Assembly: GCF_009905215.1 (NCBI RefSeq)
Contig: NZ_CP047593.1
Coordinates: 310,001-374,000, forward strand
Source: Tichowtungia aerotolerans
GTDB lineage: Bacteria; Verrucomicrobiota; Kiritimatiellia; Kiritimatiellales; Tichowtungiaceae
Length of the DNA stretch: 64,000 nt
Reading direction: 5' to 3'
Under the pieces are notes generated by a model, which was not told the origin of the DNA, did not search any database, and saw only the letters and a list, made by a program, of their open reading frames with translations. Position 1 is the stretch's first letter; the number at the start of each line of letters is the position of its first letter. Shown here piece by piece: positions 1-64,000 of this stretch. A program made the translations under genes and the position numbers.

Positions 1-2
1 GC

Positions 3-1448
3 ACCCCAGATAAAGATCCACTGGTTTTCAACCGTCCGGAGGTGGCAAACAACGCGCTGAAAACCCTTCTGCAACCGCAAATCAACAAGCAAATCGGCAG
101 GAAGCCGATCATGACGTTTGAAGACGCCCTGGACGAAGCGATTGAAAAAAGCACTTCCCTGAAAACCGCCCGTCTGGAATTGAAAAGCATGATTGAAAAC
201 GTCAATCGCGCCCAATATCAGTACATTCCCGCGTTTTCCATCGAAGTCGATCCGGCCTATACAGAGCGCACCTACGAAACCACCTCTACCAGGGAGAAAA
301 ACGGACTGGAATGGAAAGGTAATGCCACTTTAAAACAGCACCTTCCCTCCAATATTGATATTACCGGCAGAGTTCAGAAAAGTTATAATGACAACGGATA
401 TGAGGTGGAAACCCTGAGTCTGGTCATTGAAAAAGAAATGCTCCGTCCGGATCCGATCAGCCGTACACAGAGCCTTGCGCGACTTCAGCTGGATCTTGAA
501 CACATCTCTGAAGAGCAAACCCGTCGCAATTTTATCTATGAGTTCAAATCCGCCTACTACGCCTATCTGAGGGAATGGCTGGTCTACCTGAATACCCGTC
601 TCAAATTTCAGGACAACCGCCGCCTGAACGATGAAAGTCAGCGAAAATACGATGCGGGGATTATTGCCCAGTATCAGCTGCTCGACTACGACCGCGACTT
701 CACCGAGTCCGAACTGGCTCTGGCCTCCGATGAACGCAGCTGGAAAACCGCCCGCAACCGCCTTCTCACCCTGCTGCATCGCCCTCTGAATGATTCGATT
801 CAGTTTCGACCGTTGGAAGATGCGCCCACCGGCATGGAATGGGATGCGGCGGCCATGCTTGATGTCGCCATGCACAGCTCGCTGGATGTGGCACGCTTCA
901 ACACAGCGCTTTTAAGCAGCGAAATCAACGCCGACTACTACCGGCGCCATCTGCGCCCGTCTGTTTCCGTATTCGCAAGCGGAAGCCGGGAAAACTCTGA
1001 TCTGGCGAGCACGACAGACCGGGAAGAAACCATGTGGTCAACCGGCCTGAAAGTGATCATGCCGCTGTTCCAGTCCCGCTTTATCGACCGCTCCCAGGTC
1101 CGCACCCAGCAGAACAACATCGACATCAACACCCTCGAACTGGAAGAACGCTTCCGCTATTACCAGCGACAGGTGGCGGATGACCTGCTGCAGCTGCGCG
1201 ACCTTCACCAGCGCTACGAACTCTCTAAAAAGCAGTTCCGCATCGCTTTCGCCGATTATGAGCTCGGAAAGCTGCGGTTTGAAAACGGAACCATCGGCTC
1301 ATGGGATATGATCCGCAACAAAAATAATTTCTTCCGCGCCAACGAAACCTGTATCCAGCTGCAATACCAGCTGCTGCTTCAAATCGCCAAACTGGAGCGT
1401 GACTATCCAACCAAACCAGCCGAACCGGGAGATTCAGAAAATGAGTGA
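3..1448 (+). CDS. TolC-type outer-membrane efflux channel, 5' truncated
   Basis: The reading frame is open from the left edge (codon at position 3), so the start and signal peptide lie outside the window; the GTG at 42 is internal. The visible 481 residues match the outer-membrane efflux protein family, which forms the channel through which tripartite pumps expel substrate. Two OEP-type helical repeats are visible: one begins near 'MTFEDALDEAIEKS' and the second near 'SSLDVARFNTALLSS', each followed by a strand rich in alternating hydrophobics. It overlaps the next gene (an ABC ATPase) by 8 bp, so channel, ATPase, adaptors and permease are probably one operon. The substrate cannot be read from the sequence. 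Confidence 0.88.
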   Translation, partial: TPDKDPLVFNRPEVANNALKTLLQPQINKQIGRKPIMTFEDALDEAIEKSTSLKTARLELKSMIENVNRAQYQYIPAFSIEVDPAYTERTYETTSTREKNGLEWKGNATLKQHLPSNIDITGRVQKSYNDNGYEVETLSLVIEKEMLRPDPISRTQSLARLQLDLEHISEEQTRRNFIYEFKSAYYAYLREWLVYLNTRLKFQDNRRLNDESQRKYDAGIIAQYQLLDYDRDFTESELALASDERSWKTARNRLLTLLHRPLNDSIQFRPLEDAPTGMEWDAAAMLDVAMHSSLDVARFNTALLSSEINADYYRRHLRPSVSVFASGSRENSDLASTTDREETMWSTGLKVIMPLFQSRFIDRSQVRTQQNNIDINTLELEERFRYYQRQVADDLLQLRDLHQRYELSKKQFRIAFADYELGKLRFENGTIGSWDMIRNKNNFFRANETCIQLQYQLLLQIAKLERDYPTKPAEPGDSENE

Positions 1449-2124
1449 TTCTCTGGTTCAGGTGATTGATCTCGAAAAAGCCTATTATCTGGGCGACGAG
1501 GAAATTCTGGTGCTCAAAAAGGTGAACCTGGATGTCATGCGCGGCGATTTCATGTCGATCATGGGCACATCGGGATCGGGCAAATCGACACTCATGAATA
1601 TTATCGGATTTCTCGACCGCCCGACCCGCGGAACCTACCTGCTGAAAGGGCGGGACGTCACCGACCTGACGGACGACGAGGAGGCTCACATCCGTAACCG
1701 CGAAATCGGCTTTGTCTATCAGAACTTCAATCTGCTGCCGCGCTGCAGTGCCTATGAAAATGTGGCTCTGCCCCTCTTTTACCGCGAAAAATCATCGGAT
1801 GAGCATGATCAGGTGATGCACGCACTCGAGATTGTCGGACTGGCCGACCGCGCCCGCCACAAGCCGAACGAAATGTCCGGAGGGCAGCGCCAGCGGGTGG
1901 CGATCGCCCGTGCACTGGTCACCAGACCGGCGATCCTCCTGGCGGACGAACCGACCGGCGCACTCGACACACGCACCAGCGCCGAAATCATGGAGCTGTT
2001 CGCCCGGCTGCATCAGGACGGCTGCACGATCATTGTTGTCACTCACGAGCCCGAAGTCGCAGAAAAAACCAGACGCATCATCCATATCCGTGACGGGAAA
2101 ATTGAAACCGGATCCTACCAATGA
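1441..2124 (+). CDS. MacB/LolD-type ABC transporter ATP-binding protein
   Basis: A 227-residue ATPase that drives the permease encoded at 3389. It shows Walker A GTSGSGKST (residues 42-50), the Q-loop region 'FVYQNFNLLP' (91-100), signature SGGQRQR (146-152), Walker B ILLADEP (165-171) and the switch histidine in VTHEP (H202). The sequence is typical of the MacB/LolD/FtsE subfamily. ATG 1441 was preferred to a GTG at 1399 because the homology begins there, a GGGAGA-like ribosome site lies about 8 bases upstream, and it gives a short overlap with the previous gene. It ends in a 4-bp ATGA overlap with the adaptor gene. Confidence 0.93.
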   Translation: MSDSLVQVIDLEKAYYLGDEEILVLKKVNLDVMRGDFMSIMGTSGSGKSTLMNIIGFLDRPTRGTYLLKGRDVTDLTDDEEAHIRNREIGFVYQNFNLLPRCSAYENVALPLFYREKSSDEHDQVMHALEIVGLADRARHKPNEMSGGQRQRVAIARALVTRPAILLADEPTGALDTRTSAEIMELFARLHQDGCTIIVVTHEPEVAEKTRRIIHIRDGKIETGSYQ

Positions 2125-3392
2125 AAAAAACCACCTCGAAAAAACTTTTGATTGCGCAGGGCGTCGCGGTGCTGGGAATCATCGCGACTCTGCGCTACGC
2201 CGACCGGTCGCGAACCGTCTACACCCTCACCACGGTGCAAGCTCTTCCGCGCGATATCACCGTAACCGTGAACGCCAGCGGGGATCTTGAATCGGAAGGC
2301 GCCGTCAATATTTCTGCACCGGACATCAAATACACGAAAAAAATCACCTTCCTCCTGCCGGAAGGCACCATTGTGAAAGAAGGCGATATCGTTGCCGTCT
2401 TCGACACAATCCAGCTTGAAGAACGGCTCGAAAGCCTGCTGCGCGCCGGACTTTACGCCCGGCTTCAGGACACAGAAATTGCGCGCACCATTGCCGTCGA
2501 CGACTGCAAAGCCAACCTGGCCAGCAAACAGGAAAACGAGAATATCGCCCGGCTGACCTACGAAACCATGGCCTACGCCCCTAAACTCGAGCAGCAGAAA
2601 TCGGAAATCCAGCTCAATCAGGCCGTTGCCAACGTCAAACTGGCCGAAAACCGCCTGAAGCAGGAAGAGCAGAAATGGGAGCTCAAACTGCGGCAGGTTC
2701 ATGAGCTGATTGAACACAACGAAAAAGAAGTCGAAGAAACTCGAGCCTCCATTGACGCACTGACCATCCGCGCACCCTGCGAAGGATTGGTTGTCTATCC
2801 TAAAACCCGCGTTATGGGCACGGAACGAAAAGTGCAGCTTGGCGATACGCTCTATAAAGACCAGCGTTTTATGATTCTTCCGAACCTGTTCAAAATGACC
2901 GCGCAGGTTGAAGTGGCTGAAGAAGATATTCGGCGCATTCGTATCGGTCAATTCGCTCAAATCTATCTGGAAGCATTTAAAGATGCCGTATTCACCGGAG
3001 AAATCTACCGCATTGACCGACTGGCCCATGTGAAGGAAAACAATCCGTTCATTAAAGTGTTCACCGTGGGTATCCGCATCAATGAGCAAGATCTCGATCG
3101 GCTGCGCCCCGGCATGAACGCCCGTGTCATTATCGATGCCGACACATACATGCAGGCAACCGCCCTGCCGCTCAACACAATCTACACCGATGCAGACGGC
3201 GACTGGATTTTTGTTCAGGGCGAAGAAGGTCCTCAGAAAATCCGGATTGATCTGGCGGATGCAAGTGAAGAATGGGCTGTACTTTCCGAAGACGTAGCAG
3301 AGCCGGTTATTCTGCTGAACCGGTCCTTTAAGGATTGGCTGAATGACTCTCAGCACGATACCGCCGTTGTACGCTGGGAGGCCGCTCCGTGA
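2121..3392 (+). CDS. HlyD/MacA-family membrane fusion protein (first adaptor)
   Basis: A 423-residue periplasmic adaptor linking an inner-membrane MacB-like permease to the TolC-like channel. It has an N-terminal membrane anchor (about 9-26), the first half of a lipoyl-like hairpin ('GDLESEGAVNISAPD', about 54-68), a long charged alpha-helical hairpin (about 95-210), the second lipoyl half ('IRAPCEGLVVYPKTRV') and a C-terminal beta-barrel region. It starts in ATGA overlap with the ATPase gene and ends in GTGA overlap with the permease gene. A second adaptor of similar size lies on the other side of the permease, which is unusual for this class. Confidence 0.88.
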   Translation: MKKTTSKKLLIAQGVAVLGIIATLRYADRSRTVYTLTTVQALPRDITVTVNASGDLESEGAVNISAPDIKYTKKITFLLPEGTIVKEGDIVAVFDTIQLEERLESLLRAGLYARLQDTEIARTIAVDDCKANLASKQENENIARLTYETMAYAPKLEQQKSEIQLNQAVANVKLAENRLKQEEQKWELKLRQVHELIEHNEKEVEETRASIDALTIRAPCEGLVVYPKTRVMGTERKVQLGDTLYKDQRFMILPNLFKMTAQVEVAEEDIRRIRIGQFAQIYLEAFKDAVFTGEIYRIDRLAHVKENNPFIKVFTVGIRINEQDLDRLRPGMNARVIIDADTYMQATALPLNTIYTDADGDWIFVQGEEGPQKIRIDLADASEEWAVLSEDVAEPVILLNRSFKDWLNDSQHDTAVVRWEAAP

Positions 3393-4594
3393 GGCTGCGT
3401 TTCATCAAATATCTGGGCGTCTCCCGCAAAACACTGCTGGAGCATAAAATGCGCTCGTTCCTCACCATCCTCGGAATCATTTTCGGGGTGGCCGCCGTAA
3501 TTGCCATGACAGCTATTGGCGAAGGCGCAAAGGAAGAAGCGCTCAAAAGCATCCAGCAGATGGGCATTCAGAATGTTTTTGTCAACGATATCGCCCACAT
3601 CCGAACCAGCGCCCACTCCAAAGGCCGCTATGTCACCGACGGCATCCTCCCCTCCGATATTGCTTTTGCAAAAAAACTGCTGCCTGGCGTCGACCAGACC
3701 GCATCCGTAAAGCAAAAGGAATTTTTCATTCAGACAGGAACCTTCCAGTCGACGATGCCGATCAAAGGAGTTTCGCTGTCCTATCTGGATGTGATGGAGC
3801 TGTCTGCCTCAGACGGACGTCTCTTTGTCCGCACGGATTACGACCTGAACAAAAAAGTGTGCCTGCTCGGACCGGAAGCGGCGGCGCGGCTGTTCAGCCG
3901 GTCGCGGGCCGTCGGCAGCCAGGTTCGCTTCAATGGGGAATCATTCGCTGTCGTCGGCGTTCTTGCGGATCGTCCCGGGGTTGCATCTGATATTCTGGTG
4001 CCCGGACACGCTCCTTTTCTTTACGAAAAAACCATTTCGTTCGAATCGCCTATCACCACGGCCATCTTCCATTTTCGCGACACCGGGGCCATTCAGGTTT
4101 CGTCCCAGCTGCTTGGCGACCTGTTTAAACGTCGCCACTCTGAGCTCGACGACTTTGAGTTGGTTGTGCCCGAAGCGCTGCTCCGCCAGCAGGAACGCAC
4201 TCAGAATATTTTCAACAGCATCATGCTGCTGATCACCGCCATCTCCCTGCTGGTCGGCGGAATCGGAATCATGAATATCATGCTGGCGTCCGTTATGGAA
4301 CGCACCAAGGAAATCGGTATTCGGCGCGGAATGGGCGCCACCCAGTCCGACATTCAGCATCAGTTCCTCGCGGAGGCCGTCGTACTGACATCTGCCGGCG
4401 GCGTCATCGGCATTCTGGTCGGAGTCATCCTCACCAAAATCATCGCCGCCTCCACCGGCTGGCAAACCCATATCCCGATCTCCGCCATCGTCATCGCTTT
4501 CTCTTTTTCCGTCCTGATCGGCGTCCTCTTCGGCTACTACCCGGCCCGGAACGCCAGCGAACTCAACCCCATTGATGCCCTGCGCTATGAATAA
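3389..4594 (+). CDS. MacB-like ABC transporter permease (FtsX family)
   Basis: A 401-residue inner-membrane permease with the MacB layout: a cytoplasmic start, TM1 at about 22-42 ('FLTILGIIFGVAAVIAMTAI'), a large MacB-type periplasmic domain, then three C-terminal membrane segments beginning near 'LLITAISLLVGGIGIMNIML'. The conserved FtsX features 'MNIMLASVMERTKEIGIRR' and the C-terminal 'YYPARNASELNPIDALRYE' are present. GTG at 3389 overlaps the stop of the adaptor gene. The ATPase is a separate upstream gene, as in split MacB-type transporters. MacB-type pumps export macrolides, lipopeptides, toxins or lipoproteins by mechanotransmission; the substrate here is unknown. Confidence 0.92.
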   Translation: MRLRFIKYLGVSRKTLLEHKMRSFLTILGIIFGVAAVIAMTAIGEGAKEEALKSIQQMGIQNVFVNDIAHIRTSAHSKGRYVTDGILPSDIAFAKKLLPGVDQTASVKQKEFFIQTGTFQSTMPIKGVSLSYLDVMELSASDGRLFVRTDYDLNKKVCLLGPEAAARLFSRSRAVGSQVRFNGESFAVVGVLADRPGVASDILVPGHAPFLYEKTISFESPITTAIFHFRDTGAIQVSSQLLGDLFKRRHSELDDFELVVPEALLRQQERTQNIFNSIMLLITAISLLVGGIGIMNIMLASVMERTKEIGIRRGMGATQSDIQHQFLAEAVVLTSAGGVIGILVGVILTKIIAASTGWQTHIPISAIVIAFSFSVLIGVLFGYYPARNASELNPIDALRYE

Positions 4595-5807
4595 GAAAAA
4601 AGCCATCTGGACGATCATCGGTCTGCTGGTCATCGGCGGCATCTTCGTCGCGCTGCGCACCCGCGAAACTGTCCGCAGCGAAGTGCTGCTGCCGATTGAA
4701 CGTGCCCCGTTTATTGAAACCGTCGAAACCCGGGGAGAAGTGGACGCACTTTTCTATGAAGAGCTTCGCGCACCGGGCGGCCGCTACAGCAAACAGCTGA
4801 TCTACCTCTGTCCGGAAGGATCTGAAGTCAGCCCCGGCGATCTCGTCGCTGAATTTGATACCGCTGAACTGCTGCAGAATATTGATGAGCTGCGCGAAAA
4901 AGAAGCGGAAGAAAAACAGGCCCGACTCGATACAGAGCTCACCGCAGACACGGCTATTTTCTCCCAGCAGGTTATTCTCGAACGTTCCAATGAAGAGCTG
5001 AACATTGCTGAAGTCCGGAAAATCAGCATGCAGTACGAAGCGGACAAGCGGCGGTCAATCGCAGTCTCTGAGTTCAACAACGTCCGGCGCTCCGTGCAGG
5101 CTGCCGAAAAAAAGCTCAAACAGCTGCAGTTTGATAAGAAGGAAAAGCTTCGGCGGGTCGACCAGCGCATTGAACGTATCCAGCGCCAGATTTCCAACGT
5201 TGAAAAACAGCTGGAACAATACCGTTTCACGGCGGAGCGCGAATCGCTCGTTGTCTATCCGGTCACCTACATTTCCGGACTTTGGAAAAAAGCGGAAGAA
5301 GGTGATACGCTGTCGCAAAACCGCGAATTCGCACGCCTGCCGGAGTTTTCATCCAAAATCATTCGCGTCTACCTCGAAGAACAGTGGGTCAATAAAATCA
5401 AAGAGCAAGGCGCGGTAACCTTCACGCCGATCTCCTACCCGGAAACGCTGTATCACGGAAACATTCTCTCCATTTCCACACTCGCCACCGAAGGCCACTA
5501 TCGGCAGTATAAAAAATTCTTTGAAGTCATCGTGGAAATCGACAGCAGCGATGCCGAAGCCTTCGCCCGCCTCAAGCCCGGCATGGTCTGCAACCTGCAG
5601 TTTCTAATCCGCAACTGGGGAGAAGCCGTTGCCATTCCAAAAGATTATATTCGAATCTCTCAGGACGGCGTCCCTCTGGCAACCATTCGCGAAGACGACG
5701 GAGGCGATCGCCTGCTTCCGCTTGACGGCACGGCAGAAACCGCCGACTACTATTTGCTCACCAACCGGTCACCGGAACACCTTACACTGGTCTACAAGGA
5801 GCTTTAA
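4587..5807 (+). CDS. HlyD/MacA-family membrane fusion protein (second adaptor)
   Basis: A 406-residue adaptor with a short cytoplasmic tail, one membrane anchor ('WTIIGLLVIGGIFVALRT', about 7-24), lipoyl-like halves ('EELRAPGGRYSKQL' and 'ESLVVYPVTYISG'), a long coiled-coil hairpin between them and a C-terminal barrel. ATG 4587 was chosen over TTG 4572 because it overlaps the permease stop by 8 bp and begins the basic tail MNKKKA. It resembles the adaptor at 2121 in architecture but is clearly diverged. A near-perfect copy of the dispersed palindrome (5272-5288) lies inside the gene. It may form a hetero-oligomeric adaptor with the first protein, or serve a different cargo. Confidence 0.85.
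   Translation: MNKKKAIWTIIGLLVIGGIFVALRTRETVRSEVLLPIERAPFIETVETRGEVDALFYEELRAPGGRYSKQLIYLCPEGSEVSPGDLVAEFDTAELLQNIDELREKEAEEKQARLDTELTADTAIFSQQVILERSNEELNIAEVRKISMQYEADKRRSIAVSEFNNVRRSVQAAEKKLKQLQFDKKEKLRRVDQRIERIQRQISNVEKQLEQYRFTAERESLVVYPVTYISGLWKKAEEGDTLSQNREFARLPEFSSKIIRVYLEEQWVNKIKEQGAVTFTPISYPETLYHGNILSISTLATEGHYRQYKKFFEVIVEIDSSDAEAFARLKPGMVCNLQFLIRNWGEAVAIPKDYIRISQDGVPLATIREDDGGDRLLPLDGTAETADYYLLTNRSPEHLTLVYKEL
5272..5288. repeat. Dispersed palindrome, near-perfect copy
   Basis: TTTCCGG-ACT-TTGGAAA: the right arm is perfect and the left arm matches 5 of 7 positions of the consensus TTTCCAANNNTTGGAAA found throughout this window. It lies within the second adaptor gene. Confidence 0.5.
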
Positions 5808-5810
5808 CCC

Positions 5811-6845
5811 ATGCGCTGTCTTCCTGCCATCCTGATCCTTGCCCTGACCGGCTCCGTGCAGGCAATCACCCGCTATGCGGCACCGGACGGAACCGGACAA
5901 CCTCCATACACCACTCCGGAAACCGCGGCATCGGTTCTGCAGGATGTCGCCGACATCTGCGAACCGGGAGATGAAATCCTCGCCGCGCCCGGCATCTACA
6001 CCAACGGCAGTAAATGCGTCAGCGGCACACTCACCAACCGCGTTGCCCTGCCCGACGGCGTCACCCTCCGCAGCATCAATGGACCGGAAACCACCATGAT
6101 CGAAGGAATCCGGCCCGCTTCCAGCAACGCTGTTCGCTGTGTTTATCTCGGCCGAAAAGCACGACTGATCGGCTTCACTCTGCGCAACGGCGGAACGCGC
6201 GGGTACCTGCAGGACGGCTATTCCGGCCAATCCGGCGGCGGCGCATTCTGCGAAGAAGGCGCTGAATTGGAAAACTGCATTCTGATCGATAACGATGCCC
6301 ACAACTACGGCGGTGGACTCTATGGCGGCATTGCCCGCAACTGCATCATTGCCAACAACGATGCCCTGCGCGGCGGCGGCGCGGCACTGGTCGAACTGCA
6401 TAACTGCCTCATCATCGGCAATCGGGTCAGCCACCTGGGTGCCGGAGCCTACCGCAGCAAACTTTTCAACTGCACCGTCCGGCTGAACACATCCAATTAC
6501 AGTGGCGGCGGTGTGTATGAAACAGATGCCACCGATTCCATCGTTCTCGAAAACTCGGTGAAATGGATCAATACCAACCACTGCTGGGGTGTATTTACGC
6601 GAACCTGCACAATTCCTTTGCCCGATCGCGGAGAAAACAATCTGACCGACCTTACCGAAGCAACCGGACTAGGCGTCGACCTCAGTCTGCTGCCCTCCAT
6701 CCCGGACAACGTTAAAACCAACTCCCCGGCCAAAAGCCGCAATAAGATGGATCGAAAAAAAGCCGCCCTCGGACTGGACGATTCCAAACCCACAGGGAAA
6801 TCAAAAAAGACCGGTCACAGGCAATCCCCTCTTTCAGCCGAATAA
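5811..6845 (+). CDS. Secreted right-handed beta-helix repeat protein
   Basis: A 344-residue exported protein starting 3 bases after the second adaptor gene, so probably the last gene of the efflux operon. A signal peptide is clear (residues 1-18, cleavage after 'TGSVQA'). The body has short repeating turns rich in Gly, Asn and Cys, such as 'LENCILIDNDAHNYGGGLYGG', 'ARNCIIANNDALRGGGAALV' and 'LHNCLIIGNRVSHLGAGAY', the pattern of right-handed parallel beta-helix proteins (polymorphic outer-membrane repeat/pectate-lyase-like folds). The C-terminal 30 residues are basic and probably disordered. No catalytic residues are recognised. It could be a surface or extracellular cargo of the pump; that is inference from position only. 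Confidence 0.75.
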   Translation: MRCLPAILILALTGSVQAITRYAAPDGTGQPPYTTPETAASVLQDVADICEPGDEILAAPGIYTNGSKCVSGTLTNRVALPDGVTLRSINGPETTMIEGIRPASSNAVRCVYLGRKARLIGFTLRNGGTRGYLQDGYSGQSGGGAFCEEGAELENCILIDNDAHNYGGGLYGGIARNCIIANNDALRGGGAALVELHNCLIIGNRVSHLGAGAYRSKLFNCTVRLNTSNYSGGGVYETDATDSIVLENSVKWINTNHCWGVFTRTCTIPLPDRGENNLTDLTEATGLGVDLSLLPSIPDNVKTNSPAKSRNKMDRKKAALGLDDSKPTGKSKKTGHRQSPLSAE

Positions 6846-6850
6846 GCGGA

Positions 6851-6858
6851 GATCGCGC
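6851..6858. repeat. Target-site duplication, left copy
   Basis: The 8-mer GATCGCGC directly abuts the left end of the insertion sequence and is repeated exactly at 8301-8308. Eight-bp duplications are normal for IS256-family transposition. The duplication starts 5 bases after the stop codon of the beta-helix gene, so that gene was not interrupted. Confidence 0.85.
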
Positions 6859-6901
6859 GATAGCGTATTAAATCTTTCGCACATTTGAATTGGGGTTCTC
6901 C
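6859..6901. repeat. IS256-type left terminal inverted repeat
   Basis: The left end begins GATAGCGTATTAAATC and pairs with the reverse complement of 8258-8300. The inner part (GGGGTTCTCC against GGAGTTCTCC) extends the match to 43 bp. Confidence 0.88.
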
Positions 6902-6947
6902 CGGCTGGTAAAACCAGCCGTGTGTCAGCAAACACAAGGAGAACCAA

Positions 6948-8165
6948 ATGGATAGAGACCAAAAGACGACGGAAGATACCACGAAAAAGATCATCGAAAT
7001 TGACGACTCGGCTGTGCGGGGACATCTGCAGGAGCTGGTGAGAGGCTCCGTTGAGGAGACGCTCAACGGCCTGCTGGATGCCGAAGCGGATACCCTGTGC
7101 GGAGCAAAACGCTATGAGCGAAGCCCGGATCGGGTGGATTCTCGTGCGGGCCATTACGAGCGTGGACTGGAGACACAAGCCGGCAGTGTGAAGCTCAAAG
7201 TACCCAAGCTTCGCAGCATTCCCTTTGAGACACAGATCATTGAACGCTATCGTCGTCGTGAAAGCTCCGTCGAAGAAGCGTTGATGGAGATGTATCTGGC
7301 CGGGGTGTCGGTTCGCCGTGTTGAAGATATTACGCAGGCACTGTGGGGCACGCGAGTCAGCCCGGGAACGGTCAGTAACCTGAACCAAAAAGTTTATGAA
7401 CGCATCGAGAAGTGGCGGACACGCCCGATTGATGGCGAGTATCCGTACGTCTATCTCGACGGGATCTGCCTGAAGCGCAGCTGGGGCGGCGAAGTGAAGA
7501 ACGTATCGGTTCTGGTCGCTATTGGAGTCAATGCGGAAGGCTATCGAGAGATTCTTGGTGCCGCCGAAGGCGAGAAGGAAGACAAGGCCGGATGGCAAGC
7601 ATTCTTGCGCGATCTGAAGGAGCGGGGGCTCAAAGGGGTTCGCTTGATCGTCAGCGATAAATGCCTTGGGTTGGTGGAATCGGTCGCCGAGGTTTATCCA
7701 TCCGCCGACTGGCAACGTTGCGTGGTTCACTGGTACCGCAACATCTTCCAGAATGTACCGCGCCAGAAAGTCAAAGCAGTCGCTGCCATGCTCAAAGCAA
7801 TTCATGCCCAGGAAGACCGCGAAGCGGCCTTGGAAAAGGCTCAGGCAGTCGTAGAAAAGCTAAAAGGCATGAAGCTGAACAAAGCGGCCGATCACGTGCA
7901 ACGAACCGTAGACGAAACACTGAGCTATATGAGCTATCCCGAGGAGCATTGGCGGCGCATCCGCACCAACAATCCGTTGGAGCGGATTATGCGCGAGATC
8001 CGGCGACGTACCCGCGTAGTCGGCAGCTTTCCTGACGGACAGTCCGCGCTGATGCTGGTCGCAGCTCGTCTACGCCACATCGCAGGCACCAAATGGGGGA
8101 CGCGCCGCTACCTGAACATGACCCGACTCTACGAACTGGAACAACTCAAGAAGAATGCCGCATAG
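6948..8165 (+). CDS. IS256-family (mutator-type) transposase
   Basis: A 405-residue DDE transposase of the Transposase_mut family, at the usual family length. The catalytic triad is visible: D171 in 'YVYLDGICLKR', D237 in 'LIVSDKCLGL' and E345 in 'NNPLERIMREIRRRTRVVG'. The family signature 'DWQRCVVHWYRN' (254-265) lies between the second and third acidic residues. A Shine-Dalgarno-like AAGGAGAA sits just before the ATG. It is the only gene of the element and would cut and join its 43-bp ends. Confidence 0.97.
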   Translation: MDRDQKTTEDTTKKIIEIDDSAVRGHLQELVRGSVEETLNGLLDAEADTLCGAKRYERSPDRVDSRAGHYERGLETQAGSVKLKVPKLRSIPFETQIIERYRRRESSVEEALMEMYLAGVSVRRVEDITQALWGTRVSPGTVSNLNQKVYERIEKWRTRPIDGEYPYVYLDGICLKRSWGGEVKNVSVLVAIGVNAEGYREILGAAEGEKEDKAGWQAFLRDLKERGLKGVRLIVSDKCLGLVESVAEVYPSADWQRCVVHWYRNIFQNVPRQKVKAVAAMLKAIHAQEDREAALEKAQAVVEKLKGMKLNKAADHVQRTVDETLSYMSYPEEHWRRIRTNNPLERIMREIRRRTRVVGSFPDGQSALMLVAARLRHIAGTKWGTRRYLNMTRLYELEQLKKNAA

Positions 8166-8257
8166 GCGGCCTCGGGCTTCGACCCAACTCCGACGAGTTA
8201 TATGACCCATTCTCGTTGGCCCGAAGCCCAGAGGCCGCCCCGAACAACAGAATTTAT

Positions 8258-8300
8258 GGAGAACTCCAAAACGAAAGTGCGAAAGATTCTGGACACTACC
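8258..8300. repeat. IS256-type right terminal inverted repeat
   Basis: The reverse complement begins GGTAGTGTCCAGAATC and matches the left end at 32 of 43 positions. It is followed directly by the second copy of the 8-bp target duplication. Confidence 0.88.
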
Positions 8301-8308
8301 GATCGCGC
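8301..8308. repeat. Target-site duplication, right copy
   Basis: Exact GATCGCGC copy abutting the right end of the insertion sequence; the partner lies at 6851-6858. Confidence 0.85.
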
Positions 8309-8373
8309 CTGGCGTTCCCGAGTATATCAATCCGTTTTCCGTCAATCCACTGCTGAGGGTGAGGCAAAAAAAG

Positions 8374-8407
8374 AGGCCCGTTGGTTCCATGTGGAACCGA
8401 CGGGCCT
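8374..8407 (-). terminator. Second rRNA operon terminator
   Basis: A 15-bp stem (AGGCCCGTTGGTTCC paired with GGAACCGACGGGCCT, one wobble) closes a 4-base loop. Read on the minus strand it is followed by a run of seven T. It backs up the terminator at 8418-8449. Confidence 0.85.
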
Positions 8408-8417
8408 GAAAAAGGCG

Positions 8418-8449
8418 AAGGCCCTGCTCGTCGAAACGAACAGGGCCTT
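8418..8449 (-). terminator. First rRNA operon terminator
   Basis: A 14-bp stem (AAGGCCCTGCTCGT paired with ACGAACAGGGCCTT, one wobble) with a CGAA loop lies just beyond the 3' end of 5S. On the minus strand it is followed by CGCCTTTTTC. Two strong tandem terminators are usual after rRNA operons. Confidence 0.87.
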
Positions 8450-8456
8450 CATAGAT

Positions 8457-8570
<114 letters not shown>

Positions 8571-8686
8571 AAGTGGTATCGATCGCTTTGCGATCGGGTT
8601 ATTGGTTATTTGTTTTTAGTTATCAGTCAGTAACAGAGTATTTACTGACAACCATTAACAGATAACTGTTAACCATGATTAAAAAT

Positions 8687-8722
8687 CAATTGCATAGATT
8701 AGGGGACTGCACAGCATGCGTG
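8687..8722 (-). other. 23S precursor processing stem, 3' arm
   Basis: AATTGCATAGATTAGGG (8688-8704) and AGCATGCGTG (8713-8722) are complementary to 11765-11781 and 11689-11698 on the other side of 23S. Pairing would loop out pre-23S as an RNase III-type processing stalk. The pairing is seen; the role follows from rRNA operons generally. Confidence 0.7.
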
Positions 8723-8736
8723 CTGTTAGAAAAGTA

Positions 8737-11670
<2,934 letters not shown>

Positions 11671-11688
11671 AGTCCACTAATGTAACGA

Positions 11689-11781
11689 CACGCATGCTAT
11701 ATCTTCAGTTTTCAGATCACAGTTCTCACTGTGAACCTCAACTATCTCTATATAGTTGCAGTTACCCTAATCTATGCAATT
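11689..11781 (-). other. 23S precursor processing stem, 5' arm, in the spacer
   Basis: The segments 11689-11698 and 11765-11781 are complementary to sequence beyond the 3' end of 23S (8687-8722), with an internal region in between. Together they form the long stem expected around pre-23S. Confidence 0.65.
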
Positions 11782-11792
11782 TTCAAAGAACA
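11780..11792 (-). promoter_or_regulatory. boxA antitermination site before 23S
   Basis: The minus strand reads TGTTCTTTGAAAA, a close match to bacterial rRNA boxA, placed between tRNA-Ile and 23S as in other rRNA operons. BoxA RNA recruits NusB/NusE to prevent early termination. Confidence 0.7.
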
Positions 11793-11859
11793 CTTCCCCG
11801 AAGGGAAAAAATGTTGCGGCTGCTGTTCTGTGCGTCTGCCACCTTTACGAATAATAGAA

Positions 11860-11936
11860 TGGTGGGCGTGACAGGAATCGAACCTGTGACCTCATCCTTA
11901 TCAGGGATGCGCTCTAACCGACTGAGCTACACGCCC
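11860..11936 (-). tRNA. tRNA-Ile (GAT)
   Basis: A 77-nt cloverleaf with acceptor GGGCGTG/CACGCCC, anticodon loop CTGATAA giving anticodon GAT, a TTCGATTC T-loop and an encoded CCA. It is the second spacer tRNA, just before 23S. Confidence 0.96.
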
Positions 11937-11945
11937 CCCGGAAAT

Positions 11946-12021
11946 TGGTGGAGGTAGACGGGTTCGAACCGACGACATCCAGCTTGCAAAGCTGGCGCTC
12001 TACCAACTGAGCTATACCCCC
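11946..12021 (-). tRNA. tRNA-Ala (TGC)
   Basis: A 76-nt cloverleaf with acceptor GGGGGTA/TACCTCC, anticodon loop TTTGCAA giving TGC, and an encoded CCA. It lies 9 bp upstream of tRNA-Ile in the direction of transcription. The order Ala then Ile is the reverse of the more common Ile-Ala order. Confidence 0.96.
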
Positions 12022-12055
12022 GGTACGGTCCGACCGGCTCACTTCAACAGCCTTT

Positions 12056-12106
12056 TGAATGACTCTTTACGATATCCATTTCGATCCAGAAACGGTGCGA
12101 TTTGCT
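12056..12106 (-). other. 16S precursor processing stem, 3' arm
   Basis: This spacer segment (TGAATGACT...CCATTTCGAT...GGTGCGATTTG) is an imperfect inverted copy of 13833-13881 in the 16S leader. The two would pair over about 50 bp around pre-16S, as RNase III processing stalks do. Confidence 0.75.
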
Positions 12107-12225
12107 CTCATTACGTGGTGCTCCGGGTCGCTCCGGAGCGGCGACTCAAAGATTACTTTGAGCCGTTACCCTATCGATTGTCCGCCTGCGAATAAATGCA
12201 GACCGATTAGCAATCGATTCTCCTT

Positions 12226-13800
<1,575 letters not shown>

Positions 13801-13832
13801 TATATACGGAAACATTTTTTGAAACATAACTT

Positions 13833-13881
13833 AAACAAATCGCACCATTTCTAAATCGAAATGGTCATCGTGAGTCATTCA
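13833..13881 (-). other. 16S precursor processing stem, 5' arm
   Basis: Imperfect inverted partner of 12056-12106. It lies between boxA (13883-13895) and the mature 16S 5' end. Confidence 0.75.
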
Positions 13882-13882
13882 G

Positions 13883-13895
13883 TTTTCAAAGAGCA
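13883..13895 (-). promoter_or_regulatory. boxA antitermination site in the 16S leader
   Basis: The minus strand reads TGCTCTTTGAAAA, a strong boxA match, just upstream of the 16S processing stem. Confidence 0.75.
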
Positions 13896-13957
13896 AAAAA
13901 AACACCAACGAATTTTTCCCGCGCATCGCACGGAGCTTTCCCGTTGGAGCGGCGAGT

Positions 13958-13986
13958 AACCTACGCAAACTGCATCAGTCGGTCAA
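13958..13986 (-). promoter_or_regulatory. rRNA promoter P3 (proximal)
   Basis: On the minus strand TTGACC, a 17-base spacer, then TAGGTT, followed by a GC-rich discriminator (ACTCGCCGC). It is the nearest of three promoter-like sequences in the leader. GC-rich discriminators are typical of stringently controlled rRNA promoters. Confidence 0.6.
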
Positions 13987-14073
13987 CCGCTTTTTTGTTT
14001 TTTTATCAGATCAATTCCTGTTCGCTTTCCTGCCCGCTCATCGCGGCCTGTTTGGTTTCGAACAAGGCGGGTC

Positions 14074-14101
14074 ATCATACGCACATCAGTTCGTCATGCA
14101 A
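14074..14101 (-). promoter_or_regulatory. rRNA promoter P2
   Basis: On the minus strand TTGCAT, a 16-base spacer, then TATGAT and the discriminator GACCCGCCTTGTTCG. The segment from GTGCGTA through CCGCCTTGTTCG is repeated almost exactly at P1, so P1 and P2 look like a tandem duplication. Confidence 0.7.
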
Positions 14102-14116
14102 CCCGTTTTTTGATCT

Positions 14117-14129
14117 TTTTCAAAGAGCA
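14117..14129 (-). promoter_or_regulatory. Second leader boxA, between P1 and P2
   Basis: An exact second copy of TGCTCTTTGAAAA on the minus strand, downstream of P1 only. Transcripts from P1 would therefore carry two leader boxA sites, those from P2 and P3 one. Confidence 0.6.
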
Positions 14130-14186
14130 TTTCCTGTCCGCTTCAACCCGGTTTTGCAACCTGTTTTGTTGCGAACAAGGCGGCGT

Positions 14187-14214
14187 ATAGTACGCACAAA
14201 AACAAATCGAACAA
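14187..14214 (-). promoter_or_regulatory. rRNA promoter P1 (distal)
   Basis: On the minus strand TTGTTC, a 16-base spacer, then TACTAT, followed by ACGCCGCCTTGTTCG. AT-rich sequence lies upstream of the -35, as expected for an UP element. Confidence 0.65.
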
Positions 14215-14942
14215 CCCCTTTCTGTAAAAATCTGATCCTCATGACCAGAAAACACCAAAAACCCCAGTAAAAAGGAGAAAACAGCCTTCATATAAATTTG
14301 AAACAGAATAAAAAAATCGCAGTTTCCGAACAGAAACCCGGAAAACTTACGCTGCAAAACGTTCATCGAAAACATCTTACAGAACAATCCACGAAGAAAC
14401 ACACAGCGATGAAAATACGTAATCCATTCATTACGAGCTTCTTACAGCCGCACGCTCCGCTGACAACCCGGTCAAAAACACATGGAGTACATGCGTACAA
14501 AAGATCAAAATCAGCAATGGCGCATCTGTTTTAACGGAAAAAACGGAAACGCAAATTGAGATGATCAATTAATCATTGAGGATTAAGTGGTAAAACAACC
14601 TGCTTCAGCCATCCGAGAAAATCCTGAACAACCAATTTTGAAGTCCATGAAAATCAGCCGGAACAAACCGGGCAGAGGATGCCCCCCCCCTCCGCATCAA
14701 CAGGATTCTTCAAAGGAACAGAAGTGCTAACAGATCATACAGCCCTGCGTTTATCTGTCTAATTTTGGACACTCCGCCCGATTTTGATACGGGCTTAATA
14801 ATGACTCATGTCCTCGATGCCGCAGAAGACACGTGACCTGCAGATCCGGCAAAATCATTCATCAACGGACAGCCAGCTGAAAAGCCGGCGAACCAACAGC
14901 ACTCCCTTTGTTGCGGATTCGATCCGCCCAGAAGGGCTGTTA
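14215..14942. other. Intergenic region without a convincing gene
   Basis: About 730 bp between the rRNA promoters and the end of the SulP gene. It is AT-richer than the surroundings, with a run of nine C at 14682-14690 and a partly palindromic GATCAATTAATC near 14565. Short open frames here lack ribosome sites and compositional support. The first 100 bp may contribute UP-element DNA to rRNA promoter P1. Confidence 0.5.
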
Positions 14943-16598
14943 TTACCGTCCGAGAACCTCATTCATTCGAACAAGCGCTTCATCAATGGAGCGGCAGACG
15001 TTTTCCGGACCGACTTCAGCCAGAAACCCGGTCTGCCGAAACACATCCATAGGCTGAGGCCGCACACCCGAAAAGACCAGCTGCATATTTTTCTTACTGC
15101 ATTGTTTATGTAGATCAAGGAGCACATTGTGCCCTGTGGCATCAATGGCCGGAACATGCCGCATTCTCAGAATAATAACCCGGGTTGATTTTTCTTTTGA
15201 CTGGATCAGCTGACGGTACCGGTCAGCCGCACCGAAGAAAAACGGTCCCTGAACTTCATAAACCACAACGCCGGCCGGGAGATTTTTAACTCGATCCAGC
15301 CAACCGCTTTCTTCGCCATCGGGATCGTCGTAGAGCCCGGCGGTAATTTCACGGACCCCTCCGACATCTGCCATACGGCGAATAAAGAGCAGCGCTGCCA
15401 GGACAATTCCGACTTCAACCGCGACTGTCAGATCAATCAAAACCGTCAGGAAGAACGTGGTCAGCAGCACCAGCACATCGCTTCGAGGAGACTTCAGCAG
15501 CCGCACAAAGCGCCCGGCCTCACTCATCCCAGCGCTGACCACGACGAGAATTCCTGCAAGGGCCGCCAGCGGGATCATTCGGGCCACCGGCGCAAAAAAG
15601 AGCAGGACCAGCGCAAGCGTCACGGCATGAATCATTCCGGCGACCGGGGTTTTCCCGCCACTTTTAATATTGGTCGCCGTACGTGCAATGGCACCGGTGG
15701 CCGGAATTCCGCCAAACAGTGCAGACCCGATGTTCGCCGCCCCCTGCGCCACCAGCTCCATATTAGAGCGGTGCCTCCCCCCGGTCATCCCGTCGGCGAC
15801 GGTGGCCGAAAGGAGAGACTCAATTGCACAAAGGATTGCTATCGTAAACGCCGGCCCCATCAGAGCTTTGATTTCACCAAAAGACACACCCACCCACGAC
15901 GGCGCCGGCAAGGTACGAGGAAGATCGCCGAACCGACTGCCGATGGTTTCAACATCCAACCCCAACCCGCTGGAAACCAGCGTCGCGGCGACCATGCCGA
16001 TCAACAGCGCGGGCCAGCGAGGAAGCAACCGGCGGACTCCCACCACCAGCAGGATTGTTCCCACTCCGATTGCTGCAGCGGGCATCTGAACAGTGTCGAA
16101 ATGCCGAATATAAGTCGCCCACTTCGCAATAAAATCAGCCGGAAGAGCATCCACCTGCAGCCCAAACAAGTCTTTAATCTGAGTGGAGAAAATCACAACG
16201 GCGATTCCAGATGTGAAGCCGGTAACGACCGGAAATGGAATAAAACGGATCAAACCACCCATGCGCCCAAGCCCCATGGCGACCAGCATCAGGCCCGCCA
16301 TGGCGGTTGCCGTCGCCAGGCCGGCATAGCCGTGCTGAGCGACGATGCCGGAGACAATCACCACGAAAGCGCCGGTCGGCCCGCCAATCTGCACGCGGCT
16401 TCCTCCGAGAACGGATATCAAAAACCCGGCGACGACCGCCGTAAAGAGGCCCCGCTCCGGAGGCAGTCCTGCGGCGATGGCAAACGCCATCGCCAGAGGC
16501 ACCGCAACAATTCCCACCGTGACGCCCGCAATCAGGTCACTGCGAAAAACTGTACGGTTGTATTCGTTGAGAATGGAAAACAGCTTGGGCTTGAGCAT
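14943..16598 (-). CDS. SulP-family anion permease with STAS domain
   Basis: A 551-residue SLC26/SulP transporter. The N-terminal two thirds hold the multi-pass transport domain, with the family signature region 'IAGVTVGIVAVPLAMAFAIAAGLPPERGLFTAVVAGFL'-type sequence at about 23-60 and conserved 'QIGGPTGAFVVIVSGI' shortly after. The C-terminal STAS domain (about 440-545) includes 'IILRMRHVPAIDATGHNVL'. Family members carry sulfate, bicarbonate or other anions with Na+ or H+. The neighbours (an NhaD/ArsB-type carrier, EIIA/CBS regulators and a carbonic anhydrase 4 kb away) favour bicarbonate, but sulfate is not excluded. It appears to be the last gene of the minus-strand operon starting at 19740. 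Confidence 0.93.
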   Translation of the reverse strand: MLKPKLFSILNEYNRTVFRSDLIAGVTVGIVAVPLAMAFAIAAGLPPERGLFTAVVAGFLISVLGGSRVQIGGPTGAFVVIVSGIVAQHGYAGLATATAMAGLMLVAMGLGRMGGLIRFIPFPVVTGFTSGIAVVIFSTQIKDLFGLQVDALPADFIAKWATYIRHFDTVQMPAAAIGVGTILLVVGVRRLLPRWPALLIGMVAATLVSSGLGLDVETIGSRFGDLPRTLPAPSWVGVSFGEIKALMGPAFTIAILCAIESLLSATVADGMTGGRHRSNMELVAQGAANIGSALFGGIPATGAIARTATNIKSGGKTPVAGMIHAVTLALVLLFFAPVARMIPLAALAGILVVVSAGMSEAGRFVRLLKSPRSDVLVLLTTFFLTVLIDLTVAVEVGIVLAALLFIRRMADVGGVREITAGLYDDPDGEESGWLDRVKNLPAGVVVYEVQGPFFFGAADRYRQLIQSKEKSTRVIILRMRHVPAIDATGHNVLLDLHKQCSKKNMQLVFSGVRPQPMDVFRQTGFLAEVGPENVCRSIDEALVRMNEVLGR

Positions 16599-16614
16599 AA
16601 GTCATCTTCTTTCG

Positions 16615-17001
16615 TTAAATAACCCGTTCAACAGTTCCATCCCGATGAACAAAGAGCCCCTCCACTTCGGTATCGGGAAAACGATCTCTTAAATGAGCCA
16701 CCGCCACGCCGATTTTACGGCGCACTTCCTCATCGGTCAGAATATCCGGGCGCAGACCGGCTGCGAGAGCCAACCGCCTCGAAGCAGACGTTTGAAGAAA
16801 CGTTTCGATATGCCCGGACAGAGACTCCAGATCTGCCTGATCAACCTTATGAAAGAACAGATGCAGCGGATTCTCCGCGGTCATCAGGTCTATTCGCTCG
16901 GTCTCCCAGAGTTCTTTTAAGAATTCTTGTGCAAGATACTGGATCTTCGGATTATAACGGCACAACAGGACTCCGCCTGAGTGCATATTTTTCTTATTCA
17001 T
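16615..17001 (-). CDS. Small conserved-looking protein between two transporters
   Basis: A 128-residue soluble protein of unknown function, 16 bp upstream of the SulP gene and 25 bp after the NhaD/ArsB-like gene. The start at 17001 (MNKKNMHSGG) is preferred over further upstream codons because those overlap the preceding gene. It has no signal peptide or membrane segment. The N-terminal half is helical ('KIQYLAQEFLKELWETERIDL'), and the C-terminal half ends 'EGLFVHRDGTVERVI'. Its place suggests an accessory or regulatory partner of one of the transporters. I do not recognise the family. Confidence 0.75.
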   Translation of the reverse strand: MNKKNMHSGGVLLCRYNPKIQYLAQEFLKELWETERIDLMTAENPLHLFFHKVDQADLESLSGHIETFLQTSASRRLALAAGLRPDILTDEEVRRKIGVAVAHLRDRFPDTEVEGLFVHRDGTVERVI

Positions 17002-17026
17002 TTCATCACTCTTTGATTTATACGGA

Positions 17027-18328
17027 TTACAGGAAAAATCTGACATACAGATAGCAGTGGGCAACCAGCAGGGAGGCAATCATGAACGGGAACCCATATT
17101 TAGTGAACGACCAGAATGTGATCGGACAGTTATTGCGGTTCGCCATCTGAGAAATCACGACATTGGCGGATGCGCCGACCAGCGTTCCGTTTCCACCCAG
17201 ACAGGCCCCAAGTGCCAGCGCCCAGAAGAGCGGCTCGGAAATCTGGGCCTGAATCAGCAGCGGATCATCAATCCCCATCTGCTGAGCAAAAACCGGAATA
17301 ATCCCTTTCACCAACGGAATCATGGCCATCACCAGCGGAATGTTATCAACCAAAGCGGAAGCAATGGCACTGAACCAGAGAATCGTCAACACCGTCGCGG
17401 TCAGGTTGCCGCCGCAGAGATGCAGGATTCCGTCACCCATTTTTTCAAAGACATGATTATGCTCAAGAGCGGAGATCATCATGAAGAGCCCGGCAAAGAA
17501 AAGAATCGTATTCCACTCCACATGCATCAGGCAGTGGTGAATATCTTTTTTACAGACCAGCACCATCAGCATAGCTCCAGCAATGGCAATAATGCCGGGC
17601 TCGATGTTCAAAGCCCGGCTCGCAAAGAATCCGGCCAGAATCAGACCGAACACCACCAGCGCTTTTTTAAGGATCAGCGGCTGAAGAATGGCTTTCTCGG
17701 GGCGTGACTGGGAAATTCGCTTGCGGGTCTGTTCGGTGGTCTGAATCTGTTTGCGGAACATCAGAGCCATAACGCCCAGCAGAAGCACCATCATAACCAG
17801 CACCGGCGGACTGAGGTTGACCAGAAAGTCGTTGAACGACAGGTGTGTCTGCGAACCAATCAGGATGTTGGGAGGGTCACCCACCAGCGTGGCCGTACCG
17901 CCGATATTGGAAAACACGGCCTCCATAATCAGCACCGGAACCGCCGGCATTTCCAGCAGCTGGCAAAGCAGAATGGTAATCGGAGCCATCAGGATCACGG
18001 TGGTCACGTTGTCGAGAAAGGCAGACAAGACAGCCGTCAGCACCATAAAAAAAACAGTGATTAACAGGCCGTTTCCCCTGGCAAGGCGAGCCAGTCGAAT
18101 TGCCAACCATTCGAACACTCCGGTGTCCGTCAGTGTGTTCACCACCATCATCATTCCGACCAAAAGAAAAATCACATTCAGATCAACGGCAGACAGCGCG
18201 TCTTCATAATGAACCAGATGAAGCCCGATCATCAGACCGGCACCGATCAGCGCGGCAATGGTTTTGTCAATCAGTTCAGTGGCAATGAAAAAATAGACCA
18301 CCAGAAATATTATAATAGGAATCAACAT
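17027..18328 (-). CDS. NhaD/ArsB-type ion transporter (IT superfamily)
   Basis: A 433-residue inner-membrane carrier with about 10-12 hydrophobic segments. Recognisable features are 'VDLNVIFLLVGMMMVVNTLTDTGVFEWLA', the helix-break 'SAFLDNVTTVILMAPITI', 'GGTATLVGDPPNILIGSQTHLSF' and the mirrored second half 'SALVDNIPLVMAMIPLV' and 'LGGNGTLVGASANVVI'. The two DN motifs and paired GT(L)VG loops are typical of the ArsB/NhaD/citrate carrier superfamily. It could be a Na+/H+ antiporter that keeps the sodium gradient for the adjacent SulP permease, which is inference. Arsenite export is less likely without ars genes. Confidence 0.9.
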   Translation of the reverse strand: MLIPIIIFLVVYFFIATELIDKTIAALIGAGLMIGLHLVHYEDALSAVDLNVIFLLVGMMMVVNTLTDTGVFEWLAIRLARLARGNGLLITVFFMVLTAVLSAFLDNVTTVILMAPITILLCQLLEMPAVPVLIMEAVFSNIGGTATLVGDPPNILIGSQTHLSFNDFLVNLSPPVLVMMVLLLGVMALMFRKQIQTTEQTRKRISQSRPEKAILQPLILKKALVVFGLILAGFFASRALNIEPGIIAIAGAMLMVLVCKKDIHHCLMHVEWNTILFFAGLFMMISALEHNHVFEKMGDGILHLCGGNLTATVLTILWFSAIASALVDNIPLVMAMIPLVKGIIPVFAQQMGIDDPLLIQAQISEPLFWALALGACLGGNGTLVGASANVVISQMANRNNCPITFWSFTKYGFPFMIASLLVAHCYLYVRFFL

Positions 18329-18344
18329 CAGAAAACCTCACTGC

Positions 18345-19262
18345 TTAGTAGTTAATGACGTTATTGAGCACGGTTCCCTGATCAATGGCTCCAACCCAAT
18401 GACCGTCCGCGTCTGTCACATACAGTTTATTAAAACGAAGAATTGCCAGATCGAACACGATCTCCATCAGCGTGTAGTCCAACGGAACCGTGCGAAACCT
18501 GTCTGACATCACATCCACAGAAGGAATGTTCCGTTCGTCCTCAAAATATTTTTCGAAGGGATCGAATTCCGCGATAAATGAGACACTCTTGAGCTTGGCA
18601 AAAAAATCCGGAAGGCCATAGCGGAACAGGCTCTCCGAAGTGATTTCCCCAACGATTCGTTTCTGGGAATCCAGCACAGGCACCGCACGCAGATGGTCAC
18701 GGGCCATCATATAAGCACATTCAGAGATCAAGGTATCCTCTTTCACACTCCAGCGCGGCAGCCGCATAATATCGCGCGCGCAGACCGGACCGTCGATTCG
18801 CAGTTCGCTTCGACGGAACAGATTCCGAAGCATATCCGAATTCTCTGCATTAAAGACGCTCTCCCGCATCGCGACATCGGATAACTTTCGGGAAAGCTGC
18901 GCCATGATTTTCAACGAAATAGACGGATCAATGGTCGGAACGAGAATCAGGCAGACAATCCGCACCGGCTCGTCCTCAAACAGAACCGGTTCCGGCAAAA
19001 CCCCCAAAGCAAAGAAAGCCCGGTTTAAATTCTCCAGTCGGGCGTGCGGAAAGGCTATTTCCTTGCCGACAGCGGTTGTCCGTTGATGTTCACGCTCAAT
19101 CAGAGCGTTTAAAATATCTGCTTCGCTCAGTTCAGGGTTTGCATCCATGAACTCTCGAGTGCAGAAGGTTTTCAGCATTTCCTCAAACACTTCATCGCGT
19201 GTTCGAGATGTCAAACCGGTCTGCCAAGAAATCAGGTTGACGGTATAATCCAACACATTCAT
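18345..19262 (-). CDS. PTS EIIA-like domain fused to a CBS pair
   Basis: A 305-residue cytoplasmic regulator. Residues 1-150 are an EIIA domain of the fructose/nitrogen (PtsN) type, with the phosphorylatable histidine in 'GKEIAFPHARL' (H73). Residues about 160-305 carry two CBS motifs ('RDIMRLPRWSVKEDTLISECAYMM' and 'VDVMSDRFRTVPLDYTLMEIVF'), domains that usually bind adenine nucleotides. It lies 16 bp before the NhaD/ArsB-type gene in the same direction. No PTS permease or HPr is nearby, so it probably senses phospho-relay and adenylate state and controls the adjacent transporters rather than carrying sugar. Confidence 0.88.
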   Translation of the reverse strand: MNVLDYTVNLISWQTGLTSRTRDEVFEEMLKTFCTREFMDANPELSEADILNALIEREHQRTTAVGKEIAFPHARLENLNRAFFALGVLPEPVLFEDEPVRIVCLILVPTIDPSISLKIMAQLSRKLSDVAMRESVFNAENSDMLRNLFRRSELRIDGPVCARDIMRLPRWSVKEDTLISECAYMMARDHLRAVPVLDSQKRIVGEITSESLFRYGLPDFFAKLKSVSFIAEFDPFEKYFEDERNIPSVDVMSDRFRTVPLDYTLMEIVFDLAILRFNKLYVTDADGHWVGAIDQGTVLNNVINY

Positions 19263-19275
19263 CTCATATCTCCAT

Positions 19276-19740
19276 TTATAAAGCAGCAGCCTTATTCTGC
19301 AGGTAGTACGACAGAATATGCTTTGCTTCCAGCGTACCGATCAGTTTTTCGTCCTCATCAACCACAGCAATCTCTCGAATATTATTCTGCTCCATCATGT
19401 TCAGAACCGCGCCCAGCTTGGTGGTCAAAAAAACCGCCGGAGCGTCTTCGGCAAGCTCGCCGCCCTGTCGGGAATTCAGCATAAAAGCCTGCGCCGGAAG
19501 CATCTCTTCGGCGTCCTCTTCGTTCTTCGACAGGCGAAGAAGCTCCATAGCAATCTGTTTTGCCTGAATCACACCGCACAGATGTCCCTCCAGATCATTC
19601 AGGTAGACCTTATAGCGGTCTGATGTACACAGCATTTGAGCCAGTTTCTCCAACGATGTAGATGCATCGGCCGTAAGGCAGGATGTGTTAATCAGCCGGG
19701 CAATATCCCGCACCGTTGTTTTTTCCAGATTGGATTTCAT
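19276..19740 (-). CDS. Stand-alone CBS-pair protein
   Basis: A 154-residue protein consisting of two CBS motifs. The first is around 'LINTSCLTADASTSLEKLAQML...YKVYLNDLEGHLCGVI' and the second around 'APAVFLTTKLGAVLNMMEQNNIREIAVVDEDEKLIGTL'. A 25-residue acidic linker joins them. It is the first gene of the minus-strand transport operon, with AAAGG before the ATG, and lies 13 bp ahead of the EIIA-CBS gene. It may form a heteromer with that protein. Confidence 0.88.
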   Translation of the reverse strand: MKSNLEKTTVRDIARLINTSCLTADASTSLEKLAQMLCTSDRYKVYLNDLEGHLCGVIQAKQIAMELLRLSKNEEDAEEMLPAQAFMLNSRQGGELAEDAPAVFLTTKLGAVLNMMEQNNIREIAVVDEDEKLIGTLEAKHILSYYLQNKAAAL

Positions 19741-19855
19741 TTTAGCCTTTCAAATTTATTCGGAAACAATGGACAGCCTCCCTGATCAAAGAGGCACAAC
19801 AGAGCACAGGCGCAGTCTCAACAGCTCATGTGCATTCAGAGTCATTGAATCCGGT

Positions 19856-20161
19856 TTAAATGCGAAAAGGCATTATCCAGCCGGAAGGATTAACCAGCGG
19901 GCGCTGATCCTCCGAAAAATTTATAAAACAACAGAAATCAAAACATTGCCGCAGACAATATTCACTGCAGACAAACAGAACAAAAGATTCCCCGCCCTCT
20001 CCTGTAATGCATTTCTCTTCAAAGATTTCGACAATTTCTTCATCCACCGGCATAAACTGCCGCGGAGCCTTGCCCGTCTCCAAACAGCAAAGGCCCGAAA
20101 ACAGCAAGCCCAGCGCAATCAGCAGACACCACAGAAATGAAAATATACCGGAAAACTTCAT
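19856..20161 (-). CDS. Possible small exported cysteine-rich protein
   Basis: A 101-residue open frame whose first 30 residues form a convincing signal or anchor segment ('IFSFLWCLLIALGLLFSGL'). The rest is acidic and has seven further cysteines (for example 'CSEYCLRQCFDFCCF'). No ideal lipobox and only a weak ribosome site are visible, and I know no family for it. It stands alone between the CBS operon and the cytidine deaminase gene. It may be spurious. Confidence 0.35.
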   Translation of the reverse strand: MKFSGIFSFLWCLLIALGLLFSGLCCLETGKAPRQFMPVDEEIVEIFEEKCITGEGGESFVLFVCSEYCLRQCFDFCCFINFSEDQRPLVNPSGWIMPFRI

Positions 20162-20299
20162 ATTCAGGCCTGAAAACAGAGATAACAACTGCCCTAAAAA
20201 ATCACAAATTGGGGCAATGTATGCGAAATTTTCAACCAGACGCAAGCAAATAGCTACAAAAAACAAGGAAGCGATCGCGCCTAATTCATGACAGGAAAA

Positions 20300-20695
20300 C
20301 TAATCAATCAGCTTGAAACGGTTCGGAAGAAGAACTGTGAGACAGATCACTTCATAATCATCCAGGGCATCCGCAGTTGCCACATACACTGAAAATTCCT
20401 CGCGGCAGAACTCGCTAAGCACCTGCCGGCAGGCGCCACAGGGGTATGGCACCCCTTCCCCATCCGCAACCACAGCCATAGCCACAAAATCACGCCGTCC
20501 GGCGGCAATCGCAGAAAAGACCGCCGTACGCTCCGCGCAGTTGGTCAGCCCATAGGATGCGTTTTCAATGTTGCATCCAGTAAAAACAGTTCCGTCAGCA
20601 CAAAGCAGTGCTGCCCCCACTTTGAAACCGGAATACGGCGCATAGGCTTGACGCGCGGCGGCGCGAGCCGTTTCCAGCAGTTCCGGAGGTTTCAT
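20300..20695 (-). CDS. cdd: Cytidine deaminase
   Basis: A 131-residue homotetrameric-type enzyme that deaminates cytidine and deoxycytidine to uridine and deoxyuridine for pyrimidine salvage. Zinc ligands and the catalytic glutamate are visible: C53 and E55 in 'NCAERTAVF', and C86 and C89 in 'PYPCGACRQVL'. The substrate motif 'CNIENASYGL' (41-50) is intact. ATG 20695 overlaps the stop of the carbonic anhydrase gene (ATGA), which fixes the start and shows translational coupling. Confidence 0.95.
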   Translation of the reverse strand: MKPPELLETARAAARQAYAPYSGFKVGAALLCADGTVFTGCNIENASYGLTNCAERTAVFSAIAAGRRDFVAMAVVADGEGVPYPCGACRQVLSEFCREEFSVYVATADALDDYEVICLTVLLPNRFKLID

Positions 20696-21348
20696 TCGGC
20701 GGCTCCGAGCTCTTTGGCAATAGCGGTTTTGTAGATCGAGGAGAGTTCTTCCGGCGCACGAACGCAAATATTGAGATCGTGCAGCAGCCCGTTTTCGAGG
20801 CTGTAGACCCAGCCGTGCACCGCCAGCTCCTGTCCGCGCTTCCAGGCATCCTGAATGATGGTGCTGCCGCAGACGTTGGCGACCTGCTCAATCACATTCA
20901 GCTCACAGAGCTTGTTGCGGCGGTCTTCGAATTTCTCGATGCCGTCGAGAGCATCTTCGTGTTTTTTGTACACGTCGCGCACGTGACCGAGCCAGTTATC
21001 AACCAGCCCTTTCGGGCTGTCGTTCATGGCGCCTTCGACTCCGCCGCATCCATAGTGACCGCAAACAATGATGTGTTTGACCTTCAGAAAGTCGACGGCG
21101 TACTGGATCACAGACAGACAGTTCATATCCGTATGGACCACAACATTGGCTATGTTGCGGTGAACAAACACCTCCCCCGGCGGAAGATTGATGATCTGAT
21201 TGGCCGGCACCCGGCTGTCGGAACAGCCGATCCATAGATATTCCGGATTCTGCTGATTCGAGAGTTCCTTGAAGAACTCCGGATCCTCCGCGCTGATTTT
21301 ATCCGCCCACTCCCGATTGTTTTCAAACAAATGACCTAATATTCTCAT
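20692..21348 (-). CDS. Beta-class carbonic anhydrase
   Basis: A 218-residue enzyme interconverting CO2 and bicarbonate. Zinc ligands C42, H98 and C101 and the Asp-Arg dyad (D44, R46) are present in 'CSDSRVPAN' and 'CGHYGCGG'. It is similar in length to E. coli Can. It sits between purine nucleoside phosphorylase and cytidine deaminase with 4-bp overlaps on both sides, an odd setting for this enzyme. It may supply or use bicarbonate moved by the SulP permease encoded further along the same strand. Confidence 0.96.
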   Translation of the reverse strand: MRILGHLFENNREWADKISAEDPEFFKELSNQQNPEYLWIGCSDSRVPANQIINLPPGEVFVHRNIANVVVHTDMNCLSVIQYAVDFLKVKHIIVCGHYGCGGVEGAMNDSPKGLVDNWLGHVRDVYKKHEDALDGIEKFEDRRNKLCELNVIEQVANVCGSTIIQDAWKRGQELAVHGWVYSLENGLLHDLNICVRAPEELSSIYKTAIAKELGAAE

Positions 21349-22157
21349 TGGACCTCTTTCACAAAATGTTCAATTGCTGCACGCATCCTCGGCATCGCCT
21401 CTCCGGCCGTCCGGATAACATCTTCGCCGCTGAGCGTTTCGTGCCCCAGTCCCGCGGCCCAGTTACAAACGCAGGACAGGCCTGCCACCTGCAACCCCAG
21501 CGCATTGGCAAAAATCGCCTCCGGCACAGTGGACATACCGACCGCATCGGCTCCAAGCGCACGAAACGCCCTGATTTCTGCCGGCGTTTCAAAAGTCGGC
21601 CCGGATGTGGCCAGATATACCCCGGAGGACGCGCCCGCATCTTCGAGAACCGACCGGAGCGCGGGAGTATATACCGAGCTCTGATCCGGAAACCGATCCC
21701 CGAATGCAGGCTTGTGCGGACCGGCGAGCGGATTGCCGCCCAGCATGTTGATGTGGTCGCTCATCGCCATCAGCGATCCGGGCCCCAGATCCTCGCGAAT
21801 GCCGCCGGATGCATTGGTGAGCAGAACCGTCTGCACACCGAACTGTTTGAGGATCCAGACCGGCAGAACCACCGGTGCCCAGCCTTCTCCCTCATACAGG
21901 TGACGCCGCCCCTGAAAAACAAACACCTCTTTGTCGTTGAATTCAGCATGGATCAGCTGACCTGCGTGACCCGGCGCTCCGGTTTTTCCAAGGTTTGGAA
22001 TCTCTGAATAGGAAAGAGAGGCCTTCACCGCAAACCCTGAAACGGCGTCTCTCCAGCCGGAGCCGAGAATAATCCCGAATGCCGGTTTAGCATTCGGCCA
22101 GACGGCTTTCACCGCAGAAACCGCTTCATCCAATACCGTCTGATTGATCGCATGCAT
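21345..22157 (-). CDS. Purine nucleoside phosphorylase (trimeric inosine/guanosine type)
   Basis: A 270-residue phosphorylase splitting purine nucleosides into base and sugar-1-phosphate. It shows the phosphate-binding 'GIILGSGW' near residue 28, 'GAPGHAGQLI', 'VFQGRRHLYEGEG', 'LTNASGGI' and the substrate segment 'GPTFETPAEIRAFRALGADAVGMS'. The usual 'TN.AAG' base-binding segment reads 'VCNWAAGLG'. ATG 22157 starts the homologous region. It is divergent from guanine deaminase with a 40-bp gap, and leads a coupled operon with carbonic anhydrase and cytidine deaminase. A dispersed palindrome lies at 21985-22001. Confidence 0.93.
   Translation of the reverse strand: MHAINQTVLDEAVSAVKAVWPNAKPAFGIILGSGWRDAVSGFAVKASLSYSEIPNLGKTGAPGHAGQLIHAEFNDKEVFVFQGRRHLYEGEGWAPVVLPVWILKQFGVQTVLLTNASGGIREDLGPGSLMAMSDHINMLGGNPLAGPHKPAFGDRFPDQSSVYTPALRSVLEDAGASSGVYLATSGPTFETPAEIRAFRALGADAVGMSTVPEAIFANALGLQVAGLSCVCNWAAGLGHETLSGEDVIRTAGEAMPRMRAAIEHFVKEVQ
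21985..22001. repeat. Dispersed palindrome inside the phosphorylase gene
   Basis: TTTCCAA-GGT-TTGGAAT: perfect 12-base core TTCCAA/TTGGAA around a 3-base centre. Confidence 0.8.
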
Positions 22158-22197
22158 GGGCTTGATAGTAAATAGCCGCCGGCGTAGCATCAAGCTC

Positions 22198-22665
22198 ATG
22201 AACGAAGCATTTATGCGGGAAGCCATCGCCCTCTCCACCGCAAATATGGAAACCGGCGAAGGCGGACCCTTCGGCGCCGTCGTTGTCAAAAACGGCGAAA
22301 TTATCGGCCGCGGCTGGAACCGGGTCACCTCATCCAACGACCCGACCGCCCATGCCGAAGTGATCGCCATCCGCGACGCCTGCGCAAAATTCGGAACCTT
22401 CGACCTATCGGGCTGCGAAATCTATGCGAGCTGTGAACCCTGCCCCATGTGCCTGTCCGCCATTTACTGGGCGCGGCTGGATAAACTCTATTTTGCTGCC
22501 GGACGCGAAGACGCCGCCCGTGCCGGCTTCGACGACGAATGGATCTACCGCGAAGTTTCCAAACCCTGGAACAACCGCGAACTGCCCGCCGAACAAATGC
22601 TCGCCGACGAAGCCCGCAAGGCATTCGACATATGGAAAGACAAAAAAGACCGCACCGACTACTGA
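22198..22665 (+). CDS. guaD: Guanine deaminase (CDA-fold, GuaD type)
   Basis: A 155-residue zinc enzyme turning guanine into xanthine. Zinc ligands are H52 ('PTAHAEVIAI', with catalytic E54) and C82/C85 in 'CEPCPMC'. The C-terminal tail 'AFDIWKDKKDRTDY' resembles the domain-swapped tail of Bacillus GuaD and differs from TadA, which argues for guanine over tRNA adenosine. ATG 22198 begins the conserved helix; an upstream ATG at 22144 would overlap the divergent phosphorylase gene. Next to the phosphorylase it completes a guanosine salvage step. A weaker dispersed palindrome lies at 22556-22572. Confidence 0.9.
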   Translation: MNEAFMREAIALSTANMETGEGGPFGAVVVKNGEIIGRGWNRVTSSNDPTAHAEVIAIRDACAKFGTFDLSGCEIYASCEPCPMCLSAIYWARLDKLYFAAGREDAARAGFDDEWIYREVSKPWNNRELPAEQMLADEARKAFDIWKDKKDRTDY

Positions 22666-22674
22666 GGAGTCTCA

Positions 22675-23886
22675 ATGAAAAAGCAATTCGCCGCTCTAAA
22701 AAATCGGCTGACCTCTATCAGCAGGGAGGAACCGCTCAACAAGCTGTCTCTGACCGCAATCATCATTCTGGATATTATCATCCTCCACATTCTGTTCATC
22801 GGGCTGGAAGACCATACCCGGCAATTAACCTCTGCCTCGGAATATATGCCGCACACCGCCCGGGAGATGGTTATTCAGCAGTCATGGACTCCGGCCAACC
22901 GGATTTCAAAACTGCAACCGCTTGTTCTGGCTGACCGCAACAACCTCCGTTACCGCTATGAAAGCCCGTTTGATGAACAGAAAATCAAAGTCATGCACCC
23001 GGACGCCCAGCGTTTTTACAGCCAGGCCAAGATCCTCTCAGAAGACAAAGCACTTCATTCGCTCTTCCTGAATCGCAAGAAAGCCGCTGAAGAACGCAGC
23101 AGAACCGAGAACGCCTTTGAAAAGGCAAAAAAATCCTACGACACGCAGCTGCTCGAAAACATCGCCAACGCCGCCCGAACCGGAGCGAATGCCGCCGCCA
23201 CCACCGCGCAGCAGTATAATGAAAAAATCGGCCGTCTCACCGGCGAAATCGACGCACTGGAAAACGGAATCAACGCACACCCCGGCATTCAGACTCTTTG
23301 GAAGATTGTTTCCCCGAACGATGCGGAACGCGACCGGATTGTCAAAGATTACAAACGGTTTCAGTTCTGGTTCCCGCTCAAGGAACTGGCATGGCAGCTT
23401 GTCTTCCTGCTTCCTATCTTTGGAACCTTCTACTGGTGGAACAGCCGCAGCATCAAAAAGGATAATCCGATCCAGACGCTGATTTCATCTCACCTGCTCG
23501 TCATTGCCTCCCTGCCGATCATTCTGAAACTCATTGAACTGGTGATCGACCTCATCCCGGAACACTTTTTCAAAAACCTGTTTAAATTCCTCAAGTCGCT
23601 GCACCTGATGGCGCTTTGGCACTACTTCCTGATCTTCGCCATTATCATCATCGGACTTCTGATCGTCTGTTTTATCCAGCGCAAACTGTTCAACAAACAG
23701 AAGGTTTTACAGAAACGACTGGCCCGAGGCGCCTGCACCGCCTGCAGCAAACGACTGCCGCCCGGAGCTGTATACTGTCCGTTCTGCGGAACCGGTCAGC
23801 TGCGCACATGCACCGCCTGCGGCAAACAAACCCCGTCCGGAGGTGCCTGCTGCATCCACTGCGGTACAAATCAGACTGGACACTGA
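22675..23886 (+). CDS. Membrane protein with a C-terminal double zinc ribbon
   Basis: A 403-residue protein of unknown function, with a GAGGAG ribosome site, 9 bp after guaD. It has a TM segment near 28-45, a long charged coiled-coil-like region (about 120-225, 'EERSRTENAFEKAKKSYDT'), then three hydrophobic segments between about 235 and 345. The C-terminus holds two tandem Cys4 zinc ribbons, 'CTACSKRLPPGAVYCPFCG' and 'CTACGKQTPSGGACCIHCG', of the kind that bind nucleic acid or protein partners. A TTGGAA-type half palindrome lies near 23410-23426. Confidence 0.85.
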   Translation: MKKQFAALKNRLTSISREEPLNKLSLTAIIILDIIILHILFIGLEDHTRQLTSASEYMPHTAREMVIQQSWTPANRISKLQPLVLADRNNLRYRYESPFDEQKIKVMHPDAQRFYSQAKILSEDKALHSLFLNRKKAAEERSRTENAFEKAKKSYDTQLLENIANAARTGANAAATTAQQYNEKIGRLTGEIDALENGINAHPGIQTLWKIVSPNDAERDRIVKDYKRFQFWFPLKELAWQLVFLLPIFGTFYWWNSRSIKKDNPIQTLISSHLLVIASLPIILKLIELVIDLIPEHFFKNLFKFLKSLHLMALWHYFLIFAIIIIGLLIVCFIQRKLFNKQKVLQKRLARGACTACSKRLPPGAVYCPFCGTGQLRTCTACGKQTPSGGACCIHCGTNQTGH

Positions 23887-23954
23887 TTTCAACCGCCAGG
23901 ATTTTTTTAAATCCGATATTCCAAAAATCCGTCAATCCGCTATTCCATATCGGC

Positions 23955-24698
23955 ATGAATGTCTGGTCCTATCCTCTTTTCATTGCCGGCGGGTTTCTGG
24001 CCGGGTTTATCAACACGCTTGCGGGCAGCGGGTCTGTGGTCTCGCTGGCAATTATGAACCTGATGGGCCTTCCTCTGGATGTGGCCAACGGCACCAAACG
24101 GGTGGCAATTCTGCTGCAGGCGGCCGTTGGAACTGCCCGGTTTAAGAAGCAGGGCAATCTCCAGCTCCGGGAACATATCGGCATTGTCTTACCTGCGGTG
24201 GCCGGCGCAGTACTGGGCGCGTTTCTTGCCGGAAACGTCAGCGAACACTTCTTCCGCCGGTCGGTCGGAATCTGCATGGTGCTGATTCTGGGCCTCCTCT
24301 TCTTTAAACCGCAGCGCTGGCTCGAGGGAAACTCCCTGAAAAAACAGGCCGGACCGGTTCGCAGAATCTCATTCTTCCTCGTCGGCATCTACGGCGGTTA
24401 TATTCAGGTCGGCGTCGGAGTGTTTCTGCTGACAGCTCTGGTGCTCGGAGAAGGCCTCGACCTGGTGCGCGGGAATGCCGTCAAGGTGTTCCTCGCGCTC
24501 TGCTTCACGGTTCCCGCCCTGCTGATCTTCCTGATCAACGGACTGGTCCGGTGGGATGCGGCCATTCCACTGGCGATCGGCAGTATGCTCGGAGCATGGG
24601 CCGCCACCCATGAAGCGGCAAAGCACGGAGCCCGGTTTATCCGATGGCTGTTGATCGTTGTCGTCACCCTTTCCGCTGTCCGCTACCTGTTCTTCTAG
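23955..24698 (+). CDS. TauE/SafE-family membrane exporter
   Basis: A 247-residue polytopic protein of the sulfite exporter TauE/SafE family. Family hallmarks are the N-terminal 'GGFLAGFINTLAGSGSVVSLAIMNLMGLP' and the matching second repeat 'VGIYGGYIQVGVGVFLLTALVL'. The ATG at 23955 starts the first membrane segment; in-frame sequence further upstream is out of context and overlaps the previous gene. Members export sulfite, sulfoacetate or related organosulfur anions. It may relate to sulfated-polysaccharide use, but no sulfatase is in view. Confidence 0.9.
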   Translation: MNVWSYPLFIAGGFLAGFINTLAGSGSVVSLAIMNLMGLPLDVANGTKRVAILLQAAVGTARFKKQGNLQLREHIGIVLPAVAGAVLGAFLAGNVSEHFFRRSVGICMVLILGLLFFKPQRWLEGNSLKKQAGPVRRISFFLVGIYGGYIQVGVGVFLLTALVLGEGLDLVRGNAVKVFLALCFTVPALLIFLINGLVRWDAAIPLAIGSMLGAWAATHEAAKHGARFIRWLLIVVVTLSAVRYLFF

Positions 24699-24740
24699 AA
24701 CAAAAGGAAGCTCAACAGGCGCGTCAATTCTCAATCAGAA

Positions 24741-24768
24741 TAGACATTCTTAAAATCGAGCCTATAAT
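24741..24768 (+). promoter_or_regulatory. Sigma-70-type promoter for the acetylesterase gene
   Basis: TAGACA, a 16-base spacer, then a consensus TATAAT, about 40 bp upstream of the ATG at 24808. A GGAGG ribosome site follows at about 24798. Confidence 0.65.
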
Positions 24769-24807
24769 CATCGGCTTTCTTATTCATAGCCTAACCGGAG
24801 GATCTGT

Positions 24808-26874
24808 ATGAAAAAACTGCTCATCACCCTGCTCACTGCATTCGCAATCAACCTGACTCTGTCTGCGGAACTGACCCTGCCGACGATCTTAACCGACCAC
24901 ATGGTCCTCCAGCGGAAACAGCCGGTTCCGATCTGGGGCACAGCCGAACCCGGCAGCAGAATCACCGTTGAATTCGCCGGGCAGAAAAAGACAACCGAGG
25001 CCGACTCCAACGGAAAATGGCGCGTTGATCTCGATTCGATGGAAGCCAATGCCACGCCGCAGACAATGACCATCACGTCCTCAAAAGACGGCAGGACCGA
25101 AATCAGCGACGTACTGGTCGGTGAAGTCTGGCTCTGCTCCGGTCAGTCCAACATGCAGTGGGCGATGAAAAACTCGGAAAACGGTCCCGCTGCCATCGCC
25201 GCTGCCAACCACCAACAGATTCGTCTTTACAGAACCCCTACCGCTTTTTCTCAAACTCCAACCGAAAAAATCAATGCCGTCTGGACGCAGTGCAATTCCG
25301 AAACAGTTGCGGAGTTCTCAGCCGTCGCCTACTACTTCGGCAAAAAGCTGCAAGACGAACTGGATGTACCGATCGGCCTGTGGCAAAGCTGCTGGGGCGG
25401 CTCCCGCATTGAACCATGGACCCCGCCGTGCGGTTTTGAAGGCTTCGATTCACTCGCCGACATCCGTGAACAGATTAAAAACTTCCCGGCCGACTTCGGA
25501 GTCGACCCGAAAAAGGCGAAACAGGAGCGGCAGTACCCCACCGCCATGTACAACGCCATGCTCCACGCCAACATCCCCTTCGCCATCAAAGGTTCAATCT
25601 GGTATCAGGGCGAATCCAACCATCGCGAAGGCATGCTTTACGTCGATAAAACCAAAGCTCTGCTCAAAGGCTGGCACGCCCTGTGGGGATATGACTTCCC
25701 CTACTACTTTGTTCAGATCGCGCCTTATCAGTACGGAGCTGAAGATCCGTCTGTTCTGCCGGAATTCTGGGAAGCACAGGCCGAAATTGTGACAGAAATC
25801 CCGAATACCGGCATGGCCGTCGTCCACGACGCCACCACCCTCAACAACATTCACCCGCCAAACAAAGAAGTGCCCGGAACCCGCCTCGCCCAGCTGGCGC
25901 TCGACAACACCTACGGTCAAGACATCGTCAGCACCGGACCGGGCTTCAAAGAAATGAAACTTCTCGGCGACTCCATTGAGATCGTCTTCGACTCCGCCGA
26001 AGGCCTCACCACCCGCGACGGCAAAGATCCCGACTGGTTCGAAATCGTCGGCGACAACGGTATCTTTAAACCGGCCAAAGCTGTCATCAAAGGCAGCAGC
26101 ATTCTCCTCAGATCGCCGGATGTTGCAAACCCGGTCGCCATGCGCTTTGCATGGGACAAACTGGCCACACCAAACCTGATGAATGGAGCCGGCCTGCCCG
26201 CTCCCGCCTTCCGCGCCGGAGACGCACCGGAACCGAAACTGCCCGATATGGTTGAGCTTCCTGAAATGAAAGGTTTCAAAACGGTCTATCAGCTCGTCCT
26301 TCCGGCCAACAACAACTTTGCCCAGAAAGCTCCGGAGTACGCCGTTGACAACAGCGCGAAAATCAGCGCTTTCAAACAGGTCGCCTACCTGCTCGAACTC
26401 CAGAAGCCCGGCGAAGAAATTGAATACGCCTTCGCATCCATGGACGCATTCACATCGAACGTCAAACAGATCAGCGTGCCGACCGTTGCCTCCGGCGCGC
26501 GCTTTATGCAGCAGGTCAACAACCTCACCATCCGCAGCAATGTCGCCAGCGTCAACGAAGTGACCGGTTCAGACGGCGGCAACATTGAATTCTGGCCCGG
26601 CAACTACAGCCCGGGAAATGCCAGCCAGATTCCCGGCGCGGACAATCAGCTCTTCGACTTCGGAGATGTCGGCGCCGACAAAATCCCCGGCTACGGATGC
26701 ATGCAGGTCCACAACTGGAAAGACCGGCAGACCGTCTTTGCCATCAACCGCTGGAACGGCGGAACACTCGACATCGGCATCGGCAACTCGGAAACCGCCA
26801 AAGCCAGCGACTGGACCTTTGTCGGCAACGGCGGCTCCTACTTCATGCGCCGCCTCACCGTATTCGTCAAATAA
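24808..26874 (+). CDS. Secreted sialate O-acetylesterase-like SGNH hydrolase
   Basis: A 688-residue exported esterase. Residues 1-20 are a signal peptide. The catalytic serine is S111 in 'CSGQSNMQWAM', and a conserved 'GSIWYQGESN' block follows, as in the sialate 9-O-acetylesterase family. An N-terminal beta domain (21-100) precedes the hydrolase. About 190 C-terminal residues beyond the usual family end form an extra beta-rich module ('YQLVLPANNNFAQKAPEYAVD' to the end) that I cannot name. These enzymes remove acetyl groups from sialic acids or plant and algal polysaccharides. It is transcribed alone between its own promoter and terminator. Confidence 0.9.
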   Translation: MKKLLITLLTAFAINLTLSAELTLPTILTDHMVLQRKQPVPIWGTAEPGSRITVEFAGQKKTTEADSNGKWRVDLDSMEANATPQTMTITSSKDGRTEISDVLVGEVWLCSGQSNMQWAMKNSENGPAAIAAANHQQIRLYRTPTAFSQTPTEKINAVWTQCNSETVAEFSAVAYYFGKKLQDELDVPIGLWQSCWGGSRIEPWTPPCGFEGFDSLADIREQIKNFPADFGVDPKKAKQERQYPTAMYNAMLHANIPFAIKGSIWYQGESNHREGMLYVDKTKALLKGWHALWGYDFPYYFVQIAPYQYGAEDPSVLPEFWEAQAEIVTEIPNTGMAVVHDATTLNNIHPPNKEVPGTRLAQLALDNTYGQDIVSTGPGFKEMKLLGDSIEIVFDSAEGLTTRDGKDPDWFEIVGDNGIFKPAKAVIKGSSILLRSPDVANPVAMRFAWDKLATPNLMNGAGLPAPAFRAGDAPEPKLPDMVELPEMKGFKTVYQLVLPANNNFAQKAPEYAVDNSAKISAFKQVAYLLELQKPGEEIEYAFASMDAFTSNVKQISVPTVASGARFMQQVNNLTIRSNVASVNEVTGSDGGNIEFWPGNYSPGNASQIPGADNQLFDFGDVGADKIPGYGCMQVHNWKDRQTVFAINRWNGGTLDIGIGNSETAKASDWTFVGNGGSYFMRRLTVFVK

Positions 26875-26894
26875 TCCACGCATCCGATCCATTG

Positions 26895-26929
26895 AACGAG
26901 GCGTTTCCAATATTTGGAAACGCCTCGTT
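26895..26929 (+). terminator. Terminator whose stem contains the dispersed palindrome
   Basis: A perfect 16-bp stem (AACGAGGCGTTTCCAA paired with TTGGAAACGCCTCGTT) with loop TAT, followed by TGTTTTTAAT. The upper stem and loop are exactly TTTCCAATATTTGGAAA (26904-26920), a perfect copy of the palindrome found across the window. Confidence 0.9.
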
Positions 26930-27254
26930 TGTTTTTAATATACTTTTCGAAAGAGGACCCTAGCCTCCGGGATTAAACATGATCGAAAATCGCATTCCAT
27001 CAAATCAAAGACGTTGCCCCACCACTGCTCTCTAATTTTTCTGTAGCAGTCGCCCTGTGGGCGACTCGTTCGCCACAGGCGAACGGCTACAAAAACAAGC
27101 ATCTGGAATATTCATCACAGCTACGACCAAACATCAAATTGGAACGAATACAGGCACTCCCGCCAGCTTATCCTAATTTTTTGACAAAGAGGTACTCCCT
27201 CGTTAGCTTTTAGTTCCAATGAAAATTTTCCTATAAAAACAAGATTAGGATTTC
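26930..27254. other. Intergenic region with a REP-like element
   Basis: About 325 bp, AT-rich, without a gene. It contains the repeat at 27043-27092 and, at 27181, a TTGACA that could be the -35 of a promoter for the small membrane protein that follows; the -10 is poor. Confidence 0.5.
27043..27092. repeat. REP-like compound palindrome
   Basis: A 50-bp unit with outer arms TGTAGC/GCTACA enclosing two hairpins, AGTCGCC-CTGT-GGCGACT and GTTCGCC-ACA-GGCGAAC. The shape is that of short interspersed palindromes mobilised by REP-associated transposases. Only one copy is in the window. Confidence 0.7.
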
Positions 27255-27638
27255 ATGAAAGCATATAAACGAATAATAACCGTCGTTTTGGCAACCAACC
27301 TTGTATTACTTTCGCTTGCTATATTTCTGACTTACCACATCAATAGATTCGACTTAATACAGCCCGAGACGATCGCAAAACTGGAACAAATACATCAGGA
27401 AAAAATCAGTCTGGAAGATGCGGAATTACTAAAAGAGCACGCCTCTGATCTTTTAAATATACTTAAGACCTCATGTGGATATATGGAAAGCAGAGATGAT
27501 CTCCAAAAACTGTCTATTGGAAGCCTATACCTCGCCGTAGGATTTAACCTTTTTTCCGCAATTGTAACTTTAATCGGGCTCAATATAAAAAACGATAACC
27601 GCCGTCACTCCATAGCGAGATCGACCCGCTCAAAGTAA
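27255..27638 (+). CDS. Small two-TM membrane protein, unknown
   Basis: A 127-residue protein with one N-terminal membrane segment ('IITVVLATNLVLLSLAIFLTY', about 7-27), a charged middle ('EKISLEDAELLKEHASDLLNIL') and a second membrane segment ('LYLAVGFNLFSAIVTLIGLNI', about 91-111). An AGGA-type ribosome site precedes the ATG. Codon use and base composition are clearly AT-richer than the neighbours, hinting at transfer. No family is recognised. It ends 10 bp from the convergent thymidine phosphorylase gene. Confidence 0.7.
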   Translation: MKAYKRIITVVLATNLVLLSLAIFLTYHINRFDLIQPETIAKLEQIHQEKISLEDAELLKEHASDLLNILKTSCGYMESRDDLQKLSIGSLYLAVGFNLFSAIVTLIGLNIKNDNRRHSIARSTRSK

Positions 27639-27648
27639 CGTTTAACAT

Positions 27649-28923
27649 TCACCCAACAACCTCACAAACCAGCGGTTGCGGTTCAAAATGATCGCCGAGT
27701 TCAAAGGCGTTTCCAACCATTGGAAGACTCTCGTCGAAACAGTTCCGATCATTGGAAAAAATGACGGCGAGCGAGTCGCCTTTTTTGACTTCCTCGCCCG
27801 GCTTTTTCATCTGACCGATCCCAACGGCGTGATCAATGGTGTCGTCGGTTTTCTGGCGTCCGGCACCGAGTACAAGGCAGGCTTTGCCGATCAGATCGGC
27901 GTCGACGGTCGTAACGATTCCGTCGGCAGGCGCGAGAACCGGCTCCTGAATCTTCGCCGCCGCAAATTTCCAGTCGGTTGATCCGCCCTGCGCAGCGACC
28001 ATTTCCTCAAATTTTTTCATCGCCGTACCGTTTTCCAAACATTGGAAAATTTCGGCATTCGTTTTATGAACATTGGAAAGTTCAAGCATGTGCGCGGTCA
28101 GCGCGACGGTCAGCTCGCGCAGATCATCCGGTCCGCCGCCGCGAAGCACCTCGATGCATTCCTGCACCTCAAGGACGTTGCCGGCGGCGCGACCGAGCGG
28201 CTGGTTCATGTCGGTAATGAGCGCGCGGACTTTTTTGTCCATCGCCCGACCAACGTCAACCATGGCCTGGGCTAACTGACGAGCCTCCTCACGGGTTTTC
28301 ATGAACGCGCCTTTGCCCCACTTCACATCGAGCACGAGCGTATCGAGACCTTCGGCGAGCTTTTTGCTCATGATGGATGCGGTAATAAGCGGGATGGAGG
28401 GAACAGTGCCGGTAACGTCGCGCAAAGCGTAGAGTTTTTTATCGGCCGGAGCGAGCTGCGCGGTCTGGCCGATGATGGAACAGCCGACGTTTTCCAGGGT
28501 TTGGAAGAACTCCTTTTCGGAGAGATTTGTGCGGTAGCCGGGAATCGATTCCAGCTTGTCGAGCGTGCCGCCGGTGATGCCGAGGCCGCGCCCGGAGATC
28601 ATCGGAACGGTGAGGCCGCAGGCGGCGGCGAGCGGTGCGAGGATCAGCGAGGTTTTATCGCCGATACCGCCGGTCGAATGTTTGTCGGCCTTGATTCCCG
28701 GCAGGCTGGCCGGGTCAATTGTTTCGCCGGAGAGCATCATCTCCGTGGTCAGTGCGGCGGTTTCGGCAGGCGTCATTCCCTGGAAACAGATCGCCATCGC
28801 CAGGGCGGACATCTGATAGTCCGGAATGCTTCCCTCGGTGAATCCCTCAATGAAAAAGCGGATTTCATCGGCAGAAAGCTCGTTTCCTTCGCGTTTTCTT
28901 TCGATTATCCATTGAGGAAGCAT
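27649..28923 (-). CDS. deoA: Thymidine/pyrimidine-nucleoside phosphorylase
   Basis: A 424-residue enzyme releasing the base from thymidine or uridine with phosphate. The glycosyltransferase-family signature 'KADKHSTGGIGDKTSLILAP' (about 78-97), 'GRGLGITGGTLDKLESIPG' and 'DVKWGKGAFM' are intact. The start at 28923 begins the conserved 'QWIIERKREG'. It can be assigned to nucleoside salvage with cdd and the purine phosphorylase. The gene carries five full or partial copies of the dispersed palindrome (27710, 27742, 28032, about 28063 and 28491), the densest cluster in the window; they encode peptides such as 'FQCLENG', 'FFQTLEN' and 'VGNAFE'. Confidence 0.93.
   Translation of the reverse strand: MLPQWIIERKREGNELSADEIRFFIEGFTEGSIPDYQMSALAMAICFQGMTPAETAALTTEMMLSGETIDPASLPGIKADKHSTGGIGDKTSLILAPLAAACGLTVPMISGRGLGITGGTLDKLESIPGYRTNLSEKEFFQTLENVGCSIIGQTAQLAPADKKLYALRDVTGTVPSIPLITASIMSKKLAEGLDTLVLDVKWGKGAFMKTREEARQLAQAMVDVGRAMDKKVRALITDMNQPLGRAAGNVLEVQECIEVLRGGGPDDLRELTVALTAHMLELSNVHKTNAEIFQCLENGTAMKKFEEMVAAQGGSTDWKFAAAKIQEPVLAPADGIVTTVDADLIGKACLVLGAGRQKTDDTIDHAVGIGQMKKPGEEVKKGDSLAVIFSNDRNCFDESLPMVGNAFELGDHFEPQPLVCEVVG
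27710..27758. repeat. Pair of dispersed palindromes, centres 32 bp apart
   Basis: TTTCCAA-CCA-TTGGAAG (27710-27726) has a perfect core. GTTCCGA-TCA-TTGGAAA (27742-27758) has one core mismatch. Both lie in the 3' part of the thymidine phosphorylase gene. Confidence 0.75.
28032..28079. repeat. Dispersed palindrome plus half-site, centres 31 bp apart
   Basis: TTTCCAA-ACA-TTGGAAA (28032-28048) is perfect over 17 bp. A half-site CATTGGAAA ends at 28079 with a degenerate left arm. Confidence 0.75.
28491..28507. repeat. Dispersed palindrome, imperfect
   Basis: TTTCCAG-GGT-TTGGAAG within the thymidine phosphorylase gene; one core mismatch. Confidence 0.55.
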
Positions 28924-29016
28924 AAGCGAAAAAGTAAAGAAACCAGAATTCTTTGGCAAGAGCGACGGCGGTTTATTATGGTCTAACCTCAAATTTTAAA
29001 ATACGGGGAAATACAT

Positions 29017-30474
29017 ATGAAATGCTATCTGGCTGTCGATCTTGGAGCCTCCAGCGGACGCGTCCTCGCTGGACTCTTTGAAAACGAAAAACTTGAGCTG
29101 GTCGAAATGCACCGTTTCTGGAACGGCGCAGTCGAACACGGCGATGAACTGCACTGGGGAATCGACCAGCTGTTCACCGAAATCAAAACCGGCCTTAAAA
29201 AAGGATTCGAAACCTATGGCGATGCCGTGCAGGCGATCGGCATCGATACCTGGGGCGTGGACTACGGACTGCTCGACGCAAACGGAAACCTGATCAATGC
29301 TCCGTTCCAGTACCGCGACAGCCGTAACGACGGCATGATGGATTTTGCGTTCAGCAAAATGCCGAAAGACGAAATCTACCGCCGCACCGGTCTGCAGTTT
29401 ATGCCGTTTAATACCGTCTTCCAGCTCTGCGCGGAACTGAAGCGTCCGGAATTTGAAAAAGCGGAGAAGATGCTCCTGATGCCGGATCTGTTCACCTACT
29501 GGCTGACCGGCAAAGCGGTCTCGGAATACACAATGGCATCCACCAGCCAGCTGCTCGACGCAAACAAGCGCGACTGGGACTGGGAACTGATTGAAACGCT
29601 CGGCCTGCCGAAAAAGATTTTCTGCGATATCGTACAGCCCGGAACCATTATTGGCCAGCTGACCGACGAAATGGCACAGGAACTCGGCGGAAATGCCGAC
29701 GTGATCGCCGTCGGCGGACACGACACCGCTTCCGCCGTCGCCGCGGCCCCGCTGGCAAGCAAAGACTGCGCATACCTCAGCTCCGGAACCTGGTCGCTGA
29801 TGGGACTCGAAGAACCGGAGCCGATCATCACCGACACAAGCGCCGAATATAACATCACCAATGAAGGCGGCGTCTGCGGAACCATTCGTTTCCTCAAAAA
29901 CATCTGCGGCATGTGGCTGCTGCAGGAATGCAAGCGCAACTGGGAAGAGGCAGGCGAAGAACTGAGCTGGAGACAGATTGATGATCTGGTTCTCGATACC
30001 GATCCGTTCATCGCGTTCATCAATCCGGACGCTCCGGAATTTGCGCAGCCCTGCGATATGCCGAAGCAGATTCAGGAGTTCTGCCGCCGCACCGGGCAGT
30101 ACGTCCCGGAAGGCATCGGAGAAATCGGCCGCGTGATTTTTGAAAGCCTTGCCATGCGCTACCGCGATGTGTTCCAAACCCTGGAAAAACTGCACGGCAA
30201 ACCGCTCGAAAAACTGCATATCGTCGGCGGCGGCTGCAGGAACATCCTGCTCAACCGCCTGACCGCTGACGCCATCGACCGCCCGGTCCTCGCCGGCCCG
30301 GTCGAAGCCACCGGCATCGGCAACATGCTGATGCAGATGATTGCGAAAAAAGAGGTGTCCACTCTGCCCGCCGGCCGCGACATGGTTCTGGAATCCTTCG
30401 GAACCGAACTCTACGAGCCGCAGGAAACCGCTTCGTGGAACGACGCCTTCGAACGCTTTCTTTCGATCATGTAG
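29017..30474 (+). CDS. rhaB: Rhamnulokinase
   Basis: A 485-residue FGGY-family kinase that phosphorylates L-rhamnulose in rhamnose breakdown. The ATP-site segment 'AVDLGASSGRVLAG' at the N-terminus, 'IGIDTWGVDYGLLD', 'GGHDTASAVAAAPL' and the C-terminal 'HIVGGGCRNILLNRLTADA' match RhaB rather than xylulose or glycerol kinase. It is preceded by a GGGGA ribosome site and followed by its own terminator. No isomerase, aldolase or regulator of rhamnose use is in the window, so the rest of the pathway must lie elsewhere. L-rhamnose is common in algal sulfated polysaccharides. Confidence 0.93.
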   Translation: MKCYLAVDLGASSGRVLAGLFENEKLELVEMHRFWNGAVEHGDELHWGIDQLFTEIKTGLKKGFETYGDAVQAIGIDTWGVDYGLLDANGNLINAPFQYRDSRNDGMMDFAFSKMPKDEIYRRTGLQFMPFNTVFQLCAELKRPEFEKAEKMLLMPDLFTYWLTGKAVSEYTMASTSQLLDANKRDWDWELIETLGLPKKIFCDIVQPGTIIGQLTDEMAQELGGNADVIAVGGHDTASAVAAAPLASKDCAYLSSGTWSLMGLEEPEPIITDTSAEYNITNEGGVCGTIRFLKNICGMWLLQECKRNWEEAGEELSWRQIDDLVLDTDPFIAFINPDAPEFAQPCDMPKQIQEFCRRTGQYVPEGIGEIGRVIFESLAMRYRDVFQTLEKLHGKPLEKLHIVGGGCRNILLNRLTADAIDRPVLAGPVEATGIGNMLMQMIAKKEVSTLPAGRDMVLESFGTELYEPQETASWNDAFERFLSIM

Positions 30475-30494
30475 TATTCATTGCCGGATACGAA

Positions 30495-30521
30495 AAAGCC
30501 CCGCTCAACCGGCGGGGCTTT
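30495..30521 (+). terminator. Rho-independent terminator after rhaB
   Basis: Stem AAAGCCCCGC/GCGGGGCTTT followed by CTTTTTATT on the plus strand; on the minus strand the A-rich flank also gives T residues, so it can serve the convergent ABC operon. Confidence 0.88.
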
Positions 30522-30525
30522 CTTT

Positions 30526-31527
30526 TTATTGTTGAGCCAACTCGTCTTCGGACGGCTCGTCTTCTTTGGCTTTCACCAGCTTGTCGCGGGTGACGAGGAA
30601 GCTGTCGGCCTTATAGCTGCTGACCACATAGGTCCAGCCGTTGAGCTTTTCGGGAACATCGCCTTCCAAACGGACATACCGTCCGCCGTCGGCCTCTCCG
30701 CCGACTTTCACCGTAATGGTTTTGTTGGTAGTTGATGCGATGTAAACCACCGGATCCGCAAAGCCGAGATCGGCATCGGATTCTGCCGGATCAGCGACAG
30801 AGGTGCAGTTCAGGTACTGCAGAGCAGAACGCAGTTTGTTCGCTTCCGACACCTGAAGCTCCTCGGTTTCCTGATTGAGCCCGACCAGTGTCCACACTCC
30901 CGCATCTTCTTTCAGCTCCGCATCCGCAGTTTTCACCGAAACAATATCCGGGGAGGAAATGTTCAGCATCTCCTTGTCGATCCAGCTGGAAGAATCCGTG
31001 GCAAACGGACGGAAATCGTAATCCACCAGATAAATGGAGTCCGACCCATCCTTGCGGACAAAGTGCTGGTTGGCCCAGCCCGCGGCATCCGAGGCTGCGC
31101 GCTGCGCTCCGATGTCGACCTTGACCACCTCTTTGCCACCGCTTTTCAGCGCAACAGTCTTTGGCTCATCAAAGCCGTATTCGGCTGCATCGACATTGGA
31201 TGCACGGACCGGGAGCCCGATCTTCAAATCCGATGCCGCACGAAGCGCATCCGCCAGCTTGTTGAAGTCGGCCGGATAGTCATATAGAGAATCCACAACC
31301 CACACTCCGTCCTTCTTTTGCAGCGAGACAGAAGAGACGGCGCTGCCGGTTTGCGAACCTTGGAAAATATCGACGCCATCAACGGTGTTCAGTTCCAATC
31401 CCTGGAACAGGGTTGCTTCTCGATTCACTGCCGGGGTGCGCTTGCGAGCCCCCTTCTGCTGTATCAGAGCAATGCCCGCCAGCACCGCCAGCGCCACCGC
31501 CATTCCTATCAGTTTTTTACCAGTCAT
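30526..31527 (-). CDS. DUF4340 protein, last gene of a Gld-type ABC operon
   Basis: A 333-residue protein with an N-terminal membrane anchor (about 5-23, 'LIGMAVALAVLAGIALI') and a periplasmic body with the repeated beta-rich pattern of DUF4340 ('VSLQKKDGVWVVDSLYDYPADFNKL' and 'LKEDAGVWTLVGLNQETEELQV'). DUF4340 genes commonly follow GldG-like genes, as here. Its role is not known; it probably forms the periplasmic part of the transporter. An acidic C-terminal tail closes the protein. Confidence 0.85.
   Translation of the reverse strand: MTGKKLIGMAVALAVLAGIALIQQKGARKRTPAVNREATLFQGLELNTVDGVDIFQGSQTGSAVSSVSLQKKDGVWVVDSLYDYPADFNKLADALRAASDLKIGLPVRASNVDAAEYGFDEPKTVALKSGGKEVVKVDIGAQRAASDAAGWANQHFVRKDGSDSIYLVDYDFRPFATDSSSWIDKEMLNISSPDIVSVKTADAELKEDAGVWTLVGLNQETEELQVSEANKLRSALQYLNCTSVADPAESDADLGFADPVVYIASTTNKTITVKVGGEADGGRYVRLEGDVPEKLNGWTYVVSSYKADSFLVTRDKLVKAKEDEPSEDELAQQ
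31392..31408. repeat. Dispersed palindrome, imperfect, with a partner 42 bp away
   Basis: GTTCCAA-TCC-CTGGAAC, centre 31400. A further site TTTGCGA-ACC-TTGGAAA is centred at 31358. Both lie in the DUF4340 gene. Confidence 0.5.
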
Positions 31528-31562
31528 AATACAAACTCCGTTTGCGAAAGATGAACGATGAG

Positions 31563-31648
31563 TTATGAAAGATGAAATAAGGTCTGCGACAGCATTTATA
31601 AAAGGCTAACGCCGCCTGAGTTCCATTTTCATAGTTCATCTTTCATAA
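31563..31648. repeat. Intergenic inverted repeat
   Basis: TTATGAAAGATGAA (31563-31576) recurs inverted as TTCATCTTTCATAA (31635-31648), with related short direct repeats of GATGAA around both arms. It fills the 130-bp gap between the GldG-like and DUF4340 genes and could form a large hairpin in the mRNA. Confidence 0.65.
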
Positions 31649-31659
31649 TTCATCTCTCC

Positions 31660-33495
31660 TTATCTCGTTTTCTTAATCCACAACCCGCGTGCAATCCCGA
31701 ATGCGGCGACCAGCAGCGGAATGGCAAGGATGTTAAGGGCCTTCACTCGAACCCCGAGCCGTTCGATATCGCGGCGCAGGTTTTTACGCACTTCCTTGAG
31801 CGACTGCTGGGTCTGGAAGACCTCTTCGCGGAACTGTTTCACTTCGGCTTCCTGCTCCGGAGTCAGGAAGGTCTGCTGACCGTCATCACCGCGGGACTGC
31901 TGCAGGGAATTCAGCCGCTGCTGCGTGGTCTGCAGTTTCTGGTTCAGGCGCTCTTCCTCGGACTGCCATTTGAAGGCCGCCTCTTTTTCGAGCTCAATGA
32001 CGCGGTCAAACGGACGATCGAACGAATTGCGGCTGCGCAGACCGATCAGTGCTTCGCTGCCGCAAAGCTGTTCCAGCATATTCAGGGCAAACGCAAAGTT
32101 GTCGTTGCTGGGCTGCACCATCCGTTGTCCGAACAGATTCATGCTCTGGGTCGCAAAGCGGTCGGCCAGCATATCCACATCGGAAACCAGAACCACCACG
32201 CCGGGCTTCGCGCTTTCTTTCAGACCGTCTTCTTTGTCCGGGAACGCGGTCCTGAACGTACCGGTCAGGCGCATCGCCATCGGCACGCGCCTGCGGCTGA
32301 GCGGACGACCGAGATCGCCGGTCCGCGCCGCGGAGGTGCTGACCGTAAAGCCGTCGTCTTCGGTAAACAGCAGTTCGGTTTTTTCGAGGCCGTTGCTTAC
32401 CGTTCCGTCGAACGCTCCGGCAAACGGAAGCATCATGCTGCTGAGCGATCCGGTGGCGACATCTTCGCCGTTGATCTGCGGCTCGCGCAGCGACAGCCAC
32501 GCGGCGTTGCGCTGGGCACGCCCGCCTCCGGCGTTGAGCAGGCTGGCGGCGGATTCATCGGCAGCCATCTGCCCGGCCGTCATCTCAATGCCCCATGCGG
32601 AGGTCAGTTGATTGAGGTCGGATTCGCCCTGCGGCATCTGGCCCATCTGCATCATCTGCGGATTGGCGTTTTCCATGGCCGTGATGCACATCGGGTCCGT
32701 GAAGGCCATCAGGCGGCCGCCGCGCAGCACAAACTGGTCGAGCGCATACAGCGTATCGTCCGTAATGTCTGCCGGATGGATCAGCAGGAGCGTATCAATA
32801 TCTGCCGCGATATTGGTGGCGGTCATCTCAACGGGTTCCACCTCGTACTGCCGCTCAATTTCGGAAATCAGCGACCACGGCTGCGAACCGCTCTGCTGCT
32901 GCATCATGTAGGGGTTGGCCGGAGCGGAACCGTTCACCGGCAGCGCGCTCATAATGCCGACCCTGGCCGTCTTTTCCGACGCCACTTCGGAAATCATCCG
33001 GGTCAGCAGATATTCGAGCCGCGGCTCGGCGCTCTGCGCGAGCATTGGAATCGCCGCTTCACGGTTTCCGGACACGGCAACAATACCGAAGTAGAGCTGG
33101 CCGCCCATCCCGAACATGTCGAGCGCCTGCCCCTGAAGGCCGTAGCGCTGCGCCCATTCCTCTTCGTCGGAATCGGGCTTCGGATCATATTCCTCCACAA
33201 CGAGGTAACCGCCGGAGCGCGACTCATATTCCCTGAGCAGATCGCGCACGCGGGCCGCAAAGTTTTTCATCGGCACCGGCAGGCGGTCATTGCTTTTGGA
33301 GAAGTAGAACTTCAGCGTCACATCGCGGTCAAGGTCTCCCAGCAGCTGCTTGGTTCCGTCCGAGAGTGTGTAGAGTTTGTCTTCCGTCACATCAATGCGG
33401 GCGCGCATCGGGCGCACCACCGCATTAAAAGCAATCAGGATGCCCAGCAAAAGCAGCACGCCCGCAAGGCCGGTCATTTTTTTCATCTGATTCAT
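31660..33495 (-). CDS. GldG-like ABC transporter auxiliary protein
   Basis: A 611-residue protein of the GldG/ABC-type uncharacterised family. It has an N-terminal TM segment ('GLAGVLLLLGILIAFNAVV'), a large periplasmic region with the family block 'RIDVTEDKLYTLSDGTKQLLGDLDRDVTLKFYFS', a coiled coil near the end ('EERLNQKLQTTQQRLNSLQQ') and a C-terminal TM segment ('ALNILAIPLLVAAFGIARGLW'). ATG 33495 has an AGGAGG ribosome site at good spacing. In gliding Bacteroidota, GldAFG supports motility; elsewhere the function is unknown. Confidence 0.88.
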   Translation of the reverse strand: MNQMKKMTGLAGVLLLLGILIAFNAVVRPMRARIDVTEDKLYTLSDGTKQLLGDLDRDVTLKFYFSKSNDRLPVPMKNFAARVRDLLREYESRSGGYLVVEEYDPKPDSDEEEWAQRYGLQGQALDMFGMGGQLYFGIVAVSGNREAAIPMLAQSAEPRLEYLLTRMISEVASEKTARVGIMSALPVNGSAPANPYMMQQQSGSQPWSLISEIERQYEVEPVEMTATNIAADIDTLLLIHPADITDDTLYALDQFVLRGGRLMAFTDPMCITAMENANPQMMQMGQMPQGESDLNQLTSAWGIEMTAGQMAADESAASLLNAGGGRAQRNAAWLSLREPQINGEDVATGSLSSMMLPFAGAFDGTVSNGLEKTELLFTEDDGFTVSTSAARTGDLGRPLSRRRVPMAMRLTGTFRTAFPDKEDGLKESAKPGVVVLVSDVDMLADRFATQSMNLFGQRMVQPSNDNFAFALNMLEQLCGSEALIGLRSRNSFDRPFDRVIELEKEAAFKWQSEEERLNQKLQTTQQRLNSLQQSRGDDGQQTFLTPEQEAEVKQFREEVFQTQQSLKEVRKNLRRDIERLGVRVKALNILAIPLLVAAFGIARGLWIKKTR

Positions 33496-33511
33496 TTCAA
33501 AAAACCTCCTG

Positions 33512-34258
33512 TTAGCGTCCAACTTTGTTTTTGAGTACAACCTGTGTGGCGAAGAGCATGAAGATCATCACCGAGGCAAAGTACACGAGATCGCGCAGAT
33601 CGATCACACCGCGCTGAAGCGCTTCGTAATGCGACATGAAGCTGAACGAGGCCACGCCGTCCACCAGCCACATCGGAGCCCAGCGGGAAAGCAGATCGGT
33701 TACCGGCGGATAGCCGGCAAGAATCAGGAACAGGCCGATGACCACGGCCAGAATGAAGCTGATCACCTGATTGCGCGTCAACGCAGAGGTAAACATGCCC
33801 GCGGCCACATACGCGCCGGCCAGCAGGCCGCTGCCGAGATAGCCGGAGAAGACCGCGCCGCCATCCGGCGAACCGAGGTAGGCGGCCGTCAGCGGAACCG
33901 GAAACGTCAGCGCCAGCGCCAGCAGCATGAACAGCCACGCGGCAATAAACTTGCCGAGAAGCGCCTGCAGCGGCGTCACCGAAACCGTAAACAGAAGCTC
34001 GACGGTTCCGGACCGGCGCTCCTCCGCCCAGAGGCGCATGGCAACTGCAGGAACCAGGATCATGTAGAGCCACGGATGCCAGGTGAAAAACCCGGTCAGG
34101 TTGGCCTGCCCGGCTTCAAAGAACTGGGCCAGCGAGAACGTAAAGAACCCGGCCAGCATCAGAAAGATGATGATAAACACATACGCGACCGGCGAATCAA
34201 AATAGGCGCGCCATTCGCGTTTGGCGACGGCCAGAACATGAGACGTTGCTTCGTTCAT
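33512..34258 (-). CDS. GldF-like ABC transporter permease
   Basis: A 248-residue ABC-2-type permease with six hydrophobic segments. The N-terminal 'LAVAKREWRAYFDSPVAYVFIIIFLMLAG' and the internal 'LWAEERRSGTVELLFTVSVTPLQALLGKF' are typical of the GldF group. It overlaps the ATPase gene by 4 bp at its start and precedes the GldG-like gene by 16 bp. Confidence 0.92.
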   Translation of the reverse strand: MNEATSHVLAVAKREWRAYFDSPVAYVFIIIFLMLAGFFTFSLAQFFEAGQANLTGFFTWHPWLYMILVPAVAMRLWAEERRSGTVELLFTVSVTPLQALLGKFIAAWLFMLLALALTFPVPLTAAYLGSPDGGAVFSGYLGSGLLAGAYVAAGMFTSALTRNQVISFILAVVIGLFLILAGYPPVTDLLSRWAPMWLVDGVASFSFMSHYEALQRGVIDLRDLVYFASVMIFMLFATQVVLKNKVGR

Positions 34259-35196
34259 ACAGCCACCTCCTTCTCTCCGGCGTCTTCGGTCGTGGTAATC
34301 TGACGGAAAACATCGTCCAGCCGACCTTCGTCGACCTTGATGTCGGAAACCGTCCAGTGATTCTGCTGGGCCGCAGCGAGAATATCGGCGGCAATGGATT
34401 CTCCGGACTTTGGAAACGCGACGATTTTTCCGTCGTCGATCGTTTCGATTTTTCCAATGTTTGGAAGCTGTTCGAGCGCCGGAACAATCCCTTCGCCTTC
34501 TGCGGAGAAGGTGACGGCGTTGTACTGGTTGCTGCGCGTTTTGAGCGCGGCCGGCGTGTCGTCGGCAACCACTTTCCCGGCGCTGATGATAATGGCGCGG
34601 GTGCAGATGGCTTCAACCTCTTCAAGGACATGGGTCGAAAGCATGATGACGCGTTCGGAGGCCATCTCCCGAATCATGTCGCGCACGACCTGCTTCTGGT
34701 TGGGGTCGAGCCCTTCGGTCGGTTCGTCGAGAAGAAGAATATCCGGATCGTGCAGCAGTGCCTGCGCGAGGCAGGTGCGCTGGCGGTATCCTTTGGAAAG
34801 CGTGTCGATGGTCTGCCCGGCGACCGGCTGCAGGAAACAGCGTTCTACGGCGCGGTCCACGCGGCGTTCGCGTTCGCTGCCGCTGAACCCGCGGACTTCC
34901 GCAATGAAACGAAGGAATCCCGATACGGTCATATCCTCGTACAGCGGCGTCGTCTCAGGCATGTAGCCGATGTTTTTCTGTGCACGGACAGGATCTGATG
35001 CAACGTTGATCCCTTTTACTTCGACGATACCGGATGTCGGTGGAAGAAATCCGGCCACCATTCGGATCGTAGTGGTTTTCCCGGCCCCGTTCGGCCCAAG
35101 AAATCCCAGCACGGTTCCCTTATCGACTTCGAACGACACGCCGTCGACGGCACGTCTCCTGCCGAAGTCTCTGACCAATCCCTGTGCTTTGATCAT
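34255..35196 (-). CDS. GldA-like ABC transporter ATP-binding protein
   Basis: A 313-residue ATPase with Walker A GPNGAGKTT (34-42), a Q-loop, signature 'LSKGYRQR' (133-140) and Walker B ILLLDEP (153-159). The 90-residue C-terminal extension is usual for ABC-2 exporters of this group. It is the first gene of the operon, with an AAGGAG ribosome site. A perfect-core palindrome lies at 34451-34467 with a partial site centred at 34408. Confidence 0.93.
   Translation of the reverse strand: MIKAQGLVRDFGRRRAVDGVSFEVDKGTVLGFLGPNGAGKTTTIRMVAGFLPPTSGIVEVKGINVASDPVRAQKNIGYMPETTPLYEDMTVSGFLRFIAEVRGFSGSERERRVDRAVERCFLQPVAGQTIDTLSKGYRQRTCLAQALLHDPDILLLDEPTEGLDPNQKQVVRDMIREMASERVIMLSTHVLEEVEAICTRAIIISAGKVVADDTPAALKTRSNQYNAVTFSAEGEGIVPALEQLPNIGKIETIDDGKIVAFPKSGESIAADILAAAQQNHWTVSDIKVDEGRLDDVFRQITTTEDAGEKEVAV
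34451..34467. repeat. Dispersed palindrome in the GldA-like gene
   Basis: TTTCCAA-TGT-TTGGAAG, centre 34459, perfect core. A partial site TCTCCGG-ACT-TTGGAAA is centred 51 bp away. Confidence 0.75.
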
Positions 35197-35454
35197 CTGC
35201 GCTCTCCTTGTTTAATTCATTTTGATTCATCAATAAACGAAACATCTTGCGGATGCTCCCGGACCTTCAAAAAGGACCGCAACTGGAAATCAGACTTTTC
35301 AGTCCGGATTTCGTTCATTTTTTGTTATGAAAATTTTCTGCGCCTGCAGACATAAAGAAAAGAACCTTGCAGGAGGGGCGGCATAGAGAAAGGAAGCCCG
35401 TCTCGGTCTTCGACCTCGGCTCGAACCCGGGGTTCTCATCCTTTTTAAAACGAA

Positions 35455-35563
<109 letters not shown>

Positions 35564-35607
35564 GAATGAACGGGCAAATATACGGAGACTTTTGAAAAGA
35601 TCAAGCC

Positions 35608-38600
35608 CTAGCCGCAATACTTCTGCAGCACGGCCCGAAGCTGGTCTTTATGGACCGGTTTGGACAAATAATCGTCCATGCCTGCATCGAGGCATTTCTG
35701 GCGATCCTCTTTCAAGGCGTGAGCGGTCATGGCGATAATCGGAATGTCACGAATTTCTCCGACCATCGAGCGGATGGTACGGGTGGTTTCAAATCCGTCC
35801 ATGATCGGCATTTGACAGTCCATGAAAATCAGGTCGAACCGCTGGGCGGCGATCACTTTCAGAGCCTCTGCTCCGTTGGCGGCCACAGACACCCGGCAGC
35901 CGGTCTTTTTAATCATGGCCACCGCAACCTTCTGATTGACCAGATTATCATCAACCAGCAGAACGGTGGCATCGATTTTCTGCAGAGAAGCTTCGACCGG
36001 AACGTCTGCACAAGGCTCCGGTTCTTCCTCTGCCAGGTCTGAAAGAAGAATATTAAAGGCAAAGGTGGTGCCCTGCCCGATTGCACTGGACACTGAAATG
36101 CGGCCCCCCATCAGCTCAACCAGCTGTTTGGTAATGGCGAGGCCCAGCCCGGCACCGCCATGCAGGCGGGTCGACGAGGAATCGCCCTGAGTGAATTTAT
36201 CAAAAACCCGTTTCTGCAGGTTCGGCCCCATGCCGATACCGGTGTCTTTCACATCGACGAGCAGGTTCCATCCTTTTTCGGGCCGCTCCACCTGCATGCG
36301 AATCTGGATATGTCCGTCGTCCGTAAATTTGAGAGCATTGCCCACCAGATTGATCAGCACCTGCCGGATACGCCCGGCATCGCCCATCATTTTTGCAGGG
36401 ACATCCGGGTGAATGGCCACAGACAGGTCAACATTCTTCCCGGCGGCCCGATCGGCAAAAAGCGCCACCACTTTTTCGACCGTCTCGCGGGGACAGAACG
36501 GCTCCATCTGCAACCGAACTTCTCCGGCCTCAATCCGGGAAATATCCAGCAGCTCATCGATGATGGTCAGCAGCTCCTTGGTCGAGTCAAGGACGGTCTG
36601 TGCCAGATCCTTCTGTTCATCGTCAAGCCCGCTGTCCAGAAGCAGGGACGTCATTCCCATCACCCCGTTCATCGGGGTCCGGATTTCGTGGCTCATATTG
36701 GCAAGAAATTCACTCTTGGCCCGATTGGCCCGCTCCGCAAACTGTTTGGCCTTCACCAGCTCACTGTTGGCGCGTTTCAGCTCGGACAGGTCAATATCCA
36801 CCACATACATTTCCCGCTCGCCGCTTTTATTCCACGTAGCTAAGCGGGTGGAGTACACCGCGACCGGTTCACCGTCTGCACGTTTTTTGATCATCTCACC
36901 AGTCCCTTTGGACTGACCAACCGTCACCCATTGGTCGATGGACTCCACAAACTCTTCGCGCTGATCGTCCGGAGCAAGAAGATCCTCAATTTTCTTACCC
37001 AGCGCTTCGCTGCGTGAGTAATTATACAAATGCTCGCTGGCCCGGTTCCAGAAGATGACTTCGTGATTCGAATTATAGCCCTGCACAGCAATATGAGGAA
37101 TTTCCTCGAACAGGAACCGCAGACGCTTCTCACTCTCCTGAAGCGCATCGTGAATCCGGCGGCGCTCCGTCACATCCCGTCCCACCGCCTGAACCTCCAC
37201 CACGCGGCCCGACTCATTAAAAATCGCCGTCTGCTCCCAGTTGATCCATGCAATCCCGTTATTGGACCGGACCCGGTGCTCGGTAATCACCACGCTCCTG
37301 GCCCCGGACACAAGATCCGCCAAAGCCTGTTTCGGCTGCTCCAGATCCTCATGATACGTATACGGAAGGAAAAAGCGGCCGATCAGCTCGCCGCGGCTCC
37401 GCCCCACAAAGCGGCAGAAGGCCTCATTCACAAAGGTAAAGCGCCCCTCCGGATCCATTCGAACAATCAGGCTGTTCTGCACCTCAATCAGGCTGCGATA
37501 ACGCGCTTCACTTTCTTTCAGCGCAATCTCCGCCCGCTTCCGTTCCGACATATCCCGAACCTGCAGCAGGACCGCCAGCCGGCCGTCATAGCGCATCGGC
37601 GCACCGATCACCTCCACCGAGACCGTCGATCCGTCAGAACGCAGCGTGGCCCCTTCATACCGCCGCAACTCCCCGGTAAACCACTTCGGAAAATCTTTTT
37701 CCAGAGACTCCCGATGATCTTCCGGAACCAAGCTCAGCACATTTTTGCCAATCAGCTCATCATATGCCATCCCCTGCATCTGACAGGCCTGGGGATTTGC
37801 GTCCAGAATCATTCCGTTCTCATCTTCAATAAACATCGGGTCCGGTGAATTCTGGAAAATAGCCCGCAGCCGCTCCTCACTGTTTCGAAGCTGCTCCGTT
37901 TTCTCATGCACACTGCGCGACAGCCGCACATCCCACAGCCAGAACCCCAGCACCACAAGCAGAAGTCCAGCGACACCGCCGACCAGCCAGCGCCCGTATT
38001 TCATGAGAACAGAATCCGGCATAAAATTCTCACCGACAAACGGCCGCTTGATCCAGCGGATCACCCCGGCCTGCCGCGATTCCGCAATCAGGCGGTTCAT
38101 CAGCGAAAGAAGCGCCTCATCCGCCACCTTCACACACACCTGATTGGTACTCAGCGGGCCATCCAGCATTCGAAACGCATCGGTGGTTTTCCCGGCGTGA
38201 ACATAACTGAGCACCGTCAGCCGGTTGTAGAGCATCGCCGAACACTCCCCCGACTCCACCGCAGCCAGCACATCACCGAAATGCGTGTACTCTTTTTTTG
38301 AAAGATTGAGATTCAGCTGATCCAGAACCCGCCCGGAAGACTCTCCCTCACAGGCCACCGTTTTTCCGAACAGCCCGGACAGATTCTGAACGGGACTGTT
38401 TTCCGGAACGAAAATGCCTGTCGGCGTCTCGAGCACCGGCAGCGAGACCATTTTCTGCTGATCCCGGCGCTGACTTCCCAGCACGGCAGCACCGACCGCA
38501 TCATATTTGCCGTCGCGAAGGCCCTGCATGGCCTGAAGCCCCGTGACCACGTCGGTTTCCAGCTCAAACCCGACCCGGTCCGCCATCCAGCGGAAAAACT

Positions 38601-38802
38601 CCGGCATTACCCCCGTCAGATCGCCCTGCTCATCCACGTACGACAGAGGAATATAGTTTCCGTGAAACGCCACCCGGAGCGTATAATTCCGCGCCTCCAG
38701 ACAGCTCTTCTCCTGCGGGGTCAGCTCAAACGCGCACCCCACCCCCGCCGCTAAAACCGCCGCCAGAAACACAGACCGGATGGACAAAAAACGCGCTTGC
38801 AT
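35608..38802 (-). CDS. Hybrid sensor histidine kinase with periplasmic solute-binding domain
   Basis: A 1064-residue membrane sensor. Domains in order: signal segment (1-24); family 3 solute-binding domain (about 38-255); TM (about 272-292); three PAS domains (about 308-425, 430-548, 555-675); HisKA with phospho-accepting H705 in '[14 protein letters not shown]'; HATPase with N-box N822 and 'DTGIGM' and 'GGAGLGLAI' boxes; and a receiver domain with D995 ('[13 protein letters not shown]') and K1048. No Hpt domain or output domain is attached, and no response regulator is adjacent, so the phosphoryl group must pass to a partner elsewhere. BvgS-like layout suggests it senses a small periplasmic ligand such as an amino acid. 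Confidence 0.94.
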
Positions 38803-38918
38803 AGAACTGCATTATAGGTGGTCAACGGGGTCCGTCGAGTTTGATTTCAAAGAACTGTTACTCTTTCCCGCCCACGGTTTACCATTGATTTCAGCCCCGC
38901 CCGAGCTAACGTTCCCCC

Positions 38919-39353
38919 ATGACCGATCATCTCACTCCGGAAAAGCGCAGCTGGAACATGTCCCGCATCAAAGGCAAAGACACCAGCCCCGAAATCCTCG
39001 TCCGCTCCATGCTCCACCGCGCCGGCTATCGCTTCCGCAAAAACGTCAAAACCCTGCCCGGCAAGCCGGACATCGTCCTGCCGAAATACCGAACTGTCAT
39101 CTTCGTCCACGGGTGCTTCTGGCACCGCCACAAAGGCTGCAAAGGCGCCACCACTCCGAAGACACGAACCGACTGGTGGCAAAAGAAATTCGAGCGCAAC
39201 ATCGCCAACGATAAAAAGCACACCCGTGAGCTGCGCAAACTCGGCTGGCATGTCCTGACTATATGGGAATGCGAGTTAAAGAATTCGAACCGTGTATTCC
39301 TAAAACTGGAAAAGATCTTAACCACGAATCACACGAAAAACACGAAAGGCTGA
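38919..39353 (+). CDS. vsr: Very short patch repair endonuclease (Vsr)
   Basis: A 144-residue nuclease that nicks next to T:G mismatches left by deamination of 5-methylcytosine. The catalytic D51 ('GKPDIVLPKYRTVIF') and H64 and H69 ('VHGCFWHRH') fall at the same numbers as in E. coli Vsr, and the N-terminal 'RSWNMSRIKGKDTSPE' is typical. It precedes the C5-methyltransferase by 270 bp, the usual pairing. The last residues ('LTTNHTKNTKG') are encoded by a dispersed repeat that also occurs outside genes, so the C-terminus may have been extended by repeat insertion. Confidence 0.95.
   Translation: MTDHLTPEKRSWNMSRIKGKDTSPEILVRSMLHRAGYRFRKNVKTLPGKPDIVLPKYRTVIFVHGCFWHRHKGCKGATTPKTRTDWWQKKFERNIANDKKHTRELRKLGWHVLTIWECELKNSNRVFLKLEKILTTNHTKNTKG
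39318..39349. repeat. Degenerate dispersed repeat at the end of vsr
   Basis: The segment TTAACCACGAATCACACG followed by AAAAACACGAAAGG has the internally repetitive look of a family of short intergenic repeats. A fragment in the opposite orientation (GTGTTTTTCGTGG) occurs near 43184. It encodes the last residues of Vsr. Confidence 0.55.
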
Positions 39354-39423
39354 TTCATAATCCCTGACATCAGCCCCCTGCTCTTCCCGTTTGGGAGTAT
39401 CAGCACAGAAAGTCGGAACAGGT

Positions 39424-39477
39424 GTTCCAAAGGCTGGAAAGACAGCTAACCACTAATGGACACTAATCCACACTGAT
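39424..39477. repeat. Imperfect palindrome and a second repeat type
   Basis: GTTCCAA-AGG-CTGGAAA (39424-39440) is an imperfect copy of the dispersed palindrome. It is followed by a different repeat, TAACCACTAATGGACACTAA then TCCACACTGAT (39447-39477), which is itself internally repetitive. Confidence 0.5.
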
Positions 39478-39579
39478 AAGTCATTTTTCCAGAGCATGAA
39501 CTTTCCGGTCTATTTTTTGTGCTCAGAAAACGGCAAGCGCCCTCCCCGTAAAATCATATCAGGAAAATCCACAGAAAGT

Positions 39580-39594
39580 GTTCTAGATTAGAAC
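39580..39594. promoter_or_regulatory. Operator-like palindrome upstream of the methyltransferase
   Basis: GTTCTA-GAT-TAGAAC is a perfect 15-bp palindrome 27 bp before the methyltransferase ATG. Methyltransferases and restriction controller proteins often bind such sites, and GTTC...GAAC also resembles some LexA boxes. Function is inferred from position only. Confidence 0.45.
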
Positions 39595-39621
39595 ATCGCA
39601 AAGGCCTACATTGATGGCTTC

Positions 39622-40785
39622 ATGAAGTACGGACAATACAGACTAATCGATCTTTTCTGCGGCTGCGGTGGCATGACCCAAGGCTTTGTAGACACCAATA
39701 AATTCTATTCTGTCTTTGCCAATGATTTTAATGTCGAGGCCATCGACTCCTACAAAGCCAACTTTGACCCTAAAGGCAAACATACATTCCATGGCGATAT
39801 CATTGAGCTACTGGATAAGGAGCTTTGCCCGATTCCTAAAGCTGATGTAGTAATCGGTGGCCCGCCCTGCCAAGGGTTCTCTCTGCTGAACCGAAAAAGA
39901 GAAGGCGATCCTCGCAGAAGACTATGGGTGCAGTTCCTTCGGGTTGTTGAGTTGTCACAGGCTCCAGTCGTAGTCATGGAAAACGTTCCGCAGCTCCTTT
40001 CTTCCCTGGAATACGAAGAAATCTGCACGGCCCTGTCCGCGTTGAATTTCAAACACATCAAATCCGATGCTTTAATTGCTGCCAACTACGGAGTTCCAGA
40101 AGTCCGCAAACGAGCAATCATCATGGCGTCTAAACTCGGACCAATCTCCCTGCCGCGCCCGACACACATGAACCCAAAACGGGTAAAAAAAGAATCGGAC
40201 TTCTTCTCCGATAGAACGCTTAAGCCTTGGGCAACTGTCAAATCCGCCATTGGCGACCTGCCGAAACCGGTTGGAACAGAAATTCGCAACGAACCGTCTC
40301 CGCTAAATCTTCATTTTGGAAGAACTCCGACCGCAAAAAGTCTGGAACGCTACAAGGCAGTTCCCCCTGGAGGAAATCGGTTCGACTTACTAAAAAATCG
40401 GCCCGATATCACCCCTGACTGCTGGAAGCGCAAAAAATCCGGAGGCACCGACTTGTTCGGTCGTCTTTGGTGGGACCGCCCATCGGTCACCATCCGAACA
40501 GAATTCTTTAAACCGGAAAAAGGCCGCTACCTCCACCCCACACAAAACCGGCCGATCACCCACCGTGAAGCAGCACGAATCCAAAGCTTCCCTGATGACT
40601 TTGTTTTCTGTGGCAGCAAAATCGAAGTGGCACGCCAGATTGGGAATGCCGTTCCGCCGCTTTTAGCGCAGGCCATTGCAGAAGAAGTTGTTGCCTGCCT
40701 GAAAAAAGAAACCTCTCCTGAATACGTCGCCGAAACGAGCAAAGGCATCAAATACCTGCACAAACTCAATGGAGTACGAGGATGA
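39622..40785 (+). CDS. DNA (cytosine-5)-methyltransferase
   Basis: A 387-residue C5-methyltransferase that protects host sites. Motif I 'LFCGCGG' (11-17), motif IV with catalytic C83 in 'GGPPCQGFS', motif VI ENV (120-122), and motif X 'QIGNAVPPLLAQAIAE' near the C-terminus are all intact. The target recognition region lies between VIII and IX (about 210-320); the recognised sequence cannot be read from it. No clear ribosome site precedes ATG 39622, so translation may be leaderless or weak. It overlaps the HNH nuclease gene by 4 bp. Composition is AT-richer than flanking housekeeping genes. Confidence 0.96.
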   Translation: MKYGQYRLIDLFCGCGGMTQGFVDTNKFYSVFANDFNVEAIDSYKANFDPKGKHTFHGDIIELLDKELCPIPKADVVIGGPPCQGFSLLNRKREGDPRRRLWVQFLRVVELSQAPVVVMENVPQLLSSLEYEEICTALSALNFKHIKSDALIAANYGVPEVRKRAIIMASKLGPISLPRPTHMNPKRVKKESDFFSDRTLKPWATVKSAIGDLPKPVGTEIRNEPSPLNLHFGRTPTAKSLERYKAVPPGGNRFDLLKNRPDITPDCWKRKKSGGTDLFGRLWWDRPSVTIRTEFFKPEKGRYLHPTQNRPITHREAARIQSFPDDFVFCGSKIEVARQIGNAVPPLLAQAIAEEVVACLKKETSPEYVAETSKGIKYLHKLNGVRG

Positions 40786-41696
40786 GCAAAGCCACAGAAA
40801 AATATCGTTCTGAACTGATTTCTCTACTGAAAAACTTCAATTCTTCGGACTCAGACCTCCGGAAAAAAGTTTTAGATTTGGTTCCCGTGTGGGACAGCCT
40901 TCGTGCTCTCGGAACCTCCATGCTCCCGCATGAAATTGCACGCTCAGCCCGCAAGCGTCTCCTTTACTATTTCCAACAATACCCCTGCACCATTCTTTCC
41001 CGGAAAGAGCTAGCCGTCGTTGCCGGAATCGACGACTGGCCCCGGCGCGTTCGGGAGCTCCGACGAGAGTATGGGTGGAACATCGCAAGCGGACTAACAG
41101 TTAGGGAAATGTCCGAAGTCGGAGATTTGAATCATGAAGCTTCCTTACCGGACTTTTCAGTGATGACTCCGGGCGACTATATCATGCTCAGCGCAGAACA
41201 AGACCGCGAGGCCGCCCACCGCTGGCGGGTAGCAAACGACATCCGAAAAGGCCCCGGAGGCGCAAAATCTAAAATCCTAGCCTTCCTCCTCGAAAACATA
41301 GCAAAACCAGTCAGCGGAGAAGACCTCCGCTATGTTTCCAAAGACAAATCCGAATGGGCCCGACGAACCCGCCAGTTAAGATCAGAGGATGGGTGGCAAG
41401 TCTGCACCCACTGGAATGGCCGCCCTGACCTGCCGCCGGGCATGTATGTTCTGGAAAGCGACCGACAGCTCCCCGCCCATGACCGTAAAATTGATGATAA
41501 AGTCCGGAGAGCTGTTTTTGTCCGAGATAACCACACCTGTCAAGAGTGCGGATGGTCACATGACAAATGGAATCCTTCCGATCCGCGGCATTTGGAACTG
41601 CATCATATCGAACATCACGTTTCGGGCGGAACAAACGATGAAGGCAACCTGAAAACGCTTTGTAACGTTTGCCATGATAATGAACATAAGAAGTAA
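40782..41696 (+). CDS. HNH-family restriction endonuclease candidate
   Basis: A 304-residue protein translationally coupled to the methyltransferase, hence probably its cognate nuclease. The C-terminus (about 245-304) is a zinc-bound HNH domain: C253/C256 ('CQECGWS'), H274/H275 ('LELHHIEHH'), N289 and C294/C297-H298 ('CNVCHDNEH'). The N-terminal part holds two similar helix-turn-helix-like repeats, 'WPRRVRELRREYGWNI' (86-101) and 'WARRTRQLRSEDGWQV' (192-207), likely for DNA recognition. Gene order vsr, methyltransferase, nuclease is common in type II systems. Confidence 0.88.
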   Translation: MSKATEKYRSELISLLKNFNSSDSDLRKKVLDLVPVWDSLRALGTSMLPHEIARSARKRLLYYFQQYPCTILSRKELAVVAGIDDWPRRVRELRREYGWNIASGLTVREMSEVGDLNHEASLPDFSVMTPGDYIMLSAEQDREAAHRWRVANDIRKGPGGAKSKILAFLLENIAKPVSGEDLRYVSKDKSEWARRTRQLRSEDGWQVCTHWNGRPDLPPGMYVLESDRQLPAHDRKIDDKVRRAVFVRDNHTCQECGWSHDKWNPSDPRHLELHHIEHHVSGGTNDEGNLKTLCNVCHDNEHKK

Positions 41697-41699
41697 TTT

Positions 41700-42554
41700 T
41701 CAAGCTACTAGCTTTTGCCGGTGCTTCTCTAAAAAGGATTGATCGGGACAAAAACGTTTGGGTGGAGAAATCAGTTTTCCCTCAAAAGCCAGAAAATGCG
41801 TTTTAAAAGCCTCGTTGCTGTAATGCTCCTTTAACCCCGGACTGAGAATCATGCGGAAATCGTCATCAAATGAAATGAGATGACGATCAAAGGCGGCATC
41901 ATACGTCGCCGAAAGACAAAGACCGTTCGCCGGGTTCATTCGATTCGCCTTGTCTTCTGCCCATCCGACAATATGGCTGGCCCGCAACACCGCAGGAATA
42001 TTTAACCCTGTCACACAACATTGTGTCTCGTAGTCGACCAAGATCATGTCCCGGAAAAATTTCTGATTCACACGGGCTTTGGTTTGTCGCAAAATATCCT
42101 TACCCTCTTTGGTTGAAAAATCGACGTCCCGATCCTCAACCAACGTCTCAGCAAACTTGATTTTCTTACGTGCCAGTTTTTTACCGAGTTCTGTCGGATC
42201 GATCCCTGAAGTATTGTAAACATCCCACAATCCATCCTCGTATTGGCGCAACACTAGAAACTGCTGATAGCTTTTCAATGCGGCGGAGTAATAACCATTT
42301 CGACCATAACTGGGCGGAAGACCGGAATGCAGAAAAATACTGCCCTCCTCTTTTTGAAACTCCAGCGCATATTTATAAAGCCGGTCGATTTCATCAACCG
42401 ACTCAATCGACCAAAAATCCCGATGTTCCAATAATCCTGTTTGCCTCAAAATCCCATCGAGTAACACCAAAGCCCGAATATATGAAGAAGCTTTGTTGCT
42501 CCCCTGAACATTTCCCGCATAAAGAAATTCTGAATACTGTTTCCGGACATTCAT
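41700..42554 (-). CDS. Second HNH nuclease (HNH_2 type), convergent
   Basis: A 284-residue protein ending 3 bp from the first HNH gene in the opposite direction. The C-terminal domain has the HNH_2 pattern: 'CCVTGLNIPAVLRASHIVGW', 'NRMNPANGLCLSATYDAAFDRHLISF'. The N-terminal region is predicted to be helical and unlike the first nuclease, with no similarity I recognise. ATG 42554 begins a plausible N-terminus. It could be a second restriction enzyme, possibly one that cuts modified foreign DNA. It follows two tiny genes on the same strand. Confidence 0.82.
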   Translation of the reverse strand: MNVRKQYSEFLYAGNVQGSNKASSYIRALVLLDGILRQTGLLEHRDFWSIESVDEIDRLYKYALEFQKEEGSIFLHSGLPPSYGRNGYYSAALKSYQQFLVLRQYEDGLWDVYNTSGIDPTELGKKLARKKIKFAETLVEDRDVDFSTKEGKDILRQTKARVNQKFFRDMILVDYETQCCVTGLNIPAVLRASHIVGWAEDKANRMNPANGLCLSATYDAAFDRHLISFDDDFRMILSPGLKEHYSNEAFKTHFLAFEGKLISPPKRFCPDQSFLEKHRQKLVA

Positions 42555-42613
42555 GGCTAAAAGCCTATCAGGCAAAACAAGCCCTACCAACACCTTTTGC
42601 AATCTTAAAAAAA

Positions 42614-42838
42614 TCACCTGCCCGCAACATCCCAATCATCAAAAACAACGGACTTTGCACATTCAGATGGTGTGCATTCCGCCTCTTGACATTCTGATAT
42701 GTACGCCATCTCTTCCTCTGTCGAGTCTCTCCCATATCGTGATTCCAACACCTCATCAACTGCTATAAGATAATCTCCATAAGGTATCTCGTCCCATTCT
42801 TGGCTCTGCGCTCTTTGCTCTGTTTCGCGGCTACCCAT
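42614..42838 (-). CDS. Small acidic protein, second gene of a coupled pair
   Basis: A 74-residue very acidic protein ('EWDEIPYGDYLIAVDEVLES', 'STEEEMAYISECQEAECTPS'). Its ATG overlaps the stop of the previous tiny gene by 8 bp (ATGGGTAG), strong evidence that both are translated. It ends 59 bp before the HNH_2 gene on the same strand. No family is recognised; an antitoxin, inhibitor or nuclease adaptor is possible from context only. Confidence 0.6.
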   Translation of the reverse strand: MGSRETEQRAQSQEWDEIPYGDYLIAVDEVLESRYGRDSTEEEMAYISECQEAECTPSECAKSVVFDDWDVAGR

Positions 42839-43031
42839 TTCCAAACTGGCCCCTGATTTTTCTAATTATCTCTCGATAGTGTTCCGCTATGTTTTTCGCT
42901 TCGCGTGCGTCCTTAACTTCCAAGATATCGCCATCGGTAATTCCCGACTCGTGATACTGCACGGTCCGCTCATACTCCTCAGCCCGGCAGGTCACCCCAT
43001 CGATCACCTGCCCCCAATCGTCATCCTCCAT
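42831..43031 (-). CDS. Small acidic protein, first gene of a coupled pair
   Basis: A 66-residue protein starting at ATG 43031 with AAAGG nine bases upstream; a further in-frame ATG at 43049 lacks a ribosome site. The sequence has charged helices ('YERTVQYHESGITDGDILEV', 'AREAKNIAEHYREIIRKIRG') and no hydrophobic core typical of a membrane peptide. It leads the three-gene minus-strand cluster with the next tiny gene and the HNH_2 nuclease. Function unknown. Confidence 0.58.
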   Translation of the reverse strand: MEDDDWGQVIDGVTCRAEEYERTVQYHESGITDGDILEVKDAREAKNIAEHYREIIRKIRGQFGNG

Positions 43032-43458
43032 TTCGACTACCTTTTTCATCTGCGTACATTCGCGTTCATTGGCGACTCTGTCCACAGACGATGGGTCAAG
43101 TCGTCTATAGTTCAGAACCTCTGCGACCTTGGCGGCTCTGCGCGAGATCTGTTTTCCGAAGTTTGGATTTTTTGGTGCTGTTTTGTGTTTTTCGTGGCGA
43201 TCAACAGTTCATGCCTCCTGCATCCAAAATAGCCATCATCCCCGGAACCAAGGTCTGAGACGAACAACCAACCGCCGATTACACGGATCGCGCAGATTTG
43301 ACTCAGGCCTTCAGCAAAAACAGGCTTTTGTATCCGTATACATCCGTTTAATCCGCGGTAAAAACAATAAACCCGCGTGAACAACCCGCGTTTACAGATC
43401 TTTTCCAAAGGTTGGAAAAAAGGTAGGGTTTTCTTCCAAACCTTGGAAGAACAGAGAT
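43032..43458. other. Intergenic stretch made largely of degenerate repeat fragments
   Basis: No convincing gene. It holds internally repetitive fragments: CTCTGCGACCTTGGCGGCTC near 43119, GTGTTTTTCGTGGCGATC near 43184, ACACGGATCGCGCAGATTTG near 43280, and ATCCGTATACATCCGTTTAA near 43330. Fragments of this look commonly fill gaps in PVC and related genomes. Two perfect-core palindromes at 43402-43449 close the stretch just ahead of uvrA. Confidence 0.55.
43402..43449. repeat. Two perfect-core palindromes 31 bp apart upstream of uvrA
   Basis: TTTCCAA-AGG-TTGGAAA (43402-43418) and CTTCCAA-ACC-TTGGAAG (43433-43449), centres 43410 and 43441. The second ends 9 bp before the uvrA ATG, covering the ribosome-site region, so binding there could affect expression. 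Confidence 0.8.
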
Positions 43459-46278
43459 ATGAACGGAAAATGGATTACAGTTTCGGGCGCGCGGGAGCAC
43501 AACCTCAGGAATGTGGATGTGCGGATTCCGCGCAATAAGCTGACGGTCATCACGGGACTGAGCGGATCGGGCAAGTCGTCGCTGGCGTTCGACACCCTCT
43601 ATGCCGAGGGCCAGCGCAAATATGTCGAAAGCCTCTCGGCCTACGCCCGCCAGTTCCTCGAACAGATGCAGAAGCCGGACGTCGACACCATCGAAGGCCT
43701 TTCGCCGGCCATCTCCATCGAACAGCGCACCGCCGGCTCCAACCCGCGCTCCATCGTCGCCACTGTCACCGAAATCCACGACTACCTGCGCCTGCTTTTT
43801 CCAAGCATTGGAAAAGTCCACTGCCCGTCATGCGGCAAACCGATCCAGCAGCAGAGCGCGGAAAACATTACCGAGCAGCTGCTGGCGCTGCCGGAAAAAA
43901 CGCGCGTCATGCTGCTCGCGCCGCTCGTGCGCGGACGCAAGGGAAAGCACGAAGAGGTGTTCGAAAGCATCCGGCGACAGGGCTTCGTCCGCATGCGCGT
44001 GGACGGCGAACTGCTGGAAATCGAAAATGCACCCGATCTCGAAAAAAACAAAAAGCACACCATTGAAGCGGTCGTCGACCGGCTCGTCATCAACCCGTCC
44101 GACCGCAGCCGCATCAACGACTCCGTCGAGCTGGCGCTCTCCACCGGCGAAGGACTGCTCATCGCCATGATCCAGAATGGAAATGACTGGGACGACCGGC
44201 TCTACTCCGAAAAAAACGCCTGCCTCGACTGCAACATCAGCTTTGAAAGCTTTACGCCGAAACACTTTTCGTTCAACAGCCCTTACGGCGCCTGCCAGAC
44301 CTGCCACGGCCTCGGCAACATGCTCACCTTCGACGAAGAACTGGTAGTGCCCAACGAAGAACTTCCGCTCGAAGAAGCGATCCATCCGTGGCGGCGCGGC
44401 GGCCGCCGCGCCATCATCTACTATAAAAAGCTGCTGGCATCCGTCGCCGACGCCTACGGAGTCGACCTGAGCACCCCGTTCAATGAACTGCCCGCGAGCT
44501 TCAAAAAAGTCCTGTTTTACGGATCCGACGAGCCGATCAGCTACTACATGCGCCGCCGCAAAATCGTCAAACCGTTCGAGGGCGTCATTCCCAACCTCGA
44601 ACGCCGCTACACCGAGAGCGACAGCGAGTGGACGCAGGAACGCCTGCGCGCCTACATGGGCAACCGCCGCTGTACGGCCTGCCACGGCGCGCGCCTGCGC
44701 CCCGAAAGCCTCGCCTGCACCATCGGCGGACAGAATATCCACGAGCTGTGCCGGCTCTCCATCGAGAAGGCGCAGGCGTTTTTCCAGGGTTTGAAACTTT
44801 CCAAAGAGGAGGCGCACATCGCCAAAGACATCCTCAAGGAAATCCAGTCCCGACTCGGCTTCATGATGGATGTCGGCCTCGACTACCTGACGCTCGACCG
44901 CGAGAGCGGAACGCTCTCCGGCGGCGAGGCCCAGCGCATCCGGCTGGCCACGCAGATCGGCTCGCGCCTGACCGGTGTGCTCTACGTACTCGACGAGCCG
45001 AGCATCGGACTGCATCAGCGCGATAACGACCGGCTGCTCGCGACGCTCAAAGAGCTGCGCGACCTCGGCAATACGGTGGTTGTGGTCGAGCACGACGAGC
45101 AAACGATCCGCGAAGCCGATTATGTAATCGACCTCGGCCCCGGCGCGGGCGTCCACGGCGGCGAAATCGTGTTCGCCGGAACACCGGCGCAGCTTCTGCG
45201 GGCCAAAAAGTCGCTGACGGCGCAGTACCTGCGGCGCGAAGTGGAAATCGAAGTGCCGGAAAAACGAACCAAAGCCAAAAGCGGTTTCCTCGAAATCCGC
45301 GGCGCAGCCGAAAACAATCTGAAGAATGTAAACGTCAAAATTCCGCTGGGGCTGCTGACCTGCGTGACCGGCGTGTCCGGCTCCGGCAAAAGTACGCTGA
45401 CTGACGATGTGCTGCGCCGCGCGCTCTTCCGCCGCTTTTTCGGGTCGAAGGAGCGCCCCGGCAAACACAAGGAGCTGCGCGGGGTTGAGAATATCGACAA
45501 GGTGATCGTGATCGACCAGTCACCGATCGGCCGCACGCCGCGCAGTAATCCGGCCACGTACACCGGCGCGTTTTCAATTATCCGCGACCTGTTCGCACAG
45601 CTGCCCGCATCGAAAGTGCGCGGCTACAAGCCGGGACGCTTCAGCTTTAACGTCAAAGGCGGACGATGCGAACACTGTCAGGGCGACGGCCTGCTGAAGA
45701 TTGAAATGCATTTTCTGCCGGATGTGTATGTGACCTGCCCGCAGTGCAGCGGCAAGCGCTATAACCGCGAAACGCTGGAGGTGCACTACAACGGCAAGAA
45801 CATTTCCGAGGTGCTGGAAATGACGATTAACGAGTCGTGCGAATTTTTCAGCGCCATTCCCGGCATCGAACGCAAGCTGCGCACGCTGCGCGAGGTCGGC
45901 CTCGGCTACCTGCGGCTCGGCCAGCCCGCCACCACCCTTTCCGGAGGCGAGGCCCAGCGCATCAAGCTTTCGGCGGAGCTCAGCAAAAAAGCGACCGGCA
46001 AGACGCTCTACATTCTCGACGAGCCGACCACCGGCCTGCACTTTGCCGACGTCCATAAGCTGGTCGAAGTGCTCGAAACCCTGCGCGACGAAGGCAATAC
46101 CGTGCTGGTGATTGAGCACAATCTGGATGTGATCAAGCGCGCCGACTGGCTGATCGACCTCGGCCCCGAGGGCGGCGAACGCGGCGGAAAGGTCGTGGTA
46201 GCAGGCACGCCGGAGAAGGTTTCAAAAACCGTAGAATCCTATACGGGAAAATACTTGGCAGAAATGCTGAGTGAATAG
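43459..46278 (+). CDS. uvrA: UvrABC excision nuclease subunit A
   Basis: A 939-residue damage-recognition ATPase of nucleotide excision repair, at normal length. It has two ABC modules with Walker A '[16 protein letters not shown]' near the start and '[15 protein letters not shown]' in the second half, signatures '[16 protein letters not shown]' and '[16 protein letters not shown]', and Walker B segments ending '[11 protein letters not shown]' and '[11 protein letters not shown]'. Zinc modules are visible as [12 protein letters not shown]...CQTC and CEHC...CPQC. A palindrome copy at 43798-43814 encodes 'FPSIGK' at a conserved position without an insertion. The long antisense open frame here is a composition shadow. 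Confidence 0.98.
43798..43814. repeat. Dispersed palindrome inside uvrA
   Basis: TTTCCAA-GCA-TTGGAAA, perfect over 17 bp. Confidence 0.85.
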
Positions 46279-46292
46279 GATACTGGTCCACA

Positions 46293-48773
46293 ATGAAACG
46301 ACACGTTCTCAGACTTTTTATATGGGTTGCCCTGCTTGCATCGGTCCTGCCGGCGCAGGCGATCTCTATCTATTCCATCCGGGCGGCGATCGAAGATGAG
46401 CTGTATGATCTGGCCGAAGAACAGATCTGGGAAAAGCTCAGCACGGACTGCACGCTGGAGGAAAGGACCGATCTGACGATCCTGCTGGCGCGCGCAATGA
46501 TCGGCGAAGGCCGCTTTCAGGATGCGATTATCCTCTGCAACGAATCCAACCATCTGCTCCAGCCGGATGCATTCCTGTACTGGAAAGCAAATGCCCAGGT
46601 GGAAGGCGGACAGATCAGCGCCGCTCTCCAGACCCTGGAAATTTTCCCGGAAAACAGTCCGTACCTGCCGGCCGCACTTCGATTGCGGGGCCGCGCCGCG
46701 GTCTCGGACGGAGAACTCAAAACAGCCGAAGAGGTTTTTCAGCGGTTCGACAAACTGTTTCCGAACAGTGAAGACGCCGCGCAGAATCTGCTGGATCTGG
46801 CGCATGTCAGCCTGGAACGCGGTCGGGGCCGCAATGCGCAGAATGCATTCGCTCAGCTGCTGAAACGCTTCCCGGACACCATTGAGGCCGACTCCGGACG
46901 CTTACTGCTGGCCCGCGAGCTGATTGCCGACGGCCGGGTTAAGGCTCAGGAAAAAGCCGCCGACCTGCTTCGCAAGCTCGGATCAACCGAAACCGCGCAC
47001 CCGCGGATGCGGATCGCCGCATGGGTGGAGCTCTCCGGGATTGAAAAAGCCGCCGGCCGGGTTGATGCATCAGTCGAAGCCCTGCAGAAAGCGGAAGCAT
47101 TTACCAAAGAAACGGATCTGCGCATCCGGCAGAAAGCCGCACAGGCCAACCTGCTGTTCGATGAAAATAAACCCGACGAGGCGTTTGCTCTGTTTGACGA
47201 AGCGATTGCCTCGGCACCGGACCAGGAAATCGCAGCGGAAGTTCTGGTCCAGAAAGCGGAGGCCCTGCTGGAGCTGAAAAAGCTTCCGGAAGCGGAAACC
47301 GCATTTCAGGCCTGCCTGGATGTAACCGAACAAACCGAGATTCAGCAACGGGCACTGTCCGGCAAAGCATGGAGCCTCTGGGGCCAAAACCGATTTGAAG
47401 AATCCGCGACGGTTTTTGAACAGACGGTTGCAAAAAGCACGGGCTCGAATGAACAGATTGAGGCGTACATCAAAGCCGGCGATGCCTGGCTGAAGGCCAA
47501 AAAGTACGAACAGGCGTATGAAGACTACCGCCGGGCCAGCGAAATCGACCTGCGCCATCCGCTCGCGGCGCAGGCGGCGTATCAAAGCGGCATCGCCCTG
47601 CTTAAAAACGGAGCGTCCGACAAGGCCTTCCGGTATTTCCAAACGGTGGAAATCAACTTTCCGGAAAGTGAGTTCGCCCGGCAGGCCGCATTGCGGCGGG
47701 CCGAAATTCTTCAGAGCCAGAACAATCCGGAAGGCACGCTTGAGGAGTATGTCCGCATTGTCGAACAATACACCAATGCGCCGGTCCGGTCCGCCGCGAT
47801 GCATCGGGAAGGTCTTGTCCTGTTCGAGATGAACCGCTACGATGAAGCACTGGCCGTGTTTAATGCCGTTTTAAAAGATTATCCGGATTCCACTCAGGCC
47901 CCGCAGGCATTCTATATGCGCGGTTTCTGCCGCTACCTGCAGGGGAATGCGGCGGAGGCGCTGCAAATTTTCCGAGAATTTATCGAAACGTATCCCGGAT
48001 CCAACTGGGCTCCGGAAGTCCTCTTTCTGCTGGCGGAACATGCCTATAACACGGGCGACTATCCGCAGGCGCACCGCGCCTTCCTCGACATCACCGACCG
48101 TTTCCCCCGGCACGAACTGGCAGATGCCGCCCTGTTCTGGGCCGGCAGTGCGCTGCTGAAGCAGGACAGTTTTCTGGAGGCGTTCACTCTGTTCAGCCGG
48201 CTGGTCGGCGACTATCCCGACAGCGCTCTGCTGATGGACACCCGGTTCGCTCAGGGCGAAGCGCTGACCGAACTCGGCGAATTCTCCCGGGCGATTCTGG
48301 CATACGATGAAATCATTAAGACCGCCCCTGACACGCTGACGGCGGACCGGGCCCGCGGCCGGCTGGGAGACTGTCTTTTCACGCTGGGAGCCACTGAACC
48401 GGAGCGCTACCAAGAAGCGCTCGAAACCTATCAGGCTCTCTACAAGAAAACCGACATTCCGTTTGAGCTCAAACTGCAGGCGCTCTGCAAGATCGCCCGC
48501 TGCGAAGAAAAAACCGGGCAGACCGACGCCGCGCTGGAACATTACACAGAGGCGGTCTACAGCATCGGCGAACACAAGGAAGCGCGCTCTCCAACCGCGG
48601 TTCTCTGGTTCACCCGGGCGGCACTGGAAGCCGCCGACCTGCTGGAACGACAGCAGAAATGGCGCGAAGCGGTTCATCTTTACGAACGCATTATTCAGGC
48701 GGAAGTTCCCGCCGCAGATGAAGCAGATAAACTCATCCGGAAAATCCGGCAGGAACACCCGAAAGAATTCTAA
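46293..48773 (+). CDS. Exported tetratricopeptide-repeat protein
   Basis: An 826-residue protein with a signal peptide (1-23, ending 'LPAQA') and, from about residue 30 to the end, some twenty TPR-like helical pairs, for example 'AAQNLLDLAHVSLERGRGRNAQNAFAQLLKRFPDT' and 'YFQTVEINFPESEFARQAALRRAEILQ'. It begins 14 bp after uvrA and leads into ExbB, ExbD and TonB-like genes, so it is probably the periplasmic scaffold of an energised envelope complex. YbgF/BamD-like roles or a gliding/adhesion role are possible. An imperfect palindrome lies at 47636-47652. Confidence 0.88.
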   Translation: MKRHVLRLFIWVALLASVLPAQAISIYSIRAAIEDELYDLAEEQIWEKLSTDCTLEERTDLTILLARAMIGEGRFQDAIILCNESNHLLQPDAFLYWKANAQVEGGQISAALQTLEIFPENSPYLPAALRLRGRAAVSDGELKTAEEVFQRFDKLFPNSEDAAQNLLDLAHVSLERGRGRNAQNAFAQLLKRFPDTIEADSGRLLLARELIADGRVKAQEKAADLLRKLGSTETAHPRMRIAAWVELSGIEKAAGRVDASVEALQKAEAFTKETDLRIRQKAAQANLLFDENKPDEAFALFDEAIASAPDQEIAAEVLVQKAEALLELKKLPEAETAFQACLDVTEQTEIQQRALSGKAWSLWGQNRFEESATVFEQTVAKSTGSNEQIEAYIKAGDAWLKAKKYEQAYEDYRRASEIDLRHPLAAQAAYQSGIALLKNGASDKAFRYFQTVEINFPESEFARQAALRRAEILQSQNNPEGTLEEYVRIVEQYTNAPVRSAAMHREGLVLFEMNRYDEALAVFNAVLKDYPDSTQAPQAFYMRGFCRYLQGNAAEALQIFREFIETYPGSNWAPEVLFLLAEHAYNTGDYPQAHRAFLDITDRFPRHELADAALFWAGSALLKQDSFLEAFTLFSRLVGDYPDSALLMDTRFAQGEALTELGEFSRAILAYDEIIKTAPDTLTADRARGRLGDCLFTLGATEPERYQEALETYQALYKKTDIPFELKLQALCKIARCEEKTGQTDAALEHYTEAVYSIGEHKEARSPTAVLWFTRAALEAADLLERQQKWREAVHLYERIIQAEVPAADEADKLIRKIRQEHPKEF

Positions 48774-48793
48774 CCCGTTTCAGGAGGTATTGT

Positions 48794-49426
48794 ATGTTGT
48801 ATTGGATTAACAGCGGCGGCCCGCTCATGTGGCTGATTCTGGCCGGCGGCGTCATCGCAATGGTGATTTTTTTCGAACGGCTCTTTCATCTCCATCGGGC
48901 CCAGATCGATATTGACGATTTTTTTCACGGCATCACCACCAACCTCAAACACGGCAACGACCTCGAAGCCATCGCCATCTGCGACCAGACCCCCGGCCCG
49001 GCAGCCCATCTGGTGCGCACCGCCATCCTGAACCGGCACGAAGAAAAAGCCGCACTGATCCGCACCGTACAGCAGGCAGGCATCAAAGAAGTTCCGCGGC
49101 TGGAGCGCCACACCAATCTTCTCATTACGCTGGCGCAGATTCTTCCAATGATTGGGCTGCTCGGAACCGTGCTCGGTCTGCTGTCCATGCTCGTCATGCT
49201 CCAGCAGGGTTCTCCGCTGGCTGAAATCGGCGATCTGGCCGGCGGCCTGTGGACCGCCCTGCTCACCACCGCCGCCGGACTGATGACCGGCATCCCGGCT
49301 TATGCGGGCTATCACTTTCTGGTCAACCGCGTGGAAGCCATCGCGATTGATATGGAACAGATCAGCAGCGAAATTATCTTTTTCCTGACACAGTCAATCC
49401 CCGGAGACTCCAATGAGCCGCAATGA
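48794..49426 (+). CDS. exbB: MotA/TolQ/ExbB proton channel protein
   Basis: A 210-residue inner-membrane protein with an AGGAGG ribosome site. TM1 lies at about 12-28, and the conserved pair 'LPMIGLLGTVLGLLSML' (TM2) and 'WTALLTTAAGLMTGIPAYAGY' (TM3) form the proton channel. In ExbBD-type motors these helices convert the proton gradient into motion of ExbD and a TonB-type partner. It overlaps the ExbD gene by 14 bp. Confidence 0.94.
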   Translation: MLYWINSGGPLMWLILAGGVIAMVIFFERLFHLHRAQIDIDDFFHGITTNLKHGNDLEAIAICDQTPGPAAHLVRTAILNRHEEKAALIRTVQQAGIKEVPRLERHTNLLITLAQILPMIGLLGTVLGLLSMLVMLQQGSPLAEIGDLAGGLWTALLTTAAGLMTGIPAYAGYHFLVNRVEAIAIDMEQISSEIIFFLTQSIPGDSNEPQ

Positions 49427-49856
49427 TTGTGAAGCCGTGCTTTATCTGCACCGGTCCTTTCGACCGCGACGGCGAACCGGCCGCGGATTCCTGACCGGCA
49501 CCGTATTTCTGGATGCCGCCCTGCTGATCACCGCCTTTGTTCTGGCCGTCTCGCCGTTCGTGGGGAAACCGGGAATCCGGCTCGACCTGCCGGTCGCCGG
49601 ACAAACCGAAAGCATCCGCCCGAACGACATGGTCCTCAGCATCAGCAACGACCAGCTCTTCTTCTTTAATGATCAGCCGGTGCAGATGGACCGGCTGCTG
49701 CCCGTCCTGCGTGCGGCCGCACAGAAGCATCCCGACGCAGCGCTGATTCTTGAAGCCGACCAGACCCTTCCGCAATCCTCCGCGATTGCTGTCTATGATG
49801 CCGCGTCTGAAGCGGGCTTCCGGCAGGTATTCATTGCAACCCGACCCAATCCGTGA
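49413..49856 (+). CDS. exbD: ExbD/TolR-family biopolymer transport protein
   Basis: A 147-residue protein with a basic cytoplasmic N-terminus, one TM segment ('FLDAALLITAFVLAVSPFV', about 31-49) carrying the essential intramembrane aspartate, and a periplasmic domain ('DMVLSISNDQLFFFNDQPVQ'). The residue pattern 'RLLPVLRAAAQKHPDAALILEAD' is the usual ExbD/TolR fold. It overlaps genes on both sides. Confidence 0.88.
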   Translation: MSRNDCEAVLYLHRSFRPRRRTGRGFLTGTVFLDAALLITAFVLAVSPFVGKPGIRLDLPVAGQTESIRPNDMVLSISNDQLFFFNDQPVQMDRLLPVLRAAAQKHPDAALILEADQTLPQSSAIAVYDAASEAGFRQVFIATRPNP

Positions 49857-50524
49857 AATTCAGCGTCCAGTTTACTCCGGCCCTTGGCGGCGCACTGATC
49901 TGCACACTGCTGTGGTACGCCTTCTGGCTTGTCGCGTTCCAGCCGAATGCTGATCATCCGGTGCTGTCTGCCGTACAGGGCAACGCCTCCCTGCAAATGG
50001 CCAATGCCTCTCAGATCCCGGATTTCAGCAATCCCACCCTGTTCGCGCTGCCTTCACAGCAGGGCTTCAGCGAAGGATTCCCCAGCGATCGGGTCAGCCT
50101 CACTCTCCGGTTCGACTCCCCGAAACAGCCGCTGTTTGATCTGCCTCCCGGCGATATCCGCAAAGGCGATCCCAATCCGGCGCCTCTGATGGAAGCCGTC
50201 GCCGCGCCGGGAAGCAAGATTCATCTTCCCGGCTCCACCCGGATTGTCCGGGTCCGGCAGGGCCAGCGGGTGGAACTCTTTCTATCGCCGGAACTTCGCA
50301 CCCGAATGGATCAGCCTCCTGAAATCGACCCGCCGGGCGAGCTTCCGGAGTCGGTCCGGGTTCACCTCAACGTTCGCCCGAACGGCACTGTTGCAAACAT
50401 CTTTTTCGACACCCCGGTCCAGAATCCTCATCTGATCGCCGCCGTCATGCGGCTGCGCTTTGCTCCGGCGTCAAAACAGACGACCGGCTGGCTGGAACTG
50501 CGCTGCAAAGGAGAAACATCCTGA
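49853..50524 (+). CDS. TonB-like energy-transducing protein
   Basis: A 223-residue protein from GTG 49853, which overlaps the ExbD stop (GTGA). It has one N-terminal TM segment ('LGGALICTLLWYAFWLVAF', about 11-29), a proline-containing periplasmic linker and a C-terminal domain with the TonB-type pattern 'VRVHLNVRPNGTVANIFF' and 'RLRFAPASKQTTGWLELRC'. The linker is shorter and less proline-rich than classic TonB, so the partner may be the TPR protein rather than a distant receptor. This assignment rests mainly on position and the C-terminal pattern. Confidence 0.7.
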   Translation: MKFSVQFTPALGGALICTLLWYAFWLVAFQPNADHPVLSAVQGNASLQMANASQIPDFSNPTLFALPSQQGFSEGFPSDRVSLTLRFDSPKQPLFDLPPGDIRKGDPNPAPLMEAVAAPGSKIHLPGSTRIVRVRQGQRVELFLSPELRTRMDQPPEIDPPGELPESVRVHLNVRPNGTVANIFFDTPVQNPHLIAAVMRLRFAPASKQTTGWLELRCKGETS

Positions 50525-50754
50525 TGCCTGTTGATGTCATCCATCTACTGCCGCTCCCCCTGATCCTGACGCTGGCCGCCCTGCTGGGCCTGGCGGTGCT
50601 GTATGATTTACGAACCTTCAAACATCACAAGAAGAAGGAAGACGCCATCTATCGCTGCGCAAGCTGTCGCCGGGTCTATACCACCCCCCGCCAGACACCG
50701 CTCGCCCGTTGCCCGGCATGCGGCAAACAAAATCCGGCGGCCCGGCCCCGCTGA
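50524..50754 (+). CDS. Small membrane-anchored zinc-ribbon protein
   Basis: A 76-residue protein whose ATG overlaps the previous stop (TGATG). It has one TM segment ('LPLPLILTLAALLGLAVLYDL', about 9-29), a basic stretch (KHHKKK) and a Cys4 zinc ribbon: 'CASCRRVYTTPRQTPLARCPACG'. It is the last gene of the TPR-Exb operon and abuts the convergent FetB-like gene with no gap. Function unknown. Confidence 0.78.
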   Translation: MPVDVIHLLPLPLILTLAALLGLAVLYDLRTFKHHKKKEDAIYRCASCRRVYTTPRQTPLARCPACGKQNPAARPR

Positions 50755-51546
50755 TCAGTTGCTCAGGCGATCCAGCCGCAAACGATGCCGGTGATCGAAC
50801 AGCCGATGGGATGTGAGCCAGACTGCAACCAGCGTTCCAAACCCCGTCCCGCCTGCGATCAGGAACATGATCAGGATCTGATACTTCACAGAATCGACCG
50901 GCGGATTGCCGGCCAGGATCTGACCGGTCATCATGCCCGGCAGACTCACAATCCCCGCCGCAGCCATTGCATTGATAATCGGAATCAGCCCCGTACGAAC
51001 ACTGTCGTGTCGAATATCTGAAACCGCCTCGCTCTTTGTCTGCCCGAGCGCCAGCCGGGTTTCAATCACGGCACGGTTCCGGCGAATATTCTGCGTCAGA
51101 TGGTTGAGCGACAGCGACAGCCCGTTCATCGTATTGCCCAGCATCATGCCGAGCAGCGGAATCGCATAGCGCGGCGCATACCACGGTTCCGGCCCCACAA
51201 TGACCGCCAGTGCCAGAACCGTAACCGCAAATGATGAAATAAACATCGCAGTGAGCCCGGCGCCGAAGCCCCATCCGCCGCGCAGCGGATGCTTCTGGCG
51301 CGCCAGCACCTCCCGGCCTGCTGCGAACAGCATCACCAGACTCATCAACAGGACCCATCCCGGAGCAGTCCCGGCAAACAGCGCCTTCAGAACAAAACCA
51401 ATCAGCGACAGCTGCAGTACCGTACGGACGGCACTCCAGATCAGCCGGCCGCCGATTCCCAACCGCAAACGACGGCAGACAACGGCCAGCGCAACCACCA
51501 GCAGTGCCGCAAGGCTTAAATCAAACGCGGTAAGCTGGATAATCAT
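50755..51546 (-). CDS. FetB-like ABC permease (UPF0014 family)
   Basis: A 263-residue membrane protein with seven or so hydrophobic segments and the family blocks 'YAIPLLGMMLGNTMNGLSLSL' and 'GLIPIINAMAAAGIVSLPGMMTGQILAG'. In E. coli FetAB is linked to iron export and oxidative stress; in plants related proteins confer aluminium tolerance. ATG 51546 overlaps the ATPase stop. The stop codon abuts that of the convergent zinc-ribbon gene. Confidence 0.9.
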   Translation of the reverse strand: MIIQLTAFDLSLAALLVVALAVVCRRLRLGIGGRLIWSAVRTVLQLSLIGFVLKALFAGTAPGWVLLMSLVMLFAAGREVLARQKHPLRGGWGFGAGLTAMFISSFAVTVLALAVIVGPEPWYAPRYAIPLLGMMLGNTMNGLSLSLNHLTQNIRRNRAVIETRLALGQTKSEAVSDIRHDSVRTGLIPIINAMAAAGIVSLPGMMTGQILAGNPPVDSVKYQILIMFLIAGGTGFGTLVAVWLTSHRLFDHRHRLRLDRLSN

Positions 51547-52148
51547 GACGTCTCCTCCAGCGTGCCGTTTTTGAATTCCATGTGGCAATCCGCCGTCCGG
51601 TCAATCTGTTCCGGACTGTGACTCACCCACACCACCGCCGCATCAGCGTTGCGGCGATACGCACCAATCACCTCTTCCACCTTCCAAACATTGGAAACAT
51701 CCAGCGCAGCCGTCGGTTCATCCAGCAGCAGCACCTTCGGCTCATTCAGCAAAAGCCGGACAAGCGCCAGCCGCTGCTTCTCGCCGGTCGAAAGCCGCTC
51801 GACGTTCCAGTTCAGCACATCCTTTTCAAATCCAAGCTTTTCCAACCAGTGGAAATATTTCTTCCAATTATTGGAAAAATGGTCGCCGACCACATCGGTC
51901 CACCATGACGATTCCGCCGGAAGCCAGCCGACCTGCCGCCGCCATTCGGGAGCCGTCATTTCGTTTCGATCGGTCCCATCCAGAGCAACCGTCCCCTCTG
52001 CCGGATCCAGATCCGCCAGCGCACGCAGCAGCAGGGTTTTTCCACAGCCCGACGGACCGGACAAAGCCACACATTTTCCAGCCTCGACCGAAAATGAAAA
52101 AGGACCGCCGCAAACCGTGCGCAGATTTTCAGATGCAAACCGAACCAT
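51543..52148 (-). CDS. FetA-like ABC transporter ATP-binding protein
   Basis: A 201-residue minimal ATPase with Walker A 'GPSGCGKTLLLRAL', signature 'LSTGEKQRLALVRLL' and Walker B 'VLLLDEPTAALD'. The family 'PAES...D' adaptor segment reads 'LPAESSWWTDVVGDHF'. It carries three palindrome copies, two of them 22 bp apart, encoding 'SNVWKVE', 'FSNNWKKY' and 'FHWLEKLG'; that is an unusual density for a 606-bp gene. Confidence 0.9.
   Translation of the reverse strand: MVRFASENLRTVCGGPFSFSVEAGKCVALSGPSGCGKTLLLRALADLDPAEGTVALDGTDRNEMTAPEWRRQVGWLPAESSWWTDVVGDHFSNNWKKYFHWLEKLGFEKDVLNWNVERLSTGEKQRLALVRLLLNEPKVLLLDEPTAALDVSNVWKVEEVIGAYRRNADAAVVWVSHSPEQIDRTADCHMEFKNGTLEETS
51681..51697. repeat. Dispersed palindrome in the FetA-like gene
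   Basis: CTTCCAA-ACA-TTGGAAA with a perfect 12-base core. Confidence 0.8.
51839..51877. repeat. Pair of palindromes, centres 22 bp apart
   Basis: TTTCCAA-CCA-GTGGAAA (centre 51847, one mismatch) and CTTCCAA-TTA-TTGGAAA (centre 51869, perfect core) in the FetA-like gene. Confidence 0.75.
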
Positions 52149-52267
52149 ATCTCCCTCTCTTACCGCTGCACTTTACGGTCGTCGGCGGCATCGTTTCGAA
52201 CAAAATGATGATGAAATCCGTCATCATGACCGAAAAGTCTGCGCAGCAACAAAGCCCGCGCAACTGG

Positions 52268-52284
52268 TTTCCAACCATTGGAAA
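52268..52284. repeat. Dispersed palindrome just past the ilvD stop
   Basis: TTTCCAA-CCA-TTGGAAA, perfect over 17 bp. It ends 1 bp from the ilvD stop codon, between convergently placed sequence and the FetA-like promoter region. Confidence 0.85.
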
Positions 52285-52285
52285 T

Positions 52286-53971
52286 TCAAAGGTCGGTCAC
52301 GGCACCGAGCGAGGCGGATGCGACCTGCCGGGCGTATTTGACCAACACGCCGCGGGTGCGGCGCGGCTTCGGCGGCGTCCAGGCAGCGAGCCGGCGCTTC
52401 AGTTCCGCTTTGGAAACCTTCAGCGTAATCGCCCGTTTCGCGGCGTCGATTTCGATCAGGTCGCCGTCTTTGACCACCGCAATCGGTCCGCCGCAAACCG
52501 CCTCGGGCGTCACATGGCCGATCACAAAACCGTGGCTTCCGCCGCTGAAACGGCCGTCGGTGATCAGCGCAACGTCTTTGCCGAGGCCGCGGCCGACAAT
52601 CGCCGATGTCGGCGCAAGCATCTCACGCATACCCGGTCCGCCGCGCGGACCCTCTGTGCGGATCACAACGACATGCCCGGACTGCACCGTTCCGTCGAGA
52701 ATCCGTTTCAGCGCCTCCTCCTCGGATTCAAACACAATTGCCGTTCCCTTGAAATAAAGGCCTTCCTTGCCGGTGATTTTGGCAACCGCGCCTTCAGGCG
52801 CCAGATTGCCGCGCAGGATTACGAGATGTCCGTCCTTTTTGATCGGGCGGTTCATCGGACGAATGATGTCCTGCCCGCGCGGATAGCCTTTTACCCTGGC
52901 CAGATTCTGCTTCAGGGTTTTGCCGGTCACCGTCAGGCAGTCGCCGTCGAGCAGTCCGGCGGCCAGCAGCCGTTTCATCAGCGGCGCCACGCCGCCGATG
53001 GCAGCCAGATCCGCCATCACGTATTTTCCGCTCGGTTTGAGGTCGGCCAGCACCGGCGTCTTTTTTCCAATCCTTGTAAAATCGTCAATCGACAGTTTCA
53101 CATTGGCGGCATGTGCCATCGCCAGCAGATGCAGCACCGCATTGGTTGAGCCGCCCAGCGCGGTCACTACCGTGATTGCGTTGAGGAATGCCTTGCGCGT
53201 CAGAATATCGGACGGACGAATCCCTTTTCTGATCAGCTCCAGCACCGCGGCTCCGGCGGCGACGCATTCCTTTTCCTTGTCCGCGGATGCGGCAATGCGC
53301 GACGAACTGTTGGGCAGACTCATCCCAAGCGCTTCGATGGCTGACGCCATTGTGTTGGCCGTATACATTCCTCCGCACGATCCCTCACCGGGAATCGCCG
53401 TCTTTTCAATCTGTGCGAGCTCGCGATCGCCGATTTCGCCGCGCGCGTGACGGCCCACCGCCTCGAACACCGAAACGATGTCCACATCCCTGCCGTGATG
53501 GCAGCCGGGCAGAATCGTACCGCCGTAGACAAAGATCGACGGACGGTTGAGCCGCGCCAGCGCAATCAGGCAGCCCGGCATATTTTTATCGCATCCGCCG
53601 ATGGCAACGAGGCCGTCAAATCCTTCGCACCCGGCGACGGTTTCAATGGAATCCGCAATTACCTCGCGCGAAACGAGCGAATATTTCATTCCCTCGGTGC
53701 CCATCGAAATCCCGTCGGAAATTGTAATCGTGTTGAAAATAACCGACTTGCCGCCGGCCTGATCCGCACCGACCCCGGCGGCTTCCGCCAGCTTGTTGAT
53801 GTGCATGTTGCACGGCGTCACCATACTCCAGGTGGAAGCGATCCCGACCTGCGGCTTGGAAAAATCACTGCGCTTAAAGCCGACCGCATGGAGCATCGCT
53901 CGCGACGCGGCGCGCTCAACACCGTCAACCACTTTGGAAGAATACGGACGCAGGTTGCAGTTCGGGTTCAT
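52286..53971 (-). CDS. ilvD: Dihydroxy-acid dehydratase
   Basis: A 561-residue iron-sulfur dehydratase making 2-keto acids for valine, leucine and isoleucine. Conserved cluster and metal segments are visible: '[14 protein letters not shown]', '[16 protein letters not shown]' and '[12 protein letters not shown]', and the C-terminal '[16 protein letters not shown]'. Length is normal. The start ([15 protein letters not shown]) has a GGAGG ribosome site. A weak palindrome (53064-53080, one core mismatch) lies within. No other branched-chain gene is adjacent. Confidence 0.96.
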
Positions 53972-54229
53972 GACAGCCTCCTTAATGAGATTGCATATAA
54001 ACTACCACGCCTCCCTGATCAGCACAACCGCGGATCCTTTTCCGCCCTCATCGGAAGCGGCTGCATTTAAAATTCAGTATTCGAGCTGTAACCGATGAGA
54101 TCTACAAGGATCGGCCGCTGGATTTTCAAAAAAACTTCAGTTTTATAAGGAACGGGTTCAAGGCGCTTTTTTCCGTGTATTTTTGATGTTCTGCGGTTAT
54201 GTTCTCTCTCTTTGCTTTCAGGAGAAATT

Positions 54230-57200
54230 ATGATCAACACCGTTTTAAAGAAGATTTTCGGGTCGAAAGCCGATCGCGACATGAAAAAGATGCGCCCGCT
54301 GATCGACCAGATCAACGCGCTTGAAGAGGAATATCAGAAGCTGAGTGAAGAGCAGCTGATCGGCAAAACCGCCGAATTCAGAGCGCGTCTCGAAAAAGGC
54401 GAAACGCTTGACGATATGATGGTCGAGGCGTTTGCGACCGTTAAAAATGCCTGCCGCCGCCTGTGCGGAACCAATGTTCACGTTTCCGGCCACGACCTGA
54501 CGTGGGACATGGTCCCGTTTGATGTGCAGCTGATCGGGGGCATTACGCTCCATCAGGGAAAAATTGCCGAAATGATGACCGGGGAAGGAAAAACTCTCGT
54601 TGCCACCCTGCCGGTCTACCTGAATGCTCTGTCCGGCAAAGGCGTGCACGTGGTCACCACCAACGACTTCCTCGCCGGACGCGACAGCGAATGGATGGGC
54701 CATGTCTATCAATATCTCGGCCTGACCGTCGGCTGCCTGAAAGGCCAGATGCCGCCACCGCTGCGCCGCGAACAGTACAACTGCGATATCACTTACGGAA
54801 CAAATTCAGAGTTCGGGTTTGACTACCTGCGCGACAACATGGCCATGCGCCCCGAAGACATGGTACAGCAGCGCGGCCACAACTACGCTATCATCGACGA
54901 AATCGACTCGATCCTGATCGACGAAGCGCGCACCCCGCTGATCATCTCCGGGCCGGCGCCCTACTCGGCCGACGAGCAGTACCGCTCGCTCAACGGCGTC
55001 GTTAAACGTCTCGCCTTGCGCCAGAAAGAACTCTGCACCCGCCTGATGAGCGAAGCGCAGGAACTGCTGGAGTCAAATGACACCGACGAAGCCATGCTTC
55101 GCCTCTATCAGGTTCATCAGGGAATGCCGAAAAACAAGCAGCTCGCCAAACTGATGGAAGAGCCCGCCCGGCGGCGCCTGATTGAAAAAGTGAACAACAT
55201 GATGATCACGGACAGCTACAAGGAACAGGCCCGCGAGCTGCGCGAGGAACTGTTCTTTACGGTTGATGAAAAAGGCCATGACGCAAACCTGACCGATAAG
55301 GGCTGCGAAACCCTCAACCCGGACGACCCTGAGCATTTCGTGATGCCGGACCTCGCCACGGCCCTCTCCGAACTCGACGGAAAAACCGGAATGGCTCCGG
55401 AGGAGAAGATTGTCCAGCGCCAGAAACTGCAGGACGAATTTGCACACCGCAGCGAACGCATTCATGCCGTCAACCAGCTGATCCGCGCCCACTGCATCTA
55501 TGAAAAAGACGTTGAATACGTTGTGCAGGAAAACCAGGTGCAGATCGTTGACACCTTCACCGGCCGCCTGATGCCGGGCCGCCGCTGGTCCGATGGACTG
55601 CATCAGGCCATCGAAGCGAAGGAAGGCGTTAAGATCGAACGCGAAACCCAGACGCTGGCCACCATTACCATTCAGAACTATTTCCGCATGTACGACAAAC
55701 TCTCCGGAATGACCGGAACCGCGGAAACTGAAGCCTCCGAGTTCGATGAAATCTACGGACTCGATGTGGTGGTGATCCCGACCAACCGCCCGATCCGCCG
55801 CGTCGACATCAACGACCAGATCTATAAAACCAAGCGCGAAAAATACAGCGCCCTGATCGACGAAATCAAAAAAGCACACGTCCGCAAGCAGCCGGTACTG
55901 GTCGGAACCGCGACCGTCGATACGTCAGAAGTCATCAGTCGCCTGCTCGATCGCCAGGGCATTCCGCACAACGTGCTCAACGCTAAAAACCATGCCCGCG
56001 AAGCGGAGATTGTCGCGCAGGCCGGCCAGCCCGGCGCCATCACGATCGCCACCAACATGGCCGGTCGCGGAACCGACATCAAACTCGGCGAAGGCGTCAT
56101 CTGGATGAATAAAGAGCACATCCAAAGCAAAGAGGTCGGCCTCGAAACAAAAATTGATGGAGAGCCGTTGAAAAAACTGCTGCTCGAAAAACCGTGCGGA
56201 CTCTACGTTATTGCATCCGAACGCCACGAAGCGCGCCGTATCGACCGCCAGCTGCGCGGACGCTGTGCCCGCCAGGGAGACCCGGGGATTTCCCGTTTCT
56301 ACGTCTCTCTCGAAGACGACCTGATGCGCCTTTTCGGTTCCGACCGAATCGCAGGCATCATGGAAAAACTCGGCATTGAGGAAGGCGAAGTGCTCGAGCA
56401 TCCGTGGCTGAACAAATCGATTGAAAAAGCGCAGCAGCGCGTCGAGCAGATGAACTTCGGCATCCGCAAAAACACGCTGCGTTACGACGACGTGATGAAC
56501 CAGCAGCGTGAAGTCATCTATGAATTCCGCCAGACGGTACTCAGAAGTGAAACCCCGCGCAATGAACTGTACGACATCATCACGGACATCATTTCCGAAA
56601 ATGCCGAACCGGCAGTCGACGGCAGCAAGGAAGCCGTGGCGGAATTTGTCGCCTGGGCAAACACCACCTTCCCGATCGGCCTGAAGACCCCCGATGTGCC
56701 GGCGGACGCCGACCTCGACGCCCTGATCGATCTGGTGTTCGACCGCGTCAAAGCGGCCTACGAGCTGAAAATCACGCATGAAGATCCCGATCGCATTAAG
56801 AGCATCGAACAGATGATTATTCTGCAGTCAGTCGATGAACACTGGCAGGAATACCTGCGCAACATGGACAGCCTGCGCGAAGGAATCAGCCTGCGCGCCT
56901 ATGGGCAGCGCGATCCGCTGGTCGAATACAAGCGCGAGGCCTTCAACCTCTTCGGAGATCTGATGGACCGCATCAAAGAGGAAATTGCCCAGAACATCTT
57001 CCGGACAGGCTCTTCGATGGAAGCTCTCGAAAATTTCTGGCGATCCCTCAACCACATGATGGTCAATAACCAGGCGCAGCAGCAGGCCACCGCGATGGAT
57101 GCTGCCAAACAGGCTTCCGGCCAGCAGCCGCAGGGGTCGCCACCGCCCGGCATGGGTGCTCCGCCGCCGCGTCCGGCCGCAGGGCCCATGCGCGCCGACG

Positions 57201-57280
57201 GCTCCAAGGTCGGCCGCAACGATCCCTGCCCCTGCGGCAGCGGCAAAAAATATAAAAAATGCTGCGGAATCCACGGCTGA
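54230..57280 (+). CDS. secA: Preprotein translocase ATPase SecA
   Basis: A 1016-residue motor pushing preproteins through SecYEG. Walker A 'MTGEGKTLVATLP' (116-128), 'TYGTNSEFGFDYLRDNM', the DEAD-type 'IIDEIDSILIDEARTPLIISG' and 'TIATNMAGRGTDIKL' are intact. The length exceeds E. coli SecA by about 115 residues, mostly from an insertion after 'ARTPLIISG' (about 250-390), a feature seen in other PVC and Bacteroidota SecAs. The C-terminus carries a SEC-C zinc motif, 'RNDPCPCGSGKKYKKCCG'. ATG 54230 has an AGGAG ribosome site. Confidence 0.97.
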   Translation: MINTVLKKIFGSKADRDMKKMRPLIDQINALEEEYQKLSEEQLIGKTAEFRARLEKGETLDDMMVEAFATVKNACRRLCGTNVHVSGHDLTWDMVPFDVQLIGGITLHQGKIAEMMTGEGKTLVATLPVYLNALSGKGVHVVTTNDFLAGRDSEWMGHVYQYLGLTVGCLKGQMPPPLRREQYNCDITYGTNSEFGFDYLRDNMAMRPEDMVQQRGHNYAIIDEIDSILIDEARTPLIISGPAPYSADEQYRSLNGVVKRLALRQKELCTRLMSEAQELLESNDTDEAMLRLYQVHQGMPKNKQLAKLMEEPARRRLIEKVNNMMITDSYKEQARELREELFFTVDEKGHDANLTDKGCETLNPDDPEHFVMPDLATALSELDGKTGMAPEEKIVQRQKLQDEFAHRSERIHAVNQLIRAHCIYEKDVEYVVQENQVQIVDTFTGRLMPGRRWSDGLHQAIEAKEGVKIERETQTLATITIQNYFRMYDKLSGMTGTAETEASEFDEIYGLDVVVIPTNRPIRRVDINDQIYKTKREKYSALIDEIKKAHVRKQPVLVGTATVDTSEVISRLLDRQGIPHNVLNAKNHAREAEIVAQAGQPGAITIATNMAGRGTDIKLGEGVIWMNKEHIQSKEVGLETKIDGEPLKKLLLEKPCGLYVIASERHEARRIDRQLRGRCARQGDPGISRFYVSLEDDLMRLFGSDRIAGIMEKLGIEEGEVLEHPWLNKSIEKAQQRVEQMNFGIRKNTLRYDDVMNQQREVIYEFRQTVLRSETPRNELYDIITDIISENAEPAVDGSKEAVAEFVAWANTTFPIGLKTPDVPADADLDALIDLVFDRVKAAYELKITHEDPDRIKSIEQMIILQSVDEHWQEYLRNMDSLREGISLRAYGQRDPLVEYKREAFNLFGDLMDRIKEEIAQNIFRTGSSMEALENFWRSLNHMMVNNQAQQQATAMDAAKQASGQQPQGSPPPGMGAPPPRPAAGPMRADGSKVGRNDPCPCGSGKKYKKCCGIHG

Positions 57281-57310
57281 GCCGAAGAGTTTTCTGCATA
57301 ATGGTTTGCC

Positions 57311-57345
57311 AAATGAGCCTCGGCCTGTAGGGTCGGGGCTCATTT
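57311..57345 (+). terminator. Hairpin after secA
   Basis: Stem AAATGAGCCTCGGCC/GGTCGGGGCTCATTT (two wobble pairs) with a short loop, followed by ATCGTTT. The T run is weak, so it may attenuate rather than fully stop transcription into the next gene. Confidence 0.65.
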
Positions 57346-57369
57346 ATCGTTTAACAGAAAGACAGAATT

Positions 57370-57789
57370 ATGATCGAAGACGGCAAAAAAGTACGCATCC
57401 ATTACACCGGCACCCTGAACGACGGAACCCAGTTCGACTCCTCTGCGGGGCGCGATCCGCTCGAATTTGAAACCGGCGCAGGCATGGTCATTCCCGGTTT
57501 CGACGCCGCCGTGCGCGATATGGAGGTCGGCGGCAAAAAAACCGTCACCCTGCCCGCCAAAGAAGCCTACGGCGAAGTGCGCGAAGAAATGATCGGCGAC
57601 ATTCCGAAAGACCGCTTTCCGGAAGGCATGGACGTACAGGTCGGCATGCCGCTTCAGATGCAGGGACCGCAGGGACCGATGCCGGTCGTCGTCAAGGAGG
57701 TCAAAGAAGACGCCGTCACCATCGACGCCAACCACCCGCTCGCCGGCAAAGACCTCACCTTCGAACTCGAACTCGTCGAGATCGTTTAA
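57370..57789 (+). CDS. FKBP-type peptidyl-prolyl isomerase (SlyD-like)
   Basis: A 139-residue cytoplasmic isomerase/chaperone. The FKBP core 'VRIHYTGTLNDGTQFDSS', 'EFETGAGMVIPGFDAAV' and 'VTLPAKEAYGEVREEMI' is followed by an inserted-flap region ('RFPEGMDVQVGMPLQMQGPQG') and the closing strand 'LTFELELVEIV', the SlyD arrangement. The histidine-rich tail of E. coli SlyD is absent. It helps folding of newly made proteins. Confidence 0.93.
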   Translation: MIEDGKKVRIHYTGTLNDGTQFDSSAGRDPLEFETGAGMVIPGFDAAVRDMEVGGKKTVTLPAKEAYGEVREEMIGDIPKDRFPEGMDVQVGMPLQMQGPQGPMPVVVKEVKEDAVTIDANHPLAGKDLTFELELVEIV

Positions 57790-57829
57790 CCACGCATAAG
57801 CGCGGTCAACACCCGCGCCTGCAAAACTG

Positions 57830-57856
57830 AAGCCGCCTCCATTCCCGGGGCGGCTT
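57830..57856 (+). terminator. Terminator after the FKBP gene
   Basis: Stem AAGCCGCC/GGCGGCTT with an 11-base loop, followed by TTCTGTTT. Confidence 0.75.
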
Positions 57857-57861
57857 TTCTG

Positions 57862-57878
57862 TTTCCAAGCTTTGGAAA
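57862..57878. repeat. Dispersed palindrome between genes
   Basis: TTTCCAA-GCT-TTGGAAA, perfect over 17 bp, 6 bp after a terminator and 60 bp before the next start. Confidence 0.85.
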
Positions 57879-57938
57879 ATTGATGCGCGCTGACGCAACA
57901 GGCTTCCTAAGAAGGGACTTTTTTATTAAGCTGTCGGA

Positions 57939-58325
57939 ATGAAATTCGGATGTTTTCTCGCCTTGCTTTTGCTGCCAATCACACTGGTGATCCAGACAGA
58001 AAGAAACCGCCGGCGCCGCGCCGCCATCCCGCCAGATCAACTGAAGGAAATGGACGAAGAGGTCAAGTATGGTCCCTACGCTCCCAACCTGAAATGCATT
58101 TACTGTAAAACCAAAGGAAAAGTCCGCCGCAAGCGGGAGGATTACTATGTAAACAACGGCCCGGCAAAAAACTCCACAGAAGGAGTTAAATACCTTTTCT
58201 CACTCATGGGAGCAGGACGTTACGGTGCTGCTGGAGCAACCAAATGTGAAGAACGCTGTTTTGCCCACTGTATGAACTGCGGCAATCACTGGGAAATGCT
58301 GGTCAAAGACCAGGAAACCTCCTGA
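57939..58325 (+). CDS. Small protein with putative zinc-binding cysteines
   Basis: A 128-residue protein with a hydrophobic N-terminus ('FGCFLALLLLPITLVIQ', probably a signal or anchor) and two Cys pairs, 'CIYCKTKG' (about 56-63) and 'CFAHCMNCGNHW' (about 108-119). The middle 'YLFSLMGAGRYGAAGATKC' is glycine-rich. It looks like a membrane-tethered zinc ribbon. No family is recognised. Confidence 0.7.
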   Translation: MKFGCFLALLLLPITLVIQTERNRRRRAAIPPDQLKEMDEEVKYGPYAPNLKCIYCKTKGKVRRKREDYYVNNGPAKNSTEGVKYLFSLMGAGRYGAAGATKCEERCFAHCMNCGNHWEMLVKDQETS

Positions 58326-58373
58326 CCTTTTCAATGTCCAGACCTGGGAAAACCTGAGGACTGATACAACCAG

Positions 58374-58547
58374 TCAAGCTTCGTGAATGCAACTGACCGG
58401 GCAGACCGGTTCACAGGCACCGCAGTCGATGCAGTCGTCGGCTTTGATAAAGCGTTTTTCGTCGATTTCGGAAATACACTCCACCGGACAGACCGGCTCG
58501 CAGGCCCCACAGTTGATACATTCATCTTTTTCTATGATACGTGGCAT
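58374..58547 (-). CDS. Small 2[4Fe-4S] ferredoxin
   Basis: A 57-residue ferredoxin, short but clear. Two matching clusters read '[16 protein letters not shown]' and '[16 protein letters not shown]', each with CxxCxxCxxxCP. The start [10 protein letters not shown] at 58547 has an AGGAG ribosome site. Clostridial-type ferredoxins of this size carry low-potential electrons in anaerobes, which fits an anaerobic or facultative lifestyle. It is transcribed alone. Confidence 0.95.
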
Positions 58548-58673
58548 GGTGTTCTCCTCTCCCGTTTTTCGTCATCAGCCGTCCCGGCCGTTGAACGAAG
58601 CCTGACCATACATAACGACGGCGCCATCTGCAACCCGGACGCCGGCTTTTTCTATGCCTGAAAAAACTGTACG

Positions 58674-58696
58674 TTTTTTCCAAACATTGGAAAAAA
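58674..58696. repeat. Extended dispersed palindrome upstream of ymdB
   Basis: TTTTTTCCAA-ACA-TTGGAAAAAA is a perfect 23-bp palindrome, the longest copy in the window. It ends 19 bp before the ymdB ATG, where it could act as an operator. Confidence 0.85.
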
Positions 58697-58715
58697 GTCA
58701 GGTATGCTATGCGGT

Positions 58716-59486
58716 ATGAAAATTTTGTTTACAGGCGATATGGTCGGCAGTGCGGGCCGGCAGGTTTTCCAGCGGGTCATCGAAAAGCTGCGTGCTGAGG
58801 GCCGCGTTGATTTAGTCATTGCGAACGCCGAAAACGGCGCGGGCGGGCGCGGACCGTCACCGGAGATCGCCGAAGCTCTTTTGAACGCCGGCGCGGCCGC
58901 TCTCACACTGGGCGACCACACATACGATGATCGCAAGCTGATTCCTATGCTTGAAACCGAATCCCGGATTGTTCGCCCGGCCAACCTTCCGCCGGGATCT
59001 GCCGGCCGCGGCATGACCACGCTCGAAACAGACGAAGGACCGATCTGCCTGATTTCACTGATCGGACGTGTTTTTCTGGATCCGGCCGACTGTCCGTTCC
59101 GCATTGCCGACAAACTGCTCAATCTCTGCAGCGCAAAAACCATCTTTGTTGATTTTCACGCTGAAGCGACATCGGAAAAGATTGCACTGGGTCGCTATCT
59201 CGACGGGCGGGTTACCGGCGTGTTCGGAACGCACACACATGTCCAGACCTCGGATGAAACGATCCTTCCGGGCGGCACCGCGTATATTACCGACCTGGGG
59301 ATGACCGGCCCGAAAGATTCCGTGATCGGCCGGGACGTCGAACCGGTTATTCAGAAGTTTATCACCGGCATGCCGCAGAAGTTCGATGTTTCCAAAAAAG
59401 ATCCCGCGCTCGAAGGCGTTATTGTGGATGTGGATGTTGCCACCGGAAAAGCGCGCAGTATTGAACGAATCCGAGAACGGGCCTAA
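58716..59486 (+). CDS. ymdB: YmdB-family metallophosphoesterase
   Basis: A 256-residue calcineurin-like phosphodiesterase; in Bacillus YmdB acts on cyclic AMP and controls biofilm fate. Metal ligands D8, E39 and N40 ('ANAENGAGGRG') and the histidine motifs 'DFHAEATSEK' and 'GTHTHVQTSD' are present. The usual GNH at residues 66-68 reads GDH, replacing the conserved asparagine ligand at 67 by aspartate. ATG 58716 begins the first strand (MKILFTGDMVG). It lies 38 bp before yceH. Confidence 0.9.
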   Translation: MKILFTGDMVGSAGRQVFQRVIEKLRAEGRVDLVIANAENGAGGRGPSPEIAEALLNAGAAALTLGDHTYDDRKLIPMLETESRIVRPANLPPGSAGRGMTTLETDEGPICLISLIGRVFLDPADCPFRIADKLLNLCSAKTIFVDFHAEATSEKIALGRYLDGRVTGVFGTHTHVQTSDETILPGGTAYITDLGMTGPKDSVIGRDVEPVIQKFITGMPQKFDVSKKDPALEGVIVDVDVATGKARSIERIRERA

Positions 59487-59524
59487 TATCCTCACCTATT
59501 GGATATTTATCAAAAGGAGTTGAG

Positions 59525-60193
59525 ATGGACGCACTGCTGAATCCTGTTGAAGCCCGGGTGCTCGGAGCTTTGGTTGAAAAAGAAATCACGACGCCGAGCT
59601 ATTATCCGTTAACACTTTCCTCTCTGGCGGCAGCATGCAACCAAAAGAGCAACCGCAATCCAGTGACGGATCTGTCCGATAAAGATATTGCCCGCGCCAC
59701 ATACAGCCTGCGGGAAAAACATCTTGCATGGGAAACGGCACCAGCCGGCTCTCGCGTCACCAAGTTCAGCCACAACATTCAACAGGAACTTCGGCTGTCT
59801 GACGAACAACAGGCCGTTTTATGCGAACTCATCCTGCGCGGACCTCAAACCATTGGAGAACTCCGCACGCACTGCGAACGCATGCATCCGCTGGGAGATA
59901 TTGCACAGGCCGCTGAAATCATACAGTCTCTGGTTGAACACCCAGACGGTGCTCTCGCGGTCAAACTGCCGCGAGAACCCGGCCGCCGCGAAAACCGCTA
60001 TGCGCACCTGCTGTGCGGAGAACCCGAAATCTCCGAAGAACCACCGGCTGAAATAAAACCGGCCGCCGCCGTACTGGAGGTTCGCGCCGAAAACGAACGC
60101 ATCGCCGAACTCGAAACCCAGGTGAAGGACCTCTGGTCCCAAATGAGCGAACTGTCCCGTCAGTTCGCCGAGTTCAAAGAGCAGTTTGATTAA
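59525..60193 (+). CDS. yceH: YceH-family protein (DUF480)
   Basis: A 222-residue protein with the diagnostic start 'LNPVEARVLGALVEKEITTPSYYPLTLSSLAAACNQKSNRNPV'-type sequence split into two winged-helix domains, then 'AVLCELILRGPQTIGELRTHCERMHP'. The last 40 residues form a coiled coil. A ribosome site AAGGAG precedes the ATG. Function is unknown in all organisms; the fold suggests DNA or protein binding. Confidence 0.93.
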   Translation: MDALLNPVEARVLGALVEKEITTPSYYPLTLSSLAAACNQKSNRNPVTDLSDKDIARATYSLREKHLAWETAPAGSRVTKFSHNIQQELRLSDEQQAVLCELILRGPQTIGELRTHCERMHPLGDIAQAAEIIQSLVEHPDGALAVKLPREPGRRENRYAHLLCGEPEISEEPPAEIKPAAAVLEVRAENERIAELETQVKDLWSQMSELSRQFAEFKEQFD

Positions 60194-60199
60194 GCGCAG

Positions 60200-61549
60200 A
60201 TGGACGAGAAACGCACCATCCTGAGCGTGGCGGAACTCAATCGAAAGGCGCGCCTGACGCTTGAAAACGCCATCGGAGAAGTGTGGGTTGAAGGTGAAAT
60301 CTCACGCCTGACCCGCCACGCCAGCGGCCACTGGTATTTTACACTCAAGGATGAAGCCGCTGCCGTTTCGTGCGCCATGTTCAAACAGAACAATATGATG
60401 GTTCTGTTCGAACCGAAAGACGGCGTCAAAGTGCGCGTGCTCGGCCAGACCAGCCTCTATGAAGCGCGCGGAAGCTATCAGTTGATCGTTCGCTCCATGG
60501 AAGACGCCGGCAAGGGCAACCTGCAGGAGCAGTTCGAAAAACTGAAAGCCAAACTGGCCGCCGAGGGTCTGTTCGATGCCGACCGCAAAAAGCCGCTCCC
60601 GGTGCTGCCGCGCAAAATCGGCGTGGTCACCTCCCCCACCGGTGCGGCCGTGCGCGACATCATCAACGTGCTCACCCGCCGTTTTCCGAACATTGAAATC
60701 CTGCTCGCGCCGGTTACGGTACAAGGAGAAGGCTCCGCACCGCGTATTGCCAAAGCAATTGAGTACCTGAATACACGTAATGATATTGATGTAATCATTG
60801 CCGGCCGCGGCGGTGGCAGCATTGAAGACCTGTGGGCGTTCAATGAAGAAGGGGTCGCACGCGCGATTGCATCATCCGACATCCCAGTGATTTCGGCGGT
60901 CGGTCACGAAATCGACTTCACCATCGCCGACTTTGTCGCCGACGTCCGCGCCCCGACGCCATCGGCCGCCGCCGAGCTGGCGGTTCCGGTGCAAAGCGAA
61001 CTTCAGGAGCAGGTGACCCGACTGACGGCACGGCTAAAAGGCTCGTTGAAAAACCGGGCTCTGGTCTTGCGCGAAAAAATTCCCGGACTGCGACAAGCCA
61101 TGAATCAGTGCCTGCGCTCCGGACTCCAGCAGCGTCAGCAGCGGATTGATGAAGCCGCCCTGCGGATGACCCATGAGCTGAAAAACTCGGTCACCATCCA
61201 GAAGCAACACCTGCCAAACTTACAACAATCCATGATGCACTCTCTGCAAAACGCCGTTGTCCGTAAAAAAGAGAAACTTCCGGGACTTCAGCAAACGATG
61301 ACTCATCGGCTTCAAAGTGCAGTTGCAGAGAAAAAACAGAACCTGAAACGGCTGGAAGCACAGCTGCGCGCACTGAGTCCGCTCGGTGTACTGGAACGCG
61401 GATACAGCCTCACTGAAACCGCGGACGGAAAAGTGATCCGTAACGCCGCTAACGTTAGCCGGGGCGACGTATTGAAAACCCGTTTTGCAAAAGGAACTGT
61501 CATTTCAGAAGTAAAAGGGAAGGAAACAAACAATGATCGAGAATCATAA
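60200..61549 (+). CDS. xseA: Exodeoxyribonuclease VII large subunit
   Basis: A 449-residue catalytic subunit of the single-strand exonuclease ExoVII. An N-terminal OB-fold domain ('GEVWVEGEISRLTRHASGHWYFTLKDE') precedes the catalytic core with 'GVVTSPTGAAVRDIINVLTRRFP', 'IIAGRGGGSIEDLWAFNEE' and 'SAVGHEIDFTIADFVADVRAPTPSAAAEL'. The C-terminal coiled coil contains three similar units (for example 'LPGLQQTMTHRLQSAVAEKKQ'). It ends in a 17-bp overlap with the next gene. Confidence 0.96.
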   Translation: MDEKRTILSVAELNRKARLTLENAIGEVWVEGEISRLTRHASGHWYFTLKDEAAAVSCAMFKQNNMMVLFEPKDGVKVRVLGQTSLYEARGSYQLIVRSMEDAGKGNLQEQFEKLKAKLAAEGLFDADRKKPLPVLPRKIGVVTSPTGAAVRDIINVLTRRFPNIEILLAPVTVQGEGSAPRIAKAIEYLNTRNDIDVIIAGRGGGSIEDLWAFNEEGVARAIASSDIPVISAVGHEIDFTIADFVADVRAPTPSAAAELAVPVQSELQEQVTRLTARLKGSLKNRALVLREKIPGLRQAMNQCLRSGLQQRQQRIDEAALRMTHELKNSVTIQKQHLPNLQQSMMHSLQNAVVRKKEKLPGLQQTMTHRLQSAVAEKKQNLKRLEAQLRALSPLGVLERGYSLTETADGKVIRNAANVSRGDVLKTRFAKGTVISEVKGKETNNDRES

Positions 61550-61997
61550 CTCAATGGATGCTATTGTTCAGGAACTTCGCAAAATCAAAATCTTTACAGG
61601 CATGACGGGAGTTGCGCTAACCATCATGTTAATTTTCACCATGCTCTCAACGTTGCTTTCCATCGGCGCGCTTGCTCTGATCATGCCGAACGTTCTAAAG
61701 ACACAAGCTGCCATGCTGGGAAAACAAAGTACCCAATCCTTTTCTGATCAAACCAGCGAACTGATCGAACAGGGAAAACTGGATGAAGCATCCGCCAGAA
61801 TTTCAGCGCGAAAAGAGACTCATCCCAACGATGCATATGCATATTATTATGAGGCTAAAATTCACCTGGCACAGGGGGAGCCAGAAAAAGCTCTTGTGGA
61901 ACTGGATAAAATTCGAGAGCTCGCCCCGTCCTGGAATAAAGAGTATACAGACCCCCTCATAGAATTGGCTGAAAAACGCATTGCCGAATCCAGGTAG
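61533..61997 (+). CDS. Small TM protein with TPR motif between xseA and xseB
   Basis: A 154-residue protein with one long hydrophobic segment ('LTIMLIFTMLSTLLSIGALALIM', about 29-51) and a C-terminal TPR-like pair ('EQGKLDEASARISARKETHPNDAYAYYYEAKIHLAQGEPEKALVELDKI'). The ATG has a GGAAGGA site at 9 bases. It is translationally linked to xseA but I know no connection with ExoVII. Confidence 0.8.
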   Translation: MIENHNSMDAIVQELRKIKIFTGMTGVALTIMLIFTMLSTLLSIGALALIMPNVLKTQAAMLGKQSTQSFSDQTSELIEQGKLDEASARISARKETHPNDAYAYYYEAKIHLAQGEPEKALVELDKIRELAPSWNKEYTDPLIELAEKRIAESR

Positions 61998-62019
61998 ATC
62001 CCGAATGGAAGGCCCCGTT

Positions 62020-62250
62020 ATGACTGAAAAAACTGTTGATTTTGAAAAATCCATGGAACGCCTCGAAACCATTGTGAATGAAATGGAAAGCGGCGAGCTC
62101 CCGCTCGAGCAGATGATCAAGCACTTCGAGGAAGGGTCGAAACTGGTGACCCTCTGCTCCACTAAGCTGACCGAAGTGGAACAGAAGATCGAAAAGCTGG
62201 TTAAAAAAGGCGACGGTCTCGGCACCGAGCCTTTCGAGCCGCAGGCTTAA
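62020..62250 (+). CDS. xseB: Exodeoxyribonuclease VII small subunit
   Basis: A 76-residue helical protein with the XseB pattern 'FEKSMERLETIVNEMESGELPLEQMIKHFEEG'. Several small subunits assemble on the coiled coil of XseA. ATG 62020 has GAAGG upstream; an in-frame ATG at 62005 is less well placed. Its stop overlaps the stop of the convergent pgmB-like gene by 3 bp. Confidence 0.95.
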   Translation: MTEKTVDFEKSMERLETIVNEMESGELPLEQMIKHFEEGSKLVTLCSTKLTEVEQKIEKLVKKGDGLGTEPFEPQA

Positions 62251-62885
62251 AAAATCGATCGGTCGACTGACTGGATATCTCTGGCGGAGTATGTGTTTTT
62301 GTCATACTCACAAACGGCATAAACACCCAGCGAATCCATATTTCCGGCAACGGCCGCATCAATACCGGCCTCGGCATCTTCAACGACCAGGCATTTTTCA
62401 GGAGCCACGCTGAGCATCTCTGCAGCTTTCAGGAAAACTTCCGGGTCGGGTTTGCTGTTTTCAATGTTGGTCCCGTCGGAGATGGCTTCGAAGGTATCGA
62501 ACATACCGATCTGCTTCAGAATGAATTTGGCGTTTTTGCTCGAAGAACCGATGGCGATCCTGATGCCGTTTCCGGTGAGAAAACCGAGAAAGTCCTTAAC
62601 GCCTTCAAACACGTGATCCGGCGTCAGATCCTGAAGTGACTCGCGGTAAAAATCGTTTTTAAAGGTGGCCATTTCGATCTTTTCATCTTCCGTATATTCC
62701 TTTTCCGCGCGCTCGAGAATAATCGCCAGGCTTTCCATTCGGCTTACGCCGCGCAGGCGCTCATTGATTTCGCGGTCAAAATAGATCCCTTCACGATCGG
62801 CCAGCTTTTTCCAAGCCTTGTAGTGAAAATCATCCGTGCTGAGAATCACCCCATCCAAATCAAAAAGTACGGCTTCGTATTTCAT
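62247..62885 (-). CDS. Beta-phosphoglucomutase-like HAD hydrolase
   Basis: A 212-residue HAD-superfamily enzyme. The nucleophile motif 'LFDLDGVI' (D9, D11), cap residues 'LRGVSRMESL', motif II 'IGSSSKNAKF', and 'KPDPEVFLKAAE' with 'VVEDAEAGIDAAVAG' match beta-phosphoglucomutase, which converts beta-glucose-1-phosphate to glucose-6-phosphate in maltose or trehalose use. Other sugar-phosphate phosphatases of this group cannot be excluded. It starts in ATGA overlap with the upstream aldo/keto reductase. Confidence 0.88.
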   Translation of the reverse strand: MKYEAVLFDLDGVILSTDDFHYKAWKKLADREGIYFDREINERLRGVSRMESLAIILERAEKEYTEDEKIEMATFKNDFYRESLQDLTPDHVFEGVKDFLGFLTGNGIRIAIGSSSKNAKFILKQIGMFDTFEAISDGTNIENSKPDPEVFLKAAEMLSVAPEKCLVVEDAEAGIDAAVAGNMDSLGVYAVCEYDKNTYSARDIQSVDRSIF

Positions 62886-63823
62886 CGTATTCCTTCAATT
62901 GTTTGTTCGAGTTTCTGCCGAAGTTCGGCATTAAGCGGTAAGTATTCTGCGGCAGCAATCGCCGCACGATAATCGTCGATATTTTTCGCACCCATGCAGA
63001 TGGTATGGGCTCCGGGATGATCCAGAATCCAGCGGATAGCGGCCTGTGCCATGGTCATACCTTCCGGCAGGCAGTCTGCCAACGGGGCAAAACGGGAATA
63101 GTCTTCGCTTTTGCACCAGTTGGACCGGTTGTCGTCAGAGCGAAATGCCGGGGTGTTCTGAAAATATTTTCCGCTGAGGCGGCCCTGTGCCATCACCCCG
63201 CGCACCTGCGTGCCGAGGCGGTTCTGCTGACAAAGTTTCCAAACATTGGAACTTTCATCCAGCAGATTGGAAGCAAACTGAACCACCTCAACAGCATCAT
63301 GTTTCACCATCGCCTCGATCAGTTCCGCATTGTTGGTGGAAATTCCGTACGAACGGATTTTTCCCTGCTCCCGCGCTTTTTCGAGCACCGCGCGGCCGTC
63401 ATCGATCCATTCCATTTCCGGCGCGCAGTGATAGAGATACACGTCAATAAAATCGGTACGAAGCCGTTTCAGCGATCCTTCAAGGCTGGGCATAATGGTT
63501 TCCGGTGCAGAACAGTCTTCTCGTGTGTTATTCGGCCCGACCCTGAACCCGAACTTTGTTGAAACGACCCATTGATCGCGGCGGTCCCGGAGCGCCTCGC
63601 CGACCCGCCGCTCCGATTCGCCTGCGCTGTACTGCTCTGCCGTATCGATGGCATTGACACCCAGATCGTCCAGTTCGTGAATCATGCGGATCACATCTTC
63701 TTTACCGGGATCGGGATGCCCGTCCGGCTTGCCGTCAAAAAAGAGCGGTCCGCCCAGCTGCCATGCACCGATTGTAATCGGCGACACTTCGATTCCTGTT
63801 TTCCCAAGTACATTCCGTTTCAT
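62882..63823 (-). CDS. Aldo/keto reductase
   Basis: A 313-residue NADPH-dependent reductase of the AKR superfamily. Catalytic residues sit in 'AIDTAEQYSAGESE' (Asp and Tyr) and 'WVVSTKFGF' (Lys). The cofactor motif near the end reads 'HTICMGAKNIDDYRAAIAA'. The start at 63823 overlaps the UbiA-family stop by 1 bp (TAATG). A dispersed palindrome (63236-63252) and a half-site lie in the gene. Its substrate is unknown, but pairing with the phosphoglucomutase-like gene suggests sugar metabolism. Confidence 0.92.
   Translation of the reverse strand: MKRNVLGKTGIEVSPITIGAWQLGGPLFFDGKPDGHPDPGKEDVIRMIHELDDLGVNAIDTAEQYSAGESERRVGEALRDRRDQWVVSTKFGFRVGPNNTREDCSAPETIMPSLEGSLKRLRTDFIDVYLYHCAPEMEWIDDGRAVLEKAREQGKIRSYGISTNNAELIEAMVKHDAVEVVQFASNLLDESSNVWKLCQQNRLGTQVRGVMAQGRLSGKYFQNTPAFRSDDNRSNWCKSEDYSRFAPLADCLPEGMTMAQAAIRWILDHPGAHTICMGAKNIDDYRAAIAAAEYLPLNAELRQKLEQTIEGIR
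63236..63273. repeat. Dispersed palindrome plus half-site 21 bp apart
   Basis: TTTCCAA-ACA-TTGGAAC (centre 63244, perfect core) and the half-site ATTGGAAG (implied centre 63265) inside the aldo/keto reductase gene. Confidence 0.65.
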
Positions 63824-64000
63824 TAAAAACTCCCCCAAATCAAAACCGCCACTCCCAGCGCCCCGAGCAGAAAGGTCTGTCGATCACGTGCGGCAAAATC
63901 GAGCGGATCATCGGAGAGAGCGCCGCGGATTGCAAGCAGCCAAATACGACTGATCCAATAAACAACCAGCGGACAGAGAAACCAGAGCACGTGCGGCGTC
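63823..64000 (-). CDS. UbiA-family prenyltransferase, C-terminal fragment
   Basis: The frame is open to the right edge, so only the last 58 residues are visible. They contain a membrane segment and the family tail ('YWISRIWLLAIRGALSDDP', then 'DFAARDRQTFLLGALGVAVL'), typical of UbiA-type prenyltransferases such as decaprenyl-phosphate phosphoribosyltransferases. The stop overlaps the start of the aldo/keto reductase gene, so the three genes probably form one operon. Confidence 0.75.
   Translation of the reverse strand, partial: TPHVLWFLCPLVVYWISRIWLLAIRGALSDDPLDFAARDRQTFLLGALGVAVLIWGSF

Follow-up and report, generated by a model that had tools for sequence, protein, structure and literature searches.

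The question raised by this locus is why the same gapped palindrome recurs inside unrelated protein-coding genes, and whether selection there acts on the DNA. In the window (the whole stretch of 64,000 nucleotides that was analysed), the earlier note had counted three copies in a FetA-like ATPase gene of 606 bp and five full or partial copies in deoA. Both counts were reproduced, the former comprising two exact copies and one with one mismatch (encoding SNVWK, SNNWK and FHWLEK, respectively) and the latter two exact, two one-mismatch and one three-mismatch copies. The features are as follows, with window coordinates, genes given with their strand, palindrome copies given without one, and relatives cited by G numbers.

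51543..52148, minus strand: FetA-like ABC ATPase gene (ORF, 606 bp; PF00005, E=4e-30), three copies
51682..51696: copy in the FetA-like gene, TTCCAAACATTGGAA, peptide SNVWK; exact, same place in G003
51840..51854: copy in the FetA-like gene, TTCCAACCAGTGGAA, peptide FHWLEK; one mismatch, next copy 22 bp away
51862..51876: copy in the FetA-like gene, TTCCAATTATTGGAA, peptide SNNWK; exact, orthologous copy in G010 and G002
52269..52283: intergenic copy, TTCCAACCATTGGAA; exact
27649..28923, minus strand: deoA (pyrimidine-nucleoside phosphorylase; Pfam pyrimidine/thymidine phosphorylase domains), five full or partial copies
27711..27725: deoA copy 1; exact, kept in G010, G002 and G003
27743..27757: deoA copy 2; one mismatch, 32 bp from copy 1
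28033..28047: deoA copy 3; exact, likewise exact in G002, G003 and G004
28064..28078: deoA copy 4; damaged (three mismatches), 31 bp from copy 3, one mismatch in G010
28492..28506: deoA copy 5; one mismatch, exact in G010, G002 and G004
43459..46278, plus strand: uvrA (PF17755/PF17760/PF00005), orthologues in 58/58 relatives
43799..43813: uvrA copy, TTT CCA AGC ATT GGA AAA = FPSIGK; exact, used in the orthologue comparison
43403..43417: first member of a 31-bp phased pair upstream of uvrA; exact, pair kept in G001 with new spacers
43434..43448: second member of the same pair; exact
21986..22000: palindrome copy; exact
26905..26919: palindrome copy; exact
34452..34466: palindrome copy; exact
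57863..57877: palindrome copy; exact
58678..58692: palindrome copy; exact
63237..63251: palindrome copy; exact

The FetA-like ATPase gene is adjoined by a gene for a UPF0014/FetB-like permease. A scan of the window for gapped palindromes identified TTCCAA-N3-TTGGAA as the sole strong one, with 14 exact copies compared with 0.003 expected from composition. Genome-wide (one contig of 3,882,676 bp), the motif TTTCCRRNSNYYGGAAA, with the core TTCCAANNNTTGGAA, was present in 567 exact copies where base composition predicts approximately 0.2, and its reversed control was present in 0 copies. The chance expectation calculated from the hexamer counts themselves was about 0.05 per 104 kb. Near copies were counted in an 864-kb sample representing 22% of the same genome, on which the phasing and gene-context statistics are also based. 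This sample contained 159 exact, 146 one-mismatch (chance ~2) and 150 two-mismatch copies (chance ~31), and three-mismatch copies were close to chance (338 vs ~306), all chance figures being the binomial expectation for 12 fixed bases.

The consensus TTTCCRRNSNYYGGAAA was derived from exact and near copies and describes a motif of 15-17 bp with a 3-bp spacer and AT-rich outer arms, in which the flanking T/A preference is 74%, the central base is C or G in 94% of copies and the remaining two spacer bases are loosely constrained. Beyond 2-3 bases, the flanks of copies are not shared. One-mismatch deviations cluster at few positions (inner A5 to G, 61; A4 to G, 31; C2 to T, 14), and only 16 of the 150 two-mismatch copies are symmetric. 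As the remaining 134 are asymmetric, no RNA stem or cruciform is being kept by pairing. Judged from these base changes, the tolerance pattern looks like that of a site contacted by a protein dimer.

The strongest clue to mechanism, absent from the earlier note, is helical phasing. Neighbouring copies are spaced 22, 31/32, 41-43, 53 and 63 bp apart, corresponding to whole turns of the helix. In the 864-kb sample, 54 close neighbours were observed where 12 were expected, and 50 of the 54 nearest neighbours at 16-130 bp lie within 2 bp of a multiple of 10.5 bp (expected fraction 0.38; Rayleigh z=34 at 10.5 bp). The same phasing is seen inside coding sequence, both for pairs with the two members in predicted genes (n=23, z=20) and for CDS pairs 130-400 bp apart (n=19, z=12, best period 10.46), and a 3-bp periodicity was looked for among CDS pairs and not seen. 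Phasing over all pairs was not clear past 400 bp in the own-genome sample. When three relatives (G048, G010 and G001) were pooled, short-range phasing was again found (n=81, z=61.5), with weak phasing at 130-400 bp (n=21, z=3.2), and further relatives show a 31/32 alternation (G057) or mixed spacings of 22 and 30-31 bp (G132, G146). Named loci retrieved by the paired-site pattern were excluded from this evidence, since their spacing is not independent of the search. Simple tandem duplication would not readily give spacings that alternate between 31 and 32 (mean 31.5, three turns). The linkers of adjacent pairs resemble one another only somewhat more than random linkers do (0.45 vs 0.35), duplicated linkers are present in some arrays, and in a few relatives the arrays give the impression of partial tandem duplication (G132).

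Copies with at most one mismatch occur at 0.26 per kb in coding sequence and at 0.86, 0.82 and 1.12 per kb in tandem, convergent and divergent gaps, respectively, as delimited by a simple purpose-written gene finder (86% coding). All three reading frames are used by the copies in coding sequence. No build-up was found near gene starts, upstream distances running from 20 to 300 bp with no peak. Genes beside arrays are mutually unrelated in this genome and in its relatives, and many of those at upstream sites have housekeeping functions. Around the chromosome, copy density is fairly even with a few near-empty stretches.

The earlier note had proposed that selection acts on the DNA and had named, as the pattern that would speak against this, orthologues that keep the residues and lose the palindrome at synonymous positions. 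Orthologues of exact sites were therefore aligned and compared with control windows shifted by multiples of 3, which are codon-phase-matched; because one site may be aligned to several genomes, the alignments behind the statistics below are non-independent. In motif-rich relatives (35 alignments, 25 distinct sites), arms are 93% identical and the 3-bp spacer 65%, and arms with at most one change are found at 89% of sites vs 23% of shifted windows (Fisher p about 2e-15). In motif-poor congeners (15 alignments, 10 sites), the corresponding values are 33% vs 23% (p=0.36), with arms at 76% and spacers at 78%. Arm retention thus differs between motif-rich and motif-poor relatives (p 0.0002), and the proposal is borne out where the motif is abundant: the arms are kept while the spacer drifts. 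Synonymous loss with retained residues was also seen, mainly in genomes in which the motif is much rarer, one example being the uvrA FPSIGK site with CCG or ATC codons in G008/G009. Exact copies of this site are found in the own genome and in G010, G004, G013 and G012, and copies with one or two changes, most of them synonymous, in G001, G005, G008, G009 and G006.

At a second position in uvrA (alignment column 1392), TTT TTC CAA nnn TTG is found in G010, G004, G001, G013, G005, G018, G035 and G014, which are motif-rich genomes of two families, and the middle codon varies freely (G, T, A, S). In motif-poor genomes of the second family, the position of Q is occupied by E, N, K, D or G. In those of the own genus, the site shows CAG or CTG codons, A or, in G012, a copy with one mismatch. 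The FetA-like gene has its paired sites 22 bp apart in the own genome and 31 bp apart in G010 and G002 owing to an in-frame 9-bp difference in the linker, so that reading frame and helical face are both preserved. Both sites of the pair are lost in motif-poor G006, and the third site (SNVWK) is exact in G003.

These alignments also bear on how copies arise, which the earlier note had ascribed to substitution rather than insertion. The uvrA sites occur at unchanged length in ungapped alignments, with orthologues reading F(A)SIGK in place of FPSIGK, and the FPSIGK copy entails no length change. Substitution accounts for most copies, and the ascription has to be qualified for arrays that look partly tandem-duplicated (G132) and for in-frame linker indels. 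In a separate observation, in-frame insertions of ~80-190 bp occur at palindrome positions in uvrA (G010, L179 11414-11491) and in the FetA-like gene (G003/G007, L490/L491); some of them are repeat-like, and the reading frames stay open.

Across 58 relatives, motif density ranges from 0 to about 380 per Mb, with wide variation within one genus. In a survey of 289 genomes of the phylum, all those outside the class have 0-5 copies (control 0-2), and within the class several families hold genomes with 60-1300 copies and others none; contrasts occur inside genera (151 in G211 vs 5 in G054; 170 in G120 vs 2 in G300). Among the matches listed in a search of 85,000 species genomes for a phased pair, the names given were Kiritimatiellae, Kiritimatiellales, Pontiellaceae, PVC group, Verrucomicrobia, Lentisphaerae or uncultured. 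The motif is restricted to a single class, Kiritimatiellia (the assignment being taken from the names of matched records), and is patchy even within genera. Genus g7 carries a shifted motif (GTCCAA...TTGGAC): G046 has 66 copies of GTCCAANNNTTGGAC and 150 of TCCAANSNTTGGA cores, with 32-bp pairs, and G073 has 96 cores. GTCCAANNNTTGGAC is present in 0-3 copies in the other 57 genomes, and many other motif-free genomes are almost devoid of such a core. No alternative palindrome was found in a search of the motif-free genomes G015/G016. A candidate in G053, a motif-free member of the class, proved to be a longer dispersed repeat (L442-L444), with the core GCACCC(n3)GGGTGC flanked by conserved arms of ~30 bp.

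Phasing within coding sequence, a constraint on the arms that follows genome-wide density, degeneracy of a protein-like kind and the shifted outer bases of one lineage point jointly to a DNA-binding dimer that acts in trans, with sites selected chromosome-wide. A dimeric protein that recognises this sequence is, in our view, the probable binder of the palindrome, acting along the whole chromosome in the manner of a nucleoid protein and not at chosen promoters; the architectural role is suggested by the lack of promoter bias and by the phasing. Each dimer would recognise both half-sites, TTTCCRR and its complement, on either side of the central C/G, and neighbouring dimers would lie on one face of the helix because their sites are whole turns apart (2, 3, 4, 5 or 6). 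Presumed to oligomerise, such same-face dimers could contact one another and bend, wrap, bridge or loop the DNA. Selection for the grid would fix arms by point substitution wherever genic or intergenic DNA tolerates it, at the cost of some amino-acid changes, and in a lineage losing the protein, or the need for it, the sites would decay neutrally. However, many sites are isolated singles, which a model of oligomerising dimers does not need. Taken further, and held with slightly more doubt than belief, the system may be a helically phased chromatin grid, in which selection writes hundreds of palindromic anchors into genes, on one face over tens to several hundred bp, as the scaffold for a dedicated protein whose specificity drifts between genera and which has been lost repeatedly.

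Among the alternatives, a HIP-like iterated palindrome would owe its origin or upkeep to DNA methylation, through a methyltransferase together with repair bias, as has been suggested for cyanobacterial HIP1 (GCGATCGC). HIP1 and its alternates show the same extreme over-representation in and out of genes, spread by substitution, patchiness and replaceability by another palindrome; the genome-wide, mostly coding and lineage-patchy occurrence seen here, with a variant replacing the motif in some genomes, is as reported for HIP (PMC4390886). Whereas HIP, an 8-mer with alternates of 5-8 bp, reaches about 1000-2000 per Mb and is linked to methyltransferases (PMC4390886), the present motif is gapped, 15-17 bp long, present at about 30-380 exact copies per Mb where it occurs, spaced by whole turns and degenerate in a protein-like way. 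It shares genome-wide over-representation and substitution origin inside coding sequence (uvrA, deoA, FetA-like) with the HIP class but is not the short GC-rich palindrome (5-8 bp) that defines it. Its free 3-bp spacer and graded, one-sided tolerance are unlike a discrete methyltransferase target, and mismatch-repair bias does not predict helical phasing, so that this account is unlikely. Mutational or repair bias could help to create sites but alone would not yield whole-turn spacing; selection is deduced from conservation. HIP1 periodicity is reportedly the subject of Xu et al. 2018.

The palindromes might instead be operators of a global transcription factor with a very large regulon. Cooperative regulators such as Lrp typically have their operators arrayed at whole turns (PMC2995911), and an intergenic density 3-4 times that of coding sequence would agree with this. 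Yet most sites are within genes, the three kinds of gap are similar in density, sites are not concentrated upstream of starts (20 to 300 bp, no peak) and adjacent genes are unrelated and often housekeeping, which makes a regulon decidedly improbable. Very improbable is a DNA-uptake or self-recognition signal serving transformation, recombination or defence. Hundreds of copies arising by substitution would suit such a tag, as would leftover phased copies at defence- or toxin-like genes in some motif-poor genomes and the presence of the phased pair in only three of 2.9 million viral contigs, but a tag needs no whole-turn spacing and the viral scarcity is uninformative unless the share of viruses infecting the class is known. 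Nor are uptake and Chi signals known to take the form of phased palindromes. Mobile palindromic elements (REP, MITE, protein-coding palindromic elements) or RNA hairpins/terminators would likewise be palindromic and dispersed, with some arrays tandem-duplicated (G132). However, this explanation, to which we give next to no credence, is already contradicted by the unshared flanks (beyond 2-3 bases), by substitution at unchanged length in orthologue alignments, by arm changes that are usually uncompensated (134/150 two-mismatch sites not symmetric) and by the phasing, which RNA leaves unexplained.

The preferred reading, a chromosome-wide dimer, has functional parallels. Operator arrays of Lrp/AsnC consist of imperfect inverted repeats of 13-17 bp clustered two or three helical turns apart on one face (PMC2995911), as are the 22 and 31/32 bp peaks here (2 or 3 turns). 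Such arrays mostly occupy control regions and have AT-rich centres, whereas the present copies have a central C/G (94%) and lie genome-wide in coding sequence. EspR, a nucleoid-associated protein of Mycobacterium tuberculosis, has hundreds of genic and intergenic sites, cooperative dimers and looping, with a short, degenerate motif, TTTGC[TC][GA] (PMC3315491); that paper describes no helically phased 17-bp palindrome maintained by selection. By analogy, the system would function most like Lrp-type arrays, with their two- and three-turn spacing, and like a sequence-specific nucleoid protein of the EspR kind, and as a genomic phenomenon it resembles HIP1. The palindromes matS (MatP) and parS (ParB) are also dispersed, dimer-bound and involved in chromosome organisation, but number tens of copies in one chromosomal domain, unlike the hundreds found here fairly evenly round the chromosome. 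A search of literature available without subscription found neither the string TTCCAANNNTTGGAA nor a description of such palindromes in the class. On the preferred reading, the system would be a clear case of selection for chromosome-level DNA binding overriding protein and codon choice, with frame and helical phase both kept, and would provide a sequence-readable map of a bacterial chromatin scaffold, most known nucleoid proteins binding too degenerately for this.

Because some close relatives have lost the system and one genus has a shifted version, comparative genomics offers a way to look for its binder. Lrp/AsnC was rejected as the universal binder: it is single copy, is present in 52/58 genomes including motif-free ones and has the same DNA-binding region regardless of motif density, so that the single Lrp of the class, unlike the expectation for Lrp arrays, does not track the motif. 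Neighbours of dense arrays or leftover pairs in eleven relatives were also searched and were unrelated to one another. A DUF1456/YehS gene (G000:C1:3138385-3138834; L157 18385-18834) has two upstream copies and, within the order, DUF1456 is present in 11/13 motif-rich vs 1/11 motif-poor genomes (p=0.0006). It was discarded as a universal factor, being absent from all ten motif-rich genomes searched outside the order, and is retained as a lead only; it has no solved relative, and its predicted fold has a pLDDT of 44. None of these searches yielded a binding protein, which weighs against the preferred reading.

Leftover phased pairs were noted in near-motif-free genomes (G054:C28 (L477) 1332-1378 and 12182-12228; G050:C392 (L479) 4000-4045; G056:C30 (L478) 5392-5470; G300:C27 (L476) 2241-2286), several of them at or flanking genes that, named by eye from sequence, are restriction-modification-, nucleotidyltransferase- or toxin-antitoxin-like, as if imported from motif-rich relatives. 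A similarity search of plasmids returned chance-level matches only. In exact copies of the own-genome sample, the spacers ACA and TGT number 21 vs 2 at negative GC skew and 10 vs 12 at positive skew, a weak imbalance that could reflect orientation relative to replication or, possibly, composition. Finally, ~126 kb of the same genome (94.6-220.6 kb, including the 20-kb segment 200001-220000) is without exact copies and is perhaps a recently acquired region.
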